Shown: positions 1 to 64,000 of the stretch, in pieces | How the letters are laid out: each line of letters opens with the position of its first letter | How positions within the stretch are numbered: position 1 is the first letter of the stretch | NCBI RefSeq assembly: GCF_002218195.1 | Contig: NZ_CP022336.1 | Location: forward strand, 682,001-746,000 | Direction: 5' to 3' | DNA: 64,000 bases | DNA from: Sphingorhabdus sp. SMR4y | GTDB lineage: Bacteria > Pseudomonadota > Alphaproteobacteria > Sphingomonadales > Sphingomonadaceae | Notes under the pieces: generated by a model | The model's input: only the letters and a program-made list of their open reading frames with translations | Database searches by the model: none | Told to the model about the DNA's origin: nothing | Position numbers and translations under genes: made by a program

Positions 1-1246
1 TCGTTGTCGTTGTCGTCGTCACCGGTGTGGACTGAACGACGATCGTCGTGATCATCGGTTGTTGGGCCTGCGGATAATAATAGCCCGGGCTGTAATATCC
101 GTTCCAGCCGCTCGGATAGGTCGCATGGGGTTGCCGAGCATGATGCTGGACGGGCGGATGATCGCGACGATAGTCCTGATGTCGGCTTGCCTGCTGGTCA
201 TAGCCATATTGCTTGAGCAGCTTGCGGCAGCGATCGGTCCCCTGATCGATAGCCGCACCGGCAACAGCGCCGACGCCACCGCCGATCAGCGAGCCGGCCA
301 GCCGGTTGCCGCTCCCTGCAATGCGATTGCCGGCCAGAGCGCCAATCGCGCCGCCAACCAGCGCCCCGCCAATGCCGCTGCTTTTCTTGCAACGTTCCAG
401 ATAGGCCAGTTCTTCCGCCCGCTGGTCGTCATAGCCGCGATCTGCCGGATAATAGGCATGCTGACCGGAACGGGTTTCGTCGTCCGAACTCCAGTGCGGG
501 GCCATGTTGCCGTCGCCGATGAACGTGCCGGAATATTCACCCTGATAGATATGGCCGTCGGCGTCGCGATAAGTGCCTTGCCATTCGCCCTGATAGCTGC
601 CGTCCTCGCGATAAGAGCCCTGCCAGTCGCCCTGATAGGTTGACTGGTCGCCATGCTTGTACGCGCGGGGGGTCGCAACCACCCGGTCATCGCCGGTGAG
701 TACGCCGGGATCATAGGCGGCATAACCGTCACGATAGCCGTCGTGATAGCCCTGATTATAGCGGTCCCAATCGACATTATAGCGCGCGTCCTGAACGACG
801 CCGTAGCGGTCGGTCAGCACAGCATCGTCATAGTAGCGCGACCAGCCATAGCCGTAATTGGGCTGGCTGAGGCCATAATAGCCGAAGTTTCCGATAAAAT
901 AGCTAGGCTGGACATAGGTTCTCGGCAGACGGAACCCGCGATGCGGCTTGCGATAGTTGCGATCATAGCCCATCCGGCCGCGGCGCACATAGCTGCTAGC
1001 ATGGCGGTTGCCCCGCATATGTTTCATATGGCGCATCTTGCCCATATTTCCCATCTGGCGACTGCTGCCCATCCGTTTCATGGATTTGGTCCCGGCTACC
1101 GTCCCGGCCAGCGCTTCTGGCGAAGCGAAGGACAGATCGATGACAGCGGGTGTGGTCATCTCGGAGACCGAGTCGACAGCTGCTTCGGCCGATCCTGGCG
1201 CCACCAGCAAAACACCGGTTAGGCCGCTAAATAAGAGGGTCTTCAT
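1..1246 (-). CDS. Secreted RcnB-like / glycine-zipper protein (3' end beyond the window)
   Basis: The frame is open from the ATG at 1246 to the left edge, so 415 residues are visible and the C-terminus is missing. Residues 1-22 look like a Sec signal peptide ending in GSAEA. Residues 56-77 are rich in Met, Arg, His and Gly, with Met at 56, 59, 65, 68, 71, 74 and 77. Residues about 100-152 resemble the RcnB family (HRGFRLP, then GYGWSRYYDDAVLTDRYGVV), known as periplasmic proteins of metal homeostasis. Residues 204-242 hold three MORN-like units (YQGDW, YQGEW, YQGEY), and residues 291-334 form a glycine-zipper segment between two cysteines. The visible end is a Thr-rich stretch. An envelope location is likely; a metal-related role is inference. 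The start is the first ATG after an AT-rich gap, and TTAACC sits directly in front of it. Confidence 0.8.
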   Translation of the reverse strand, partial: MKTLLFSGLTGVLLVAPGSAEAAVDSVSEMTTPAVIDLSFASPEALAGTVAGTKSMKRMGSSRQMGNMGKMRHMKHMRGNRHASSYVRRGRMGYDRNYRKPHRGFRLPRTYVQPSYFIGNFGYYGLSQPNYGYGWSRYYDDAVLTDRYGVVQDARYNVDWDRYNQGYHDGYRDGYAAYDPGVLTGDDRVVATPRAYKHGDQSTYQGDWQGSYREDGSYQGEWQGTYRDADGHIYQGEYSGTFIGDGNMAPHWSSDDETRSGQHAYYPADRGYDDQRAEELAYLERCKKSSGIGGALVGGAIGALAGNRIAGSGNRLAGSLIGGGVGAVAGAAIDQGTDRCRKLLKQYGYDQQASRHQDYRRDHPPVQHHARQPHATYPSGWNGYYSPGYYYPQAQQPMITTIVVQSTPVTTTTTT

Positions 1247-1252
1247 GGTTAA
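1245..1252 (-). promoter_or_regulatory. Possible CtrA half-site overlapping a start codon
   Basis: On the minus strand the bases read TTAACCAT, the CtrA half-site as known from Caulobacter, and the last two bases are the AT of the ATG of the RcnB-like gene. More TTAA tetramers lie at 1302-1309 in the same AT-rich gap, but no TTAA-N7-TTAA full site is seen. An 8-base match can arise by chance. Confidence 0.2.
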
Positions 1253-1407
1253 CAACTCCCTAGTTTCAGACATGCATGAGGCGTGTCCGAGCGAAATTTG
1301 GTTAATTAATATTTACCACTTTTCGGGGGCTTTGACCATTAGCGGGTTGTAAAATAGGGTAGATTTACGGGTTTGTCTCGAAATGGGGCATGTTGGTTAC
1401 CCGGAAT

Positions 1408-1893
1408 TTAACCAAGATTATTGGCAATTGCCCCGATCAGCCCGACCATTCCGTCCTCGTCCTCTTGCGTGAAACGATCGGGCCGGGGACTGTCGAGATC
1501 GAGCACGGCGATTACGGCGCCGTCCTTGACAACCGGAACAACCAGTTCGCTTCGGCTTTCTGCATCACAGGCGATGTGACCGGGAAAGGCATGGACATCG
1601 GCGACCCGCTGGACCTGGCCGGTCGCCACAGCCGTACCGCACACGCCGGAGCCGATGGCGATCCTGTTGCAGGCGGTCTTGCCCTGAAACGGTCCGAGTA
1701 CCAGTTCACTACCCTGGACGCGGTAGAATCCGGCCCAGTTCAGGTCAGGTATATATTGCCAGATCAAGGCGGAGATATTGGCCATATTGGCGATGGCATC
1801 CGGCTCGCCATCGACCAGCGCACTGGCGAAGGATGTCAGTTCGGTATAGATTTCCGTTGCGGGTTGATCCGGGTTGATGGAAATATCCAGCAT
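1408..1893 (-). CDS. Free methionine-(R)-sulfoxide reductase (GAF domain)
   Basis: This 161-residue protein is a single GAF domain of the fRMsr family, which reduces free methionine-R-sulfoxide in the cytoplasm. The three conserved cysteines are present at residues 75 (KTACNRI), 85 (GSGVCGTA) and 109 (GHIACD), with the same 10 and 24 residue spacing as in the E. coli enzyme (Cys84, 94, 118). The motif FPGHIACD and the segment SELVVPV match the family, and the length is normal. It stands alone between the RcnB-like gene and arfB, both on the same strand, with gaps over 100 bases. An antioxidant repair role is secure from the family. Confidence 0.93.
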   Translation of the reverse strand: MLDISINPDQPATEIYTELTSFASALVDGEPDAIANMANISALIWQYIPDLNWAGFYRVQGSELVLGPFQGKTACNRIAIGSGVCGTAVATGQVQRVADVHAFPGHIACDAESRSELVVPVVKDGAVIAVLDLDSPRPDRFTQEDEDGMVGLIGAIANNLG

Positions 1894-2017
1894 ATCTGGT
1901 TTGCCTTTCGGGGCTGAGCCTTGGTTCGCGATCCCTTAACCCTTTCCTGTATCGCATACCAGCCTGTCGACAGATGGCCGAGTGTTTTGCCGGAGCGACG
2001 CTGTCCGATCCGGCGGC

Positions 2018-2416
2018 TCAGTCGAGCGACGGCTTGCCGCGTGTCTTCTTTACCGAAGATTTCTTCTTCTTGGATTCCACTCGCCGTGCCTTGGCCGCGC
2101 GGCTCGGGCGGGTCTTGATCCGCCGCGCATCGCGCTGATGGGCCTGTTCGATCATTTCCGCCACGCGCCGTCGTGCTTCTGCCCGATTGGCTTCACGGGT
2201 GCGATATTCGCGCACGGTCAGCACCAGCTCACCGCTGCTCGTCATCTTGCGACCGGCGAGGGTCTTCAGTTTTCGGAAAGCATAGGGAGCGAGCCCGAGC
2301 GCGTAGATATTGACCCGCATCTGGACTGCGGTCGCCACCTTGTTGACATTCTGTCCGCCGGGACCGCTGGCGGCCAGAAAGGTTTCGGTGATCGCGTTTT
2401 CGGGAATATCAACCAT
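2018..2416 (-). CDS. arfB: Alternative ribosome-rescue factor ArfB (peptidyl-tRNA hydrolase)
   Basis: The 132-residue protein carries the GGQ motif of class I release factors (residues 20-22 in SGPGGQNVNK), followed by a short catalytic domain without a codon-recognition domain. The C-terminal tail, from about residue 100, is strongly basic (KKKKSSVKKTRGK), as expected for ArfB (YaeJ), where it enters the empty mRNA channel of stalled ribosomes. The product hydrolyses peptidyl-tRNA on non-stop complexes. It is divergent from ctrA across a 365-base gap and seems to be monocistronic. Confidence 0.93.
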   Translation of the reverse strand: MVDIPENAITETFLAASGPGGQNVNKVATAVQMRVNIYALGLAPYAFRKLKTLAGRKMTSSGELVLTVREYRTREANRAEARRRVAEMIEQAHQRDARRIKTRPSRAAKARRVESKKKKSSVKKTRGKPSLD

Positions 2417-2598
2417 GTCGGATTACTAGCGCCATAAATCGCCGGGCGACAGACCCTGATCCGCACGGCTGTCCCGAACCTTCAGAACAGCATCATTTTT
2501 AAGCATATTTGTGACAAGTTCGGAACGGATTTGGCAAAAATCTTGATAAATTTGCCTGCAAAATGGCAAAAAGTTAATTTTTTTTTGGACTTGGTCGA

Positions 2599-2665
2599 GA
2601 GTCCTGAAACGACTCATTTCTGCGGGTTACAGAGTCATTTGACATCGTGCGACTCGTGCTGAATC
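2599..2665. promoter_or_regulatory. Cluster of five GANTC (CcrM-type) methylation sites upstream of ctrA
   Basis: GANTC occurs five times in 67 bases: GAGTC 2599-2603, GACTC 2611-2615, GAGTC 2632-2636, GACTC 2651-2655 and GAATC 2661-2665. GANTC is methylated by CcrM in alphaproteobacteria, and a GANTC in the Caulobacter ctrA P1 promoter ties transcription to passage of the replication fork. The cluster lies 117-183 bases ahead of the ctrA start codon. Together with the next feature it fills the 365-base arfB-ctrA gap, which holds no convincing ORF. That the sites are methylated here is inference. Confidence 0.6.
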
Positions 2666-2681
2666 CTGCCTTAGGGAAAAA

Positions 2682-2714
2682 TTAACCTTTTACGTTCATT
2701 CATCTTATGGTTAA
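2682..2714. promoter_or_regulatory. Putative CtrA half-sites (autoregulation of ctrA)
   Basis: TTAACCTT at 2682-2689 matches seven of eight bases of the CtrA half-site TTAACCAT, and ATGGTTAA at 2707-2714 is its exact reverse complement. The pair is inverted and lies 68-100 bases before the ctrA start codon. CtrA controls its own promoters in Caulobacter, so autoregulation is the natural reading, but binding is untested here. Confidence 0.45.
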
Positions 2715-2781
2715 TAAATGATCCATCGGGTCGGCATGATGATCGATCCGGAGTGAGTAATTAAGAAAAAGGGGCTGCCTG

Positions 2782-3489
2782 ATGCGCGTGCTGCTGATTG
2801 AAGATGAACCAACGACCGCAAAAGCGATTGAGCTGATGCTGACAACCGAGGGTTTCAACGTATATACAACGGATCTGGGCGAAGAAGGTCTCGATCTCGG
2901 CAAGCTCTATGATTATGACATCATATTGCTCGACCTGAACCTGCCCGACATGCATGGTTATGATGTGCTCAAGAAGCTGCGTGTCGCGAAAGTGCAGACG
3001 CCGGTTCTCATTCTGTCCGGCATCAGCGAAATGGACAGCAAGGTCCGCAGCTTCGGCTTCGGCGCCGATGACTATGTGACCAAGCCATTCCATCGTGATG
3101 AACTGGTCGCCCGTATCCATGCGGTTGTCCGCCGCTCGAAAGGCCATTCGCAGAGCGTAATCCGCACCGGCAAGCTGGCGGTCAATCTCGATGCCAAGAC
3201 GGTCGAAGTCGACGGTAATCGCGTGCATCTGACCGGCAAGGAATATGCCATGCTCGAGCTGCTCTCGCTTCGAAAAGGGACGACGCTGACCAAGGAAATG
3301 TTCCTCAACCATCTCTATGGCGGGATGGACGAACCGGAACTGAAGATTATCGACGTGTTCATTTGCAAGCTGCGCAAAAAGCTGTCGCTCGCTTGCGGCG
3401 GTGAAAATTACATCGAAACCGTATGGGGCAGGGGCTATGTCCTGCGGGACATGGACGAGGAACATGGGCCTACCGCGCAGGTTGCCTGA
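2782..3489 (+). CDS. ctrA: Cell-cycle response regulator CtrA
   Basis: The protein has 235 residues: an N-terminal receiver domain (phosphoacceptor Asp51 in ILLDLNLPD, conserved Lys in VTKPF) and an OmpR-type winged-helix DNA-binding domain from about residue 125. [20 protein letters not shown] and the [12 protein letters not shown] segment are characteristic of CtrA rather than other OmpR-family regulators. CtrA is the master cell-cycle or motility regulator of alphaproteobacteria, phosphorylated through CckA-ChpT. The C-terminus ends in QVA, differing from the Ala-Ala end recognised by ClpXP in Caulobacter. The gene is monocistronic, with its own long upstream region (GANTC cluster, CtrA half-sites) and a terminator. 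Confidence 0.97.
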
Positions 3490-3533
3490 CGCAAAGGGGT
3501 CACGATTTCCAGAACGTCTGCAAGACAGACCAC

Positions 3534-3564
3534 AAACGGCGGGCCTTATGGTTCCGCCGTTTTT
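3534..3564 (+). terminator. Rho-independent terminator of ctrA
   Basis: A perfect 9-base stem (AAACGGCGG with CCGCCGTTT) closes an 11-base loop, and the run of T follows directly. It lies 45 bases after the ctrA stop and abuts the stop of the convergent phosphatase gene, so it may also serve that gene. Confidence 0.85.
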
Positions 3565-4332
3565 CTATGAGCCCGTGTCGAGATACCAGCGCTCCGAGCC
3601 CTGCAGGGCCAGGGCCGTCAGCTTGCCGGAATAATAGGCGCCGGTATCGATGCCGATGCGGTTGCCGGCCTCGACCACCTCGTCGGATATGGTGTGGCCG
3701 TAGACAATGACCTTCTCATGGTCTTCCTGCGCCGACAGGAAATCCTCGCGGATCCAGCGCAGGTCTTTCTGGCGCTGCTCCGAAATCGGCAGGCCGGGGC
3801 GGATTCCGGCGTGGACGAAAGCATAGTCGCCGATGATGACTTGATCCTCGAAACCCGCGATAAAGTCGATATGATGGCGGGGGAAAAGCTCGGGGATGCG
3901 CGCTGCCAGTTGCGCCATGTCCAGTTCGATATATTCTTTCATGCTGATGTCATAGCTGAGGATAGTCTCGCGCCCGCCGATCCGGTTGAAGAAGCGGACC
4001 GCCTTTTCTTCGCCGGTAACGGCAGACAGATAGACTTCCTCGTGATTGCCCATCAGAAAGCGGACATTGCCCAATTCTTCCTTGATCCGCATTGCCGTGT
4101 CGAGCACGCCGGCGCTGTCCGGTCCGCGATCGACCAGATCGCCGAGAAAGATGATCTCGCTTTCGGCATTGTCCCGCTCGCTGTCATCCTTGATGATCTG
4201 GTCCAAAAGCTGCAGCAACAAGTCGTTGCGGCCATGAACGTCGCCAATGGCATAGACCCGCCGTCCATCCGGAATGGTCGCGTGGTCGATCGGCCTGGAG
4301 GCCTTTTTTCTGCGAAGAAGACGGTTCAGCAT
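3565..4332 (-). CDS. PPP-family metallophosphoesterase (serine/threonine phosphatase-like)
   Basis: This 255-residue protein has the calcineurin-like signature in order: GDVHG (30-34), GDLVDRG (64-70), GNHE (95-98), then FVHAG and YGHT near the C-terminus. These residues bind the two metal ions of the active site. Bacterial relatives of this size include protein phosphatases and ApaH-like diadenosine tetraphosphatases, so the substrate is not settled by sequence. The N-terminal 20 residues are basic, and no membrane segment is visible. The gene converges on ctrA and is separated from it by the ctrA terminator. Confidence 0.88.
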   Translation of the reverse strand: MLNRLLRRKKASRPIDHATIPDGRRVYAIGDVHGRNDLLLQLLDQIIKDDSERDNAESEIIFLGDLVDRGPDSAGVLDTAMRIKEELGNVRFLMGNHEEVYLSAVTGEEKAVRFFNRIGGRETILSYDISMKEYIELDMAQLAARIPELFPRHHIDFIAGFEDQVIIGDYAFVHAGIRPGLPISEQRQKDLRWIREDFLSAQEDHEKVIVYGHTISDEVVEAGNRIGIDTGAYYSGKLTALALQGSERWYLDTGS

Positions 4333-4439
4333 GATGCTAATAAATTTGTCCTGAGAAACCGGGTTTCAAGGGCGAGATAATAAAATTCCGTAACCGGCAA
4401 CACGCCGACATGGATGCCCGAAGCCGATGGTGTCGCCGG

Positions 4440-5621
4440 TCAGCTTTCGACGACGAAACTGAGACCGGCGTTTGCTTCGAGACGCTTGACCAGCGGCTTG
4501 CCCATCAAGGCGCCCGGGGTCCAGACGCCGCCGCCCTTGGTGATCTTGTCCTGAGCGAGGCAGAGCGCGGATTCCGCGATCATCTTGGATGTCGAGCCAT
4601 AGCCCGGGTCCTTGTCGCCCTTGACGCACAAGGATGCGGTTTCTCCGTCTGCCGTCTCGCCCAGGAACAGCAGATCATAATAGCCGTTCTCGCGCTGTTC
4701 CTTGGTCGGGCCTTCCCCTGGCTTCGGTCCGTCTTCCGCGTCGAGAGGATTGACCTTTGCGAGCATTTCCGCGGCTTTTTGGCCCATTTCTCCGGGGCTG
4801 GTGACGACCATTTCGTCATATTTGAAATCTTCGCCAAAGGGGAAGTCGAGCAGAAAGTTGGTCCGATGGACATTCTTCGTGTTGATCGCCGCCATGACAA
4901 ATGGGGCAACCCAGCTGTCGATGCTCTTGTCATATTTCGGCAGCGTCATATTCGGTTGATCGGCGCCCTTGAAGCCGGGCGTCAGGCCGAAACTGCTCGC
5001 CAGAATCTTGACGAGACCGGGGTTTTTCGCGAGCGCCTTCATCGTTTCCTTCAGGCTGGCGGCGGTGCCGCCGGAAAAAGTGCCTTCCATCGCGCGCACA
5101 CGGCCTTTGACGCGGGTCGCCGGCTTGCCGAAACGCTTGTTCATTTCTTTCTGCAGCATCAGCACGCCGAGATCGAACGGGATCGAGTCAAAACCGCAGG
5201 AAAAACAGATTTGCGCGCCGGATTTCTCCGCCGCTTCCTGATGCTGGTCGATCATCGTGCGCATCCAGCCCGGTTCGCCACACAGGTCGACATAATGGGT
5301 GCCGTTTCTGACACAGGCGGCGACCAGTTCGTCGCCGTAGAGCTGGTAGGGGCCGACAGTGGTCAGCACCACCTTGGTGCGGCTCGCCATCATGTCGATC
5401 GAATCGGCATCATCGGAGTCGGCAACGACCAGCGGAGTGTCTTTGGGTGCGCCGATAAGGTCACGCACTTCTTCCAGCTTTTCCAGACTGCGGCCGGCCA
5501 TCGCCCATTTCGGAGCGTCTTTGCCGGTGCCATATTGCTGCGCCATATATTCGGCGACAAGACGGCCGGTGTAGCCGGTGGAACCATAGATGATGACATC
5601 AAATTCTTTTGCTACCGACAT
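4440..5621 (-). CDS. Saccharopine dehydrogenase-like oxidoreductase (trans-acting enoyl reductase family)
   Basis: The 393-residue protein begins with a Rossmann fold (VIIYGSTGYTGRLVAEYM) and carries segments typical of the SCCPDH/trans-acting enoyl reductase group (GPYQLYGDELVAAC, GTHYVDLCGEPGWM, CGFDSIPFDLG). Members use NAD(P)H. Mycobacterial relatives reduce polyketide intermediates, but most bacterial members are uncharacterised, so the substrate is unknown. It lies upstream of no obvious operon partner; dcd precedes it on the same strand with a 54-base gap. Confidence 0.85.
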   Translation of the reverse strand: MSVAKEFDVIIYGSTGYTGRLVAEYMAQQYGTGKDAPKWAMAGRSLEKLEEVRDLIGAPKDTPLVVADSDDADSIDMMASRTKVVLTTVGPYQLYGDELVAACVRNGTHYVDLCGEPGWMRTMIDQHQEAAEKSGAQICFSCGFDSIPFDLGVLMLQKEMNKRFGKPATRVKGRVRAMEGTFSGGTAASLKETMKALAKNPGLVKILASSFGLTPGFKGADQPNMTLPKYDKSIDSWVAPFVMAAINTKNVHRTNFLLDFPFGEDFKYDEMVVTSPGEMGQKAAEMLAKVNPLDAEDGPKPGEGPTKEQRENGYYDLLFLGETADGETASLCVKGDKDPGYGSTSKMIAESALCLAQDKITKGGGVWTPGALMGKPLVKRLEANAGLSFVVES

Positions 5622-5675
5622 GACTGTCTCTCCTGCAGATTGATTAATTGTCGAATTAATTGCCCCCGCTATGGC

Positions 5676-6230
5676 CTAGAGCTTCGCCAGAGTCACACCC
5701 TTTTGCCCCATATATTTTCCCGACCGGTCGGCATAGCTGGTCTCGCAAGGCTCGTTGCCCTTGAGGAACAGGAACTGGCAGGCGCCCTCGTTCGCATAGA
5801 TTTTGGCGGGCAGGGGGCTGGTGTTGGAAAATTCCAGGGTTACATGGCCCTCCCATTCCGGTTCGAGCGGCGTCACATTCACGATGATCCCGCAGCGTGC
5901 ATAGGTCGATTTGCCGAGACAGATGACCAGCACATCGCGCGGAATGCGGAAATATTCGACCGTCCGGGCGAGGGCAAAGCTGTTTGGCGGAATGATGCAA
6001 CAGTCGGTCTTGCGGTCGACGAAGCTGTTCTCGGTAAAATCTTTCGGATCAACGACGGCGTTGTTCACATTGGTGAAAATCTTGAACTCGTCCGATACCC
6101 TTGCATCATAACCATAGGATGACAGGCCGTAGCTGATGCAACCTTCGCGTTTCTGGGCCTCGACAAATGGCTCGATCATGCCGGAATGTTTGGCTTCGTT
6201 TCGGATCCAGCGGTCGGATAAAATGCTCAT
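5676..6230 (-). CDS. dcd: dCTP deaminase
   Basis: At 184 residues the protein has normal length for Dcd, which deaminates dCTP to dUTP and so feeds dTTP synthesis. Diagnostic segments are [12 protein letters not shown], the [14 protein letters not shown] strand, and the catalytic region [20 protein letters not shown] with its conserved Arg and Glu. It is a trimeric cytoplasmic enzyme of the dUTPase fold. The gene follows the GH25-like gene by 19 bases on the same strand, so the two may be cotranscribed. Confidence 0.97.
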
Positions 6231-6249
6231 ATCGGATTCCTGTTGATGA

Positions 6250-6978
6250 TCATGGACGCACTACGTTCCAGTTAATCGGGCCGTCAACCCCGCTGATCCG
6301 GCGCATGTCTGAGGCGCGCCACATCACCCAGGGTTTGGTAGCGTAATCGGGCGGGAAAAAATTTGCTTCGAGCCAGAATGTCCGGTCGATCCCGCTGCTG
6401 ATATTGTACATTTCCTCGAACTCGCGTGACACCGCGATGATGGCCGGTTTCTCGCTATGGGACTCGATCTGGTTGAGAAATGTGTTGAGCTCGCTGAGCA
6501 CCAGGGCCCGGCCGGGACGGTCACCGCAACCATTGTCGAAAGCCAGACGAATCGCGGGTGGCAACATATTGTCGCCGCGCGGTACCGTGGTCACAAAGCT
6601 GGTCGCCTGATCGGTTGCAAGGCGACAGAGCGAATAATTGTGGAGCGCGCCGTAACGGATACCGGCTTCCCGCGCGCCTTCGACATTGGCGGAAAAGTTC
6701 GCATCCCGTCTATCCGCGCCGTCGGTCGCCTGGATATAGGCAAAATCGACCCCGGTCGCACCGGCGACATGCCAGATGATCGTGCCATGGCTTTCGTCGA
6801 CCGAGATGCCCTGCACCGGATATTGGTCACGGGGCGGCGCCCAGCCGACCGCAATATTGCGAAGGATGAAGGCAATGACCAGCAACGCCGCGCAGATCGC
6901 GGCAAGGCTGATCAAATTTTTTCTCATGTCTCTACTGGCCACTCTGGTTCCCTGATACGCAGCGGAAGAATCCGTCAA
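6250..6978 (-). CDS. GH25-like (lysozyme-fold) membrane-anchored protein, active site not conserved
   Basis: The 242-residue product has one hydrophobic anchor (residues about 21-40) and a GH25-like domain: [31 protein letters not shown], then [15 protein letters not shown]25 enzymes cleave peptidoglycan as muramidases. The family's DxE acid motif is not visible where expected ([11 protein letters not shown]), and the N-terminal Asp is shifted, so activity is doubtful. The longest frame starts with TTG at 6978, overlapping the stop of the UPF0262 gene by four bases. An ATG at 6927 just before the hydrophobic segment is an equally reasonable start (225 residues). Neither has a strong ribosome binding site. 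Confidence 0.75.
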
Positions 6979-7457
6979 TTCTTGATATGCAAAACGCAGA
7001 TCAATGTGAACAGCCGCCGGGCGGTCTTGAAATCGACGTCGATCTTGCCTTCGAGACGTTCAACCAGCAATTCCGCGCCCTGATCATGAACCCCGCGCCG
7101 GGCCATGTCGATGGTTTCGATTTCGGCAGCGCTGGCCTTGCGGATTGCCTGGTAATAGCTGTCGCAAATGGCGAAATAGTCGCGGATCGGGCGCCGGAAC
7201 CGACCAAGCGCCAGAATCAAAGTCTCCAGCGGTTCGCCATTTTCGCGACCGATGGATATCACCAGCCGCCCTTCCTGGACGCTCAGTTGCAATTGATAGG
7301 GTCCCGCATAGCCGTCATCATGCTGTTTCAGCGGCTTGAAATAATTGTCCTCGATCAGATCGAAGATCGCAATGCGTCGTTCCTGCTCGATATCAGCATT
7401 GCGCCACAGGATTGTGGCTTCGTCGAGTTCGACTGAGATGATGCGCGGATCGGACAT
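6975..7457 (-). CDS. UPF0262 family protein
   Basis: The protein of 160 residues, starting at the ATG at 7457, matches the alphaproteobacterial UPF0262 family (MSDPRIISVELDEATI, then the FRRPIRDYFAICDSYYQAIR block). The frame stays open far upstream against dnaB, but that extension is a shadow. The function of the family is unknown; it is cytoplasmic with no membrane segment. It is divergent from dnaB across 153 bases and overlaps the GH25-like gene by four bases, which suggests translational coupling. Confidence 0.9.
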   Translation of the reverse strand: MSDPRIISVELDEATILWRNADIEQERRIAIFDLIEDNYFKPLKQHDDGYAGPYQLQLSVQEGRLVISIGRENGEPLETLILALGRFRRPIRDYFAICDSYYQAIRKASAAEIETIDMARRGVHDQGAELLVERLEGKIDVDFKTARRLFTLICVLHIKN

Positions 7458-7610
7458 GGTGCCCTGTTGCCGCAGCGCAGGTCCAAGGACAAGGGTTTTT
7501 GCCGCGCAGCACGACAAGCCGGATATTTCCACAGAATAGTCCCCGGCACTGTGCCGATATTTTTCTCTCCTGCCCCTTGCCGAGAATCGATTCAGGGTGG
7601 ATGAGGAGCC

Positions 7611-9110
7611 ATGGCCGAATTGATGCGTTTCGAAAATGATGATCAGGAAGAACAGCGCCTGCCGCGCAATGTCGAGGCAGAGGCAACCTTTCTTGGCGCG
7701 CTGCTGATCGATAACCGGGTGGCCGAAGATGTGCAGACCCGGCTCCGTCCCGAGCATTTCTACGAACCGTTGCACGGACGGATTTACGAACAGGCGCTGA
7801 AACTGCTCGACAAGAATATGGTGGTCACGCCGGTTACCCTGAAGCCCTATTTCGAGTCGGACGAAGCGATGAAGGCGCTGGGTGGTCCGTCCTATCTCGC
7901 CAAATTGACCGGCGATGGTGCCGGCCTGATCGGCGCTCGAGATTTTGCCAACCAGATCTACGATCTGGCGCTGCTGCGCGAACTGGTCAGCGTTGGGCGA
8001 AGCCTGGTTGAAAGCGCGCTGGATACCAGCGAGACCGTCGATCCCAAGGAGCAGATCGAGGAAGCGGAAACCGCCCTGTATCGCGTATCCGAAGGCGAAG
8101 CGCAGGAAGGCGGCGTCCGTTCGTTTCTGCAAGCTTCGACCGAAGCGCTGAGCAATGTCGAACGGGCGTTCAACAGCGGCGGCAAGGTATCGGGGATCAC
8201 CACCGGACTCAGCGATGTCAACGCCAAGATGGGCGGTCTGCACCGAAGCGATCTGCTCATTCTGGCCGGGCGTCCCGGCATGGGCAAGACCTCGCTCGCC
8301 ACCAATATCGCGTTTAACGCGGCCAACCGTTATATGCGGGACATGGCCGACGGGATCGCGCCGGAAGATTCACTGGGAGCCAAGACCGCTTTTTTCAGTC
8401 TGGAAATGTCGGCTGACCAGCTTGCCACCAGAATTCTGTCCGAGCAGGCCGAGATCAGCTCGGAAAAACTGCGCATGGGCTCGATCAGCCGGGAAGAGAT
8501 GCACCGCCTCGCCATGGCCTCACGCGAATTGCAGGATCTGCCGCTGTTCATCGATGACACACCGGGTCTGACGATCGCCGCGCTGCGAACCCGGGCACGC
8601 CGGTTGCAGCGGCGTCAGGGTATCGGCATGATCGTGGTCGATTATCTGCAACTGCTGCAGGGCTCCGGTCGGGCCAGTGACAATCGGGTCAACGAAATTT
8701 CCGAAATCAGCCGTGGTCTGAAGACGCTGGCCAAGGAATTGCAAGTGCCGGTGATGGCCCTGTCGCAGCTGAGTCGTCAGGTGGAAAGCCGCGAGGACAA
8801 GCGTCCGCAACTTTCCGATCTGCGCGAATCCGGTTCGATCGAGCAGGACGCCGATATCGTGATGTTCATCTTCCGTGAGGAATATTATCACATGGCCGTG
8901 AAGCCGGATGTGCCCGACGCCAATTCCACACCCGAGCAGATCAAGAAATATGAGGACTGGGAGCGCGACCATGTCCAGGCGGAGGGCAAGGCAACGGTCA
9001 TCGTCGCAAAAAACCGTCAGGGTTCGACCGGCAATATCCAGTTGAGCTTCATCAGCGAATTCACGAAATTCGGTGATCTGGCCTACAGCGAGAGTCCCGA
9101 CGACTATTAG
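7611..9110 (+). CDS. dnaB: Replicative DNA helicase DnaB
   Basis: The protein of 499 residues has the N-terminal primase-interacting domain (LPRNVEAEATFLGALLIDN) and the RecA-like ATPase domain. The Walker A motif GRPGMGKTSLA, the segment MIVVDYLQLL, and the LSQLSRQVESREDKRPQLSD block are standard for hexameric DnaB, which unwinds DNA at the replication fork. The length is normal for alphaproteobacteria and no intein is present. The gene is monocistronic in appearance; the next gene, cysH, converges on it. Confidence 0.98.
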   Translation: MAELMRFENDDQEEQRLPRNVEAEATFLGALLIDNRVAEDVQTRLRPEHFYEPLHGRIYEQALKLLDKNMVVTPVTLKPYFESDEAMKALGGPSYLAKLTGDGAGLIGARDFANQIYDLALLRELVSVGRSLVESALDTSETVDPKEQIEEAETALYRVSEGEAQEGGVRSFLQASTEALSNVERAFNSGGKVSGITTGLSDVNAKMGGLHRSDLLILAGRPGMGKTSLATNIAFNAANRYMRDMADGIAPEDSLGAKTAFFSLEMSADQLATRILSEQAEISSEKLRMGSISREEMHRLAMASRELQDLPLFIDDTPGLTIAALRTRARRLQRRQGIGMIVVDYLQLLQGSGRASDNRVNEISEISRGLKTLAKELQVPVMALSQLSRQVESREDKRPQLSDLRESGSIEQDADIVMFIFREEYYHMAVKPDVPDANSTPEQIKKYEDWERDHVQAEGKATVIVAKNRQGSTGNIQLSFISEFTKFGDLAYSESPDDY

Positions 9111-9143
9111 GGACAACGGGGAGGCCCGGGGCCGACCAGTTGA

Positions 9144-9926
9144 CTAGAAGATCGGGTCGTTGACACCGTCCTTGCCATTATCGGGCAGCGGAGACACATC
9201 TTCGTGAATACCGCATTCGGACTTGTCCCATCCACGCCAGCGCCCGGCGCGGGGATCTTCGCCCGGCAGCACCTTGGACGTGCAGGGCGCGCAACCGACG
9301 GACAGATAGCCTTCCGCCTCCAGCGGGTGACGCGGCAGATCATGCTTTTCGAAATAGGCTTCCAGATCGTCCTTGATCCAGTCGCCGAGCGGATTGATCT
9401 TCAGTCGGCCGTCGTCAATTTCGAACCGCGGAATATTGTTGCGGGTCACCGACTGAAACGCCTTGCGACCGGAAATCCAGCTGTTGAGACCGGCCTTGGC
9501 GCGCGCCAGCGGCTCGACCTTGCGAATCTCGCAGCAGCCGTCCGGGTCATAGGACCAGCGCAGACCGTTCTCGTCCTTCTCCGCGAGAACTGCTGCTTCC
9601 GGCGAGACGACATTGGCGTTCTTGATACCCAGAAGCTTGATCAGCGTATCGCGATATTCCAGCGTTTCGGGAAACATTTTGAGCGTATCGACGAAGGTTA
9701 CGGGAATAGTCGGGTCGACTGCCGCAACAAGATGCAGCAGGACCGCGCTTTCGGTACCGAAAGAGGAAACCACGGCGACTTCGCCAAGCTGCCGCTCGTC
9801 AAACAGTGATTTGAGCATAGTGGTGGTGTCGACGCCTTCAAAACGCTTGTTGAGAGCATCTGCATCTGCCTGAACGAAATCCGGGCGGACATCGATGGTG
9901 TCGACTTTGCGTGCTGCTTCAGCCAT
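9144..9926 (-). CDS. cysH: Assimilatory adenylyl-sulfate (APS/PAPS) reductase
   Basis: The protein (260 residues from ATG 9926) reduces activated sulfate to sulfite. It has the PAPS-reductase fold (VSSFGTESAVLLHLV), the C-terminal catalytic cysteine (SECGIHED), and a Cys-Cys pair (DGCCEIRK) plus CAPC that together ligate a [4Fe-4S] cluster. The cluster motifs point to the APS-using type rather than the enterobacterial PAPS type. Start: a longer frame to 9977 exists, but the ATG at 9926 has a good ribosome binding site (GGAGG) and overlaps the DUF934 gene by 8 bases. It is the last gene of the sulfite/sulfate operon. Confidence 0.95.
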   Translation of the reverse strand: MAEAARKVDTIDVRPDFVQADADALNKRFEGVDTTTMLKSLFDERQLGEVAVVSSFGTESAVLLHLVAAVDPTIPVTFVDTLKMFPETLEYRDTLIKLLGIKNANVVSPEAAVLAEKDENGLRWSYDPDGCCEIRKVEPLARAKAGLNSWISGRKAFQSVTRNNIPRFEIDDGRLKINPLGDWIKDDLEAYFEKHDLPRHPLEAEGYLSVGCAPCTSKVLPGEDPRAGRWRGWDKSECGIHEDVSPLPDNGKDGVNDPIF

Positions 9927-10344
9927 GCCGGAGCCTCCAGATCGGGGTGCGTTGATCGGACGTTGCCTGATAGACATGGTCGTAGCGCTTGATCGCTTCT
10001 TCCATCAGTTCGGGATTGATCGGGGAATCCGGTGCGAAAGCGTCGAAACCGCAGCGGCGCATGTGGCTGACCTGGTCGAGAAGGACATCGCCGCTGGCCC
10101 GCAATTCGCCGGTATAGCCGGATTCGCGCAATATCTGTGCCGCCGAATAGCCGCGGCCGTCGCCAAAGGCCGGAAAATCAATCTCGACCAGCGACAGGCG
10201 GTCGAGATAGGGCAGCAACAGGCGCGCGTCCTCGCCCGCCTCTATACGAACCGCAGTGGCATTGGACTGGTCCAGAAAGGACTCAAGCGAAACCGCCGGT
10301 TCTTCATGGACTTCGTCATCTCGTAAACGGATTGCTTCAACCAT
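9919..10344 (-). CDS. DUF934 protein of the sulfate assimilation operon
   Basis: The 141-residue protein matches DUF934, a family found beside cysH and cysI in alpha- and betaproteobacteria. The region DFPAFGDGRGYSAAQILRE and the later MRRCGFDAFAP block are its hallmark. Its biochemical role is unknown; an accessory function in sulfite reductase assembly or electron supply has been suggested from context only. It overlaps cysI by 8 bases and cysH by 8 bases, so translation is probably coupled. Confidence 0.92.
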   Translation of the reverse strand: MVEAIRLRDDEVHEEPAVSLESFLDQSNATAVRIEAGEDARLLLPYLDRLSLVEIDFPAFGDGRGYSAAQILRESGYTGELRASGDVLLDQVSHMRRCGFDAFAPDSPINPELMEEAIKRYDHVYQATSDQRTPIWRLRHG

Positions 10345-11971
10345 AGATAGCCTCCTTGAACCGAGCCATGCCGACGCGGCGGTAGGTGTCGATAAAACGT
10401 TCTCCCTCCTCGCGCGCTTCGAGATAGAGATCGGTCACTGTTTCGATGGCGTCGATCACACCGTCTTCGGTGAAACCGGGGCCGGTAATCTTCGCCAGAC
10501 TGGCGTCTTCCGCGCCCGAACCGCCGAGCAGCAGCTGGTAGTTTTCCGTACCCTTCCGGTCGACACCCAGGATGCCGATATGGCCAGCATGATGGTGGCC
10601 GCAGGCGTTGATGCAGCCGGAAATTTTCAGCTTCAGTTCGCCCAGTTCCCGCTGACGGCCAAGGTCCGCGAAACGTTCGCTGATCTTCTGCGCGAGAGGA
10701 ATGGAGCGGGCGTTGGCGAGGCTGCAATAGTCGAGACCGGGGCAGGCAATGCTGTCGGTGATCAGGTCGAGATTGGCGGGCGCCAGGCCGGCTTCGTCCA
10801 GCTTCTGCCAGATCGCGTAGAGATCGCTCTTCCTGACATGGGGCAGCACGATATTCTGGCTGTGGGTCACGCGCAGTTCGTCGAAACTATATTGCTCGGC
10901 CAGATCCGCCATCAGGTCGATCTGGGCGGACGATGCGTCACCCGGGATACCGCCGCGTGGTTTCAGGCTGATCGTTGCAATCGCATAGCCGGGCTGCTTG
11001 TGCGCGGAGATATTCTGGTCGACCCAGACAGCGAAATCCGGATCGGACAGGTCGAGATCATCGCTCGCCTGCTGGTCAAAGGGCGGGTCCTGGAAAAATT
11101 CACTGATCCGCGCCAGTTCCTCGACCGGAGGATTGAGGCCCAGCTGTTTCATATGGGCGAATTCTTCCTCGACCTGACGGGTATATTCTTCCGCGCCGAG
11201 TTCGTGGACGAGGATCTTGATCCGCGCCTTGTATTTATTGTCGCGCCGGCCGTAGCGGTTGTACACGCGCAGGCAGGCTTCGGCATAGCTGATCAGTTCG
11301 TCCGCGGGGACGAAATCGCGGATTTCCAGCGCCACCATCGGGGTCCGGCCCATGCCGCCGCCGACGAAGAATTTCGCGCCCAGTTCGCCCGCTTCATTAT
11401 GTACCAGCTGGATGCCGATATCGTGCAGGCGCATTGCTGCGCGATCAGTGTCGCTGGCGATCACGGCGAACTTGAATTTCCTGGGGAGATAGGAAAATTC
11501 CGGGTGGAAGCTTGACCATTGCCGCAGGATTTCTGCCCATGGGCGGGGATCGGCGATTTCGTCTGCGGTCGCGCCGGCGAACTGGTCCGACGAGATGTTG
11601 CGGATGCAATTGCCACTGGTCTGGATCGCGTGCATTTCCACCGACGCGAGGTCGGCGAGAATGTCCGGCGCGTCTTCCAGCTTGATCCAGTTATACTGGA
11701 TATTCTGGCGGGTGGTGAAATGGCCGTAGTCGCGGTCATATTTGCGCGCGATATGGCCGAGCATGCGCATCTGCTTGCTGCTGAGCGTGCCATAGGGTAC
11801 CGCAACCCGCAGCATATAGGCGTGAAGCTGCAGATAGAGACCGTTCATCAGCCGGAGCGGCTTGAACTGGTCCTCGGTCAGATCACCAGCGAGGCGGCGC
11901 TTCACCTGATCGCGGAATTCCTCAACCCGCGTGTCGACCATTTTCTGGTCATATTGGTCATATTGATACAT
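10337..11971 (-). CDS. cysI: Assimilatory sulfite reductase hemoprotein (nitrite/sulfite reductase family)
   Basis: The 544-residue protein has the duplicated ferredoxin-like and siroheme/[4Fe-4S] domains. Four cysteines ligate the cluster: ACPGLDYC and, 40 residues on, KISGCINACGHH. The enzyme reduces sulfite to sulfide with six electrons. No CysJ flavoprotein gene lies beside it, so ferredoxin is the probable donor. The gene sits between the DUF2849 and DUF934 genes, with a one-base gap upstream. A nitrite reductase role is possible from sequence alone, but cysH and cobA in the same operon make the sulfite role much more likely. Confidence 0.93.
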   Translation of the reverse strand: MYQYDQYDQKMVDTRVEEFRDQVKRRLAGDLTEDQFKPLRLMNGLYLQLHAYMLRVAVPYGTLSSKQMRMLGHIARKYDRDYGHFTTRQNIQYNWIKLEDAPDILADLASVEMHAIQTSGNCIRNISSDQFAGATADEIADPRPWAEILRQWSSFHPEFSYLPRKFKFAVIASDTDRAAMRLHDIGIQLVHNEAGELGAKFFVGGGMGRTPMVALEIRDFVPADELISYAEACLRVYNRYGRRDNKYKARIKILVHELGAEEYTRQVEEEFAHMKQLGLNPPVEELARISEFFQDPPFDQQASDDLDLSDPDFAVWVDQNISAHKQPGYAIATISLKPRGGIPGDASSAQIDLMADLAEQYSFDELRVTHSQNIVLPHVRKSDLYAIWQKLDEAGLAPANLDLITDSIACPGLDYCSLANARSIPLAQKISERFADLGRQRELGELKLKISGCINACGHHHAGHIGILGVDRKGTENYQLLLGGSGAEDASLAKITGPGFTEDGVIDAIETVTDLYLEAREEGERFIDTYRRVGMARFKEAIYG

Positions 11972-11972
11972 G

Positions 11973-12269
11973 TCAGATCACCCATTGGCCGGCATCGGGA
12001 TCGGCCGGTTTTAATGTCAGGTCGGGACGAACCGTCGGTCCGAGTGCGCGGACGCGGTCCTTGATATGGCCCGGGCGGGGGCCGTCATCGGTCTGTTCGG
12101 CTTCGATAATATAGGGCGAGTTCACCCGGCGCGCGGCTTCCTCGCGCTGCAGAATCGCTTCACCCTGATCGCCGACATCGGCGGCATCCTTGACAAAGCG
12201 GGACCAGTCGAGGCCGGTCCACCAGATAACGTCACCGGTTTTGAGATCATTTCCGGTCAAGATTTTCAT
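11973..12269 (-). CDS. DUF2849 protein
   Basis: The small protein (98 residues) contains the DUF2849 motif GDVIWWTGLDWSRFVKDA near the N-terminus. The family is nearly always encoded between cobA/cysG and cysI in alphaproteobacteria. The function is unknown, and the position suggests a part in sulfite reductase maturation or siroheme delivery. The gene overlaps cobA by four bases and precedes cysI by one base. Confidence 0.9.
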   Translation of the reverse strand: MKILTGNDLKTGDVIWWTGLDWSRFVKDAADVGDQGEAILQREEAARRVNSPYIIEAEQTDDGPRPGHIKDRVRALGPTVRPDLTLKPADPDAGQWVI

Positions 12270-13057
12270 GCGACCACTCCCGCCATTGTTGCAAATTCTC
12301 GAAATTTATCGTCGGCATCGCCGTAGCGGGCGACTTCGCCGACCACGAGCAGCGCCGGACTTTTGACAGCTTCCCGGCGAACCATGTCGCCAAGGTCGGT
12401 CAAAAGTGTGCGAAGCGCGCGGAAATCGGAACGTGTGCCATTTTCCAGCACCGCCACCGGCAGGTCGGGAGCCGCGCCGTCGGCGATCAGTTTCTCGACG
12501 ATCGCTTCCGCATTGGCAACGCCCATATAGATGACCAAAGTGCGGCCCTTGCCGGCCAGTCCGGACCAGTTCTGGTCTGACAGACCCTTGCACTGGCCCG
12601 CAACGAAGCTGACCGCGCTGGAGGCGTCTCGATGAGTGAGGGGCATGCGTGCCTGGGCAGCGCAGCCGAGCGCGGCGCTGATGCCGGGAACGACTTCCAC
12701 GGCAACACCGGCAGCGATGCAATCATCGGCCTCTTCGCCGCCGCGTCCGAAAATGAATGGATCGCCGCCCTTGAGCCGCACGACAAGATGGCCTTTGCCT
12801 GCTTCTTCGATCAGAATATTGTTAATCTGGTCCTGCGCGACGCTATGCAGCGAGCGTTTCTTCGCAACCGAGATATATCGTGCAGTCCGCGATGCCAGAT
12901 CCAGAATATCGCGGCTGACCAGCCCGTCGTGAACGATCACATCGGCGCGTTCCAGCAGCCTTGCCGCCTTCAGGGTCAGGAGATCCGGGTCACCCGGGCC
13001 GGCACCAACCAGATAGACCTTGCCTGCAGCAGCCGTCTTGCTTCTTTTCTTTTCCAT
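12266..13057 (-). CDS. cobA: Uroporphyrinogen-III C-methyltransferase (siroheme synthesis)
   Basis: The 263-residue enzyme methylates uroporphyrinogen III at C2 and C7 using S-adenosylmethionine, giving precorrin-2 for siroheme. The SUMT signature VGAGPGDPDLLTLKAARLL lies at the N-terminus, and the LKGGDPFIFGRGGEE block is conserved. The protein is the stand-alone methylase, not the CysG fusion, so the dehydrogenase/chelatase step must be encoded elsewhere. As first gene of the operon it supplies the cofactor for the sulfite reductase. Confidence 0.95.
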   Translation of the reverse strand: MEKKRSKTAAAGKVYLVGAGPGDPDLLTLKAARLLERADVIVHDGLVSRDILDLASRTARYISVAKKRSLHSVAQDQINNILIEEAGKGHLVVRLKGGDPFIFGRGGEEADDCIAAGVAVEVVPGISAALGCAAQARMPLTHRDASSAVSFVAGQCKGLSDQNWSGLAGKGRTLVIYMGVANAEAIVEKLIADGAAPDLPVAVLENGTRSDFRALRTLLTDLGDMVRREAVKSPALLVVGEVARYGDADDKFREFATMAGVVA

Positions 13058-13141
13058 GAATCCGATATGCGCGCATCGCGCAATATGTTCAAAACAGAAG
13101 TTTTTGGGGCCACCTAAGCTCAGCTATGGGGCGGCAGACGA

Positions 13142-14569
13142 TCATTCCTCCTCGCCGTGATTATCGTCCTTCAGGCCGATACCGATTCTGGCTCTGGCTT
13201 GCTCTGCTTCCATTGATACAACCGGATAGGCGCAATAATCGGCGGCATAATAGGCACTGGGCCGGTGATTGCCGGACAGGCCGATCCCGCCAAAGGGCGC
13301 TTCGGACGATGCACCGACGGTCATCTTGTTCCAGTTGACGATGCCGGCGCGGCTGCTCGACCAGAACTGGTCATAATGTTGCGCGGTGCCGCCGACGAGC
13401 GCGGCGGACAGGCCATAGCGGGTGTTATTCGCCTCGGCGATGGCTTCTTCAAAGTCGGCAACCCGAACGACCTGCAGGATCGGGCCGAACAATTCGATGT
13501 CCGGCCGTTCCTCTAGTTCCGTCACGTCGATAATGCCCGGCGTCAGAAACGGAAGATCCGCGACGGGCCTGGCCATATGCTTGATCGGCTTGCCACCATG
13601 GCTCATCAGGGCAAGAAAGCTTTCGGTCAGACCGTCTGCGGTTTCATTGTCAATCACCGGTCCCATGAACGGAGCGGGCGAGGCAAAAGGCTGGTCGATG
13701 ATCAGCCGATCGGTGATCCGCTTCACCTCCTTGATGATCCGGTCGTAAATGGCGTCCTTGACGATCAACCGGCTGGCCGCCGAGCAGCGTTGACCGGCGC
13801 TCAGAAAGGCCGACTGGACGATCAGGACTGCGGCGCTATGGACGTCGCTCGTGTCCCAGGCGATGATCGGATTATTGCCACCCATTTCCAGTGCCAATAT
13901 TTTGTCCGGACGGGAGGCAAACTGGCGGTTGAGCGCGATCCCGGTGTGGGCCGAGCCGGTGAACAGGACGCCGTCGAGCCCGTCATTGGCGGTCAGTTGC
14001 TTGCCGGTGTCAGGTCCGCCATGCAATATGTTGACGACACCGGCGGGCATGCCCGCCTTTTCGAATGCGTCCATCAGATACTGCCCAACCGCGGGGGTCT
14101 TCTCCGACGGCTTGAAGACAATTGTATTGCCGGCAATCAGCGCCGGAACGATATGACCGTTCGGCAGATGGGCCGGAAAGTTATAGGGACCGAGCACGGC
14201 GAGAACGCCATGCGGCTTGTGCCGGAGGGCAGCACGCATATCGGGCTGGCTCGGTAACTGGCGCTGCGGGGTGCGGTCGGCAAAAGCGCGGACCGAAATA
14301 TCGACCTTGTTGACGACGGATTCGACCTCGGTCCGCGCTTCCCACAACGGTTTGCCGGTTTCGCGAGAGACCAGCTCTGCCAGTTCGTCGCTGCCGGTGC
14401 GGATCCGATTGGCGTAGCGTCGTACAGCCTCGATTCTTTTGACCAGCGCAGTCGCGGCCCAGCCGGGCCATGCTGCGCGCGCGCTGGCCACTGCAGCATC
14501 GGCGTCCCCGCTGGTGCCGGTCCAGAGAGTTGCTCCGGTTGCTGGTTCGATCGATATCAGGTCGCTCAA
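13142..14569 (-). CDS. astD: Succinylglutamate-semialdehyde dehydrogenase
   Basis: The 475-residue protein is an aldehyde dehydrogenase with catalytic cysteine in SAGQRCSAASRLIV and the glutamate region ALEMGGNNPIIAW. That GGNNP variant and the segment KPHGVLAVLGPYNFPAHLPN are typical of AstD, the fourth step of arginine succinyltransferase catabolism. The other ast genes are not in the window, so the assignment as AstD rests on sequence alone. It is followed by cobA after 84 bases on the same strand, without an obvious functional link. Confidence 0.88.
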   Translation of the reverse strand: MSDLISIEPATGATLWTGTSGDADAAVASARAAWPGWAATALVKRIEAVRRYANRIRTGSDELAELVSRETGKPLWEARTEVESVVNKVDISVRAFADRTPQRQLPSQPDMRAALRHKPHGVLAVLGPYNFPAHLPNGHIVPALIAGNTIVFKPSEKTPAVGQYLMDAFEKAGMPAGVVNILHGGPDTGKQLTANDGLDGVLFTGSAHTGIALNRQFASRPDKILALEMGGNNPIIAWDTSDVHSAAVLIVQSAFLSAGQRCSAASRLIVKDAIYDRIIKEVKRITDRLIIDQPFASPAPFMGPVIDNETADGLTESFLALMSHGGKPIKHMARPVADLPFLTPGIIDVTELEERPDIELFGPILQVVRVADFEEAIAEANNTRYGLSAALVGGTAQHYDQFWSSSRAGIVNWNKMTVGASSEAPFGGIGLSGNHRPSAYYAADYCAYPVVSMEAEQARARIGIGLKDDNHGEEE

Positions 14570-14705
14570 ATTGGCCTCTATGTTCTACGCTTGGGTTGCT
14601 CGATGCTTCATATATGGTCCTCTCCGGTGATAAACCATAGGACATAATGGCTTAGCGTCGCGGTGATGAATTTTTCCCGAACATGTGGTGGTTTCGTCAG
14701 ATATG

Positions 14706-16106
14706 TCAGCCTGTGCGCAAAGCAGCGCCCATCTCGCGGATATCATTGACCTTTTTCGACAGCGGCGACCAGTTGTCATCGCTTGCGATTGCGTCCCAGA
14801 TCGATTCAACCTCCTCGATATGCATCGAACAGGGCGCAGCATTCCGCCAATAGTCGCTGACCGGCTGGCGTATGCGCGTGCGATCGGCGATCAGGGCGCG
14901 AAACTCGGAGAATTCCGGAGAATCGTCATCCGGCCGGACAAGATTTTCGCATTTGCCCCAGTCAAAGAAGAACCGGTCGATCTGGACCGTTTTTTGCGCC
15001 AGACCCTTCTCAGCCGCTACCACGAGATCCCGGTCTGGCTCGAAGCCCTCGGACATGACGCCCAGCCGCCAGCAGAAATGCTCGGTGAAAGCGGTGCCAT
15101 AGGCTTTCGGGAAGCTTTCCAGCGTCGCCACCAGCGGATCGCTATCCGCGATCAGCCGCAGCGCACTGGCGAATTGCGCCAGATTCCAGTGCAGCGCTTC
15201 GGGTTGCCGCCCGAAACAATAGAGACCTTCATGGTCGAAATAGGCGGCGGTAAAACCCGGCTCCCAAAAGGGAGTGAAGCGCCACGGGCCATAGTCAAAG
15301 CTTTCGCCGGTGATATTGATATTATCGGTGTTGAGCACGCCGTGGACGAAACCGGCAGTCATATAGGCAGCGGTGAGTCTTGCGACTTCCCCGGTGGTTC
15401 GGGCGAACAATTCCGTTGCCGGGTCGGCGGTCCGGGATCCGCCATAATAATTTTCCAGACAATAATCGACCAACTGCCGCATCAATGGTTCATTTTGTTC
15501 ATAGGCAATGCGCTGGAACGCGCCAATCCGGATATGGCTGTGGCTCAGCCGGGTCATCACCGCCGAACGGGTGGGCGAAGGCTCATCGCCGCGCATCAGC
15601 TTTTCACCGGTTTCCACCACCGAAAATGTCTTAGACGTGTTGACACCTAGTGCCTCGAGCATTTCGGTGGCAAGAATTTCGCGCACCGCGCCTTTCAGCG
15701 TCAGCCGGCCGTCGCCGGTCCGGCTCCACGGTGTCGTGCCCGAGCCCTTGGTGCCGAGATCCATCAGCCTGGCTTCATGATCGCGCAATTGTGCGAACAG
15801 AAAGCCCCGGCCATCGCCGATATCGGGATTGTAGTGGCGGAACTGGTGGCCATGATAGCGCAGCGCGAGCGGCGGATCGAGATTGTCCGGCAGTGGCTGG
15901 AACTTGCCGAAATGGGCGATCCACTGCTGCTCATCCAGCCTGTCCAGCCCCACGCTCTTGTCCCATCGGTCATTTCTGAACCGCAATATATGGTCGGGGA
16001 ATTCGGCGGCAGCCACCGGATCGCCGATCTTTTCTCCCAGTCGGGTGATCTGGACATCGGCCTGATAGTCGGTCCTGCCGGGTTCTGCTTGCGGTTTATA
16101 TGGCAT
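14706..16106 (-). CDS. selO: Protein adenylyltransferase SelO (YdiU family)
   Basis: The 466-residue product belongs to the pseudokinase-fold SelO family, which AMPylates proteins and is linked to oxidative stress. Characteristic blocks are RYHGHQFRHYNPDIGDGRG, GTKGSGTTPWSRTGDGR and HGVLNTDNINITGE. The frame runs 104 residues further upstream, but that part lies antisense to the hydrolase gene and lacks family similarity; the ATG at 16106 gives the usual N-terminus. Selenocysteine is not used visibly. Promoters for selO and the divergent hydrolase share about 60 bases. Confidence 0.93.
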   Translation of the reverse strand: MPYKPQAEPGRTDYQADVQITRLGEKIGDPVAAAEFPDHILRFRNDRWDKSVGLDRLDEQQWIAHFGKFQPLPDNLDPPLALRYHGHQFRHYNPDIGDGRGFLFAQLRDHEARLMDLGTKGSGTTPWSRTGDGRLTLKGAVREILATEMLEALGVNTSKTFSVVETGEKLMRGDEPSPTRSAVMTRLSHSHIRIGAFQRIAYEQNEPLMRQLVDYCLENYYGGSRTADPATELFARTTGEVARLTAAYMTAGFVHGVLNTDNINITGESFDYGPWRFTPFWEPGFTAAYFDHEGLYCFGRQPEALHWNLAQFASALRLIADSDPLVATLESFPKAYGTAFTEHFCWRLGVMSEGFEPDRDLVVAAEKGLAQKTVQIDRFFFDWGKCENLVRPDDDSPEFSEFRALIADRTRIRQPVSDYWRNAAPCSMHIEEVESIWDAIASDDNWSPLSKKVNDIREMGAALRTG

Positions 16107-16166
16107 TTGCCCACAGTGGCGGCTAATCGGTTGCGCAGCAAGTGGCAAGACGGGACAAAGGACAGG

Positions 16167-17030
16167 ATGAGCGAAGAAAACTCCTATCAGGATATCTACT
16201 GGGGATCCGATGACGGGCTGAAATTGCATGCCCGCGACTATCCCTCGGACAGCGGCAGGACTCCGGTTATCTGTATCCCGGGACTGACCCGCAATGCGCG
16301 CGACTTCGAACATCTCGGAGCGGCTTTTCATGGCGGGCGCCGGATCATCATGGTCGATCTGCGCGGTCGTGGTCTGAGCGAATATGCCAAGGACAGCAGC
16401 ACTTATAATCCGAAACAATATGTCTCTGATATCATCATGCTGATGGATGAATTGGACATTCCCAAAGCGATATTTTTCGGCACTTCGCTGGGGGGCATCA
16501 TCACGATGCTCATGGCGAGATTATATCCGGCGCGGGTCGCCGGCGCGCTGTTGAATGATATTGGCCCCGAACTCGACCAGAAAGGGCTCGACCGGATTGC
16601 CGACCATGTCGGGCAGGGGAGAAGCTTTGATACCTGGGCCCATGCCGGCCGAGACATGGCGGAGAACAGCAGTGATATCTTCCCCGATTTCACGCTGAAA
16701 GACTGGATCGCCTTTGCCAAGAAAGTGTACCGGATGAACAGCTCCGGCCGAATCAAGCTGGACTATGACATGAAGATTGCGGAGCCCTTTGACGGCAAGG
16801 GCGGCGGCAGCGGCGCCCTGTGGAATGCGCTGGAGCATATGGAGGATATTCCGACCCTCATTTTGCGCGGGGAATTGTCCGATCTGTTCAGCGAGACGGT
16901 CGCCCGCAAAATGCTGGGCAAGCTAAAGCAGGCCGATCTCGTCACGATACCGCGCGTAGGCCATTGTCCAACGCTCGAGGAGCCGGCCTCGCTTGACGCG
17001 ATCAATCAATTGCTCCACCGCGTCGACTGA
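16167..17030 (+). CDS. Alpha/beta hydrolase
   Basis: This 287-residue protein has the alpha/beta-hydrolase fold with nucleophile elbow GTSLGG, an oxyanion segment CIPGLTRNARDF near residue 35, and a C-terminal GHCPTLEEP histidine. The frame continues upstream against selO, but the first Met with a plausible ribosome binding site is at 16167. Substrate cannot be told: relatives include esterases, lactonases and ring-cleavage product hydrolases. The following glycosyltransferase starts 31 bases downstream on the same strand. Confidence 0.88.
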   Translation: MSEENSYQDIYWGSDDGLKLHARDYPSDSGRTPVICIPGLTRNARDFEHLGAAFHGGRRIIMVDLRGRGLSEYAKDSSTYNPKQYVSDIIMLMDELDIPKAIFFGTSLGGIITMLMARLYPARVAGALLNDIGPELDQKGLDRIADHVGQGRSFDTWAHAGRDMAENSSDIFPDFTLKDWIAFAKKVYRMNSSGRIKLDYDMKIAEPFDGKGGGSGALWNALEHMEDIPTLILRGELSDLFSETVARKMLGKLKQADLVTIPRVGHCPTLEEPASLDAINQLLHRVD

Positions 17031-17061
17031 CCAATTCCAGACAGCCGAGCAGCAACACCGC

Positions 17062-18207
17062 ATGAAACCAGCCAAGATATTGCATCTGCACAGCACCTTC
17101 AATCTGGGCGGCAAGGAAGCGCGCGCCGTCCGGTTGATGAATCAATTCGGCAGCGCTGCCGAACATGTCATTCTGTCGGCGCAGCCCGAAAGCCTGTCCG
17201 CGCGCGATGCGATTGATCCGGCGATCAAGGTCAGCTTTCCGGCCGACGCGCCGTCGCTTGCCGGAAAACCTTCGCTGAAACGCTATCGCGAGTTCGTCAC
17301 ATATTTTCGCCAGTTCGACCTGATTTTGTCCTATAATTGGGGCTCGATGGACGGCGTGATGGCGCGCACGTTATTTTCCCGGATCGACGGCTTGCCGCCG
17401 CTGATCCATCATGAGGACGGCTTCAACGAAGATGAGCAGAAAAAGCTCGACTGGAAACGGAATCTGTTTCGGAAATTCGCCCTCGGGGCTGCGCGGGCGC
17501 TGGTCGTGCCGTCGGAGAATCTGGTCCGCATCGCCAAAGATGTCTGGAAACAGCCGGAACAGAGAATTCACCGGATTCCCAATGGCATCGACGTCAAAAA
17601 GTTTGAGAAAAAGCCGCAACGCGGAGCCTTGCCCGGCTTCACCAAACGTCAGGGTGAAGTCGTCGTCGGTACTGTTGCCGGACTGCGGGCGATCAAGAAT
17701 CTGCCTCGGCTGGTGCGGGCCTGTGCCGCTGCAGGCGACAATGTCCGTTTGGTCATCGTTGGCGAGGGGCCGGAAAAGGACAGGATATTGGCCGAGGCAC
17801 AGCATGTCGGCCTGGGTGACCGTTTGCTGATACCCGGATTTCTTTCCGAGCCGGCCCGCTATATCGGGCTGTTCGATATTTTTGCGCTGTCATCCGACAG
17901 CGAACAGTTTCCGATCTCGCTGATCGAGGCGATGGCTGCCGGCCTGCCGGTTGCAGCGACCGACGTCGGAGACATAAAGGCGATGGTATCACAGGCCAAC
18001 CAGGGCTTTATCAAACCGCTCGGTGACGACGGCAAATTTGTCGAATCGCTGACGACTCTGGTGCAGCACCAGCAGCTGCGCGAAGACCTCGGGATGCAGA
18101 ACCGGCTGAAGGCGCAGGCGGAATATAATGAGAGCAAGATGTTGGCCCGCTATGCCCTGCTTTACGGCCAGGCGCTGGGACGCGCGGATTTCGGCGCGGT
18201 AGAATAA
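17062..18207 (+). CDS. Glycosyltransferase family 4 protein
   Basis: The 381-residue protein has a GT-B fold: an N-terminal Rossmann domain (ILHLHSTFNLGGKEARAVRL) and a C-terminal GT4 nucleotide-sugar domain with VIVGEGPEKDRI and the catalytic-region motif FALSSDSEQFPISLIEAMAA. GT4 enzymes transfer a sugar from an NDP donor with retention of configuration, usually for lipid-linked or surface polysaccharides. Donor and acceptor are not evident. The ATG at 17062 is chosen because the earlier frame overlaps the hydrolase gene. Confidence 0.88.
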   Translation: MKPAKILHLHSTFNLGGKEARAVRLMNQFGSAAEHVILSAQPESLSARDAIDPAIKVSFPADAPSLAGKPSLKRYREFVTYFRQFDLILSYNWGSMDGVMARTLFSRIDGLPPLIHHEDGFNEDEQKKLDWKRNLFRKFALGAARALVVPSENLVRIAKDVWKQPEQRIHRIPNGIDVKKFEKKPQRGALPGFTKRQGEVVVGTVAGLRAIKNLPRLVRACAAAGDNVRLVIVGEGPEKDRILAEAQHVGLGDRLLIPGFLSEPARYIGLFDIFALSSDSEQFPISLIEAMAAGLPVAATDVGDIKAMVSQANQGFIKPLGDDGKFVESLTTLVQHQQLREDLGMQNRLKAQAEYNESKMLARYALLYGQALGRADFGAVE

Positions 18208-18287
18208 GGTTGATAACAGCAGAGTTTTTTCGAGCATTTTTATCTGACGGTGTCTATATCGTCACTTGGGGAAAATAGGAGATTTCA

Positions 18288-19691
18288 TTGTTCAAGGGCT
18301 TAAAACCCATCCAGTATAACGGTCAGGAAGTATGGCCGTTGATCGAGGGTGGAAAAGGCGTCGCAGCCACCAATCACGCCAGTTCGGGAGCCTGGGCGGC
18401 TGCCGGCGGCATCGGCACGGTGTCCGCCGTCAATGCAGACAGCTATGACGAAAATGGCAATGTCATCCCGCAAATCTATCACGGCCGGAAGCGCGAGGAG
18501 CGGCACCAGGAACTGATCGACTATGCGATCGACGGTGCGGTAACGCAGGTCAAGCAGGCCTATGAAATTTCCGAGGGCAGGGGCGCGATCAATATCAACG
18601 TCCTGTGGGAAATGGGCGGCGCGCAACAGGTGCTGGAAGGTGTGCTCGAACAGACCAAGGGTATGGTCGCAGGGGTGACCTGCGGCGCCGGCATGCCCTA
18701 CAAGCTGTCCGAGATCGCCCAGCAATATGGCGTCAATTATCTGCCGATCATCAGCTCCGCCCGTGCTTTTCGCGCGCTGTGGAAGCGGGCCTACAAGAAG
18801 GTCCCGGACCTGATGGCTGCGGTGGTTTACGAGGATCCCTGGCTGGCGGGTGGTCACAACGGCCTGTCCAACGCCGAAGATCCACGCAAGCCGGAAGATC
18901 CCTATCCACGGGTCAAGGCGCTGCGCGAGACGATGCGGGCCGAGGGCATAGCAGACAGCGTGCCGATCATCATGGCAGGCGGTGTCTGGCATCTTCGCGA
19001 CTGGCAGGACTGGATCGACAGCGAAGAGCTCGGCCAGATCGCGTTCCAGTTCGGCACCCGGCCCTTGCTTACCAAGGAAAGCCCGATTCCGGAGAGCTGG
19101 AAGAGCGAGCTGACCAAGATCAAGGAAGGCGATATCCTTCTGCACAAATTCTCGCCGACCGGTTTCTACAGTTCCGCGGTGCGCAACGAATTCCTGCGCA
19201 GCCTGGAAGCGCGCTCGGAACGGCAGATACCCTATTCGACCGAGAAAGCCGGTGAGCATACCCACCAGCTGGACGTTGGCGTCAAGGGCAAGAATTTCTG
19301 GGTTACCCGCAACGACCTGCTGCGCGCGCGCGAATGGGACGGTCTCGGCTTTACCATGGCGATGAAGACACCGGACAATACATTGATCTTTGCCACGCCC
19401 GAAGAATCGAAAATGATCCGCAAGGACCAGGCCGACTGCATGGGGTGCCTGTCTCATTGCGGTTTCTCGGCCTGGAAGGATCATGACAATTTCAGCACCG
19501 GACGGCTTGCCGATCCGCGCAGCTTCTGCATCCAGAAAAGCCTGCAGGAAATCGTCCATGGCGCACCGGTCGAGGAACATCTGATGTTCGCCGGCCATGG
19601 CGCATATAATTTCGGCACCGATCCCTTCTACTCCAATGGCTTTGTGCCGACGGTGAAGCAGCTCGTGGATCGCATATTGACCGGCGACTAG
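18288..19691 (+). CDS. Nitronate monooxygenase / 2-nitropropane dioxygenase-like flavoprotein
   Basis: The protein of 467 residues is longer than typical nitronate monooxygenases (about 320-360). It begins with a TIM-barrel flavin domain (VAATNHASSGAWAAAGGIGT, CGAGMPYKLSEIA, VPIIMAGGVW, FGTRPLLTKE). The extra C-terminal part contains a cysteine cluster (DCMGCLSHCGF) that could bind metal. The start is TTG at 18288, with AGGAG six bases upstream. The reaction is unproven: FMN-dependent oxidation of an alkyl nitronate or a related oxidase activity. It precedes a GNAT gene with a one-base gap, so the two form an operon. Confidence 0.82.
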   Translation: MFKGLKPIQYNGQEVWPLIEGGKGVAATNHASSGAWAAAGGIGTVSAVNADSYDENGNVIPQIYHGRKREERHQELIDYAIDGAVTQVKQAYEISEGRGAININVLWEMGGAQQVLEGVLEQTKGMVAGVTCGAGMPYKLSEIAQQYGVNYLPIISSARAFRALWKRAYKKVPDLMAAVVYEDPWLAGGHNGLSNAEDPRKPEDPYPRVKALRETMRAEGIADSVPIIMAGGVWHLRDWQDWIDSEELGQIAFQFGTRPLLTKESPIPESWKSELTKIKEGDILLHKFSPTGFYSSAVRNEFLRSLEARSERQIPYSTEKAGEHTHQLDVGVKGKNFWVTRNDLLRAREWDGLGFTMAMKTPDNTLIFATPEESKMIRKDQADCMGCLSHCGFSAWKDHDNFSTGRLADPRSFCIQKSLQEIVHGAPVEEHLMFAGHGAYNFGTDPFYSNGFVPTVKQLVDRILTGD

Positions 19692-19692
19692 G

Positions 19693-20148
19693 TTGGAAAT
19701 CCGGCTCGATGATCTGAGCGGCCAGCCGGTTCAGGACCTGCTGGCTGCCCATCTGGCCGGGATGCAGCAAAACTCGCCTCCCGAAAGCGTTTATGCGCTG
19801 GACCTTTCCGGACTGCGTTCTGCCGATGTCTCGGTCTGGACGGCCTGGCATGGCGATGACCTCTGCGGCATCGGTGCGCTCAAACAGCTTTCGCCGTCTA
19901 CCGGCGAGATCAAGTCGATGCGCACCGATCCCCGCTATTTGCGCAGGGGTGTCGGTCTGGCGCTGCTCGACCATATTATTGCTGCGGCACAGGCACGCGG
20001 CTACCGGCGGCTAAGCCTGGAGACTGGCTCGGGCGCGGAATTTGAGGCCGCGCTGAGCCTCTACCGGAAGCGGGGGTTCGCAAACGGCGAGCCGTTCGGC
20101 GATTATGCGCCGACCGACTTCAACCAGTTTCTCCATCTGCAATTGTGA
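19693..20148 (+). CDS. GNAT family N-acetyltransferase
   Basis: This 151-residue GNAT protein has the acetyl-CoA loop RRGVGLALLDHIIAAA and the C-terminal LYRKRGFANGEPFG strand. It resembles the YafP/PhnO-like small acetyltransferases. The substrate is not known. Translation probably starts at TTG 19693, one base after the upstream stop codon, which suggests coupling to the nitronate monooxygenase-like gene. Confidence 0.85.
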   Translation: MEIRLDDLSGQPVQDLLAAHLAGMQQNSPPESVYALDLSGLRSADVSVWTAWHGDDLCGIGALKQLSPSTGEIKSMRTDPRYLRRGVGLALLDHIIAAAQARGYRRLSLETGSGAEFEAALSLYRKRGFANGEPFGDYAPTDFNQFLHLQL

Positions 20149-20205
20149 CCCGCTGACTGGTTGCCCATTGGCAGCGCTGCATCCGTCAGGGAGAGGGTGT
20201 GGCGA

Positions 20206-21525
20206 TCAATCCAGATCCCACGCCCGTTCGCCATGGTTGGAAATATCCAGGCCATCGCGCTCATCGTCCTCGCTGACCCGCATTGGCAGGATATAGCTGA
20301 TGCCGAAACCTAGGATCGCCGTAGCGAACGCCGACCAGATGGCGACCGCGCCGACACCGATAAGCTGAGCAACAAACTGGCTGCCGAAGGCCATGCCTTC
20401 GGCATAGCCGGTGCCACCGAAACTGTCGGAGATGAACAGTGCGAGCAACAGGCTGCCGAGTATCCCGCCAACGCCGTGGACCGCGAACACATCGAGGCTG
20501 TCGTCGATCTTGAAGCCGTTTTTCACCAGTCCGACGGCAAAGAAACAGACGATGGCCGCAGCCGTGCCGATCAGGATGGACGCGCCGGGGCCGACAAAGC
20601 CGGCGGCCGGTGTGATCGTCGCAAGCCCGGCAATGGCACCGGTGGCAACGCCGACCGCAGTGGGTTTGCCGACCTTGAATTTTTCGATCAGGATCCAGAC
20701 CAGAGCGGCCATCGAGGCCGCAACATGGGTGTTGATAATCGCTGCGGATGCATCGTCGGTCGCGGTCAGTGCGGAGCCGCCGTTGAATCCGAACCAGCCG
20801 ACCCAGAGCATCGCAGCACCGGTAACAGTCAGGGCAGGGCTGTGCGGCAGCATCAGGGTTTTTGGCCATCCCATACGCTTGCCCAGCATGATCGCGACAA
20901 CCAGCGCCGATACGCCGGCGGTGGTGTGAACGACGATGCCGCCGGCAAAATCCAGCACGCCGAGATTGCTCAGCCAGCCGCCGCCCCAGACCCAATGGGT
21001 GACCGGCGCATAGACGACGAGCAGCCAGAGGGCACAAAAGGCCACGACCCACCCGAAGCGCGCGCGTTCAACCCAGGCGCCGATCATCAGGGCCGGCGTG
21101 ATCACCGCGAAGGTCAGCTGGAACATGACAAAGGCGGACTCCGGTATCGCGGTCGCTTCCCGCACATTGCCGAGATTGTTCAGCATGGTGTTGAAGCCGT
21201 TGCCCAGGAACCCGTTGGTAACCGGACCAAAGGCCAGAGAGTAGCCGATGACGACCCACAATACCGAGCAAATTCCGGCCACGGCCATGCACTGGATCAA
21301 TACCGACAGAAAGTTTTTCGACCGGACCAGGCCACCGTAGAACAGGGCAAGACCGGGCAGGGTCATCAGCAGGACCAGTGCGCTGGATGTCAATATCCAG
21401 GCCGTGTCACCGCTGTTCGCCACATCCGCGGCGATCGCCGGGTCGATAGGCAATTGTGCGTGGAGCGGAGACGAAGCCAGACTGGCCGCTAGCAATGCGC
21501 CTAAGGATTTGACTGGATATTTCAT
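20206..21525 (-). CDS. amt: Ammonium transporter (Amt family)
   Basis: The 439-residue product carries a cleavable signal peptide (ending PLHAQ) and about eleven membrane segments. Pore histidines are found in GGIVVHTTAG and DVFAVHGVGG, the twin-His pair of AmtB. The family is trimeric and moves ammonium across the inner membrane. The C-terminal cytoplasmic tail (DERDGLDISNHGERAWDLD) is the segment that normally contacts the PII protein GlnK. No glnK gene is next to it, unlike the usual glnK-amtB pair. Confidence 0.96.
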   Translation of the reverse strand: MKYPVKSLGALLAASLASSPLHAQLPIDPAIAADVANSGDTAWILTSSALVLLMTLPGLALFYGGLVRSKNFLSVLIQCMAVAGICSVLWVVIGYSLAFGPVTNGFLGNGFNTMLNNLGNVREATAIPESAFVMFQLTFAVITPALMIGAWVERARFGWVVAFCALWLLVVYAPVTHWVWGGGWLSNLGVLDFAGGIVVHTTAGVSALVVAIMLGKRMGWPKTLMLPHSPALTVTGAAMLWVGWFGFNGGSALTATDDASAAIINTHVAASMAALVWILIEKFKVGKPTAVGVATGAIAGLATITPAAGFVGPGASILIGTAAAIVCFFAVGLVKNGFKIDDSLDVFAVHGVGGILGSLLLALFISDSFGGTGYAEGMAFGSQFVAQLIGVGAVAIWSAFATAILGFGISYILPMRVSEDDERDGLDISNHGERAWDLD

Positions 21526-21625
21526 GATGATCCCCGCTGCTATAATTTTATTATCCCTGCTCGCGCCTGCGAATCAGATTGCAAGGAATTCCTAGTCCAG
21601 ACGGGGAGGGGACTCAACGGAAAGC

Positions 21626-22624
21626 TTATATCCAGCCTTCAAGCACCTGATCGGGTGGCCGGTGACCATCCGCCCAGACCCGGATATTGGTGATCACCCG
21701 TTCGCCGGACGCTTCGCGCCCCTCGAAGGTCGCGCTGCCCATATGGGGAAGCAGGACCGTATTCTTGAGCGCCAGAAAACGCGGATCGATAGCAGGTTCA
21801 TTCCGGTAGACGTCGAGACCGGCACCGCCGATCTTCTCGTTCTGCAAAGCGTCGATCAGGGCATCCTCGTTGACCAGATCACCGCGCGCGGTGTTGATCA
21901 GATAGGTAGAGGGTTTCATCATGCCGATCCGTTCGGCATTGATCATTTCATGGGTTTCTGCCGTGTGCGGACAATGGAGCGAGATGATGTCGCACTCGCT
22001 CACCAGTTCATCGAGGTCGGCAACGAAATTGGCGCGCAGCGATTCCTCGACCGCTGGCGGCAACTGCCGGCGGTTATGGTAGAATATCGAGAGGCCAAAG
22101 CCGGAGGCGCGGCGGGCGACGGCCTGACCGATGCGGCCCATGCCGATGATGCCAAGCTTCTTGCCGCCGATGCAATGGCCGAGCATGCCCGACGGTTTCC
22201 AGCCTTCCCATTCACCGGTTCGAACCAGCTTTTCCCCTTCCGAAAGCCGACGCGGCACGGACAGGATCAGCGCCATGGTCATGTCGGCGGTATCTTCGGT
22301 AAAAACGCCGGGCGTGTTGGTGACCAGAATCTTTTTCGCGCGGGCCGCGGCCAGATCGATATGGTCGACGCCCGCGCCGAAACTGGCGATCAGGCGCAGC
22401 CGGTCGGGCGCATTGGCAATCATTTCCGCATCGATATGATCGGTCACGGTGGGCACGAGGACATCGCAATCCGCCATGGCCGCGATCAGGTCGTCTCGGG
22501 AAAAGGCCTTGTCGCTGTAATTGGGCACGGCATCAAACAGCTCGCACATGCGATTCTGATTGGAATCCGCCAATTCACGAGTGATGATGACACGGGGTTT
22601 CGAGATAGCTGGTGAGTCTGACAT
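21626..22624 (-). CDS. D-2-hydroxyacid dehydrogenase (glyoxylate/hydroxypyruvate reductase-like)
   Basis: At 332 residues the protein fits the D-isomer-specific 2-hydroxyacid dehydrogenase family. The NAD(P)-binding signature is LGIIGMGRIGQAVARRA, and the catalytic residues appear in order: Arg in INTARGDLV, Glu in DVYRNEPAID, and His in LLPHMGSATFEGR. Probable substrates are glyoxylate or hydroxypyruvate. The gene is divergent from the SH3 protein gene with a 109-base gap between them. Confidence 0.9.
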   Translation of the reverse strand: MSDSPAISKPRVIITRELADSNQNRMCELFDAVPNYSDKAFSRDDLIAAMADCDVLVPTVTDHIDAEMIANAPDRLRLIASFGAGVDHIDLAAARAKKILVTNTPGVFTEDTADMTMALILSVPRRLSEGEKLVRTGEWEGWKPSGMLGHCIGGKKLGIIGMGRIGQAVARRASGFGLSIFYHNRRQLPPAVEESLRANFVADLDELVSECDIISLHCPHTAETHEMINAERIGMMKPSTYLINTARGDLVNEDALIDALQNEKIGGAGLDVYRNEPAIDPRFLALKNTVLLPHMGSATFEGREASGERVITNIRVWADGHRPPDQVLEGWI

Positions 22625-22733
22625 AGACCCGTTGCTATGCCTGAATTTCGGTTCAGGTCAAGCAGCTGGCTCTTGAAGCGGCCGCAGTTTTCAGGCTATG
22701 CTTTGCGCAATTGGGGAAGAGTAAACAATCATC

Positions 22734-23210
22734 ATGCGTATTTCGGCTTATATGCTTGTCGCGATTTCGGGGCTGTCGCTGGCATCGCCTGCTGCGGCGC
22801 AACAGGAGCCGCCCTATTGGGCGTCGATCGACGAGCCGGAAGCACGAATGCGGACCGGCCCGAGCACCGAATATCCGACGATGTGGATTTACAAGCGCGA
22901 GAAGCTGCCGATCAAGATACTGGCCCGCTACAAGGCCTGGCGCAAGGTCGAGGATCATGAAGGCACCCAGGGCTGGATGCATGCGCGTCTGCTCAGCGCA
23001 TCCCGAACCGCCCTGGTGCTGGCGACCAGAGGCAAGCCGGTCGCGATGCGGGCCTTGCCCGATCCGGCCGCCAAAATCGTCTGGCGGGCCGAACCGGGAG
23101 TGGTTGGCAGTCTATCCCTCTGCGAAAACGGCTGGTGCCTGTTCGACGTTACCGGGCGTCAGGGATATATCAGCATGAAGGATATCTGGGGCGACGAACC
23201 GCTGAAATGA
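22734..23210 (+). CDS. Secreted SH3-domain protein
   Basis: The 158-residue protein starts with a signal peptide (cleavage near SPAAAQ) and contains two bacterial SH3-like repeats; the first includes ARMRTGPSTEYPTMW and ARYKAWRKVEDHEGTQGWMH. SH3 domains of this kind usually bind peptidoglycan or serve as periplasmic scaffolds. The final tail GDEPLK is short. It is convergent with the thiolase gene; their ends abut. Confidence 0.88.
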   Translation: MRISAYMLVAISGLSLASPAAAQQEPPYWASIDEPEARMRTGPSTEYPTMWIYKREKLPIKILARYKAWRKVEDHEGTQGWMHARLLSASRTALVLATRGKPVAMRALPDPAAKIVWRAEPGVVGSLSLCENGWCLFDVTGRQGYISMKDIWGDEPLK

Positions 23211-24401
23211 TCAGTCGATCAGTTCAATCGCGACTGCGGTAGCTTCCCCGCCACCGATACACAGGGCCGCGACACCTTTTTTCAGGCCGCGTTTTTTGAG
23301 GGCGGCAACCAGTGTTACCATGATCCGCGCGCCGCTGGCACCGATAGGGTGTCCCAGAGCGGTCGCACCACCGTTGACGTTAAGCTTGTCGCGGCTGATG
23401 CCGATATCCTGCATCGCAAACATGGCAACGCAGGCGAAGGCCTCGTTCACTTCCCAGAGATCAACGTCGGCAACCGACCAGCCGGTCTTGTCGAGCAGCT
23501 TCTGGATCGCGCTAACCGGAGCCGTCGTAAATTTTGCAGGCGCATGAGCGTGCGCGGAATGGCCGACGATCCGTGCTACCGGCTTCAGGCCCATGGCCTC
23601 TGCTACGCTTTCCCGGGTCAGCACCATGGCCGCTGCGCCATCCGAGATGGAGGAAGCATTGGCTGCGGTGATCGTGCCGTCTTTGGCAAAGGCGGGGCGA
23701 AGCTGGGGAATCTTGTCCGGATTGCCCTTGAGCGGCTGCTCGTCCTTGTCGACGGTGACGCTGCCCTTGCGGGTCTTGACTTCGACCGCGACGACTTCGT
23801 CATCAAAGGCATCGCCTTCAACAGCGGCCTTGGCGCGGGCCAGCGATTCAATCGAATAGGCGTCCTGCGCATCGCGGGTCAGCTGATATTCGCCAACGGT
23901 TTCTTCGGCAAAGCTGCCCATTGCCCGGCCCGGCTCATAGGCGTCTTCCAGTCCGTCGAGGAACATGTGATCCTTCGCCTCGGTATGGCCAAGCCGTGCG
24001 CCGCTTCGCATCTTTGGCAGCAGATAGGGCGCGTTGGTCATGCTTTCCATGCCACCAGCAACGATCATGTCGATCGAACCGGCCGCAAGGGCTTCAGCGC
24101 CCATGATCGCAGCCTGCATGCCGGATCCGCACATCTTGTTGACCGTTGTCGCCTCGACCGATTGCGGCAGGCCGGCATAAATTGCTGCCTGACGGGCAGG
24201 GGCCTGGCCCTGGCCGGCGGACAGGACATTGCCCATATAGATGCGTTCGACATCGGCGCCTTCGACACCGGCGCGCTCGACAGCAGCCTTGACCGCCACC
24301 GCGCCCAGATCGGACGCGCTGACCTCGCCCAGGGCCCCCTGCATGCCGCCCATGGGGGTGCGGGCGTAGGAAAGAATGACGATCGGATCGGAATTGGACA
24401 T
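23211..24401 (-). CDS. Acetyl-CoA C-acyltransferase (thiolase)
   Basis: The 396-residue protein is a full thiolase. The acyl-accepting Cys lies in NKMCGSGMQAA, the histidine in NGGATALGHPIGASGARI and the C-terminal Cys in ALCIGGGEATAVAIEL. The length and the early TPMGGMQGALGEVSA segment fit acetyl-CoA acetyltransferase (AtoB/PhaA type). Either degradation or synthesis of acetoacetyl-CoA is possible. No partner gene for beta-oxidation or polyhydroxyalkanoate synthesis is adjacent. Confidence 0.93.
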   Translation of the reverse strand: MSNSDPIVILSYARTPMGGMQGALGEVSASDLGAVAVKAAVERAGVEGADVERIYMGNVLSAGQGQAPARQAAIYAGLPQSVEATTVNKMCGSGMQAAIMGAEALAAGSIDMIVAGGMESMTNAPYLLPKMRSGARLGHTEAKDHMFLDGLEDAYEPGRAMGSFAEETVGEYQLTRDAQDAYSIESLARAKAAVEGDAFDDEVVAVEVKTRKGSVTVDKDEQPLKGNPDKIPQLRPAFAKDGTITAANASSISDGAAAMVLTRESVAEAMGLKPVARIVGHSAHAHAPAKFTTAPVSAIQKLLDKTGWSVADVDLWEVNEAFACVAMFAMQDIGISRDKLNVNGGATALGHPIGASGARIMVTLVAALKKRGLKKGVAALCIGGGEATAVAIELID

Positions 24402-24551
24402 GGATGGGCCTTTCTGGGTTGGGCGCGCTGCCAGAGACAGGCGCGAATCTTGGAATGGACATAGGCGCGGGCAGCGGGTTTTTCAATTGTGCCATTGAAT
24501 GCTGGAGCTGGCCGTGCCAATCGTTCCCTCCATTCTGCTGTGGAGCGCCCG

Positions 24552-25313
24552 TTGCCGACTTATATTATGCCTCTTGCCGGCGTGTTTCTCGGCCTGATAA
24601 TCGGCAGCTTTCTGGCGACATTGATATTACGCTGGCCGGAGGGCCGCTCGGTGATCGGCGGCCGTTCTTCCTGTGACCATTGCGGGCACAAGCTGCGCGC
24701 CGGGGAGTTGATCCCGGTGATGAGCTTTTTCCTGCAAGCGGGAAAATGCCGGAGTTGCGGCGGAGCCATTGCCCGAGACCATGTGGCAATCGAACTGGCG
24801 GCTGCATTGGTCGGCGGCATTGCCCTGTTGACGGCACCCGGCCTGCAGGGGCTGGCAGGAGCCTTGTTCGGATGGCTATTGCTGACCCTGGCGGCGCTTG
24901 ATGCCAAGCACCACTGGCTGCCCGACGGACTGACGGCAGCGCTGGCGCTGTCCGGACTGGGGGCCGGCCTGCTGTCTTTCCAACCTGTGCTGCAAGACCG
25001 ACTGATCGGTGGCGTGGCCGGTTTTGTCTCTCTGGCGATAATAGCTGCCATATATAGAGCCGTCAAAAACCGTGACGGTCTGGGGGGCGGTGATCCCAAG
25101 ATGCTGGGAGCAATCGGCTGCTGGCTGGGCTGGCAGGCGCTGCCACTGGTACTTCTGGGCGCCAGCCTTGTCGGCCTGCTGGTTGCGATTTCATGGCGAC
25201 TGCGCGGCCGACCGGTTAACGCGGCAACGATGATGCCGCTCGGCAGTCTGATGGCGATCGCGGCTTTTCCACTCTGGATTTTCCAGACAAGCCTCGGCGC
25301 TCTCCTGTACTGA
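24552..25313 (+). CDS. Prepilin peptidase / type IV leader peptidase (A24 family)
   Basis: The membrane aspartic protease is 253 residues long from TTG 24552 and has the standard domain order. The N-terminal cytoplasmic domain has two zinc CxxC pairs (Cys41/44 and Cys66/69), which are needed by methylating PilD enzymes. Catalytic Asp residues lie in LAALDAKHHWLPD and in GLGGGDPKM. About seven hydrophobic segments follow. TTG 24552 has GGAG six bases upstream; ATG 24567 is the alternative. No pilin or secretion genes are close, so its substrate set lies elsewhere. Confidence 0.88.
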   Translation: MPTYIMPLAGVFLGLIIGSFLATLILRWPEGRSVIGGRSSCDHCGHKLRAGELIPVMSFFLQAGKCRSCGGAIARDHVAIELAAALVGGIALLTAPGLQGLAGALFGWLLLTLAALDAKHHWLPDGLTAALALSGLGAGLLSFQPVLQDRLIGGVAGFVSLAIIAAIYRAVKNRDGLGGGDPKMLGAIGCWLGWQALPLVLLGASLVGLLVAISWRLRGRPVNAATMMPLGSLMAIAAFPLWIFQTSLGALLY

Positions 25314-25415
25314 ATTGGTGGCGACTGGACCGGCAGCGGAAAAAGCCGTTGCCAGCGCAGAGCCTGTTCGCTAACAGAGCCACGATTTCGCTGTACCACG
25401 AATGATACAGCCGGA

Positions 25416-25500
25416 GCCCCTGTGGTGGAATTGGTAGACGCGCTGCACTCAAAATGCAGTTCCGCAAGGAGTGCCCGTTCGAGTCGGGCCAGGGGCACCA
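25416..25500 (+). tRNA. tRNA-Leu (anticodon CAA)
   Basis: The 85-base gene folds as a class II tRNA: acceptor GCCCCTG with CAGGGGC, anticodon stem CTGCA/TGCAG, and the loop CTCAAAA, giving anticodon CAA (25450-25452) and reading UUG. A long variable arm follows. The CCA end is encoded (25498-25500). Confidence 0.95.
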
Positions 25501-25634
25501 TCTCCCGGAAAATCAGATAGTTGTGGCTTGATTGCAACTATATTTCAAAATCCACAAATATTGCGGCTTTATGGCCGGTTTCTGTCGTTTATCTGCTGGA
25601 CTATTTGCGACATTTCGACCAATTCCCCGCCTAC

Positions 25635-25654
25635 AATGGGTAGTTTGACCCATT
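25635..25654. promoter_or_regulatory. Perfect inverted repeat upstream of the first TonB receptor
   Basis: AATGGGT and ACCCATT are exact inverted 7-base arms around a 6-base spacer (AGTTTG). The repeat ends 46 bases before the receptor start. It may be a repressor operator or a hairpin in the 5' untranslated RNA. No T run follows, so it is not a terminator. Confidence 0.45.
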
Positions 25655-25700
25655 TCATTACAAGCTCGCGGATGGAAAAGCCGGAGCGCAGGAGAATTAT

Positions 25701-28268
25701 ATGAAAATTTCGAAATTTTTGGCCGCTACAGCATTGAGCGGCGTGATCGCCGTATCGCCTGCTTACGCACAGGACGTGCAGGACGAACAGGAAGAAGTCG
25801 CGTTTGACGATAATGTCATCGTTGTCACGGCCTCCAAGCGCGAAACCACCTTGCAGGAAACCCCCATTTCGGTCTCGGTAACAACCGGCGCGACCCTTGA
25901 AAACGCCCAGATTCGCGATGTGCTCGATCTGCAAACGGTCGCTCCTTCGCTGCGCGTCAGCCAGTTGCAGACTTCTTCGGCATCGACTTTCATCATTCGC
26001 GGTTTCGGTAACGGCGACAACAATTTCGGCATCGAGCCTTCGGTCGGCGTATTCATTGACGGCGTGTTCCGGTCCCGCTCGGCTGCGGCGCTGTCGGACC
26101 TTCCCAATGTCCAGCGCATCGAGGTTCTCAACGGCCCGCAATCCACCCTGTTTGGCAAAAATGCTTCTGCCGGTGTTATCTCGGTTGTCACGCGCGAACC
26201 GCAATTCCAATTTGGCGGATCGGTTGAAGCGATTTACGGCAACTACAATAATGTCGTCGTCAAGGGCGATGTTACCGGCCCGCTGACAGACAATATCGCC
26301 TTCTCGGTTGACGGAAGCTATAATCGCCGCGACGGCTATGCCGAGATCGTCAATCTCGGAGTTGACCAGAACGACCGGAACCGCTGGTCGACCCGCGGCC
26401 AGTTGCTGATCGAGGCAACGCCCGATCTGACCATTCGTGCAATTGCTGATTATTCGCGGATCGACGAGGTCTGCTGTCAGGTGACAACGGTTGTTGCCGG
26501 ACCAACCGCCGGAGCAATCCAGTTGCTCGGCGGCCAGTTCTCGACTGACCGTTTCGGCTATGACGCCTATCTCAATCAGGTTCCGATCAACAAGGTCGAC
26601 AATTATGGCGGATCTATCCAGGTCAACTACGACACTGGGCCGCTTTCGTTCACGTCGATTTCCTCTTATCGGGAATTGAAGAACCTGTTCGTATCGGACA
26701 TCGACTATACCAGCCTGGATATTGCGAACGAAACCCGTAACCAGAAAGTGAAGACATTCACGCAGGAATTCCGCGTTGCGTCCGATTTCGACGGTCCGGT
26801 CAACTTCCTGCTCGGCGGCTATTATTTCGATGAAAGCATCTCGCAGCGAAGCCAGATCGAGAACGGCACGCAGATTCGTGATTTCTTCGAAATCCTGGCC
26901 GGCGGAGACCCGGCGGATGTGATTGCGGGCAACCCGAGCGTGTTTAACGGCGTGGAACTGGCTCTCGGCCTGCCGCAGGAGTCGATTTTCCTGACTCCGC
27001 TGCTGACCTCCGAGCAGTTCTCGATGGACAACACGTCCTATTCGATCTTCGGAACGGTTGATTTTGAACCGGTCGACGGCCTCGTCTTCACCGGTGGTTT
27101 CAACTATACCGATGACAAGAAGGACTTCGCTCTCGCGCAGCAAAGCTTCGATCCTTTGGGCCAGATCAATCTGGTTGATGCCTTCATTGTCGGCGCGACC
27201 AGCGGAACCGTGACCACAAGGGACCAGTTCCAGGCGCTTCCGGCCACGACCCAGCAGGCTCTGCTTGATGCGGCAACCGATCCCAACGTCAATCCGTTGC
27301 TCGGTCTCTCCGCGTTCCAGTTCCAGCCTCCGTTTGTGACCATTCCGAACGCGGTTGAAGACGGCAAGACCCGGGATGACAAGTTCACCTATCTGCTGCG
27401 CGCATCCTATGCGATCTCCAACGAGGTCAATGTCTATGCGAGCTATGCAACTGGCTTCAAGGCGAGCTCGGTAAACCTGTCGCGCGACAGCCGGCCTTCC
27501 AACACCGACTATGTTGCGGGCCCGGGCGGATCGACATTCGCTGCGCCGTCTTCGCCCATTCTTGACGCCGGCCTGGCGGTGCCCAATCTGAGAAGCGGTT
27601 CACGCTTCGCGGGACCGGAAAATGCCACCGTCTATGAAGTGGGTCTCAAAGGCAACTGGCCGGGCTTCGGTTTCAACCTCGCACTGTTTGACCAGACTAT
27701 CAAAGGCTTCCAGAGCCTCGCCTTCACCGGCACCGGCTTTGCCTTGCGCAATGCCGGTCAGCAGTCGGTCAAGGGCTTCGAGTTTGACAGCAACATCAAT
27801 CCGGCCGACGGCCTGGTGTTCACCTTTGCGATGACCTATCTGGATCCGCTATATGACGATTTCCCGGGCAGTGTTCTCGGTGATCTGAGCGGTCAAACCC
27901 CTGGTGGCATTCCGGAATTCGCAATTTCGACGTCCGCGACCTATTCCCATGAATTCGGCGCAAGCGGAAATATGCTGATCACGCGAATTGACTATAGTCA
28001 TGAAAGCAACACGCCGATCAACAACGGCCTGCCAACCTATAACGCCGCGCTTGGCAATACCCAGATTTTCGATCGGGAAGTCAATCTGGTCAACGGCTCG
28101 ATGACACTCAAGCTTGAGAACGGCCTGGAAGTTGGTGCCTATGTTCGCAACCTGCTCAACGACCAGTATATAACGACTGTGTTTGATGGTGTTGCGCAGG
28201 CCGGGACGGTTTCCGGCTACCCAAGCGCGCCACGTACTTACGGCGGTGTCGTCCGGTTCAAATTCTAA
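25701..28268 (+). CDS. TonB-dependent outer membrane receptor (first of a tandem pair)
   Basis: The 855-residue product has a signal peptide (to PAYAQ at about residue 24) and a TonB-box-like stretch (NVIVVTASKRE). The plug domain follows (residues about 50-160, with RGFGNG and VEVLNGPQSTLFGKN-like motifs), and then a 22-strand beta-barrel ending in the outer-membrane signature VRFKF. The substrate is not predictable; sphingomonads have many paralogues for siderophores, vitamin B12 and plant or aromatic compounds. The ATG at 25701 has AGGAG seven bases upstream. It has its own terminator. Confidence 0.95.
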   Translation: MKISKFLAATALSGVIAVSPAYAQDVQDEQEEVAFDDNVIVVTASKRETTLQETPISVSVTTGATLENAQIRDVLDLQTVAPSLRVSQLQTSSASTFIIRGFGNGDNNFGIEPSVGVFIDGVFRSRSAAALSDLPNVQRIEVLNGPQSTLFGKNASAGVISVVTREPQFQFGGSVEAIYGNYNNVVVKGDVTGPLTDNIAFSVDGSYNRRDGYAEIVNLGVDQNDRNRWSTRGQLLIEATPDLTIRAIADYSRIDEVCCQVTTVVAGPTAGAIQLLGGQFSTDRFGYDAYLNQVPINKVDNYGGSIQVNYDTGPLSFTSISSYRELKNLFVSDIDYTSLDIANETRNQKVKTFTQEFRVASDFDGPVNFLLGGYYFDESISQRSQIENGTQIRDFFEILAGGDPADVIAGNPSVFNGVELALGLPQESIFLTPLLTSEQFSMDNTSYSIFGTVDFEPVDGLVFTGGFNYTDDKKDFALAQQSFDPLGQINLVDAFIVGATSGTVTTRDQFQALPATTQQALLDAATDPNVNPLLGLSAFQFQPPFVTIPNAVEDGKTRDDKFTYLLRASYAISNEVNVYASYATGFKASSVNLSRDSRPSNTDYVAGPGGSTFAAPSSPILDAGLAVPNLRSGSRFAGPENATVYEVGLKGNWPGFGFNLALFDQTIKGFQSLAFTGTGFALRNAGQQSVKGFEFDSNINPADGLVFTFAMTYLDPLYDDFPGSVLGDLSGQTPGGIPEFAISTSATYSHEFGASGNMLITRIDYSHESNTPINNGLPTYNAALGNTQIFDREVNLVNGSMTLKLENGLEVGAYVRNLLNDQYITTVFDGVAQAGTVSGYPSAPRTYGGVVRFKF

Positions 28269-28291
28269 TATTGAACGATCATGACAATTTT

Positions 28292-28323
28292 GGGCCCTGC
28301 CGGGAAACCGGCGGGGCCTTTTT
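28292..28323 (+). terminator. Terminator of the first TonB receptor
   Basis: GGCCCTGCCGG pairs with CCGGCGGGGCC (one T-G wobble) around a GAAA loop, and five T follow. It is nearly identical in sequence to the terminator after the second receptor gene. Confidence 0.88.
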
Positions 28324-28333
28324 GTATCCCAAT

Positions 28334-28381
28334 TGCATCAAATTGTCCCGTTTCGATGCAAAAATGTAAAGATATGATGCA
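28334..28381. promoter_or_regulatory. Three evenly spaced TGATGCA-type motifs upstream of the second TonB receptor
   Basis: TGCATCA (28334-28340, inverted), CGATGCA (28354-28360) and TGATGCA (28375-28381) have centres 20 and 21 bases apart, close to two helical turns, so all face the same side of the DNA. An overlapping inverted repeat AAAAATG/CATTTTT (28360-28366 and 28380-28386) is also visible. The array lies 113-160 bases before the start codon and is a candidate regulator binding site. Confidence 0.35.
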
Positions 28382-28493
28382 TTTTTATAATTCCGTCTGG
28401 ACTTAATCGCGCGATTAGTTGAATGTTCGTTCATCGGGGGGATGAGCAAAAGCTTCACTCTCCGGTGAGAATGTTGGGATTTGGGAGAGAGAA

Positions 28494-31445
28494 ATGCGTA
28501 AATCGCTACTGTTGGCTGCTACAGCTATATCTGGAATGTCCGTACCTGCCATGGCGCAGGGTCAGGATGATGGTATCATCGACAGCAATGTCATTATCGT
28601 CACCGCACAACGCCAGGCGCAAAGCGCCCAGGACGTGCCGATTGCGGTCTCCGCATTTTCACAAGAGGCGCTCGAGGCGCAGCAGATCGAGAATAGTTCC
28701 GATCTCCAGCTCACGCTTCCGAATATCACGTTTACCAAAACCAATTTCACAAGTTCGAGCTTCACGATCCGCGGGATCGGCGATCTGTGTGTCGGCGTGT
28801 CCTGCGATCAGGCGACTGCGATCCACCTGAACGATCAGCCCCTTTTCTCGACGCGTCTGTTCGAAACGGAATTTTTCGATCTGGAGCGGGTGGAAGTCCT
28901 GCGCGGACCACAAGGCACATTGTTCGGACGGAACGCGACGGCAGGCGTTGTGAATGTGGTTACCGCCAAGCCGAACATGGGCGAGTTCCAGGCCGCGGGT
29001 GACGTGGAATATGGCAATTATAACGCGCTCAAGGTCAAGGGCATGGTCAATCTGCCGATCGGCGACAGTCTCGCTTTCCGTGGGGCCGGAATCTATGTGA
29101 AACGTGACGGTTACACGACCAACCTCAATGGAGGCCCCGATCTGGATGACCGCGAACTCTATTCGATCCGTGGCTCGCTGCGTTTTGAACCGGGGCCCGA
29201 TACGACGATCGATCTGATGGCGTCCTATTTCCGCGAAGACGACAACCGGATGCGGATCCAGAAACAATATTGCCAGCGCGACGAGACGGGTATCTTGGGA
29301 TGTCTGAACAACCGCCGCGATGCCCAGGCATTCAATGCCAACGCAACTTTCACGGCCGCATTGTCTTCGCAGGAGTTTCTCGCAACGCAAGGCATACCGA
29401 CGGCCTTCGCTCTGGGCAGCCTCTATGGTCCCGATCAATATGAAGGCATTGGCATTCCTTCCGACCCGCGCACGGTCAACACCGCTTTCACGCCGGAATA
29501 TTTTACCAGCGAACTGACCTTCCAGGGCAAGATCGAGCATGACTTCGGCCCGATCAGCGCGCAGCTTTCCGGTACCTATCAGAAAGTGAAACTGGATTCT
29601 CGCCAGGATTATAATAACAATATCGGCCGCCGCGACATTTATGCACCTGCATTGAACACACTCGCTGCCGCTGCAGCGGGGCTTGTTCCCGGCCTTCCGG
29701 CATCCTATTTTGCGCCCCTTGCTTCGGCGATCATTCCCAATGGTCCGAATGGAGTGCTTTGTACCTCGGACACAGACACGATTGGTCTCGGGTCATTTGG
29801 CGGCAACAGCAATTGTGCGACAACGCCGCTGCAATATGACCGATCGAACCAGCAAAACAGCAGCTGGTCGGCGGAGGCCATTATCTCGAGCGATCTGGAT
29901 GGCCCGTTCAACTTCCTTCTCGGTGCGATCTACGCAGATTATCATCTGACCGAGAACAGCTATTATGTGAATGCGTTCGCGATCGACTATGTTGCCGGTT
30001 TGCTTGGCAGCTTCACGTCTCTGGGTGGTGGTTTGGATCCGTCATATCTCGGCACGCCCTATTTCCGCAACAATACGGATGATCTGACTGTCAAATCCTA
30101 TGGCTTGTTCGGTGAAGTCTATTTCGACATCAGCGACAGTCTGAAGCTGACGGGCGGTTTGCGGTATAATAATGACAAGAAGAACGTGCAGGCGCGGTCG
30201 ACGCTAGCCAGTTTCCTGGTTCCCTATAGTCAGACGACCAACGCGTTCGAATCTCCCTTTGTCGGATCATTCGATGCGGACCCTGGCACACCAGGCAATC
30301 AGATTTTCCAGAACCGCCAGGTCAAAAACGACGAAATCACCGGCCGCGCGGTTCTCGATTACAAGATATCCGACGACAATCTGGTCTATATTTCTTATTC
30401 CCGTGGCTACAAGTCAGGCGGTCTGAACCCGCCGCTGCAGCCCATTTTCGAGGTCCCGGAATCCTTCCGGCCCGAGCAGGTTGATGCGTTCGAATTTGGT
30501 TCGAAGAACACCTTTGGCAATGGCGCGCTGCAACTCAACCTGACGGCCTTCTATTATAAATATAAGGATCTGCAGCTCAGCAAAATTGTCGCCCGGACCG
30601 CGGTGAACGAGAATATCGATGCGGATATCTACGGTGCGGAAATCGAGGCGATTATCCGCCCTGATCCGGACTGGATGATCAACATGGGTTTCAGTTATCT
30701 GCACACCGAAGTGAAGGGGGATACATTCAACAGCGATCCGCGTGACTTCGGCGGTGGCCGCTCGGATGCCGTGATCATCAAGGATATCACCAATGCCTCC
30801 AACTGTGCCGTCACTTCCACATCCGGAAATGCTGCCGGGGTGAATGCCTTCGTCAACAGCGTGAACGGAGTAATCAACGCCGGTCTGGTTCCCGGACTGG
30901 CTGCCGGAGCAGGGCTCCAGCCAACGGTTGCTTTCCCGGCTGATGGCGGCATTGCCTCCACCGGTGCCTTCGGTATTTGCGGCGTTCTCGAAGCCGCTGC
31001 GGCGGGTGCGTTTGCCGGCGGCGGTCTGGACCCGGCGGCCTTTGGCGGAATTGAGTATTTCGCTGCCGGTGTGCCGAAAAATATTCGGGGAAATGACCTG
31101 CCTCAGGCGCCAAAGCTGAAATTCTCCGTCGGCGTTCAATATACCATGAACTTCGACAATGGCATGAGCCTGGTCCCGCGTGTTGACCTGGCTTATACCG
31201 GCGAGAGCTATGGCAGCATCTTCAACGGCAATGTCAACCGGATCGACGGCTACGCCCAGGCCAATGCCCAGATTCAGCTGAACGGTACGGATGACCGCTG
31301 GTATGTCCGCGGGTTTGTCCAGAATATCTTCGACAGCAATTCGGAGACCGGTCTCTACGTGACCGACCAGTCTTCGGGTCTCTACACCAATGTCTTCACG
31401 CTGGAGCCCCGGCGCTATGGCATCGGAGCCGGCTTCAAATTCTGA
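28494..31445 (+). CDS. TonB-dependent outer membrane receptor (second of a tandem pair)
   Basis: At 983 residues this receptor is larger than its neighbour. A signal peptide ends at PAMAQ (about residue 22), followed by a TonB-box region (NVIIVTAQRQ), a plug with VEVLRGPQGTLFGRNATAG, and a barrel ending in AGFKF. Several cysteine pairs sit in loops (CVGVSC in the plug, then CQRDETGILGC), which would form disulfides in the periplasm or at the surface. An Ala/Gly-rich loop near residues 780-860 is unusual. The transported ligand is unknown. It has its own upstream region and terminator, so it is probably transcribed separately from the first receptor. Confidence 0.95.
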   Translation: MRKSLLLAATAISGMSVPAMAQGQDDGIIDSNVIIVTAQRQAQSAQDVPIAVSAFSQEALEAQQIENSSDLQLTLPNITFTKTNFTSSSFTIRGIGDLCVGVSCDQATAIHLNDQPLFSTRLFETEFFDLERVEVLRGPQGTLFGRNATAGVVNVVTAKPNMGEFQAAGDVEYGNYNALKVKGMVNLPIGDSLAFRGAGIYVKRDGYTTNLNGGPDLDDRELYSIRGSLRFEPGPDTTIDLMASYFREDDNRMRIQKQYCQRDETGILGCLNNRRDAQAFNANATFTAALSSQEFLATQGIPTAFALGSLYGPDQYEGIGIPSDPRTVNTAFTPEYFTSELTFQGKIEHDFGPISAQLSGTYQKVKLDSRQDYNNNIGRRDIYAPALNTLAAAAAGLVPGLPASYFAPLASAIIPNGPNGVLCTSDTDTIGLGSFGGNSNCATTPLQYDRSNQQNSSWSAEAIISSDLDGPFNFLLGAIYADYHLTENSYYVNAFAIDYVAGLLGSFTSLGGGLDPSYLGTPYFRNNTDDLTVKSYGLFGEVYFDISDSLKLTGGLRYNNDKKNVQARSTLASFLVPYSQTTNAFESPFVGSFDADPGTPGNQIFQNRQVKNDEITGRAVLDYKISDDNLVYISYSRGYKSGGLNPPLQPIFEVPESFRPEQVDAFEFGSKNTFGNGALQLNLTAFYYKYKDLQLSKIVARTAVNENIDADIYGAEIEAIIRPDPDWMINMGFSYLHTEVKGDTFNSDPRDFGGGRSDAVIIKDITNASNCAVTSTSGNAAGVNAFVNSVNGVINAGLVPGLAAGAGLQPTVAFPADGGIASTGAFGICGVLEAAAAGAFAGGGLDPAAFGGIEYFAAGVPKNIRGNDLPQAPKLKFSVGVQYTMNFDNGMSLVPRVDLAYTGESYGSIFNGNVNRIDGYAQANAQIQLNGTDDRWYVRGFVQNIFDSNSETGLYVTDQSSGLYTNVFTLEPRRYGIGAGFKF

Positions 31446-31467
31446 TTTGAAACAATAACGATAGGGA

Positions 31468-31498
31468 AAGCCCTGCCGGGAGATCGGCGGGGCTTTTT
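31468..31498 (+). terminator. Terminator of the second TonB receptor
   Basis: AAGCCCTGCCG pairs with CGGCGGGGCTT, with loop GGAGAT and a T run. The core GCCCTGCCGGGA and CGGCGGGGC match the terminator at 28292-28323. Confidence 0.88.
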
Positions 31499-31599
31499 AT
31501 TTTGAACGTCTTTATCGGAAAAAGCCTGACCTGATCCAGATGTCAGATATTTGTGGAAATCGGTAGCTTTGTTGCGGCTGGAGAAGCCATCCGCCGAAT

Positions 31600-31755
31600 C
31601 TATGCAAGAGGCATCAGGTCCGCCTTCGCCAAAACTTCGGCGGACAGCCTGTTCTCCCAGCGGTCGCCAGAAATCTGGCTTGCCAGTCGATGAAGCCAGA
31701 TGATCGGAAAGATCCTTGCTCGTACGGCGGGATTTTTGCGGTCGTCGATCACCAT
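31600..31755 (-). CDS. Possible small protein (51 residues), unrecognised
   Basis: An ATG at 31755 opens a frame of 51 codons ending at TAG 31600, in the otherwise empty stretch between the second TonB receptor and tRNA-Thr. The product is amphipathic and basic (IIWLHRLASQISGDRWENRL in the middle), with no signal or membrane segment. No recognised family and no obvious ribosome binding site are seen. It could be a real small protein or random open sequence. The remainder of the gap (31499-31599, 31756-31777) shows no clear feature. Confidence 0.3.
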   Translation of the reverse strand: MVIDDRKNPAVRARIFPIIWLHRLASQISGDRWENRLSAEVLAKADLMPLA

Positions 31756-31777
31756 GATTGACTGCAATCCGTAAAAA

Positions 31778-31853
31778 TGGTGCCGAATATCCGACTCGAA
31801 CGGATGACCTACCGCTTACAAGGCGGTTGCTCTACCAGCTGAGCTAATTCGGC
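31778..31853 (-). tRNA. tRNA-Thr (anticodon TGT)
   Basis: On the minus strand the 76-base gene has acceptor GCCGAAT/ATTCGGC, the D-arm TAGCTCAGCTGGTAGAGCA, anticodon loop CTTGTAA (anticodon TGT at 31820-31818) and a standard T-arm with GTTCGAGTC. CCA is encoded. It reads ACA and other ACN codons. Confidence 0.96.
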
Positions 31854-31883
31854 ATGCACTGGATTTGCTGGGCGCTATTAGCG

Positions 31884-32756
31884 TCAAACCACGCCAAAGG
31901 TCCAGCCTTCTTTTTGTGCGATTTCGCGGGTCAGGACGGACGGGTTCCAGAGCGCGGGATTGGCCGCTGCCTGTTTCATCCACGCGGCGGTGATCAGGGC
32001 ATCGGTGCTATGATCATCATAGCGGGCCAATCGTGCCGGGATCGGTGTATTCAGCCGCGTCAGGGCCCGCTTCAGGCCGGCGCGATCACGTACTTTGCTG
32101 CGCCCTTTCGGTTGTCCGGCTGCCAGAGCGGCAACCGTCGTATAGATTTCCACGATGACCGGGCCGTGTGCCGGCACCGGATCAAAGGGCCATACAGGTA
32201 TTGCGCCATCCAGTTGATGCAGCAGACGCATACCGGTCAGACTAGATTTTCCGACCTGAGCGGCGCCGACCAGATTGAAGCAGCTGGCACTATTGGCCTG
32301 TCCGGTTTCCCGCTGATACTGTTCGACCCGGCGCAGGCGCCCGGTGCTGCCGGTGAACAGGTCGCCAACCCGGCCCCGTCCATGCCGAAAATGGCGGCGG
32401 GCCTGCGGATGTTCGAGAAAACTGGTGACATTGAGATGCGGGTCATCGCGGGCGATCCTGTCGATCTGACGCCACAGGCTTTTCGCATCGGCGGGACACT
32501 CCGCCCATTCGGGAAAATAACGGCCCTTATCGAAAAAGGGCAGGGCCATCGACAGATCGAAACCGACAAGCATATCCTGCCTTGAGTCTGCAACGTGCAG
32601 GAGCCAGTCGAGCACATCGGCGCGCGACCAGTGCGGATCGGGTGCTATCAGGGCAGGGGGCCCTTCCGGACCAGCGACGGCGACAGCGATCCCCTTCGGT
32701 CGCTCGGTTCGGGCACCTGACCAGTCAATACAGGCAAAATGGGAGAAGGTTCGCAC
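31884..32756 (-). CDS. DUF429-like protein (predicted RNase H-fold nuclease)
   Basis: The 290-residue protein has acidic motifs arranged as in the DUF429 family: IDWSGA at the N-terminus, GFDLSMALPF near residue 65, VIVEIYTTVAAL, and DDHSTDALITAAWM at the C-terminal third. These Asp/Glu positions suggest a metal-dependent RNase H-like fold. The similarity is motif-level and no activity is known. It is on the minus strand just upstream (in transcription terms) of tRNA-Thr, with 30 bases between them. No signal peptide is present. Confidence 0.6.
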   Translation of the reverse strand: MRTFSHFACIDWSGARTERPKGIAVAVAGPEGPPALIAPDPHWSRADVLDWLLHVADSRQDMLVGFDLSMALPFFDKGRYFPEWAECPADAKSLWRQIDRIARDDPHLNVTSFLEHPQARRHFRHGRGRVGDLFTGSTGRLRRVEQYQRETGQANSASCFNLVGAAQVGKSSLTGMRLLHQLDGAIPVWPFDPVPAHGPVIVEIYTTVAALAAGQPKGRSKVRDRAGLKRALTRLNTPIPARLARYDDHSTDALITAAWMKQAAANPALWNPSVLTREIAQKEGWTFGVV

Positions 32757-32782
32757 TCTGCTGCCCTAGCGGATTGCCCGGG

Positions 32783-32817
32783 CAAAAGAAAAGGGCGAGT
32801 CCAGCGGACCCGCCCTT
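32783..32817 (-). terminator. Terminator of the CmpX-type channel gene
   Basis: The arms AAGGGCG.GTCC and GGAC.CGCCCTT form a 12-position stem with one A/C mismatch and a three-base loop. On the minus strand it is followed by TTTTCTTTT. It lies about 25 bases after the stop of the channel gene. Confidence 0.8.
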
Positions 32818-32841
32818 GTTCTGCATTTTGTCAGCCAGCGC

Positions 32842-34089
32842 CTATTTCTTGGCAGCCGGTTTCGTCGCGGCAGGCTTCCGTGCTGCCGGTTTGCGGACCG
32901 CCGGAGCCTTGGGTTTTGGTGGATTGTTGCGGAGGTCCTCAAGAACCTTGCCAGCCACATCGCGTCCACCCCAGCCAAAGGCCAGAGCCGCTGCGGCCGC
33001 GCCGCCAATCACCAGCGCGGTAAAGGCAGTCTGCACAATCTCTTCGCCAACGCCCATGAACTGCAAGCCCATGAAGGTAAACAAAATGATCGTGGCGTAG
33101 CGGATGATCGTTGCCGCCATGCTGCCTTCGTCCGCAGTGCTCATTACCCGAGCCAGCAGATTGGCGATCAGGAAGCCGGCCATGATCACGACACCGCCGA
33201 ATATGACCCGGCCACCGAGTTCGAGAACCTGGTCCAGTATCTGGGTCAGTTCCGGAAATCCGAGCAAGCGCGTCGCTGCGATTGCAAAGAAGAGCATGAT
33301 GCCGATCTGGGCAATACGGGCCAATATGGACGTCAGAGACGTTTTCTCGGGCAATATCCCGATGGCTGCAACCGATTGGTCAACACCCAGACCAGGCAGG
33401 ATGTCCTTGATAATCTGGACTACAAATTTGCTGATCAGATAACCAAGGCCCAGAGTGATCGCTGCCGAGAAGATGGCAGGCAGTGCCTGGAAAATCGTCC
33501 GCAGCATTTCGCTGGCCGGTCCCGAAATCGATTCGATATCAAGAATATCGAGCGCGAAGATCGCGACAAAGATAACGGTCAGTGCATAGACGATCGAACC
33601 GATTGTCGAGGAAATCTGGCTGTTACCGGTGGCCGTGTCGATACCGCCGCGATTGGCCCATTTGTCAAAATCAAATGTCTGCAAGGCGGTTACCACCAGA
33701 TCGCGCAATATATCGGCGATCTTGAGGCCAACGAAAAAGACCACCACGGCCATCACGATACCAGGCAATGCCTGCATGACAGTGTTGAGCAGTCCTTCGA
33801 TCGGCTGCACCACGCCACCCAGGCCGAATACGGTCAGGACAGCGATCAGGCCGAACAGCCAGATCAACAGGCTGGCGATCTTGCCCAGTGATTCTCCAAG
33901 CGATGCTCCCGACCCGGTATCACGACGCAAAAATCCGATATTGTCGACCAGTTTTGCAAAGGCCCATTTGGCAGCTTTCGCCAAAAACCAGGTGATAAGA
34001 AGAATGACGACCGCAAGCCCGATCTTCTGTCCTATTTCAATGGCGAGCTCTGTATCCAGAGCATAATTGCCTATTCGCATACCGTCCAT
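32842..34089 (-). CDS. CmpX-type mechanosensitive channel family protein
   Basis: This 415-residue membrane protein has about nine hydrophobic segments arranged as repeated units: AVVILLITWFLAKAAKWAFAKL, IGSIVYALTVIFVAIFALDIL and others. They contain repeats of the conserved TM-helix family found in CmpX and related MscS-like proteins. The last 30 residues form a Lys/Pro/Ala tail (VRKPAARKPAATKPAAKK) that resembles histone H1-like linkers and is cytoplasmic by prediction. A role in cell-envelope stress or osmotic response is inferred from Pseudomonas CmpX. Confidence 0.85.
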   Translation of the reverse strand: MDGMRIGNYALDTELAIEIGQKIGLAVVILLITWFLAKAAKWAFAKLVDNIGFLRRDTGSGASLGESLGKIASLLIWLFGLIAVLTVFGLGGVVQPIEGLLNTVMQALPGIVMAVVVFFVGLKIADILRDLVVTALQTFDFDKWANRGGIDTATGNSQISSTIGSIVYALTVIFVAIFALDILDIESISGPASEMLRTIFQALPAIFSAAITLGLGYLISKFVVQIIKDILPGLGVDQSVAAIGILPEKTSLTSILARIAQIGIMLFFAIAATRLLGFPELTQILDQVLELGGRVIFGGVVIMAGFLIANLLARVMSTADEGSMAATIIRYATIILFTFMGLQFMGVGEEIVQTAFTALVIGGAAAAALAFGWGGRDVAGKVLEDLRNNPPKPKAPAVRKPAARKPAATKPAAKK

Positions 34090-34204
34090 ATAGCATCCCC
34101 TGTTTTTAATATGTTACGTCTGATACCTTATTAACATATTTCTTTGGGTATAGACAGTTATCAATCGCGGGATTGCCGAGTAAAGGCGTAAATAGTCGTA
34201 AAGA

Positions 34205-35203
34205 TCAAGCGTTTGGGTCTATTTCCACGACAACCCGGCCGATTGCTTCGCGCCGTTCGAGCACGCGCAGGGCCTCGGCTGTCGCGCTCAGCGGAAATCG
34301 ATGGGAAATATGCGGCCGCATAGCGCCTTGCGCAGCCAATTGCCGCAGCGCAGCGCCCTGTCGTTCAGCGAGTGCGGGATCACGGCGAGGACTTTCCCCG
34401 GCACGGACGCCAATCAGGCTATAGGTCTTGATCATGGCGTGATTGGCCGGGAAAGACGGGATTGTACCGCTGGCAAAACCGACAATGAGATAGCGCCCGT
34501 TCCAGGCTATGGCGCGCGTTGCCGTCAAGGCGAGATCACCGCCGACCGGGTCAAACACCACGTCCACACCCTTGCCGTCGGTGAACGCCTTGACCTTTGC
34601 GGCAAGGTCTTCGTCAGACGGGTCGAGGAGATGATCGGCTCCTGCCTGATGAATGGCCTGCAGCTTCTCTTCATTCGATCCCGTCCCGATGACCGTAGCT
34701 CCGATATGCTTGGCCATCTTGACCGCGGCCATGCCGACACCGCCACTTGCGCCCAGAATGAGGACGGACTCTCCTGATTGCAGATGTCCCCGCTCGACCA
34801 AGGCATGCCAGGCGGTTGATCCGGCTGTTTGCCAGCATGCGCCTTCGCTGAAGGAAAGAGCCGCGGGGAGAAGAGAGGCGGCAGAAGCCTTGACCACCCA
34901 TTGTTCGGCCAGCGCGCCGCCCTTGTTTCCCGCCATCACGCGGTCGCCGGGCCTGAAGCTCTCCACATCCGGAGCGACATCGATCACCTCGCCGGCGGCC
35001 TCCATTCCGGGGACAAAGGGGGGATCGGGTCGGAACTGATATTTGCCCTGTGTCATCAGCAGATCGGGAAAATTGAGACCCGCTGCATGAACCCGGATCC
35101 GGACCTCGCCGCTCTGCAACGGCATCGACTGCTGCTCCAGAATCTGGACGGACGACGGGCCGGTCAGGTCGGTGCAAACCGCTGCCAGATGACTGGCGGT
35201 CAT
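34205..35203 (-). CDS. NADPH:quinone oxidoreductase family protein (MDR, zinc-independent)
   Basis: The 332-residue protein is a medium-chain dehydrogenase/reductase. The early segment VRIRVHAAGLNFPDLLMTQG, the nucleotide-binding LILGASGGVGMAAVKMAK, and the lack of the zinc-binding Cys cluster indicate the quinone oxidoreductase subgroup. It probably reduces quinones or enones with NADPH, though the substrate is unproven. The start codon overlaps the stop of the serine hydrolase gene by four bases, so the two are cotranscribed. Confidence 0.9.
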   Translation of the reverse strand: MTASHLAAVCTDLTGPSSVQILEQQSMPLQSGEVRIRVHAAGLNFPDLLMTQGKYQFRPDPPFVPGMEAAGEVIDVAPDVESFRPGDRVMAGNKGGALAEQWVVKASAASLLPAALSFSEGACWQTAGSTAWHALVERGHLQSGESVLILGASGGVGMAAVKMAKHIGATVIGTGSNEEKLQAIHQAGADHLLDPSDEDLAAKVKAFTDGKGVDVVFDPVGGDLALTATRAIAWNGRYLIVGFASGTIPSFPANHAMIKTYSLIGVRAGESPRRDPALAERQGAALRQLAAQGAMRPHISHRFPLSATAEALRVLERREAIGRVVVEIDPNA

Positions 35204-36585
35204 GGGTCAAGGACCTCGATTACGTCCCTGGTAAAATCCTCGATCTTGAAGCGACTGTCTGCGCTATCGTAGCCGCGGCGGACGATCACGAGATTCAGGG
35301 AAGCTATGATCACCAGATATTGTCCCCGGTTTCCGATGGCCGCGAAGGCATCTGCCGGTATGCCGTCCGATTTGTTCAGCAGCCAGAATGTAGCGCCATA
35401 GCCGAATCCTCTGGGCGGTTGCGGCCCGGAAGCGGTGGTGACAAAATTCCGCCAGTTCTCCGGCAGCAGGCGTTCGCCGTTCCACTCGCCATTGTCGAGG
35501 TACAGCATTCCCAGTCGTCCGAAATCCCGGGCAGTGGACCATAGCTGGCTGGAGAGGATATAATTGCCCTGCCAGTCCCGTTCGGCATAAGTGCGGGTCA
35601 TGCCGAGTTTCTGAAAGAAGCTGTAGGGATCGAAACCGGGAGCGTCGGGCGTGTCCTTTTTCTTGCGGATATGTTCGAGGCGGGTGGCTAGCACCGCCAG
35701 CAACGTGTCATTATTGGCATAGCGGAAGCTGGTGCCCGGCCGGTGAAGCAGCGGCCAGCTGGTCGCTTTTTCCGCTACACTGCTGCCGCCCAGATAGATG
35801 GCGTCGGTTCGGGCGCCGCTGCTGTCGCTGGTCAAGCCGCTGGCCATACGCATCAGCTGGTCGATTGTGATGGCGCGGCGCGGGTCACCGGAATGCTGCC
35901 ATTGCGGCAGGCTGGCGGATGCCGTGACATCGATCATGCCCTGCTGCACCGAATGGCCGATCAGCGTGCCCGATATCGATTTGGCGACAGACCATGAACG
36001 CTGGGCGGTGTGGAGATCGTGGCCATGCTTATACTGCTCGGCAAATATTTTGCCATCCTTGATGACCAGCGCGGCGCTTGTCTTGCCGCCATAGACTTCC
36101 GGCTGAAAGGCGCGCCTGGCAACGGATTGCAGTGCCCGCGACCGCTGCGATGGCCTGGCCAGCGCATTCCGGTCGCCCATCGGCCATGAGCGATCATCAA
36201 AAAACTCGCGTCTTTCCGTCGAACCGGCCCGGTCGGTCGGTTCATATCCGATCGGCATGGCGGTGCAGCCGCTCCGGCTGTTCCAGATTGCAATGCGCGG
36301 TGGCATATCGTCAGCAAAGGGAACGCGCACCTCGCGCGCGTCGTCATCTATGTCTGCGGTCAGCGTTGCTATGATATTTTCCACCCGCTCGTAACTGCCC
36401 GTCAGTTCGTCGGCTTCGATATCCGCAAGCGCCTTGCCGCCGTTCCACAGCCCGGAACAGAGGAACTGTGCCTTATATCCGGCGGCCAGCGCCCGGTCAT
36501 AACGCGGTTCCTCGACTTCCTGCGCGATGGCACTGCTACATAGCAACGCGCCAACTATTCCGATACTAGCCAGTTTTTTGAGCAC
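35200..36585 (-). CDS. Serine hydrolase of the beta-lactamase / esterase family (periplasmic)
   Basis: The predicted start is GTG 36585, preceded by GGGAGAAG; it gives a signal peptide (LASIGIVGALLCSSAIAQ) and a 461-residue protein. The nucleophile motif SxxK is SVAK in RSWSVAKSISG, the YxN motif is YANN, and the third motif region is GYGATFWLLN. These features fit class C beta-lactamase-like esterases, D-aminopeptidases and 6-aminohexanoate-dimer hydrolases; activity is not predictable. The GTG lies inside the 3' end of rarA, an overlap of 20 bases. The longer frame to 36741 is an artefact. Confidence 0.85.
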   Translation of the reverse strand: MLKKLASIGIVGALLCSSAIAQEVEEPRYDRALAAGYKAQFLCSGLWNGGKALADIEADELTGSYERVENIIATLTADIDDDAREVRVPFADDMPPRIAIWNSRSGCTAMPIGYEPTDRAGSTERREFFDDRSWPMGDRNALARPSQRSRALQSVARRAFQPEVYGGKTSAALVIKDGKIFAEQYKHGHDLHTAQRSWSVAKSISGTLIGHSVQQGMIDVTASASLPQWQHSGDPRRAITIDQLMRMASGLTSDSSGARTDAIYLGGSSVAEKATSWPLLHRPGTSFRYANNDTLLAVLATRLEHIRKKKDTPDAPGFDPYSFFQKLGMTRTYAERDWQGNYILSSQLWSTARDFGRLGMLYLDNGEWNGERLLPENWRNFVTTASGPQPPRGFGYGATFWLLNKSDGIPADAFAAIGNRGQYLVIIASLNLVIVRRGYDSADSRFKIEDFTRDVIEVLDP

Positions 36586-37885
36586 GCAGCTTCTCCCAAT
36601 AATCCAGTCGTTCCCGGATCTTGTGCTCGAAGCCGCGATCCACGGGTTGATAAAAATTCTGCGCCTGCATTTCCTCGGGCCAATAATTGTCCCCGGAAAA
36701 GCCGTCATCACTTTCATGATCATAGCTATAGCCTGCACCATATCCGATATCCTTCATCAACCTGGTCGGTGCATTCAATATATTCTGAGGCGGCATTAGC
36801 GAGCCGGTATCTTTGGCTGATCTCCAGGCGGCTTTTTGCGCCTTGTAGGCCGCATTGGATTTCGGCGCGGTCGCACAATAGAGGCAGGCCTGAACAATCG
36901 CCAGCTCTCCCTCAGGACTGCCGAGAAATTCATAGGCCTGCTTGGCGGACAGTGCCTGGACCAGCGCCTGCGGATCGGCCATGCCGATATCCTCGCTGGC
37001 AAAACGGACAATGCGTCGCAAGAGGAATAGCGGCTGCTCGCCAGCCACCAGCATTCGCGCGAGATAATATAGGGAAGCTTGCGGATCGGACCCGCGCATC
37101 GCTTTGTGCAGGGCGGAGATCAGATTGTAATGGCCCTCGCGATCCTTGTCATATACCGCCATCCGGCGATGCAGGATTTTGGCCAGTCGGGGCGAATCAA
37201 GCGGGTCCGCGATATCCAGTGAAAACAGCGTTTCGGCCTGGTTGAGGAGAAAACGGCCGTCTCCGTCGGCGCTGGCGATCAGCGCTTCTCTGGCTTCGCC
37301 GGTCAGCGGCAGGGATTGCTGTTCCAGCTTTTCCGCCTTCTCCAGCAACTGACCCAGCGCATTGCTGTCGAGTCTGTTGAGGATCAAGACCTGGGCGCGG
37401 CTGAGCAGGGCGGCATTGAGTTCAAAGGACGGGTTCTCGGTGGTTGCGCCGACCAGCACCACTGTCCCGCGCTCGACATAGGGCAGGAAACTGTCCTGCT
37501 GGGACCGATTGAAGCGATGTATCTCGTCGACGAATAACAGCGTCGCCTTGCCAGAACTGAATCGCATCTCGGCTTCGGCAAAAACTTTTTTCAGTTCGGC
37601 TACGCCCGAGAATACGGCGGAGATAGCCTTGAAATGCAATTCCGTCTGATCGGCCAGCAAGCGCGCGAGGCTTGTCTTGCCGGTTCCCGGGGGCCCCCAG
37701 AGGATGATCGAGGACAGCCTGCCCGCAGCAATCATACGTTGAATAGTACCTTCGGCGCCGACCAGGTGATCCTGCCCTACGATGTCGGAAAGCTGTCGGG
37801 GTCTCAGCCGGTCGGCCAGAGGCGCGTCCGGCGTAGTTTCCGGAATCTCCCTCTGGTCATCCTGTTCGTCAAACAGTCCCTGCAT
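36566..37885 (-). CDS. rarA: Replication-associated recombination protein RarA (MgsA, AAA+)
   Basis: The 439-residue AAA+ ATPase has Walker A GPPGTGKTSLARLLA, Walker B LLFVDEIHRFNRSQQD, and sensor and C-terminal segments typical of MgsA/WRNIP1 (SDPQASLYYLARMLVAGEQP; EDIGMADPQALVQALS). RarA acts at stalled replication forks and interacts with SSB. Its stop is overlapped by the serine hydrolase start, and the glycosyltransferase gene is transcribed downstream. The upstream region between it and the GT4 gene is two bases, so it belongs to the same transcript. Confidence 0.96.
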   Translation of the reverse strand: MQGLFDEQDDQREIPETTPDAPLADRLRPRQLSDIVGQDHLVGAEGTIQRMIAAGRLSSIILWGPPGTGKTSLARLLADQTELHFKAISAVFSGVAELKKVFAEAEMRFSSGKATLLFVDEIHRFNRSQQDSFLPYVERGTVVLVGATTENPSFELNAALLSRAQVLILNRLDSNALGQLLEKAEKLEQQSLPLTGEAREALIASADGDGRFLLNQAETLFSLDIADPLDSPRLAKILHRRMAVYDKDREGHYNLISALHKAMRGSDPQASLYYLARMLVAGEQPLFLLRRIVRFASEDIGMADPQALVQALSAKQAYEFLGSPEGELAIVQACLYCATAPKSNAAYKAQKAAWRSAKDTGSLMPPQNILNAPTRLMKDIGYGAGYSYDHESDDGFSGDNYWPEEMQAQNFYQPVDRGFEHKIRERLDYWEKLRAQKTG

Positions 37886-37887
37886 GG

Positions 37888-39069
37888 CTAGCGGACAGCC
37901 GCTTGCTGGATCGGGCCATGACCGGCCCGTCGCTGGCGGACCAGGCGCATATAGGTCTGGGCAACCACATTATTGATCTGGTCCCAACTATATTCCTCCG
38001 CGCGCCGTTCGCCCGCAGAGCCATGCGCATTGCGGACGTCGACATTCTCGCAATAGAGTTGCAGCGCGTCGGCAAATTCGCGAACTGCACCGGGTGTGAT
38101 GAGCTTGCCGGACTCATTATTCTTGACGAGGCTCTGGCTGCCAGTTGCCTTGGCCGCCACAACCGGCAAACCGCAGGCCATCGCTTCCAGTGTGACATTG
38201 CCAAAGGTTTCGGTGATCGACGGATTGAACAGCATATCCATGCTGGCCACCGCACGACCGAGATCTGCACCTTGCTGGAATCCTACAAATATGGCGCCGG
38301 GAATCCGGTCCTGAAACCATTGCTGCGCCGGCCCTTCACCGATCACGATAATCTTGTGCGCCACCTTGCGGCGCTTCAACTCGTCGATCGCATCGGAGAA
38401 GACATCGAGGCCCTTTTCCATCACCAGCCGTCCGAGAAATCCGATCACCGGAATATCGTCGTCGATACCGAGTGACTGGCGCCAGGCCAGATCGCGCCGT
38501 CCGGAATGGAATATCTCCCGGTCGACACCGCGCGACCAGATCCCGATATCATAGTTCATCCGCTGGTCCCGTAGCACCTGTGCCATCGATTCCGATGGCG
38601 CGACCAGCGCGTCGCAGCGGCGATAGAGACGACGCAGGATTGCCTCGATCACTGGCTCCAGAAACGCAAGATTATAGTAGCGGGGATAGGTTTCGAACCG
38701 GGTATGCACGGATGCGAGCACCGGGATATTCTGGCGTCGGGCCCAGGTCACCATCTTGTGGCCCACCCGGTCGGGGCTGGATATCTGCATGATATTGGGA
38801 TTGAACTGTTCAAGATCCTTGCGCACATCGCCGGAAATGCGGGTCGGGAAGCGATATTCACCGCGTCCGGGAAAAGCGACGGAAGGCACGCTGATCAGGT
38901 CGCCGGTCGGTTCGAAGGCCGGCGTATCGGTGGTTGGAGAATAGACCCGTACGTCGGCTCCCTGACGCAGCAAATAGTCGACCAGCCGATTCAGGGCCTG
39001 GTTGGCGCCATCGCGCACGAAATTGTAATTGCCGCTATAAAGCGCAATGCGAAGGTCGCTGATTTCCAT
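37888..39069 (-). CDS. Glycosyltransferase family 4 (GDP-mannose-dependent mannosyltransferase-like)
   Basis: The 393-residue enzyme has a GT-B fold with IALYSGNYNFVRDGANQALN at the start and VIVIGEGPAQQWF plus SITETFGNVTLEAMACGLPVV in the C-terminal domain. These segments resemble MgtA/PimB-like mannosyltransferases that glycosylate lipids. The ATG at 39069 is favoured over 39105 because the family similarity begins there. Donor sugar is inferred only. Two bases separate it from rarA. Confidence 0.88.
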   Translation of the reverse strand: MEISDLRIALYSGNYNFVRDGANQALNRLVDYLLRQGADVRVYSPTTDTPAFEPTGDLISVPSVAFPGRGEYRFPTRISGDVRKDLEQFNPNIMQISSPDRVGHKMVTWARRQNIPVLASVHTRFETYPRYYNLAFLEPVIEAILRRLYRRCDALVAPSESMAQVLRDQRMNYDIGIWSRGVDREIFHSGRRDLAWRQSLGIDDDIPVIGFLGRLVMEKGLDVFSDAIDELKRRKVAHKIIVIGEGPAQQWFQDRIPGAIFVGFQQGADLGRAVASMDMLFNPSITETFGNVTLEAMACGLPVVAAKATGSQSLVKNNESGKLITPGAVREFADALQLYCENVDVRNAHGSAGERRAEEYSWDQINNVVAQTYMRLVRQRRAGHGPIQQAAVR

Positions 39070-39133
39070 TCGCGCCTTCAAGCATAATCCCTCCGAAATT
39101 GCCAATATGAACTTGGTCGGCTAACAGAGCGAG

Positions 39134-39787
39134 ATGATAGAGAGCCGTCTCGACCACCTGCTGATTGGCACCCCGAAGCCATTTCGCGACGATGGTATTA
39201 TGAGCGCCATTGCCAAGATGCCGGCAGATGGTGGCCTGATGTTGGGCCGCGAAGGCCTGGCAGGCAATCAGGTCGGGGATCCGGTACGCCACGGCGGTCT
39301 GGACAAGGCGGTCCACCTGTATCCGGCAGAACATTATGCCTTCTGGCAGGCCAGATATCCCGATCTGGCTCTGCTTGAGCACCCCGAGGCATTCGGAGAG
39401 AATTTCAGCTGTAGCGGAATGACCGAGGAAAGACTGTGCCTCGGCGATATTTTCCGTCTAGGTGGAGCTCTGATCCAGTGCAGCCACGCCCGGCAGCCGT
39501 GCTGGAAACTCAACCACCGTTTCGGCAGGCCGGATGTCATGAAAACCGTGATGAAGACCGGCAAGTCAGGCAGCTATTTTCGCGTATTGGAGACCGGTAT
39601 GGTGCGGGCAGGGGACAGCTTCGTCCAGCAGGAGCGCCCGCAACCCGAATGGCCACTGGACAGGCTGTTCAACCTGATCATCGGCGGCGGTCACAAGGGG
39701 CATCGCGCGGAACTCAAAATATTGGCGAGCAACCCGTTGCTGGCCGAGAACTGGCGGGAGCGAGCAGGGCAGCTGGCCTCAGGTTGA
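39134..39787 (+). CDS. MOSC domain protein (YiiM-like)
   Basis: This 217-residue protein contains a MOSC domain with the conserved cysteine in ARQPCWKLNHRFG and the EAFGENFSCSGM segment. MOSC proteins are sulfur-carrier or molybdenum cofactor-related; YiiM detoxifies N-hydroxylated base analogues. The gene is divergent from the GT4 gene and converges on corC with four bases between the stops. It lies where lnt often follows corC in related genomes. Confidence 0.92.
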   Translation: MIESRLDHLLIGTPKPFRDDGIMSAIAKMPADGGLMLGREGLAGNQVGDPVRHGGLDKAVHLYPAEHYAFWQARYPDLALLEHPEAFGENFSCSGMTEERLCLGDIFRLGGALIQCSHARQPCWKLNHRFGRPDVMKTVMKTGKSGSYFRVLETGMVRAGDSFVQQERPQPEWPLDRLFNLIIGGGHKGHRAELKILASNPLLAENWRERAGQLASG

Positions 39788-39791
39788 GCGC

Positions 39792-40727
39792 TTATTCCTG
39801 TTGCGGTGGTGGCGGGTGCAAGCGCAATTTTCTCACGCGGCGATCGTCGGCCTCGGTGATTTCCAATATCCATCCACTCGGATGAGCCAGCTTTTCGCCG
39901 ACGACAGGAATATGGCCGGCCAGCACGAAAGACAGACCGCCGATTGTGTCTACATCCTCGTCGATGATCTCGAGTGCCGGGTCGACAGCTTCGCCGACAT
40001 CATCCAGCTCCGCTCTCGCGTCCGCTTCCCATGCGCCGTTTTCCAACTGGACCAGCATCGGCACCGGTTCATCATCATGTTCATCTTCGATTTCGCCGGT
40101 GATCTCCTCGACAATATCCTCGATCGTAACAAGGCCCTCGGTACCATTATATTCGTCAAAGATGATGGCGAGATGGGTCCGTGTAGCCCGCATCTCGGCG
40201 AGCAGGTCCAGCACACCCATGGATTCGGGGACAAACCGCGGCTGCCGTAGAAAAGGCGTAATATCGTCTGGATGCTTGTCGCCCCTGGCAACGATCGCAA
40301 AGATATCCTTGATGTGAATCATGCCGACAATATTGTCCAGATTATCGCGATAAACCGGGATCCGGCTGTGGCCGTGCTCGGAGAAAATATCAACAAAGTC
40401 GCCGAATGGTGCGTTTTCCTCGATGGCGATGATATCGGCGCGCGGTACCGCTATGTCATCGACTCTATGCTCGCTGAAATGCAGCATATTGCGCAGCATT
40501 TCCAGCTCCAGCGATGACACGTCCGGCTGGTTATTGGGGTCGGCCTCGGCGTCGCTTTCATGATCATCGATGACCTCTTCGATCTGCGCGCGCAGGCTGT
40601 TGTCTTCGTTATTACCGAACAGCAGAGCCTTCAGGCTCTGCCATATTCGCCCCGGTTCCTCATCTTCCTTGGATTGGCTGCTGCCGCGAGCCGCACCGGT
40701 AATATTGTCATTTTCAACGTCGGTCAT
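39792..40727 (-). CDS. corC: CorC/HlyC-type CBS-domain protein
   Basis: The 311-residue soluble protein has an N-terminal acidic region, then two CBS domains (PRADIIAIEENAPFGD and the later HLAIIFDEYNGTEGLVTIED segment) and a C-terminal CorC_HlyC domain (GGLSFVLAGHIPVVGEKLA). It lacks the DUF21 membrane domain. The family is tied to magnesium/cobalt efflux and to YbeY-linked envelope functions, but its biochemical role is unclear. It follows ybeY by 21 bases in the same operon. Confidence 0.95.
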   Translation of the reverse strand: MTDVENDNITGAARGSSQSKEDEEPGRIWQSLKALLFGNNEDNSLRAQIEEVIDDHESDAEADPNNQPDVSSLELEMLRNMLHFSEHRVDDIAVPRADIIAIEENAPFGDFVDIFSEHGHSRIPVYRDNLDNIVGMIHIKDIFAIVARGDKHPDDITPFLRQPRFVPESMGVLDLLAEMRATRTHLAIIFDEYNGTEGLVTIEDIVEEITGEIEDEHDDEPVPMLVQLENGAWEADARAELDDVGEAVDPALEIIDEDVDTIGGLSFVLAGHIPVVGEKLAHPSGWILEITEADDRRVRKLRLHPPPPQQE

Positions 40728-40748
40728 TCTGTTTCTTGATTACCTGTC

Positions 40749-41241
40749 TTACGCTTGTTCTGAATAAGGGTTGGCAATTCCCATCGTCGCCAAAGCTTTG
40801 ATTTCGCAATTTTCCATCAAAGCCGCATCTGTCTCATTTTCGTGATCATAGCCTAGCAAATGCAGCGTTCCGTGCACAATCAAATGTGTAATATGGGTGG
40901 AGAGGGAGATATTCTTGGCCGATGCCTCGTCGCGGCAAGTCTCGTACGCCAGGATAATATCCCCGAGCAGCGCCTCGCCATCGTCAGTATTGGCCAGAGT
41001 ATCAAGCAGGTCCGGCTGTATCTGGGGAAAGGACAGTACGTTGGTCGGCTTGTCCTTGCCGCGATAGTCATGGTTCAGGACATGGACTTCGGCATCGTCG
41101 GAAAGCTTGACGCTGAGCTCCATCTCAAAATTGCGCGCCAGCAGATCGGCATGGGAAGACGCATGAATAGCCGCTCTGGCCGCGCGTGCCGCCAATTCTT
41201 CCCAATCCTGTCCACTGTCCCACAGGGAAGATGCTGTCAGT

Positions 41242-41255
<14 letters not shown>
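40749..41255 (-). CDS. ybeY: Endoribonuclease YbeY (16S rRNA maturation)
   Basis: The single-domain metalloprotein (168 residues) has the signature HLIVHGTLHLLGYDH, three histidines that bind zinc. YbeY processes the 3' end of 16S rRNA and takes part in ribosome quality control. The ATG at 41255 overlaps phoH by 14 bases; upstream Met codons lie deep within phoH. RGKDKPTNVLSFPQ and GDIILAYETC are also family hallmarks. It is cotranscribed with phoH and corC. Confidence 0.95.
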
Positions 41256-42272
<1,017 letters not shown>

Positions 42273-42273
<1 letters not shown>

Positions 42274-43610
42274 CAGGCAGCGAGTCTTTCTTTTATCTGT
42301 CCGGTGAGACTATTGGGGCCGGCCTGGGTAATCTCGACGTCGACCAGATCGCCAATTGCAAGGTCGGGCGAAATGATGTGGACCGATTGCAACCAAGGGG
42401 TTTTACCGATCAGCTGGCCGTCCAGCTTGCCCTGACGCTCGAGCAGGATATCAGTGGTCCGACCGACGGTTTGCTGATTGAAATCATATTGTTGCTGGTT
42501 CAGCAATGCCTGCAATCTCTGCAGACGTTCATCCATGACTTCCGGTGCTATTTGCTCATCCATCCCCGCCGCCGGCGTACCCGGACGGGGTGAATATTTA
42601 AACGAAAATGCCTGCGAATAATTGGCTTCGCGGACAATCTGCAGCGTTTCTTCGAAATCCTGATCGGTTTCGCCGGGAAAACCGACGATGAAATCGCCGG
42701 AAAGCGCCATATCGGGTCGCACTTTGCGCATTTGTTGGAGGATGTCGAGATAGCTTTGCGCACTGTGCGAGCGGTTCATCGCCTTGAGAATCCGGTCGCT
42801 GCCCGACTGCACCGGCAAATGGAGGAACGGCATCAGCGTCTCGACATCGCCATGCGCGGCCACCAGACCTTCGGTCATGTCATTGGGGTGGCTGGTCATA
42901 TAGCGGATGCGTTTCAGGCCCGGTATTTTGTCAAGCGTGCGGATCAGGCCGTCGAGGCCCTGCATTTTGCCTTTGTCATCCTCGCCGGTCCAGGCGTTCA
43001 CATTCTGACCGAGCAGCGTGATTTCACAGGCACCGCCCTCAACGAGAGCCTTTGCTTCATCGACCAGATCGGCCCACGGGCGGGAGATTTCGGCACCGCG
43101 CGTATACGGCACCACACAATAGGTGCAAAATTTGTCACACCCTTCCTGCACGGTCAGGAAGGCGGTTGGCCGGGCCTGTTTGCCGCGGGATGGCAGCAGG
43201 TCGAATTTGGATATCGCCGGCATGTCGGTATCAAGCGCCTTCTTGCCGGATTTTGCCGTTTCCATCAACTCGGGCAGGCGGTGATAGGCTTGCGGCCCGA
43301 CCACGATATCGACACTCGGTGCACGGCGGGAGATTTCCTTGCCCTCGGCCTGGGCGACACATCCAGCGACGGCGATCATCGGGCTGCTGCCGTCTTTCCG
43401 GCGCAGGCGTCCGATATCGGAATAGACCTTGTCGACCGCCTTTTCTCGGATGTGGCACGTATTGAGCACAACCAGATCAGCATCGTCACCACTGTCTGTC
43501 GCACTCATGCCCTGATCAACAAGCATTTCGGACATACGCTCGCCGTCATAGACGTTCATCTGGCAGCCAAAGGATTTGATATGGAATTTTTTAGGATCAG
43601 CCTGGGTCAT
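42273..43610 (-). CDS. miaB: tRNA-2-methylthio-N6-dimethylallyladenosine synthase MiaB
   Basis: The 445-residue radical SAM enzyme has the three-Cys motif in GCDKFCTYCVVPYTRG and an N-terminal domain with cysteines (SFGCQMNVYDGERM, LNTCHIREKA, AGCVAQAEGKEI) that bind the second [4Fe-4S] cluster. A C-terminal TRAM domain covers about the last 60 residues. It adds the methylthio group to i6A37 of tRNAs. The motif order matches MiaB, not MtaB or RimO. Confidence 0.96.
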
Positions 43611-43619
43611 AGAGCGCGC

Positions 43620-44474
43620 CTATACAATGGGTTTGCCCCCCAGGGAAGCCGAAAGCGGCTCGACAATCCTTCGTCTCGCTTCGGCCGCTATCTCCTTGCG
43701 GCAGGAATAATGGTCTGGATCGAAAGGCTCGAGAAAATGCACCTCGACCAGAAAGCTGCTGCGACGGGTGAGCAGTCGCCAGGCGTTCGCCTGCGCGCTC
43801 TCTTCTCCGGTCCAGCTGACCTCATGGGCATGGCTGCCATAGTCGAGGAAGATCGGCTGCACCAATATGCCCGGTGGCGGTGGCTCCAGTACCTTCAGCA
43901 GGGGGGCCTTGAACGGCAGCAGGGTGGACCCGTCGGTCGTGGTGCCTTCGGGAAAGATCGTGATAGCCCAGGTTTCCTCAAGCGCATCGCGCAACTGGTT
44001 GATCTGCTGCGCAATGCCCATGCGGTCTGAGCGCGAGACAAACACCGTATCGTTAAGCCGGCAGAGCCATCCGATAACCGGCCATCTGCTGATTTCTTCC
44101 TTGGACACGAAGGCGGTACCGCTGTGCCCGCCTAATATCGCGATATCCACCCATGACAGGTGATTGGATATGAAAAAGACATCCCGTTTGATCGGCGTGC
44201 CAATAATATTGACCCGCGCACCGCACGCAAAGGCGGCTATCTTCAGAAAGGTTCGCGGCCACGGATTGGAAAGGCCCAATATTCGCCAGATATAATAGAA
44301 GGGAATACAGATCAGCAAGGCCGTGACCAGAATGATCATACGGACAGCAAATCTCAAATAGCCCATCGGCGACGCCCCGTTCCACAAACGATATGCCATC
44401 GGCTGGGTGTCACACGGTCTGGCCTCCGGGTCGGGATCAGGCACCTCAGCTTTTTCTGGCGAGAGATACGCCAT
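43620..44474 (-). CDS. plsC: 1-acyl-sn-glycerol-3-phosphate acyltransferase (PlsC family)
   Basis: The protein of 284 residues has an N-terminal membrane segment (MIILVTALLICIPFYYIW) and the acyltransferase signature NHLSWVDIAIL, the NHx4D form of HX4D, plus FPEGTTTDGSTLLPFK. It transfers an acyl chain to lysophosphatidic acid in phospholipid synthesis. The start at 44474 is preceded by GGAG and overlaps fur by 29 bases; a shorter start (44399) is possible. It is in the fur-plsC-miaB run. Confidence 0.87.
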   Translation of the reverse strand: MAYLSPEKAEVPDPDPEARPCDTQPMAYRLWNGASPMGYLRFAVRMIILVTALLICIPFYYIWRILGLSNPWPRTFLKIAAFACGARVNIIGTPIKRDVFFISNHLSWVDIAILGGHSGTAFVSKEEISRWPVIGWLCRLNDTVFVSRSDRMGIAQQINQLRDALEETWAITIFPEGTTTDGSTLLPFKAPLLKVLEPPPPGILVQPIFLDYGSHAHEVSWTGEESAQANAWRLLTRRSSFLVEVHFLEPFDPDHYSCRKEIAAEARRRIVEPLSASLGGKPIV

Positions 44475-44868
44475 ACAGCTCCATACGATGGTCAACCAGT
44501 CGATAGCCGAGTTTTTCGGCAATCTGTTTTTGCAGAGCCTCGAGTTCGGGATCGACAAATTCGATGACTTTGCCGGTTTCGACGTCGATCAAATGGTCGT
44601 GATGGGCTTCCGGAACCGCTTCATAGCGGGCCCGGCCATCGCCAAAGTCGTGACGATCCAGGATGCCGGCTTCTTCAAACAGCCGGACAGTCCGGTAGAC
44701 GGTCGCTATGGAAATTCTCGGGTCTACGGCTGAAGCACGCTCGTGCAGGGTCTCGACGTCCGGATGGTCATCGGCATCGGAAATGACACGCGCAATCACC
44801 CGACGCTGGTCGGTGATGCGGAGCCCTTTTTCAGCACAGAGTGCTTCAAGATCAATTTTTTGCGGCAT
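44446..44868 (-). CDS. fur: Ferric uptake regulator (Fur family)
   Basis: The 140-residue protein has the Fur winged-helix domain (RITDQRRVIARVI, then TVYRTVRLFEEAGILDR) and the metal-binding segment EAHHDHLIDVETGKVIEF. The arrangement matches Fur rather than Zur or PerR; some alphaproteobacterial members act as manganese-responsive Mur, so the metal is not certain. It overlaps plsC and is preceded by mucR after 113 bases. Confidence 0.93.
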   Translation of the reverse strand: MPQKIDLEALCAEKGLRITDQRRVIARVISDADDHPDVETLHERASAVDPRISIATVYRTVRLFEEAGILDRHDFGDGRARYEAVPEAHHDHLIDVETGKVIEFVDPELEALQKQIAEKLGYRLVDHRMELYGVSLARKS

Positions 44869-44981
44869 GGAACCTTTCCGTTACGCTGAGGAAGACTCTA
44901 TGCGGGGCACAGGATATTGCAAAGGGAAAATTGCGGCAAGTGCGCCGCAATTTTCCAAATCCAGTGCATCAGGAAATCAGC

Positions 44982-45404
44982 TTAATTCTTTTTGCCCTTT
45001 TTCTTGCCGAGGCCGATAGCCTTTGCAAGTTGGCGGCGCTTCTCCGCATAATTGGGCGCGACCATCGGATAATCGTTGGGCAAGCCCCATTTCGCGCGAT
45101 AATCCTCGGGTGTCATGCCATAATGCGTCATCAGGTGGCGTTTCAGCATTTTCAGCTTCTTGCCATCTTCCAGGCAGACCACATAGTCCGGTTTTATCGA
45201 TGCCTTGATCGGAACAGCAGGTTCGGGGCGCGCCTGTTCTGCGGCTTCCCCTGAAAGCGAGGCCAGTGCGCCATGAACACTGCTGATGATGAGTGGCAAA
45301 TCCGATACTGCAACGCTGTTATTGCTGACATGCGCAGCAACAATGTCTGAAGTGAGCGTAATCAACGTCTCATTCAGAGCAATTTCTTCCTCTGTCATAT
45401 TCAA
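44982..45404 (-). CDS. mucR: MucR/Ros family transcriptional regulator
   Basis: At 140 residues this is a normal MucR protein. The zinc-finger-like domain is YVVCLEDGKKLKMLKRHL, followed by MTHYGMTPEDYRAKWGLP. The second zinc Cys of Ros is replaced by Asp (CLED), as in many MucR proteins. It binds AT-rich DNA and represses many genes; in Caulobacter, MucR acts on the cell cycle with CtrA. The 91-base upstream gap is AT-rich (TTTTTATTTTATTG), compatible with self-repression. Confidence 0.94.
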   Translation of the reverse strand: MNMTEEEIALNETLITLTSDIVAAHVSNNSVAVSDLPLIISSVHGALASLSGEAAEQARPEPAVPIKASIKPDYVVCLEDGKKLKMLKRHLMTHYGMTPEDYRAKWGLPNDYPMVAPNYAEKRRQLAKAIGLGKKKGKKN

Positions 45405-45495
45405 TTACCTTTGTGCGACCATTTTTATTTTATTGCGTATTTTGCGCAGTAGTATTTACACGAACGGGCACCCGCTGCAACAGACAAACTGGTTG

Positions 45496-46008
45496 TTACA
45501 TATGGTTACGCGGCAATGACGCCTTGTAAGTAATTGCGTCGTATTTTTCCATATTGGCACCGGTATAATAGGCCTTGCGCAGTCCTATCCGCTCGAAGCC
45601 GAATTTACTGTAGAGGATTTGGGCCGGATTATCTGCTCTCATTTCCAGAAATACCGAAGAAACCCCATGGTTTACCGCCGATTGCAACATATGCTCGAGC
45701 AATTGATAGCCGATACCGCGACTCTGCTGGTCCGGTGCGACCGCAATCATCAGAAGCTCTTCTTCATCCGCTGCCTGCCGACTGATCAGAAAACCACAGA
45801 TCATGCCTGCGCGTTCCGCGACCAATAATCTGGCAGTGGGCATGGACAGCATCGAGCGGCACTGATGATGATTCCATCCTTCGCCGTAAGTTTTCGGGAA
45901 AGCATGTTCCATGACATGCATCACGTCAGCAAGATCGCCGAGATCACCAGGCCGGATTACGATCGGCGGAGCTTCCCGATCGTCGCAGGGGCTTTGGCGG
46001 GTGGCCAT
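45496..46008 (-). CDS. rimI: Ribosomal protein S18-alanine N-acetyltransferase (RimI-like)
   Basis: The 170-residue GNAT protein has the acetyl-CoA motif QQSRGIGYQLLEHML and FLEMRADNPAQILYSKFGFERIGLRKAYY, the RimI hallmark. It is expected to acetylate the N-terminus of ribosomal protein S18. It is encoded directly after tsaB with a three-base gap, an order conserved in many bacteria. The first residues (MATRQSPCDDREAPP) are not part of the fold. Confidence 0.9.
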   Translation of the reverse strand: MATRQSPCDDREAPPIVIRPGDLGDLADVMHVMEHAFPKTYGEGWNHHQCRSMLSMPTARLLVAERAGMICGFLISRQAADEEELLMIAVAPDQQSRGIGYQLLEHMLQSAVNHGVSSVFLEMRADNPAQILYSKFGFERIGLRKAYYTGANMEKYDAITYKASLPRNHM

Positions 46009-46011
46009 CGC

Positions 46012-46641
46012 TCAGACCGTCGTGACCGGCTGGGCATCGGGTTTGCGCCCGTAATTCGGTTTGGCAGGCAAATTTTTCATATTGCTTGTCACTAAAGAGA
46101 TGTGAGCGGCATTTGGCAATATTGGAAAATGCGTTTTTGCGCCGACCCGTGCCGCAAGTTCCGCCGCGGCCGATCCGGCGATTACATCTGCCCGAACCGC
46201 GCGTTCGGCCTGCTCCGGCGTGAGCGAGGCAAATTCACCCGCTGGTTCGCCCCCGGCAGTAAAATTCTGGACGAAATATTCGCCATGGCCAGCCTGCATC
46301 GCCACGCAAAGCGGTTCGGAACGGTCCATCTGGTCCAGTGCCTGTGCGGCCACGAGGGCGAGACAATTATACCCGTGGATATCGGCGCCCCAGGCCAGAG
46401 CAAGCGCCTGGGCAGCGGAAATGCCGATGCGAACACCGGTAAAGCTGCCCGGCCCGCAATTGACCAATATCGCGTCAGCTCTGCCACGATCGGGAAGATC
46501 CGCGATCGCCGGGATCAGTTTTTCGGCGTGGCCACGACCGATCTCGGCATACTGTGCAGCGATCAGCGTGCCGCCCTCGAACAGCGCAACGGAACATGCA
46601 ACAGTAGCGGTATCGATTGCGAGAAGGCGTTCGCCCATCAA
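46012..46641 (-). CDS. tsaB: tRNA threonylcarbamoyladenosine synthesis protein TsaB
   Basis: The 209-residue protein has the ASKHA-like fold, beginning LLAIDTATVACSVALFEGG and containing the segment NCGPGSFTGVRIGISAAQAL. TsaB joins TsaD and TsaE to make t6A37 of ANN-decoding tRNAs. It lies directly upstream of rimI on the transcript and four bases from the RutE-like reductase gene. Confidence 0.96.
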   Translation of the reverse strand: MMGERLLAIDTATVACSVALFEGGTLIAAQYAEIGRGHAEKLIPAIADLPDRGRADAILVNCGPGSFTGVRIGISAAQALALAWGADIHGYNCLALVAAQALDQMDRSEPLCVAMQAGHGEYFVQNFTAGGEPAGEFASLTPEQAERAVRADVIAGSAAAELAARVGAKTHFPILPNAAHISLVTSNMKNLPAKPNYGRKPDAQPVTTV

Positions 46642-46645
46642 CCGT

Positions 46646-47239
46646 TCAGATCAGGCTGTTGAATTTTTCAAATGCCGGTCGCGGACTCCGGTCAAAAATC
46701 GTCGCAGGATCGCCATAGCCCAATGTCGAAATAAAATTGGACTTGATATGCGGCTCATCACCGAAAAATTCCTTGTCGACAGCGGCCTGGTCAAAGCCGG
46801 ACATGGGCCCGGTGTCCAGTCCGAGCGCACGCGCTGCCATGATAAAATAGGCACCTTGCAGCGAACTGTTGCGCAGCGCGTGGGTTTTCCGGGCTTCCGG
46901 ATCACCGGCAAACCAGCTTTTTGCATCGGCATGCGGAAACAGTTCCGGAAGATACTCGTGAAAATTCTCGTCCATCCCGATGATGACGGCTACAGGCGCC
47001 TTGCGGACCTTTTTCTGGTTCGCGGCGGACGTCAGTGCGGCAAGCCGGTCACGCGATTCCTGACTGTGGCACCAGATCAGCCGCGACGGCAGCATGTTCG
47101 CACTGGTCGGGCCCATTTTCATCAGGTCCCAGATCGCATGAAGCTGTTCTACCGACACCGGTTTGTCATGATAGCCGTTATAGGTACGGGCTTCGAGAAA
47201 CAGCTGATCCAGTGCTGCCTGACCAAGGGGAGAATTCAT
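46646..47239 (-). CDS. Malonic semialdehyde reductase (RutE/HadB-like nitroreductase)
   Basis: The 197-residue protein is an FMN nitroreductase-fold enzyme close to RutE, with GPTSANMLPSRLIW and AARALGLDTGPMSGFD as hallmarks. RutE reduces malonic semialdehyde from pyrimidine breakdown; in this neighbourhood the role is less clear. The gene is cotranscribed with nfu and tsaB. Confidence 0.9.
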   Translation of the reverse strand: MNSPLGQAALDQLFLEARTYNGYHDKPVSVEQLHAIWDLMKMGPTSANMLPSRLIWCHSQESRDRLAALTSAANQKKVRKAPVAVIIGMDENFHEYLPELFPHADAKSWFAGDPEARKTHALRNSSLQGAYFIMAARALGLDTGPMSGFDQAAVDKEFFGDEPHIKSNFISTLGYGDPATIFDRSPRPAFEKFNSLI

Positions 47240-47263
47240 TGCTTTGCCTTTGTGTAGTGACGT

Positions 47264-47836
47264 TTAAGCGGCCCGGACTTCGGTGACTTCCGGAACATAA
47301 TGTTTCAGCAGGGATTCGATCCCGTGTTTCAGCGTTGCCGTGGATGACGGACAGCCTGCGCAAGCGCCCTGCATCTTCAGGAATACCGTGCCCTTGTTGA
47401 AACCGCGATAGATGATATCGCCGCCGTCATTGGCCACGGCAGGCCGGACCCGGGTCTCGATCAGTTCCTTGATTTGCGCAACGATATCGGCATCTTCCGG
47501 ATCATCGTGTACTTCTTCTTCGGGTGGGACGACGATGTCGCCTGCGCTGCCAGGTTTGAAAAGCGGCAATCCGGCCGAAAAATGATCAAGCAATATGCTC
47601 AGAACCTGTGGTTTCTGATCGCTCCAGTCGGCGCCCGGTCCGCAGGTGACCGATATGAAATCCGATCCGAAGAAAACGCCGGTGACATCGCCAAGCGAGA
47701 ACAGGGCTTCTGCCAGCGGCGACACCTCGGCATCTTCCGGCGAGGCAAAGTCGCGGGTCCCCTCGGACATGACAGGCTGTCCCATCAGGAATTTGAGGGT
47801 GGAGGGATTGGGTGTTTTTTCGGTTTCAATCAACAT
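47264..47836 (-). CDS. Nfu-type Fe-S cluster scaffold protein
   Basis: The 190-residue protein has an N-terminal Nfu domain (TEKTPNPSTLKFLMGQPV) and a C-terminal NifU-like domain with the cluster-binding CAGC motif (MQGACAGCPSSTATLKHGIE). Nfu carries a [4Fe-4S] cluster to target proteins such as lipoyl synthase and MiaB. It begins the minus-strand run and is divergent from the M16 protease gene across 123 bases. Confidence 0.95.
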   Translation of the reverse strand: MLIETEKTPNPSTLKFLMGQPVMSEGTRDFASPEDAEVSPLAEALFSLGDVTGVFFGSDFISVTCGPGADWSDQKPQVLSILLDHFSAGLPLFKPGSAGDIVVPPEEEVHDDPEDADIVAQIKELIETRVRPAVANDGGDIIYRGFNKGTVFLKMQGACAGCPSSTATLKHGIESLLKHYVPEVTEVRAA

Positions 47837-47959
47837 GACTGTTATCTGGCGATTATATGCAGAGCGATCAAGGGCAAAACAAAACTTGTCTCGGCAAGGC
47901 CGTCGGAATGTCTGGAATATTCACTGGTCAGTCAGATTGAGCCTGCTTATATCTGGCGG

Positions 47960-50890
47960 ATGAAAACAATATCCCCGCGTCTTGCTCCCCGTCTGGCCTC
48001 CCGGCTGCCGATGCTGCTTCTGCTATTCGCCATGCTGGCTATGCCCGGCCTGGCCCTTGCGGAGGACGCCAAGTCCGATGACGCGCTGCCGTGGCTCTAC
48101 CAGAACAGCGATGTTCCGGTCGACAAAAGCTGGACTTTCGGCGTGCTCGACAATGGTTTGCGATATGCAGTCAAGCATAATGGCGTCCCGCCAGGGCAGG
48201 TTTCTATCCGCCTGCGGCTGGATGTCGGATCGCTGATGGAGCGCGACGAAGAGCAGGGATTTGCTCATTTCATGGAGCATCTGACCTTTCGCGGTTCAAC
48301 CCATGTGCCCGATGGTGAAGCAAAACGGGTCTGGCAAAGACTGGGCGCGACCTTCGGTAGCGACAGCAATGCCGAAACCACGCCGACCCAGACCGTTTAC
48401 AAACTCGATCTGCCCAACGCAAACAGGGGCAGTCTGGATGAAAGTCTGAAAATTCTGTCGGGCATGGTGCGCTCTCCCGGGCTCAGCGTGACGGCGGTCA
48501 ATGCGGAGCGACCCGTGGTGCTGGCCGAATTGCGCGAGCGGGCCGGACCCCAGTCTGATGTCCAGAACGCCACCCGGGAACTCTTCTTCGCCGGTCAGCG
48601 GCTTGCAACCCGTGCTCCGATCGGCACGCCGGAAACTTTGGGCGCAGCCACTCCAAAGATGCTGCAACTGTTTCATCAGCGCTGGTATCGGCCGGAAATG
48701 GCTGTCATCGTGATCGCTGGTGATGGTGATCCGGCGCTGTTCGAAGAACTGCTGAACAAGCATTTCTCGCAATGGCAGGGCAAGGGCGAACCCGGCACCA
48801 TTCCGGATTTCGGAGCTGTCACCGATGATGCAGAGATCAGCCGGGTCGTTATCGAACCCACTTTGCCGCGTTTTATTTCCATGGTCATCGCACGGCCCTG
48901 GGAACAGGTTGAAGATACCATAGAATATAACCAGCAGATTTTGATTGACCTGCTGGCCCTGCAGCTGATCAACCGTCGGCTTGAAGCCCGGGCAAGGGCG
49001 GGAGGAAGCTATTTGCAGGCCAGCGTCGGCCAGGACGATGTGAGCCGTTCGATCGACGGCACGTTCATAAACATCATCCCGCTGGGCGACGACTGGGAGG
49101 CGGCACTCGAGGATGTCCGAGGCGTCATAGCAGACGCAACGACCACCCCGCCTTCGCAGCAGGATATCGCTCGGGAGATAGCGGAATTTGATGCCGCGCT
49201 GGCAATCGGCGTGGAAAGCTATCAGACCGAGGCGGCACGCAAGCAGGCGGATGATATCGTCAATGCCGTCGACATTCGCGAAACCGTTGCCACGCCCCAG
49301 GTCGCGCTCGATGTTTTTCGCGCGATGCGGGGTATGTTCACGCCGGGACGCCTGCTTGATTCGACGCAAAAATTATTTTCCGGGGTCGCAACCCGCGCCT
49401 TGCTGACATCACCTGACGGGGTTGACGATGGAGAAGTCAGGCTGGCCAAGGCACTACGGCGCTCCGTCGAAGCCGCAAGCGATGTCCGCGTTGCCCAGTC
49501 CGATATCGGTTTTGAATCGCTTCAAAAGATAGGCAAAAAGGGATCGATCCTGTCTTCGGAGATAAATGAACGGTTCGAAATCGAAAAGCTGGAACTGGAC
49601 AACGGAGTCAGGGTGTTGATGTTCCCGAATAATGCCGAGCGCAACAAGATCATGGTCAATGTCCGCTTTGGCAAAGGCTATAGCGGTCTCTCATCCCAGC
49701 AGGAAACGCTGGCCTGGTCCGGTGCCATGGCGTTGATGGCCAGTGGTATCGGTGATCTCGGACAGGAGGAACTGGACAAGGTAACGACCGGACGGCGGAT
49801 CGGTCTGGCCTTCGGCATCGATAATGACGCGTTCGAGATTTCTGCCGATACCCGGCCATCCGATCTGGAAGACCAGTTGCATCTGATCGCCGCGAAGCTG
49901 GCATTCCCGCGCTGGGATCCAGCGCCGGTCATACGCAGCAAGGCCGCAGCGCTGATCAGTTACGACAGCTTCGCGGGATCGCCGCAGGCGGTATTGGGAC
50001 GCGACCTGGAATGGCTGGTGCGCGGCAAGGACCCTCGCTGGAAAACACCTGACAAAGACGACTTCAATCAATTGACCGCGGAAAACTTCCGCAAATTCTG
50101 GCAGCCGATACTGGCCAGCGGCCCTGTGGAAGTGATGCTATTCGGCGACTTCGACAGGGACCAGGCGGTAGAGTCCGTCCTCAAGACATTTGGCGCATTG
50201 CCAAGACGGGAGCCACAGGCCATCGCAGCCGATGCGCGGTCTCCGCAATTCCCGTCGCCAAAAGCCGGACCGGAAATTCTGGTGCACAAAGGCGATCAGG
50301 AAAGGGCCGCTGCTATGGTGGCCTGGCCGACCGGCGGCGGACTTGATAATGTGCGGGAAAGCCGGAAGCTGGAAGTTCTGTCATCGATATTCAATGACCG
50401 GCTGTTTGAAATCCTCCGTTCGCAACAGGGCGCAAGCTATAGTCCGCAGGTTATAAACAGCTGGCCGGTGGAGTTTGAATCCGGCGGATATATAGGCGCG
50501 CAAAGCCAGTTAACGCCTGACAATATCGACCGCTTTTACAATGTCGTAAATCTGATAGCCAAAGACTTGCGGGAAAATCCGGTCAGCACGGATGAACTGC
50601 AGCGGGTGGTAGAGCCTCTGCGCCAGCTGATTGCCAGAGCGAGCAGCGGCAACAGTTTCTGGATGAGCCAGTTGGAAGGCGCGAGCTACAATCCGCGGAA
50701 GTTCATCGCCCTGCAGACTTTGCTTCGCGACTATACGGTCATTACGCCGGCAGAAGTACAGGCTCTTGCTGTCCGATATCTGGATGATGCGACAAAATGG
50801 AAGCTGGCCGTGCTCCCCGAATCCGAACGACTGGCCGCCAATGACAACGAATCAAGGACTGAATCGTCCGAGGCGGCCGCCCGCAATTAG
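47960..50890 (+). CDS. Secreted M16 family zinc protease
   Basis: Translation starts at ATG 47960; the longer frame back to 47474 is antisense to nfu. The 976-residue protein has a signal peptide (to LALAED, about residue 35) and two M16 repeats. The first has the inverted zinc motif HFMEH (residues 103-107), and the second M16 repeat begins near residue 535 (EIEKLELDNGVRVLMFP) and lacks it, as usual. It resembles pitrilysin-like periplasmic proteases; the substrate is not known. Confidence 0.93.
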   Translation: MKTISPRLAPRLASRLPMLLLLFAMLAMPGLALAEDAKSDDALPWLYQNSDVPVDKSWTFGVLDNGLRYAVKHNGVPPGQVSIRLRLDVGSLMERDEEQGFAHFMEHLTFRGSTHVPDGEAKRVWQRLGATFGSDSNAETTPTQTVYKLDLPNANRGSLDESLKILSGMVRSPGLSVTAVNAERPVVLAELRERAGPQSDVQNATRELFFAGQRLATRAPIGTPETLGAATPKMLQLFHQRWYRPEMAVIVIAGDGDPALFEELLNKHFSQWQGKGEPGTIPDFGAVTDDAEISRVVIEPTLPRFISMVIARPWEQVEDTIEYNQQILIDLLALQLINRRLEARARAGGSYLQASVGQDDVSRSIDGTFINIIPLGDDWEAALEDVRGVIADATTTPPSQQDIAREIAEFDAALAIGVESYQTEAARKQADDIVNAVDIRETVATPQVALDVFRAMRGMFTPGRLLDSTQKLFSGVATRALLTSPDGVDDGEVRLAKALRRSVEAASDVRVAQSDIGFESLQKIGKKGSILSSEINERFEIEKLELDNGVRVLMFPNNAERNKIMVNVRFGKGYSGLSSQQETLAWSGAMALMASGIGDLGQEELDKVTTGRRIGLAFGIDNDAFEISADTRPSDLEDQLHLIAAKLAFPRWDPAPVIRSKAAALISYDSFAGSPQAVLGRDLEWLVRGKDPRWKTPDKDDFNQLTAENFRKFWQPILASGPVEVMLFGDFDRDQAVESVLKTFGALPRREPQAIAADARSPQFPSPKAGPEILVHKGDQERAAAMVAWPTGGGLDNVRESRKLEVLSSIFNDRLFEILRSQQGASYSPQVINSWPVEFESGGYIGAQSQLTPDNIDRFYNVVNLIAKDLRENPVSTDELQRVVEPLRQLIARASSGNSFWMSQLEGASYNPRKFIALQTLLRDYTVITPAEVQALAVRYLDDATKWKLAVLPESERLAANDNESRTESSEAAARN

Positions 50891-50920
50891 ACCACTGTTT
50901 AACCTGTCAGCCAGTCTTGC

Positions 50921-51553
50921 CTAGATTGAGTCGACGAGGGCCAGTATCTGCTCGTTGCTCGGCCGCTTTTTATAGTCGCCGGATACCGTCTTCGCGATAA
51001 TCGTGCCGTTGCCGTCGATCAGATAGACCGAAGCATATGGCACGCCCACCGCGCGTCCCTCGGTATATTGCGGGTCGCGCAATCCGAAGCCATCGATCAC
51101 CGCGGATGACTGATCGGACAGCATTTCATATTGCAGCATCTGGTTCTTCGCAAAGCGTTCCTGCTGCCCGGGGCTGTCATAGCTCAGTCCGTAGAGCGTG
51201 TAGCCGCGGCGCTTCAGATCGTCGGCAATCGCGTTGATCGATTTCAATTGCGTCTGGCAATAAGGGCACCATTCGACCGAGCGCGTAAAGACGACAAGGG
51301 CAGGGCCCTTCTCCAGAATTTCACCAAAATTGGTTTCCCTGCCATCAACCAGCAAGCTGGTCTCGAGGGGGACGCCGTCTCCCACCGCCAGCCCGGCGTC
51401 GATGCTTTCCGCAGCGCTAATCGGTTCGATTGCCGGTCCCTGCTCGCTCTCCGCCTGGGCGGAAGCGTCATTACGCGCATCGGGCGCCGGTTCCGAGCAA
51501 CCGGAGAGCGCCAGCATCGCAACGGAGGTCAAGGTAAAAGCGGTTCGTGTCAT
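50921..51553 (-). CDS. Thioredoxin-fold peroxiredoxin-like lipoprotein
   Basis: The 210-residue product has a lipoprotein signal (MLALSGC, Cys at about residue 18) and an AhpC/redoxin domain with the CxxC motif EWCPYCQTQLKSINAI. A flexible acidic linker (DARNDASAQAESEQG) precedes it. The ATG at 51553 is preferred because GGAG lies six bases upstream; 51565 is the alternative. It may reduce peroxides or act as a periplasmic thiol-disulfide protein. Confidence 0.85.
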   Translation of the reverse strand: MTRTAFTLTSVAMLALSGCSEPAPDARNDASAQAESEQGPAIEPISAAESIDAGLAVGDGVPLETSLLVDGRETNFGEILEKGPALVVFTRSVEWCPYCQTQLKSINAIADDLKRRGYTLYGLSYDSPGQQERFAKNQMLQYEMLSDQSSAVIDGFGLRDPQYTEGRAVGVPYASVYLIDGNGTIIAKTVSGDYKKRPSNEQILALVDSI

Positions 51554-51689
51554 TGTAGGCTCCATTCAGCTGTCTTTGCCAATATTCGCGGTACAATGCC
51601 ATGAGGTTACAGACCGGTCCCCTGAAATATCAAGAGCTGAAAGCTAGCATCAAGGCCGACGGGGCGGCACCGAAAACCGGCTATTACCA

Positions 51690-52991
51690 TTACAAGACAT
51701 ATTTGGACAGGTCGGTGTCTTTCGCAACCTCGGAAAGCTGTTTCTCTACATAGGCCTTGTCGATGACGATTTCCTCACCGGTCCGGTCTTCGGCGTTGAA
51801 GCTGATGTCTTCGAGAAGTTTTTCCATGACCGTCTGCAGCCGGCGCGCGCCGATATTCTCGACCGTTTCATTCACATTTGCCGCGATTTCGGCCAGCTTG
51901 CCGATGGCATCGTCGGTGATCGTGATCGTAACGTCTTCCGTTCCCAGCAGCGCAACATATTGCTGAGGCAAGTTGGCGCGGGTTTCAGTCAATATCCGGA
52001 CAAAATCGGCCTCGGTCAAGGCGCGCAATTCGACGCGGATCGGCAAGCGTCCCTGCAATTCGGGCAGCATGTCACTGGGCTTCGATATCGAGAACGCGCC
52101 GGAGGCGATGAACAGGATGTGGTCGGTTTTCATCGGCCCATATTTGGTCGCAACCGTCGTTCCTTCAATCAGCGGAAGCAGGTCCCTCTGAACACCTTCC
52201 CGGCTGACCGAACCACCGCGCAAGTCACTGACCGCGATTTTGTCAATTTCGTCCAGAAAGACGATACCGTTAGCTTCGGCGTCGGTAATCGCAGCCCGCG
52301 AGATATCCTCGTCGTCGAGCCGCCTGTCCGATTCTTCCTCGATCAGCTTGTCCCAGGCGTCGGCCACCCGCATCTTGCGTCGTTTCATGCGCGACTGGTT
52401 AAAGGCCTTGCCCATCATGTCGGAGAGATTGATCATCCCGACCTGGCCGCCCATGCCGGGTATGTCCATCGGCATATTCGGCGTATCTTCCACCTCGATC
52501 TCGATTTCGGTATCGTTCATATGATTGTCGACAACCCTCTGACGGAAGCTTTCCCGCGTCGCTTCGCTGGCATTTTCCCCGCAAAGGACATCGAGCAGCC
52601 GGTTCATCGCGGCTTCTGCCGCGGCATCGTGAACGGCCATCCGCCGGCGTTCGCGTTCCAGCCGCACAGCCTCTTCCGCAAGATCACGGGCAATCTGCTC
52701 CACGTCACGACCAACATAGCCGACTTCGGTGAATTTCGTGGCTTCAACCTTGATGAAGGGCGCGTCAGCCAACTTAGCCAGGCGACGCGAAATCTCGGTC
52801 TTGCCGCAACCCGTGGGCCCGATCATCAGGATATTCTTCGGTGTCACTTCCTCGCGCAGTTCGGCCGGGAGCTTCTGGCGACGCCAGCGATTGCGCAGAG
52901 CAACGGCCACGGCTCGCTTCGCTTCCTTCTGGCCGATGATATGATCGTCCAGCGCCTTGACGATGGTTTTGGGGGTCAGGTTCGCCTGCAT
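51690..52991 (-). CDS. hslU: ATP-dependent protease ATPase subunit HslU
   Basis: The 433-residue AAA+ unfoldase has Walker [18 protein letters not shown] and the later segment [15 protein letters not shown], with an I-domain between. The C-terminal LSKYVL tail inserts into HslV to activate it. The enzyme unfolds substrates for degradation under heat or stress. It follows hslV by 42 bases. Confidence 0.98.
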
Positions 52992-53033
52992 GCTAAATTT
53001 CTCTTCGTTCTTGATATCGGGAACTGATTATAA

Positions 53034-53600
53034 TCAGCTTTCGCTGTCGAGCATTTCAATGGTGGTCTGGTCATTGGTATACACACAGATTTCCGCAGCG
53101 ATTTCCATCGCCTTCCTCGCCAGCTTCTCAGCACTTTCCTCATAATCCATCAGGGCTCGCGCCGCCGAGAGCGCAAAATTCCCGCCCGATCCGATCGCCG
53201 CGATGCCCTCATTCGGTTCCAGCACATCGCCATTGCCGGTCAGGATCAGCGTGATATTCTTGTCGGCAACGATCATCAGCGCTTCCAGATTGCGCAGATA
53301 TTTGTCCGTGCGCCAGTCTTTGGCGAGTTCGACGGCCGCGCGCATCAATTGCCCGTTATGCCGCTCCAGCTTGGCTTCCAGCCGCTCGAACAGGGTGAAA
53401 GCATCTGCGGTTGCTCCCGCAAAGCCGCCAATAACGGAGCCGTCGTGCAGTTGCCGGACCTTGCGGGCATTCCGCTTCATCACCGTCTGTCCCATCGAGA
53501 CCTGGCCATCGCCAACGACGACGACCTTGCCATTTTTCCGGACCGATAAAATTGTTGTGCCATGCCATTGCTGCAGGCCATGTTGCTGATTTTCTGTCAT
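53034..53600 (-). CDS. hslV: ATP-dependent protease catalytic subunit HslV
   Basis: The 188-residue protein has the mature N-terminal threonine at residue 15 ([19 protein letters not shown]), after a 14-residue propeptide. Gly and Thr nucleophile surroundings fit the proteasome-like fold. The ATG at 53600 was chosen over 53636 because the extra residues add nothing family-like. It is the first gene of the hslVU operon. Confidence 0.96.
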
Positions 53601-53711
53601 GAAACCGGATATGGGTAATCGGTTCCGAATGTGCAACCAATGGCTTCGCGGCTTTCTGCCATCGCGAAAAAATCATCCGCCGGACAAGCGATTTTATCGC
53701 CCTCGCGGCGC

Positions 53712-53741
53712 AAAAAAAATGGCGACCGATTGGCCGCCATT
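53712..53741 (-). terminator. Terminator of the small membrane protein gene
   Basis: On the minus strand, AATGGCG pairs with CGCCATT around a ten-base loop, and eight T follow. It lies between the small gene at 53766-54005 and hslV, insulating the operon. Confidence 0.85.
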
Positions 53742-53765
53742 CTCAAATTCTGTGTCTGAACGAGT

Positions 53766-54005
53766 TCAGGGGGAGGTTGGCGTATCATCGCTGCCGTCGG
53801 CTGCGATGACGATGCCAGCAATCACTGCTGCTGCTGCCAGAATTGCGATGATGATGCCGGAGCCACCTTCGAGATCATTTTCGCCTTCGACAGTTGCGCT
53901 CGTGCGTACAGCCGAAGAAACAGGCTGGGAAGCCTGAGCCAAAACGGGTGCGCTTACAAGCGATGCGGCTGCGGCTGCAGCCATTCCAATTTTACCGAAA
54001 CGCAT
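53766..54005 (-). CDS. Small secreted or membrane protein of unknown function (79 residues)
   Basis: From ATG 54005, with AAGGAG upstream, the frame encodes 79 residues: a signal peptide (MRFGKIGMAAAAAASLVSAP, cleaved near VLAQA), a short linker, and one hydrophobic segment (GIIIAILAAAAVIAGIVIA) with the acidic tail ADGSDDTPTSP. This layout is seen in small sphingomonad proteins of unknown role. It is monocistronic, with its own ribosome binding site and terminator, so it is likely a real gene. Confidence 0.8.
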   Translation of the reverse strand: MRFGKIGMAAAAAASLVSAPVLAQASQPVSSAVRTSATVEGENDLEGGSGIIIAILAAAAVIAGIVIAADGSDDTPTSP

Positions 54006-54283
54006 AATTTGCTCCTTCAGGGTTTCGCATTTCACTTAATACGCTGCGAGCATTGGCATAACAGTCTGCTGAAATCAACCATCTTATTGCCGAAAATCGC
54101 AATATCGCCAACCAGTTGCAAAGATCACACAGGTTGACCTTCTGCGGGATGGACGGTGCTTCCGGCGAGATAATGATCGCTCGCTATTGAATAGCCGCCG
54201 CCCTCGGACCTGTAACCCCTGTTTTCCAAGGCCTGTACCAATTCAAGACGTTTCGGGCAGGAGAGAATTTTGCACTGGTATAC

Positions 54284-54529
54284 ATGGGTAACAAGTTGTT
54301 AACCAAGGGCATGGATACCGAAAGATTAACCCGACTGGCCCTGCCTGACCAAAGTCCAAGGCACAGTTTTCGCAGAAGCTTGCCACCAAAAATAGCAGGA
54401 CTTGCGAGACAAGAGCGCGATCTGGAAAAACTATCGGACAATAAGGAAGAAGGATTCGGCGAAGACGTGAGCCTGTTTCTGCTCAGCTTCCTGGCCTTCT
54501 TTACTGCTTTCTATATGTTCATCGTTTGA
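54284..54529 (+). CDS. Possible small C-terminally anchored membrane protein (81 residues)
   Basis: An open frame of 81 codons encodes a polar, Arg/Glu-rich part and a C-terminal hydrophobic helix (SLFLLSFLAFFTAFYMFIV), the pattern of a tail-anchored protein. Met1 and Met10 are both possible starts; neither has a good ribosome binding site. No family is recognised. It sits between the small secreted protein gene and the LplT-like transporter. Confidence 0.45.
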   Translation: MGNKLLTKGMDTERLTRLALPDQSPRHSFRRSLPPKIAGLARQERDLEKLSDNKEEGFGEDVSLFLLSFLAFFTAFYMFIV

Positions 54530-54547
54530 ACCAAGCTCATGGAGCGA

Positions 54548-55834
54548 TCAGTCGCAGGCGCGATGAAGTTGCTGTCCCAGCCATGCCGCCACCAGGCACA
54601 TGGCCGCAACCAGCAATAGCTGTTCCGTCGTGGAAACGCCCATCAAGCTCAATCCGAGCGCGACCAGAGCGCCGACAACCATGCAGCCGGAATTGACAAC
54701 ATTATTCGCCGCAATCGTGCGCGCGGTCTGGCTGATATCCACCGTGGTCGTCAGAAAGGCGTATAGCGGAACGACGAACATGCCGCCAAATATCGATACG
54801 CCGGCCAGCGTGCCGAGCAGGGCCCAGGCCCCGTCATGGACGATGAACGTGTCAAACGTGTAGAGCTGACCATCGGGCAGGCCCTGCCAGCCCCGCGCTA
54901 TGAAATAGAGAATGAGCACGAAGACCCCCATCAGAATCACGCTTATCGGCGCAAAGCGCGCGGATACCTCGCTTTTCAGCAGCCGGTTGACCAGCACCGA
55001 ACCGATGGCAATGCCAATCGAGAATACGCCCAGAAACAGACTGGCAACCTGCGGTGTTGCAGTGAGCACATTTTCAACCAGCGGCGGGAACTGAATGATC
55101 AGCACCGAGCCGATAGTCCAGAAAAAGCTGATTGCGATAATCGCCAGATACAAGCGGCGAACATGCAAGGTCGCCGAAATCAGCCGGATCGAGGAGCGGA
55201 CAAAATTATAGTCGATTTTTTCGACTTCCTTCTGCGCGGGCGCCGGCGGCATGAACTGGGCAGCGATGCGGCCAATAAGCGCGACCACGAAGACGGCCGC
55301 AACCGCGATTTCGACTCCATTGCCGTTGCGATCGATGATGATCCCGCCAAGAATCGTTCCGGCGAGAATCGCGATATAGGTTCCCGCTTCGACCAGACCG
55401 GTTCCGCCGAGAACCTCATCCTTTTCCAGATGCTGGGGCAGCACCGCATATTTGATCGGTCCGAAAAACGTGGATTGCAGACCCAGCAGGAACAGAGCGG
55501 TCAGCATGACGGGGATCGAATGCAGCCACAGTCCGATTCCGCCGACAATGGCGATGAAGATTTCCAGCGTCTTGACGAAGCGGGTGATACGCGCCTTGTC
55601 GTAATTGTCGGCCAGCTGTCCGGCGAGCGACGAGAACAGGAAAAAGGGCAGTATGAACAGGCCCGAAGCCAGCGCATTGAATGCGAAATCTTCCGATTCA
55701 CTTTCGTAAATTCCGTAGGTCACCAGGATGACCATCGAGAATTTGAAGAGATTGTCGTTAAATGCCCCGAGCAACTGTGTCAGGAACAGCGGCAAAAATC
55801 TTTTCGTCCGCAGCAAATGCGCAGTATTTTGCAT
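54548..55834 (-). CDS. MFS transporter (LplT-like)
   Basis: The 428-residue protein has 11-12 membrane segments and the opening LFLTQLLGAFNDNLFKFSM typical of LplT-type lysophospholipid transporters; STFFGPIKYAVLPQHL matches too. LplT returns lysophospholipids to the inner membrane for reacylation. The usual acyltransferase partner (Aas) is not adjacent. It is divergent from pgsA across 162 bases. Confidence 0.86.
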   Translation of the reverse strand: MQNTAHLLRTKRFLPLFLTQLLGAFNDNLFKFSMVILVTYGIYESESEDFAFNALASGLFILPFFLFSSLAGQLADNYDKARITRFVKTLEIFIAIVGGIGLWLHSIPVMLTALFLLGLQSTFFGPIKYAVLPQHLEKDEVLGGTGLVEAGTYIAILAGTILGGIIIDRNGNGVEIAVAAVFVVALIGRIAAQFMPPAPAQKEVEKIDYNFVRSSIRLISATLHVRRLYLAIIAISFFWTIGSVLIIQFPPLVENVLTATPQVASLFLGVFSIGIAIGSVLVNRLLKSEVSARFAPISVILMGVFVLILYFIARGWQGLPDGQLYTFDTFIVHDGAWALLGTLAGVSIFGGMFVVPLYAFLTTTVDISQTARTIAANNVVNSGCMVVGALVALGLSLMGVSTTEQLLLVAAMCLVAAWLGQQLHRACD

Positions 55835-55996
55835 AAATCGGAAATCTCTTTTGGAGCGGAAGATGGGCGGTTGCCCACCCTTAACCCATTCAGGCCCGGC
55901 GTCAAATCCATTGACCGGCGCGCGGGCTATGAATTTCCGCTCCGATTGGCTGAAACAATTTTCATTTCGGGCAAATCCGTTTATGCGAGTGCCACG

Positions 55997-56569
55997 ATGT
56001 TGAATTTGCCAAACATATTGACACTGTCACGGATATTCGCGGTGCCGATTCTGGTCTTTCTGCTTTGGCCGAACTTCGAGGCGGCCCGGCCCCAGCCTCT
56101 TCCCATCGACTATCTGCTGACCTTCGGCCTATATTGCCTGATGGCGGTCACCGATTATTTCGACGGCTATCTGGCCCGGTCCCAGGGCACGGTATCCAAG
56201 CTCGGTATCTTTCTCGATCCGATCGCCGACAAGATCATGGTCGCCGCGGTCGTGCTCATGCTCATTTTTACGCGCGATATCAGCGGGTGGCATGCCATCG
56301 CTGCAATCGTCATATTGCTGCGCGAAATCATGGTTTCGGGGCTCCGCGAATTTCTCGCCGGGCTGCAGATCAGCGTTCCGGTGTCGCAACTGGCGAAATG
56401 GAAAACCGGCTTTCAGATGATTTCTCTTGGCGCGCTGATCCTGGCAGGCGGTCTGCCGCAATTTCCGATTGTCCAGACCGTTGGCCTGTGGACGCTTTGG
56501 GCCGCAGCGATCCTGACCCTGATAACCGGCTGGGATTATCTGCGCGTCGGCCTGAAGCACATGGACTGA
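55997..56569 (+). CDS. pgsA: CDP-diacylglycerol--glycerol-3-phosphate 3-phosphatidyltransferase
   Basis: The 190-residue membrane enzyme has the CDP-alcohol phosphatidyltransferase motif (Asp-rich TDYFDGYLARSQG followed by IFLDPIADK) and 4-5 membrane segments. It makes phosphatidylglycerophosphate. The ATG at 55997 gives the normal N-terminus (MLNLPNILTLSRIFAVPILV); the frame upstream is antisense to the transporter. Its stop overlaps the moaD start by one base. Confidence 0.95.
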   Translation: MLNLPNILTLSRIFAVPILVFLLWPNFEAARPQPLPIDYLLTFGLYCLMAVTDYFDGYLARSQGTVSKLGIFLDPIADKIMVAAVVLMLIFTRDISGWHAIAAIVILLREIMVSGLREFLAGLQISVPVSQLAKWKTGFQMISLGALILAGGLPQFPIVQTVGLWTLWAAAILTLITGWDYLRVGLKHMD

Positions 56570-56832
56570 TGACGCGCTCGCTCGACATAGTCTATTTCGC
56601 CTGGGTGCGGGAACGGCTTGGCATGGACCAGGAGCAGGTGCAGCTCGACGACAGTGTCGAAACTATTGGCGATGTCCTGACAATGCTCGTCGCAAGAGGA
56701 GATAGCTATGCGGATATCTTTGCCGACATTGGCAAATTGCGCTTTGCCCTCGATCAGGATTACGGCCTCCCGGACACCCCTCTCGGATCGGCACGGGAGC
56801 TGGCGATTTTCCCGCCGGTAACCGGCGGATGA
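56569..56832 (+). CDS. moaD: Molybdopterin synthase sulfur carrier subunit MoaD
   Basis: The 87-residue ubiquitin-fold protein ends in the required Gly-Gly (PPVTGG) that carries the thiocarboxylate. LRFALDQDYG and ELAIFPPVTGG are typical. It gives sulfur to molybdopterin with MoaE. It overlaps pgsA by one base and moaE by four bases, so the three genes form an operon. Confidence 0.94.
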   Translation: MTRSLDIVYFAWVRERLGMDQEQVQLDDSVETIGDVLTMLVARGDSYADIFADIGKLRFALDQDYGLPDTPLGSARELAIFPPVTGG

Positions 56833-57281
56833 TCAGGATTGCAGTCGGAACGCCGGATTTCGACATCGGCGCTGAAACAGCGAGAGTCGCAGGGCAGGGC
56901 GGCGGTGCGATTGCCAGCTTTGTCGGCCAGGTCCGCGATGACGGCAACCTGCAATCGCTCGAACTGGAACATTATCCGGCAATGACCGACAAGGCGCTGC
57001 ACAAGATCGCCGAAACCGCACTGGCGGACTGGCCGCTCCACGCGGTGACCATCATACACCGTGTCGGAAAGCTGGCGGTGGGCGAGAATATCGTCCTGGT
57101 GGTGACCGGATCCGATCATCGCGATGCGGCGATCGAAGCCTGCTCCTTCATCATGGACAAGCTGAAGACGGTCGCGCCCTTCTGGAAGAAGGAAACCCGG
57201 ACCGACGGTGCAACACAGTGGATCGAAGAACGTGCGTCCGACATTGATGCATCGCAAAAGTGGGACAAAAGCGAAAATTAG
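56829..57281 (+). CDS. moaE: Molybdopterin synthase catalytic subunit MoaE
   Basis: The 150-residue protein is the large subunit: QGGGAIASFVGQVRDD and the C-terminal KTVAPFWKKE segment, with the conserved Lys, fit MoaE. It catalyses sulfur insertion into precursor Z. Its stop (TAG) overlaps the stop of the convergent oxyR gene in the shared sequence TTAG. Confidence 0.95.
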   Translation: MIRIAVGTPDFDIGAETARVAGQGGGAIASFVGQVRDDGNLQSLELEHYPAMTDKALHKIAETALADWPLHAVTIIHRVGKLAVGENIVLVVTGSDHRDAAIEACSFIMDKLKTVAPFWKKETRTDGATQWIEERASDIDASQKWDKSEN

Positions 57282-58201
57282 GACTGGTTCTGCGTGACCC
57301 AGTGCTGCGCGCCCTTCATGATTTCTGCCAGCAATTGGAACTCGCTCCGCCGAGGGCTGTTCTTGCGCCATACCAGCGCGATATCGCGTGTAGCCCGATC
57401 CGATTTGAGCGGTCGTGCGACGATATTCGTATGATTCAAAATGCCGCTATCGATAGCCATCTTGGGCAAAAGGGTCAGACCGAGACCATTGTCGACCATC
57501 TGCACCAATGTATGCAGCGATGTTCCCATCATCCGCGCGGACGCCCTGAGTTCGGGACGGTTGCAAGCCGCCAGCGCATGGTCTTTCAGGCAATGGCCGT
57601 CTTCAAGCAGCAGCAATTGCGTTTCATCAATCTGCGCCGGGTCGACCTGTGGTGGGGGATCGCGCGGGTCATCTTTCGGAAATGCCACAAATATCTCGTC
57701 GCTGAACAATGTCTCGCATTCGACATCCCCGCAGGGGAACGGCTGCGCCAGCAGGACACAGTCGGCATGGCCATGGTGCAGGGAATCGCATGCGGCCTGA
57801 CTGGTTTCCTCTTTCAGATAAAGTTTCAGCTCCGGACGCTCCTTGCGGAGTTGCGGCAACAGCCGCGGCAGAAGAAAGGGCGCGATCGTCGGAATCACAC
57901 TCATCCGGATATCCCCCGCCAGAGGCTTCCCGGCGGATCTCGCCATTTCGGCGAGCTCGTCCGTCTCGCGCAAGATGCGATAGGCCTTTTCCACCATCTG
58001 GTTGCCCAGATCCGTAAAGCGGACCACGCGGCGGGTGCGTTCGACCAGTACGATATCGAGCAGAGCCTCCAGCTCCTTGATGCCGGCAGACAATGTCGAC
58101 TGGGTCACAAAACAGGATTCTGCCGCTTTGCCGAAATGGCCATGTTCTTTCAGAGCCACCAGATATTGCAGTTGTTTGAGCGTGGGAAGATAGGTCGACA
58201 T
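57278..58201 (-). CDS. oxyR: Hydrogen peroxide sensor OxyR (LysR family)
   Basis: The 307-residue protein has the LysR winged helix (LKQLQYLVALKEHGHFGKAAE) and an effector domain. Cys204 and Cys213 in GHCLKDHALAACN correspond to Cys199 and Cys208 of E. coli OxyR, with the same nine-residue spacing, and would form the regulatory disulfide. It is divergent from cysE across 154 bases. Confidence 0.95.
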   Translation of the reverse strand: MSTYLPTLKQLQYLVALKEHGHFGKAAESCFVTQSTLSAGIKELEALLDIVLVERTRRVVRFTDLGNQMVEKAYRILRETDELAEMARSAGKPLAGDIRMSVIPTIAPFLLPRLLPQLRKERPELKLYLKEETSQAACDSLHHGHADCVLLAQPFPCGDVECETLFSDEIFVAFPKDDPRDPPPQVDPAQIDETQLLLLEDGHCLKDHALAACNRPELRASARMMGTSLHTLVQMVDNGLGLTLLPKMAIDSGILNHTNIVARPLKSDRATRDIALVWRKNSPRRSEFQLLAEIMKGAQHWVTQNQS

Positions 58202-58214
58202 TATCGATGCTTTC

Positions 58215-58236
58215 GATCAGTAGTAGAGCATTGATC
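58215..58236. promoter_or_regulatory. Inverted repeat in the oxyR-cysE intergenic region
   Basis: GATCA and TGATC are exact 5-base arms around 12 bases, lying 14 bases from the oxyR start and about 120 bases before cysE. Two TATAAT hexamers (58240-58245 and 58274-58279) follow on the plus strand, without a clear -35 box. An OxyR or other LysR operator is plausible; the OxyR tetramer motif itself is not seen. Confidence 0.3.
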
Positions 58237-58355
58237 TAATATAATGATGAATATCCGGTTTGAAAAGCGCCATTATAATTGCGTTGCAAAAAAGAACTGG
58301 AAATCCGGACCGGTCATATCTAGTTATTGATATCAGTAATCTCCGGAGGAAATAT

Positions 58356-59060
58356 ATGTTTCGGGCACTTGGCGCTTATCTCGATTCTATCAAGGCCCGT
58401 GATCCAGCCCCGCGTTCGCGATGGGAAGTGCTGCTTTATCCCGGTGTATTGGCTCTAGGCCTGCACCGTTTCGCGCACTGGCTGTTCAAGGGCGAACTCT
58501 ATTTCCTTGCCCGGCTGGTCAATCATATCTCCCGTTTCTTCACTGCCATCGACATCCACCCCGGCGCAAAAATCGGTCGCCATCTGTTCATCGACCATGG
58601 ATTCACCGTCATTGGCGAAACCGCGCAGATTGGCGACAATGTGACAATCTACCAATGTGTCACGCTGGGCGGGACGAATCCGGCCAATGGTGTGGGCGGC
58701 AAGCGCCACCCGACGATCGAGAATGATGTCATCCTCGGCTCCGGAGCACAGGTGCTCGGCCCGATCACGGTTGGCAAACGGGCCAGGGTCGGCGCGAATG
58801 CGGTTGTTACCCAGGACGTTCCGGAAGGCGCCACCATGGTTGGTGTTCGCGCCCGGCCAACCCTGGTCGAGGCCAAGGATTATCAGAAGGATTTTGTTCC
58901 TTACGGCACACCCTGTAGCGAGATTTTCGATCCCTCTACGCAAAAGCTCGAAATCCTGCAGTGCGAAATGGAACAGTTGCAGAAACGTATCGCCAGTTTT
59001 GCCAAGGAGCGGAACGGCGAGGAGACGCCGGTCGAATCAGAAGGACGCGATAGCGCTTGA
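58356..59060 (+). CDS. cysE: Serine O-acetyltransferase
   Basis: The 234-residue protein has the short EpsC-type form of serine acetyltransferase: an N-terminal helical segment, a left-handed hexapeptide repeat (IGDNVTIYQCVTLGGTNP, VILGSGAQVLGPITVG), and a C-terminal coiled tail. It makes O-acetylserine, the first step of cysteine synthesis. The ATG at 58356 is preceded by CGGAGGA. It overlaps the DUF2794 gene by one base. Confidence 0.94.
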   Translation: MFRALGAYLDSIKARDPAPRSRWEVLLYPGVLALGLHRFAHWLFKGELYFLARLVNHISRFFTAIDIHPGAKIGRHLFIDHGFTVIGETAQIGDNVTIYQCVTLGGTNPANGVGGKRHPTIENDVILGSGAQVLGPITVGKRARVGANAVVTQDVPEGATMVGVRARPTLVEAKDYQKDFVPYGTPCSEIFDPSTQKLEILQCEMEQLQKRIASFAKERNGEETPVESEGRDSA

Positions 59061-59413
59061 TGCGTTTCGGCGATTCCAACATATCACCATTTCCGCAGCG
59101 GGGCACGCCCTCGCAGGTCGGTTTTGAACGGCGCGAAATAGAGCGCATCCTGGGGCTTTACGGCCGGATGGTGGCCGCGGGCCACTGGAAAGACTATGCC
59201 ATGGACATGCGCAAGGATGTGGCGATTTTTGCCGCTTTCCGCCGTGCGTCGGAACGGCCGCAGATGCGGATTGAAAAGCGCCCTTCCGAACGCAATCGAC
59301 AGGGCATGTGGACGCTGCACGGCGAACAGGGCCAGATTTTGAAGCGTGGTCATGATCTGGCCGGTGTACTGGCTCCGGTCGAGCGCAAGCTTATGAAACT
59401 GGTGGCAGACTAG
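59060..59413 (+). CDS. DUF2794 protein
   Basis: The 117-residue protein matches DUF2794, found across alphaproteobacteria, with FERREIERILGLYGRMVAAG and the middle segment DVAIFAAFRRASERP. The function is unknown. It is translationally coupled to cysE. A TTG three bases upstream is an alternative start. Confidence 0.9.
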   Translation: MRFGDSNISPFPQRGTPSQVGFERREIERILGLYGRMVAAGHWKDYAMDMRKDVAIFAAFRRASERPQMRIEKRPSERNRQGMWTLHGEQGQILKRGHDLAGVLAPVERKLMKLVAD

Positions 59414-59454
59414 CAGTTCCGGCTCCCGCTCTTTGGTTCAGACCAATGGGAAAA

Positions 59455-60156
59455 TCAGCTTTCCACAGCATCGGTATCAAGCGCATAGCCCGCCGAACGG
59501 ACGGTCCGGATGATATCGGACCTGCCATTGGCGTTGAGCGCCTTGCGCAGCCGCCGGATATGAACATCAACGGTTCGCAACTCGATATCGCTGTCCTGAC
59601 CCCAGACGCTGTCGAGCAGCCTTTCGCGGGAAAACACCCAGTTGGGATGCTCCAGAAAATGGCGAAGCAGGCGAAATTCGGTTGGTCCCAGGGGGATCGT
59701 GTCGCCGCCGCGTTTGACCTTGTGGCCGACGGTGTCCATTTCCAGATCACCGAAACTGAGCTTCTCGCCAGCCAGCGCCGGGCGGACCCGGCGCAGCACG
59801 GCCTTCACCCGGGCGATCAGTTCGCGGGGGCTGAACGGTTTGGTGATATAGTCGTCGGCGCCGGTTTCCAGTCCCCGGATCTTGTCCTCCTCCTCACCGC
59901 GAGCGGTCAGCATAATGATGGGAATATTGGCGGTTTCCGAAGAGCGGCGCAAGCGGCGGCAAACCTCGATACCGGACAGGCTTTCCAGCATCCAGTCGAG
60001 CAATATCACATCGGGACGATGTTCCTGCACCAGCAACAACGCCTCTTCGCCGTCCGGTGTGTGGATGACGTCATATTCCTCTTTCTTGAAATTCCAGGAC
60101 AGCAGTTCCGCTAGCGCGGCATCGTCTTCGACCAGCAATAATTTGGCGTTGACCAT
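59455..60156 (-). CDS. phoB: Phosphate regulon response regulator PhoB
   Basis: The 233-residue OmpR-family protein has a receiver domain with Asp54 (PDVILLDWML) and Lys in ITKPFSPRELIARVKAVLRR, and a winged-helix domain with GPTEFRLLRHFLEHP. It activates the pho genes when phosphate is scarce. It follows phoU with a one-base overlap. The sensor PhoR is not within the window. Confidence 0.96.
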   Translation of the reverse strand: MVNAKLLLVEDDAALAELLSWNFKKEEYDVIHTPDGEEALLLVQEHRPDVILLDWMLESLSGIEVCRRLRRSSETANIPIIMLTARGEEEDKIRGLETGADDYITKPFSPRELIARVKAVLRRVRPALAGEKLSFGDLEMDTVGHKVKRGGDTIPLGPTEFRLLRHFLEHPNWVFSRERLLDSVWGQDSDIELRTVDVHIRRLRKALNANGRSDIIRTVRSAGYALDTDAVES

Positions 60157-60887
60157 CAGTCGTCCCCGTCGCCGAGCGATTCGTCTACCGGCGTCGTCGG
60201 ATTTTCACCACGCGTCCGTTCCGGCATCGGTTCACCGGTCGCCGCGAAATAGACCATTTCGGCAACATTCGTGGCATGATCGCCAATCCTCTCAAGATTC
60301 TTGGCAATGAAGAGCAGATGCGCCGCTTCGCCAATATCCTTCGGGTTCTCGATCATATGGGTGATCACCGCCCGGAAAATGCTGTTGTAGAAATCATCGA
60401 CGATCTGATCGCGCCGGTTCACTTCCATCGCCAGCTCCGCATCCCGGCGGGCAAAAGCATCGAGAGAATCCCGTACCAGTTCGCTGGCGATTTTCGACAT
60501 CGACGGCAACAGGGAAATGGGTGTCAGCCGATGCGTCTTGGTCACGAGCGGGACCCGTTTCGCGATATTCTTGGCATAATCGCCAATCCGTTCGACCACG
60601 CCGGAAATCTTGAAAGTGGCGATCAGTTCCCGGAGATCGTCGGCCATCGGCGCCCGCAGCGCAATGGTCTGGAATGTCAGCTCGTCGATCCGCTTTTCGA
60701 GTTCGTCGATCAGCTTGTCTTCGCGGACCACTTCCTCGGCCAGTTCCAGATCGCTGTTTTCCAGCGCGCGCATCGCCTTGGAAATCGCCTGCTCGCTGCG
60801 ACCGCCGATTTCCGCAACCATGCCGCGCAATTCGTTGATGTCGGAATCGAAGGCTTTGACCGTATGCTCTGTGCCAGTATTGACCAT
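60156..60887 (-). CDS. phoU: Phosphate signalling regulator PhoU
   Basis: The 243-residue helical protein has two PhoU repeats, each with the (E/D)xxxD metal motif (VVREDKLIDELEKRID; EVNRRDQIVDDFYN) and RIGDYAKNIAKR. PhoU represses the Pho response when phosphate is plentiful, acting between PstB and PhoR. It is in the pst-phoUB operon. Confidence 0.96.
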   Translation of the reverse strand: MVNTGTEHTVKAFDSDINELRGMVAEIGGRSEQAISKAMRALENSDLELAEEVVREDKLIDELEKRIDELTFQTIALRAPMADDLRELIATFKISGVVERIGDYAKNIAKRVPLVTKTHRLTPISLLPSMSKIASELVRDSLDAFARRDAELAMEVNRRDQIVDDFYNSIFRAVITHMIENPKDIGEAAHLLFIAKNLERIGDHATNVAEMVYFAATGEPMPERTRGENPTTPVDESLGDGDD

Positions 60888-60912
60888 TTTTCAGTTCCTA
60901 AACTTCGAGATA

Positions 60913-61758
<846 letters not shown>

Positions 61759-61763
61759 GGCAC

Positions 61764-63026
61764 CTACCACCGGGTTTCGAAACGGTTGCGCAGATAGATG
61801 GCCAGGGCGTTCATCGTCAGCAGGAACAACAATAGCACAATGATCGCTGCTGATGTTTTCTCGACAAAACCGCGGTCGACTTCGTCGGACCAGAGAAAGA
61901 TCTGGACCGGCAAAACGGTCGCCGGATCTGTGATGCCGCTGGGCGGTGTCGCGATAAAGGCGCGCATGCCGATCATCAGCAGCGGCGCCGTCTCGCCGAG
62001 CGCCCGGGCCATGCCGATAATGGTGCCGGTCAATATGCCGGGGAGCGCCAGCGGCAGGACGTGGTGGAACACCACCTGCAGAGGGCTCGCGCCGATGCCC
62101 AGCGCCGCTTCGCGGATAGACGGCGGCACGGATTTAACCGCGTTGCGTCCCGAAATAACGATCACCGGCATGGTCATCAGTGCCAGGGTGAGGCCGCCGA
62201 CCAGAGCGCCGGATCGCGGCATTCCGAAAAAGTTCAGAAACACGGCGAGCCCCAGCAGCCCGAAAATGATCGAGGGTACGGCTGCCAGATTGTTGATCGA
62301 AACCTCGATCAGATCGGTAAGCCGGTTTTTCGGGGCATATTCCTCAAGATAGAGCGCCGCCAGAACACCGACCGGAAAAGCCAGCAACAGGGTCACGATC
62401 ATGGTGATCAGCGAGCCTTTGAACGCCCCCCAGATTCCGACCTGCATCGGATCCGTTGCATCGGAATGGCTGAGGAAATTCCAGTTGAAACCGGTCGACA
62501 GACGATCCCCCAGTTCGCGGACCTTCGCCTCGGCTTCCGGATTGCCGGCGTCCTTGTAGGCAACATCTATATCCGAAATGACCGGCAGATAGACGGTTGC
62601 CTGCTGCTCGACGATGTCCGGATCGTTCAGGATCATCGCGTTGACCGCGGTCCATCCACCCGGCGAGAACAGGTCGGTGCCGTCCGGACCATATTGAATC
62701 TCGATACTGCTATCGACAATTTCGCGCAGGCCCATTGACTGCAGATTGGCATCCGCATTCGGCCCTTCAAACTGGCTGGCCGAAGCGCCGCCGGTAACCG
62801 CAGGAAAATCAATATCGACCGGCAATTCGGTCTGGGTAAAGCCGCGGAAACCGTTACCGACCATCACGATCAGCAGAAAGGCGAGAAAGCCCGCCGACAG
62901 TATGACTGCTGCCATGCCCAAGGCCTTGAACCGCCGCTCGGCCGCATAGCGGCGGGCAATGCGCTTCTGCATGGCCTCGCCTTGCCAATCGGTCGGATTG
63001 CGCTTCATTTCGGTGAGACTATTCAT
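61764..63026 (-). CDS. pstA: Phosphate ABC transporter permease PstA
   Basis: The 420-residue permease is longer than E. coli PstA (about 296). After the first membrane segment ([19 protein letters not shown]) it has about 150 periplasmic residues, then the usual membrane segments with the loop [20 protein letters not shown]. Such an extra domain (DUF3333-like) is known in alphaproteobacterial PstA. It overlaps pstC by eight bases. Confidence 0.93.
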
Positions 63027-64000
63027 ATGCTTCCCGATATTTTTTGACCACGCGCAGGGCGATGAGGTTGAGCAGCAGGGTTACGATGAACAGGACCAGA
63101 CCAAGAGCAAAGGCCGCCAGTGTTTTCGGGCTGTCAAACTCCTGGTCTCCGGTCAGCAGCTGCACGATCTGGGTCGTGACGGTCGTGACGCTGGCAAAGG
63201 GATTTGCCGTCATATTGGCAGCCAGACCGGCGGCCATCACCACGATCATGGTCTCGCCGATTGCGCGGCTGACAGCGAGCAGAACGCCGCCGACCACGCC
63301 CGGCAGAGCGGCGGGGATCAGGACCTTCTTGATGGTCTCGCTATGCGTTGCGCCCATGGCCAGTGATCCGTCGCGCATAGAACTGGGAACGGCGGCAATA
63401 CTGTCATCGGCCATCGAGGATACAAAGGGGATGATCATGATGCCCATCACCACACCGGCTGCCAACGCCGATTCCGAAGACGCGCCGGTGATACCGATCG
63501 AAACGGCAAAGTCGCGCAGCGCTGGAGCAACGGTCAAAGCAGCGAAATAGCCGTAGACCACTGTTGGGACACCAGCGAGGACCTCCAGTATCGGTTTCAT
63601 CCACGCGCGGAACTTCGCCGGCGCATATTGCGTGAGATAGATTGCGCTCATCAGACCGAGCGGTATCGCCACGATCATCGCGATGATCGCGCCGATGAAT
63701 ACCGTGCCCCAGAACAGCGGGATGGCACCAAATCCGGTTTCGCCTCTCGGCCCCGCCACCGCCTTGGGATTCCATTCGGTGCCGAACAGGAAATCGATCG
63801 GTGAAACCATGGAAAAGAAGCGCGCCGATTCGAAGACCAGCGACAGGAATATCCCCACGGTCGTAATGATTGCGATGAGCGACGCGAGCAGCAATATCAG
63901 CATCGTCACGCGCTCGATCTTGGTCCGCGCCCTCAGGTCAGGCTTGATCTGCAGCCAGGCATAGACGCCGCAGGCGAAGACCATCAGCAGGGCCGCGACC
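63019..64000 (-). CDS. pstC: Phosphate ABC transporter permease PstC (5' end beyond the window)
   Basis: The frame is open to the right edge, so the N-terminus is cut off; about 327 residues are visible. Membrane segments and the permease loop DGSLAMGATHSETIKKVLIP confirm PstC, which forms the channel with PstA. In alphaproteobacteria PstC is usually over 400 residues, so part of the protein is missing. pstS and phoR probably lie beyond it. Confidence 0.92.
   Translation of the reverse strand, partial: VAALLMVFACGVYAWLQIKPDLRARTKIERVTMLILLLASLIAIITTVGIFLSLVFESARFFSMVSPIDFLFGTEWNPKAVAGPRGETGFGAIPLFWGTVFIGAIIAMIVAIPLGLMSAIYLTQYAPAKFRAWMKPILEVLAGVPTVVYGYFAALTVAPALRDFAVSIGITGASSESALAAGVVMGIMIIPFVSSMADDSIAAVPSSMRDGSLAMGATHSETIKKVLIPAALPGVVGGVLLAVSRAIGETMIVVMAAGLAANMTANPFASVTTVTTQIVQLLTGDQEFDSPKTLAAFALGLVLFIVTLLLNLIALRVVKKYREAYE

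Follow-up and report, generated by a model that had tools for sequence, protein, structure and literature searches.

In Caulobacter, the ctrA P1 promoter has GANTC at -29 and a CtrA half-site at -14, while P2 has a CtrA box at -39 (PMC4287350). GcrA prefers methylated DNA in this organism, binding methylated ctrA P1 as well as the mipZ promoter, which has two sites (PMC3667746). YGAKTCK has been put forward as an extended GcrA motif whose generality has been questioned (PMC7987155). Within the Sphingomonadales, GcrA control of ctrA has already been predicted from sequence (PMC7987155), up to five GANTC sites have already been counted upstream of sphingomonad ctrA genes (PMC8116508), and genome-wide m6A at GANTC has been demonstrated in Sphingomonas sp. 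AAP5 (PMC8067484). Epigenetic control by GcrA and CcrM has been little tested outside Caulobacter.

We analyzed a 64-kb window (C1:682001-746000) of the 3.48-Mb chromosome of Sphingorhabdus sp. SMR4y, in which five GANTC sites lie within 67 bp upstream of ctrA (Table 1). An earlier sequence-only reading had placed these sites, named the downstream gene as ctrA and described the motif as usually rarer than chance in alphaproteobacterial genomes: all five coordinates proved exact, the gene was confirmed by its protein family model, and GANTC is depleted in the window. GANTC occurs 144 times in the window against 338 expected from dinucleotide shuffles, indicating that it is avoided there, and across twenty 20-kb stretches of this chromosome (400 kb in total) its density is 1.95 per kb, from which five GANTC in 67 bp would be expected 0.055 times across the 3.48-Mb genome under a Poisson model. 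Scanning the whole genome with the pattern GANTC(N3-30)GANTC(N3-30)GANTC yielded 60 triples, every one of which we examined; four chains reached five sites, two within long ORFs and two outside. The two outside ORFs are the ctrA array, which at 67 bp is the tightest, and a 97-bp array upstream of ccrM. Collectively, the observations set out below suggest that this region is probably where the ctrA promoter responds to methylation, with P1 under GcrA/CcrM control and P2, downstream of it, autoregulated by CtrA.

Smaller clusters of four sites were also recorded. One, at C1:1760672 (L150:1073-1130), spans 58 bp, overlaps the end of a 343-aa ORF and lies ~315 bp upstream of a small minus-strand ORF (L150:574-759) identified by eye as a Flp-type pilin; another, at C1:2562835 (L160:1036-1074), spans 39 bp and is flanked by a minus-strand ORF and, by eye, a proA-like gene. 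The gcrA promoter of the SMR4y genome carries no GANTC cluster.

Table 1. Features of the ctrA upstream region of SMR4y. Positions are those of the 64-kb window; negative numbers are offsets of GANTC sites from the ctrA ATG (2782).
Feature	Position	Strand	Remarks
AT-rich block AAAAAGTTAATTTTTTTTT	2568-2586		Immediately upstream of the array; near-invariant in 29 genus genomes, DNA upstream of the block variable
GANTC site 1, GAGTC, -183	2599-2603		GANTC kept in 27/29 genus genomes
Upstream module CGACTCATTTCTGCGGGTTACAGAGTC	2610-2636	+	Contains sites 2 (2611) and 3 (2632); GA-TC of both invariant in 29 genomes
GANTC site 2, GACTC, -171	2611-2615		YGAKTCK on minus strand (TGAGTCG)
GANTC site 3, GAGTC, -150	2632-2636		N base G in 24, C in 5 genus genomes
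Predicted P1 core promoter	2649-2677	+	GCGACTC (2649-2655, -35-like), 14 nt, CTTAGGGA (2670-2677, -10-like)
GANTC site 4, GACTC, -131	2651-2655		Order-wide conserved; YGAKTCK on minus strand (CGAGTCG)
GANTC site 5, GAATC, -121	2661-2665		Within 14-nt spacer of predicted P1; in 19/29 genus genomes
AAAATTAACCTTTTACGTTCAT with putative TTAACC CtrA half-site (2682-2687)	2678-2699	+	Near-invariant in genus; box in 76/78 order-wide loci
TTATGGTTAATAAATGATC, inverted TTAACC half-site (2709-2714; GGTTAA) over -10-like TTAATAAAT	2705-2723	+	Near-invariant in genus, recognizable order-wide
ctrA, response regulator, 235 aa	2782-3489	+	NCBIfam NF045991, 422 bits vs cut-off 350

The layout of the region fits two successive predicted promoters. 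Site 4 is contained in the -35-like GCGACTC of predicted P1, and sites 4 and 5 fit placement over and between the -35 and -10 elements of a predicted promoter that is conserved order-wide. The extended GcrA motif is matched by only two of the five sites, 2 and 4, both on the minus strand. Downstream, the TTAACC at 2682-2687 would lie close to where P1 is predicted to start, and its distance from predicted P2 is roughly that expected of a CtrA box; judged by the known consensus, it is a putative binding site for CtrA, and the TTATGGTTAATAAATGATC/TTAATAAAT element is the putative P2 itself. Upstream, the AT-rich block AAAAAGTTAATTTTTTTTT may be a UP-like element or an AT-rich protein site, and TTTCTGCGGGTTA, the core of the upstream module CGACTCATTTCTGCGGGTTACAGAGTC, has its only exact occurrence in the genome here. 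We make no claim of helical phasing, for which a Rayleigh p of ~0.035 here, with the five sites close to one DNA face, compares with 0.03-0.83 in other genera with at least four sites.

The gene ctrA is present in 33 genomes of the genus, SMR4y included, and a genus footprint was derived from the 29 loci retrieved with their upstream region complete. All five sites are present in 18 of these loci, four in 10 and three in one. The GA-TC letters are invariant at sites 2, 3 and 4, with the spacer at 2638-2647 mostly unconserved; the N base is altered once at site 1 and once at site 2, varies between A, C and G at site 5, and is always C at site 4. An N base that turns over within a retained GA-TC, as seen above all at sites 3 and 5, is the pattern of selection for a GANTC methylation site. 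Comparison of these loci shows selection on the five GANTC sites, which precede putative CtrA half-sites that are themselves conserved.

Enrichment of GANTC before ctrA extends to the order. Among 78 sphingomonad ctrA loci with 300 bp upstream, from species that are related so that counts are not independent, promoters carry 0-7 GANTC, with a mean of 1.6 against 0.44 expected from surrounding density. Enrichment reaches 8.7-fold between -210 and -100 (105 vs 12 expected), where AANTT, the highest of 15 control palindromes, shows 4.6-fold enrichment, which the adjacent AAATTAACC block probably explains. No GANTC occurs within 300 bp in 14/78 promoters, implying that methylation input is dispensable in some species. 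A TTAACC(T)TT box is nearly universal (76/78 loci); in 28/76 loci a GACTC stands exactly 31 bp before it, followed by 14 nt and mostly by (G/C)TTA. The resulting GCGACTC-N14-(G/C)TTA looks like a core promoter with a methylation site over its -35 element. Other genera add 13 further GANTC occurrences, whose distance to the TTAACC box is 22 or 23 bp as against 21 bp for site 5 of SMR4y, and we read this site 5 equivalent as lying inside the promoter spacer. Sites 1-3 are part of an upstream block, with module CGACTCATTTCTGCGGGTTACAGAGTC, that belongs to the genus.

Two incidental observations concern this locus set. In some related genera a sequence similar to the TTTCTGCGGGTT module appears inverted (L010, L013, L024, L006 and L038, at about -195 to -170 from ctrA); arfB was considered as the cause and set aside, being found in only 12/80 locus flanks and mostly at a distance. 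Locus L067, from a record labelled Arthrobacter sp. TPD3018, has a ctrA of sphingomonad type (95% identity), and the genome is probably mislabelled.

The same conservation could have arisen in part for reasons other than methylation, with GCGACTC acting as a -35 element or SciP-type GCGAC site, the upstream module serving as another factor's site, and GANTC being incidental to both. The invariant N base of site 4 fits such an account, and site 4 may be retained partly as a -35 element or GCGAC motif; the upstream module is likewise conserved well past the GANTC letters, and in related genera appears inverted. Against it stand the N-base changes with GA-TC kept at sites 1, 2, 3 and 5, together with the finding that GANTC is the most enriched among palindromes of the same form order-wide, and far more so at ccrM. 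We regard non-methylation constraint as an unlikely explanation for part of the array.

The ccrM promoter array is stronger than that of ctrA, and is the strongest signal in the analysis. In SMR4y it lies at C1:670920-671016, 12.5 kb from the ctrA array, with GANTC at -197, -168, -148, -129, -105 and -40, and with TTAACC boxes after the first five, so that its layout matches that of ctrA: a GANTC array, then TTAACC boxes. At least four of the sites are retained throughout the genus, in which ctrA and ccrM are 11-36 kb apart where both fall on one contig. Outside the genus, the ccrM upstream regions of 28 sphingomonads carry 2-10 GANTC per 300 bp in 28/28 cases, in total 174 against 8.4 expected, a 20.7-fold enrichment compared with 4.1-fold for the next control motif. 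These arrays are present even in species with no GANTC at the ctrA promoter. A literature search covering few subscription journals found no earlier report of an order-wide ccrM array. Together, the two promoters suggest that ctrA and ccrM probably both read DNA methylation state. A GGTTAC-N-GANTC element common to ctrA and ccrM of SMR4y was dropped from consideration, as it is not kept in ccrM of relatives.

The enzymatic and regulatory partners are encoded in the same genome. CcrM of SMR4y (C1:671117-672265) combines N6_N4_Mtase and RAMA domains, and its best solved match is Caulobacter CcrM (6pbd, 529 bits); against the Caulobacter CcrM equivalog model it scores 612 bits, below the cut-off of 830. 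GcrA is encoded at C1:1233798 (PF07750, 135.6 bits vs cut-off 26.9). A ccrM match was found in 25/25 good-quality genus genomes and, full-length or near full-length, in 28/30 genomes outside the genus. In one of the remaining two (G059, that of L058) ccrM appears split over two frames at C1:934209-935335, and in the other (G060, that of L012) there is a weak partial match only, yet the ctrA promoter has two GANTC.

Replication position separates SMR4y from the Caulobacter arrangement. In alphaproteobacteria rsmG is an origin-side marker. It lies at 2.343 Mb in SMR4y, with ctrA at 0.685 Mb and ccrM at 0.671 Mb, placing ctrA 1.66 Mb from rsmG, or ~95% of the replichore of the 3.48-Mb chromosome. 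GC skew is mostly negative before it changes to positive between 2.15 and 2.32 Mb, and it reverses again between 0.58 and 0.93 Mb. The rsmG position and GC skew thus place both ctrA and ccrM near the terminus. In other genus genomes with long contigs, ctrA again falls in the terminus half, at ~0.79-0.92 of the replichore (lengths rounded).

This bears directly on a hemimethylation timer as in Caulobacter, in which fork passage would switch P1 on until CcrM remethylates the DNA, and five sites would lengthen or sharpen the window. The Caulobacter ctrA P1 is such a timer with one site (PMC8116508), and five sites in one stretch would require five remethylation events. SMR4y ctrA does not, however, share the origin-proximal location of the Caulobacter-type P1 timer, and its terminus-near position makes prolonged hemimethylation following early passage of the fork unlikely, assuming Caulobacter timing; hemimethylation would be brief with CcrM timed as in Caulobacter. 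We hold this timer to be rather improbable. The sequence-only reading, citing the hemimethylation response of the single Caulobacter site, had proposed that five sites may give a steeper switch or serve CcrM/GcrA-dependent control, and had taken loss of the cluster in relatives or absence of CcrM as grounds for abandoning it. Neither was found: the array is kept in the 29 genus loci, GANTC is enriched in the order, and a RAMA-domain methylase is present. The broader proposal of CcrM/GcrA control thus gains from both regulators being encoded and from the conserved, enriched array; the Caulobacter-style response to early fork passage gained no support, as sites near the terminus would be fully methylated for most of S phase with Caulobacter timing.

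Local protection from methylation is a further alternative, in which a DNA-binding protein such as MucR shields the sites, leaving the array undermethylated and a point of competition between CcrM and a repressor. MucR protects GANTC from CcrM in Caulobacter and Sinorhizobium (PMC5172544). The window itself encodes a MucR homolog (45006-45365, minus strand; C1:727006-727365; PF05443, 173 bits), and the invariant AT-rich block and TTTCTGCGGGTTA block beside sites 1-3 resemble protein footprints. Hypomethylated promoters are reported to lack conservation between species in general (PMC5172544), whereas the ctrA array is, and we judge shielding to be quite improbable. A functionless chance cluster, for which the range of site number among species might speak, can be dismissed given the small number of such clusters expected in the genome and conservation throughout the genus.

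Our preferred reading of the region, as a methylation-responsive P1 followed by an autoregulated P2, would operate as follows. CcrM would methylate the five GANTC sites; GcrA together with sigma-70 RNA polymerase would bind these sites once methylated, chiefly site 4 in the -35-like element; the GcrA-bound polymerase would fire P1 from a start near 2680; and new CtrA would bind TTAACC at 2682, repressing P1 and activating P2. Sites 1-3 and 5 may provide additional GcrA binding sites or further readouts of methylation, increasing occupancy or making the response sharper. At this terminus-near locus the array should stay fully methylated for most of replication, with just a short hemimethylated phase as replication ends, making full methylation the likelier active state. 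CtrA can be lost without a growth defect in Sphingomonas melonis, which counts against this explanation (PMC8116508), as do the sphingomonad ctrA promoters lacking GANTC, the fixed N base of site 4 and the match of only two sites to the extended GcrA motif. More speculatively, and with low confidence, the linked terminus-side ctrA and ccrM arrays of this genus might both remain fully methylated throughout S phase, becoming hemimethylated only as replication finishes; methylation would then report completion rather than early fork passage, with the ccrM promoter as its own main sensor. With replication timing opposite to that of Caulobacter, the ctrA array and the 2-10-site ccrM arrays offer a natural test of hemimethylation timing against a reading of full methylation.

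The closest described system is ctrA P1/P2 of Caulobacter crescentus, which SMR4y resembles in the gene itself, in the regulators encoded, in GANTC near the predicted -35/-10 interval and in putative CtrA half-sites downstream. In contrast to the single, origin-proximal GANTC of Caulobacter, SMR4y has five sites, an extra upstream module and a terminus-proximal locus, and its CtrA half-site is predicted near +1 (the start itself being predicted from sequence) rather than at -14. The GcrA-bound mipZ promoter of Caulobacter likewise goes beyond a single GANTC (PMC3667746), but with two juxtaposed sites rather than five, and at a different gene. The existing survey of Sphingomonadales ctrA promoters (PMC8116508) gives counts only; the maximum here is seven, and the survey's rule of at least one site fails in our larger sample, given the promoters with none. 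What this analysis adds is the promoter geometry, the footprint in the genus, the location on the terminus side and the ccrM array seen across the order: the principle is known, and its new variation is a dense array on the terminus side of the chromosome.
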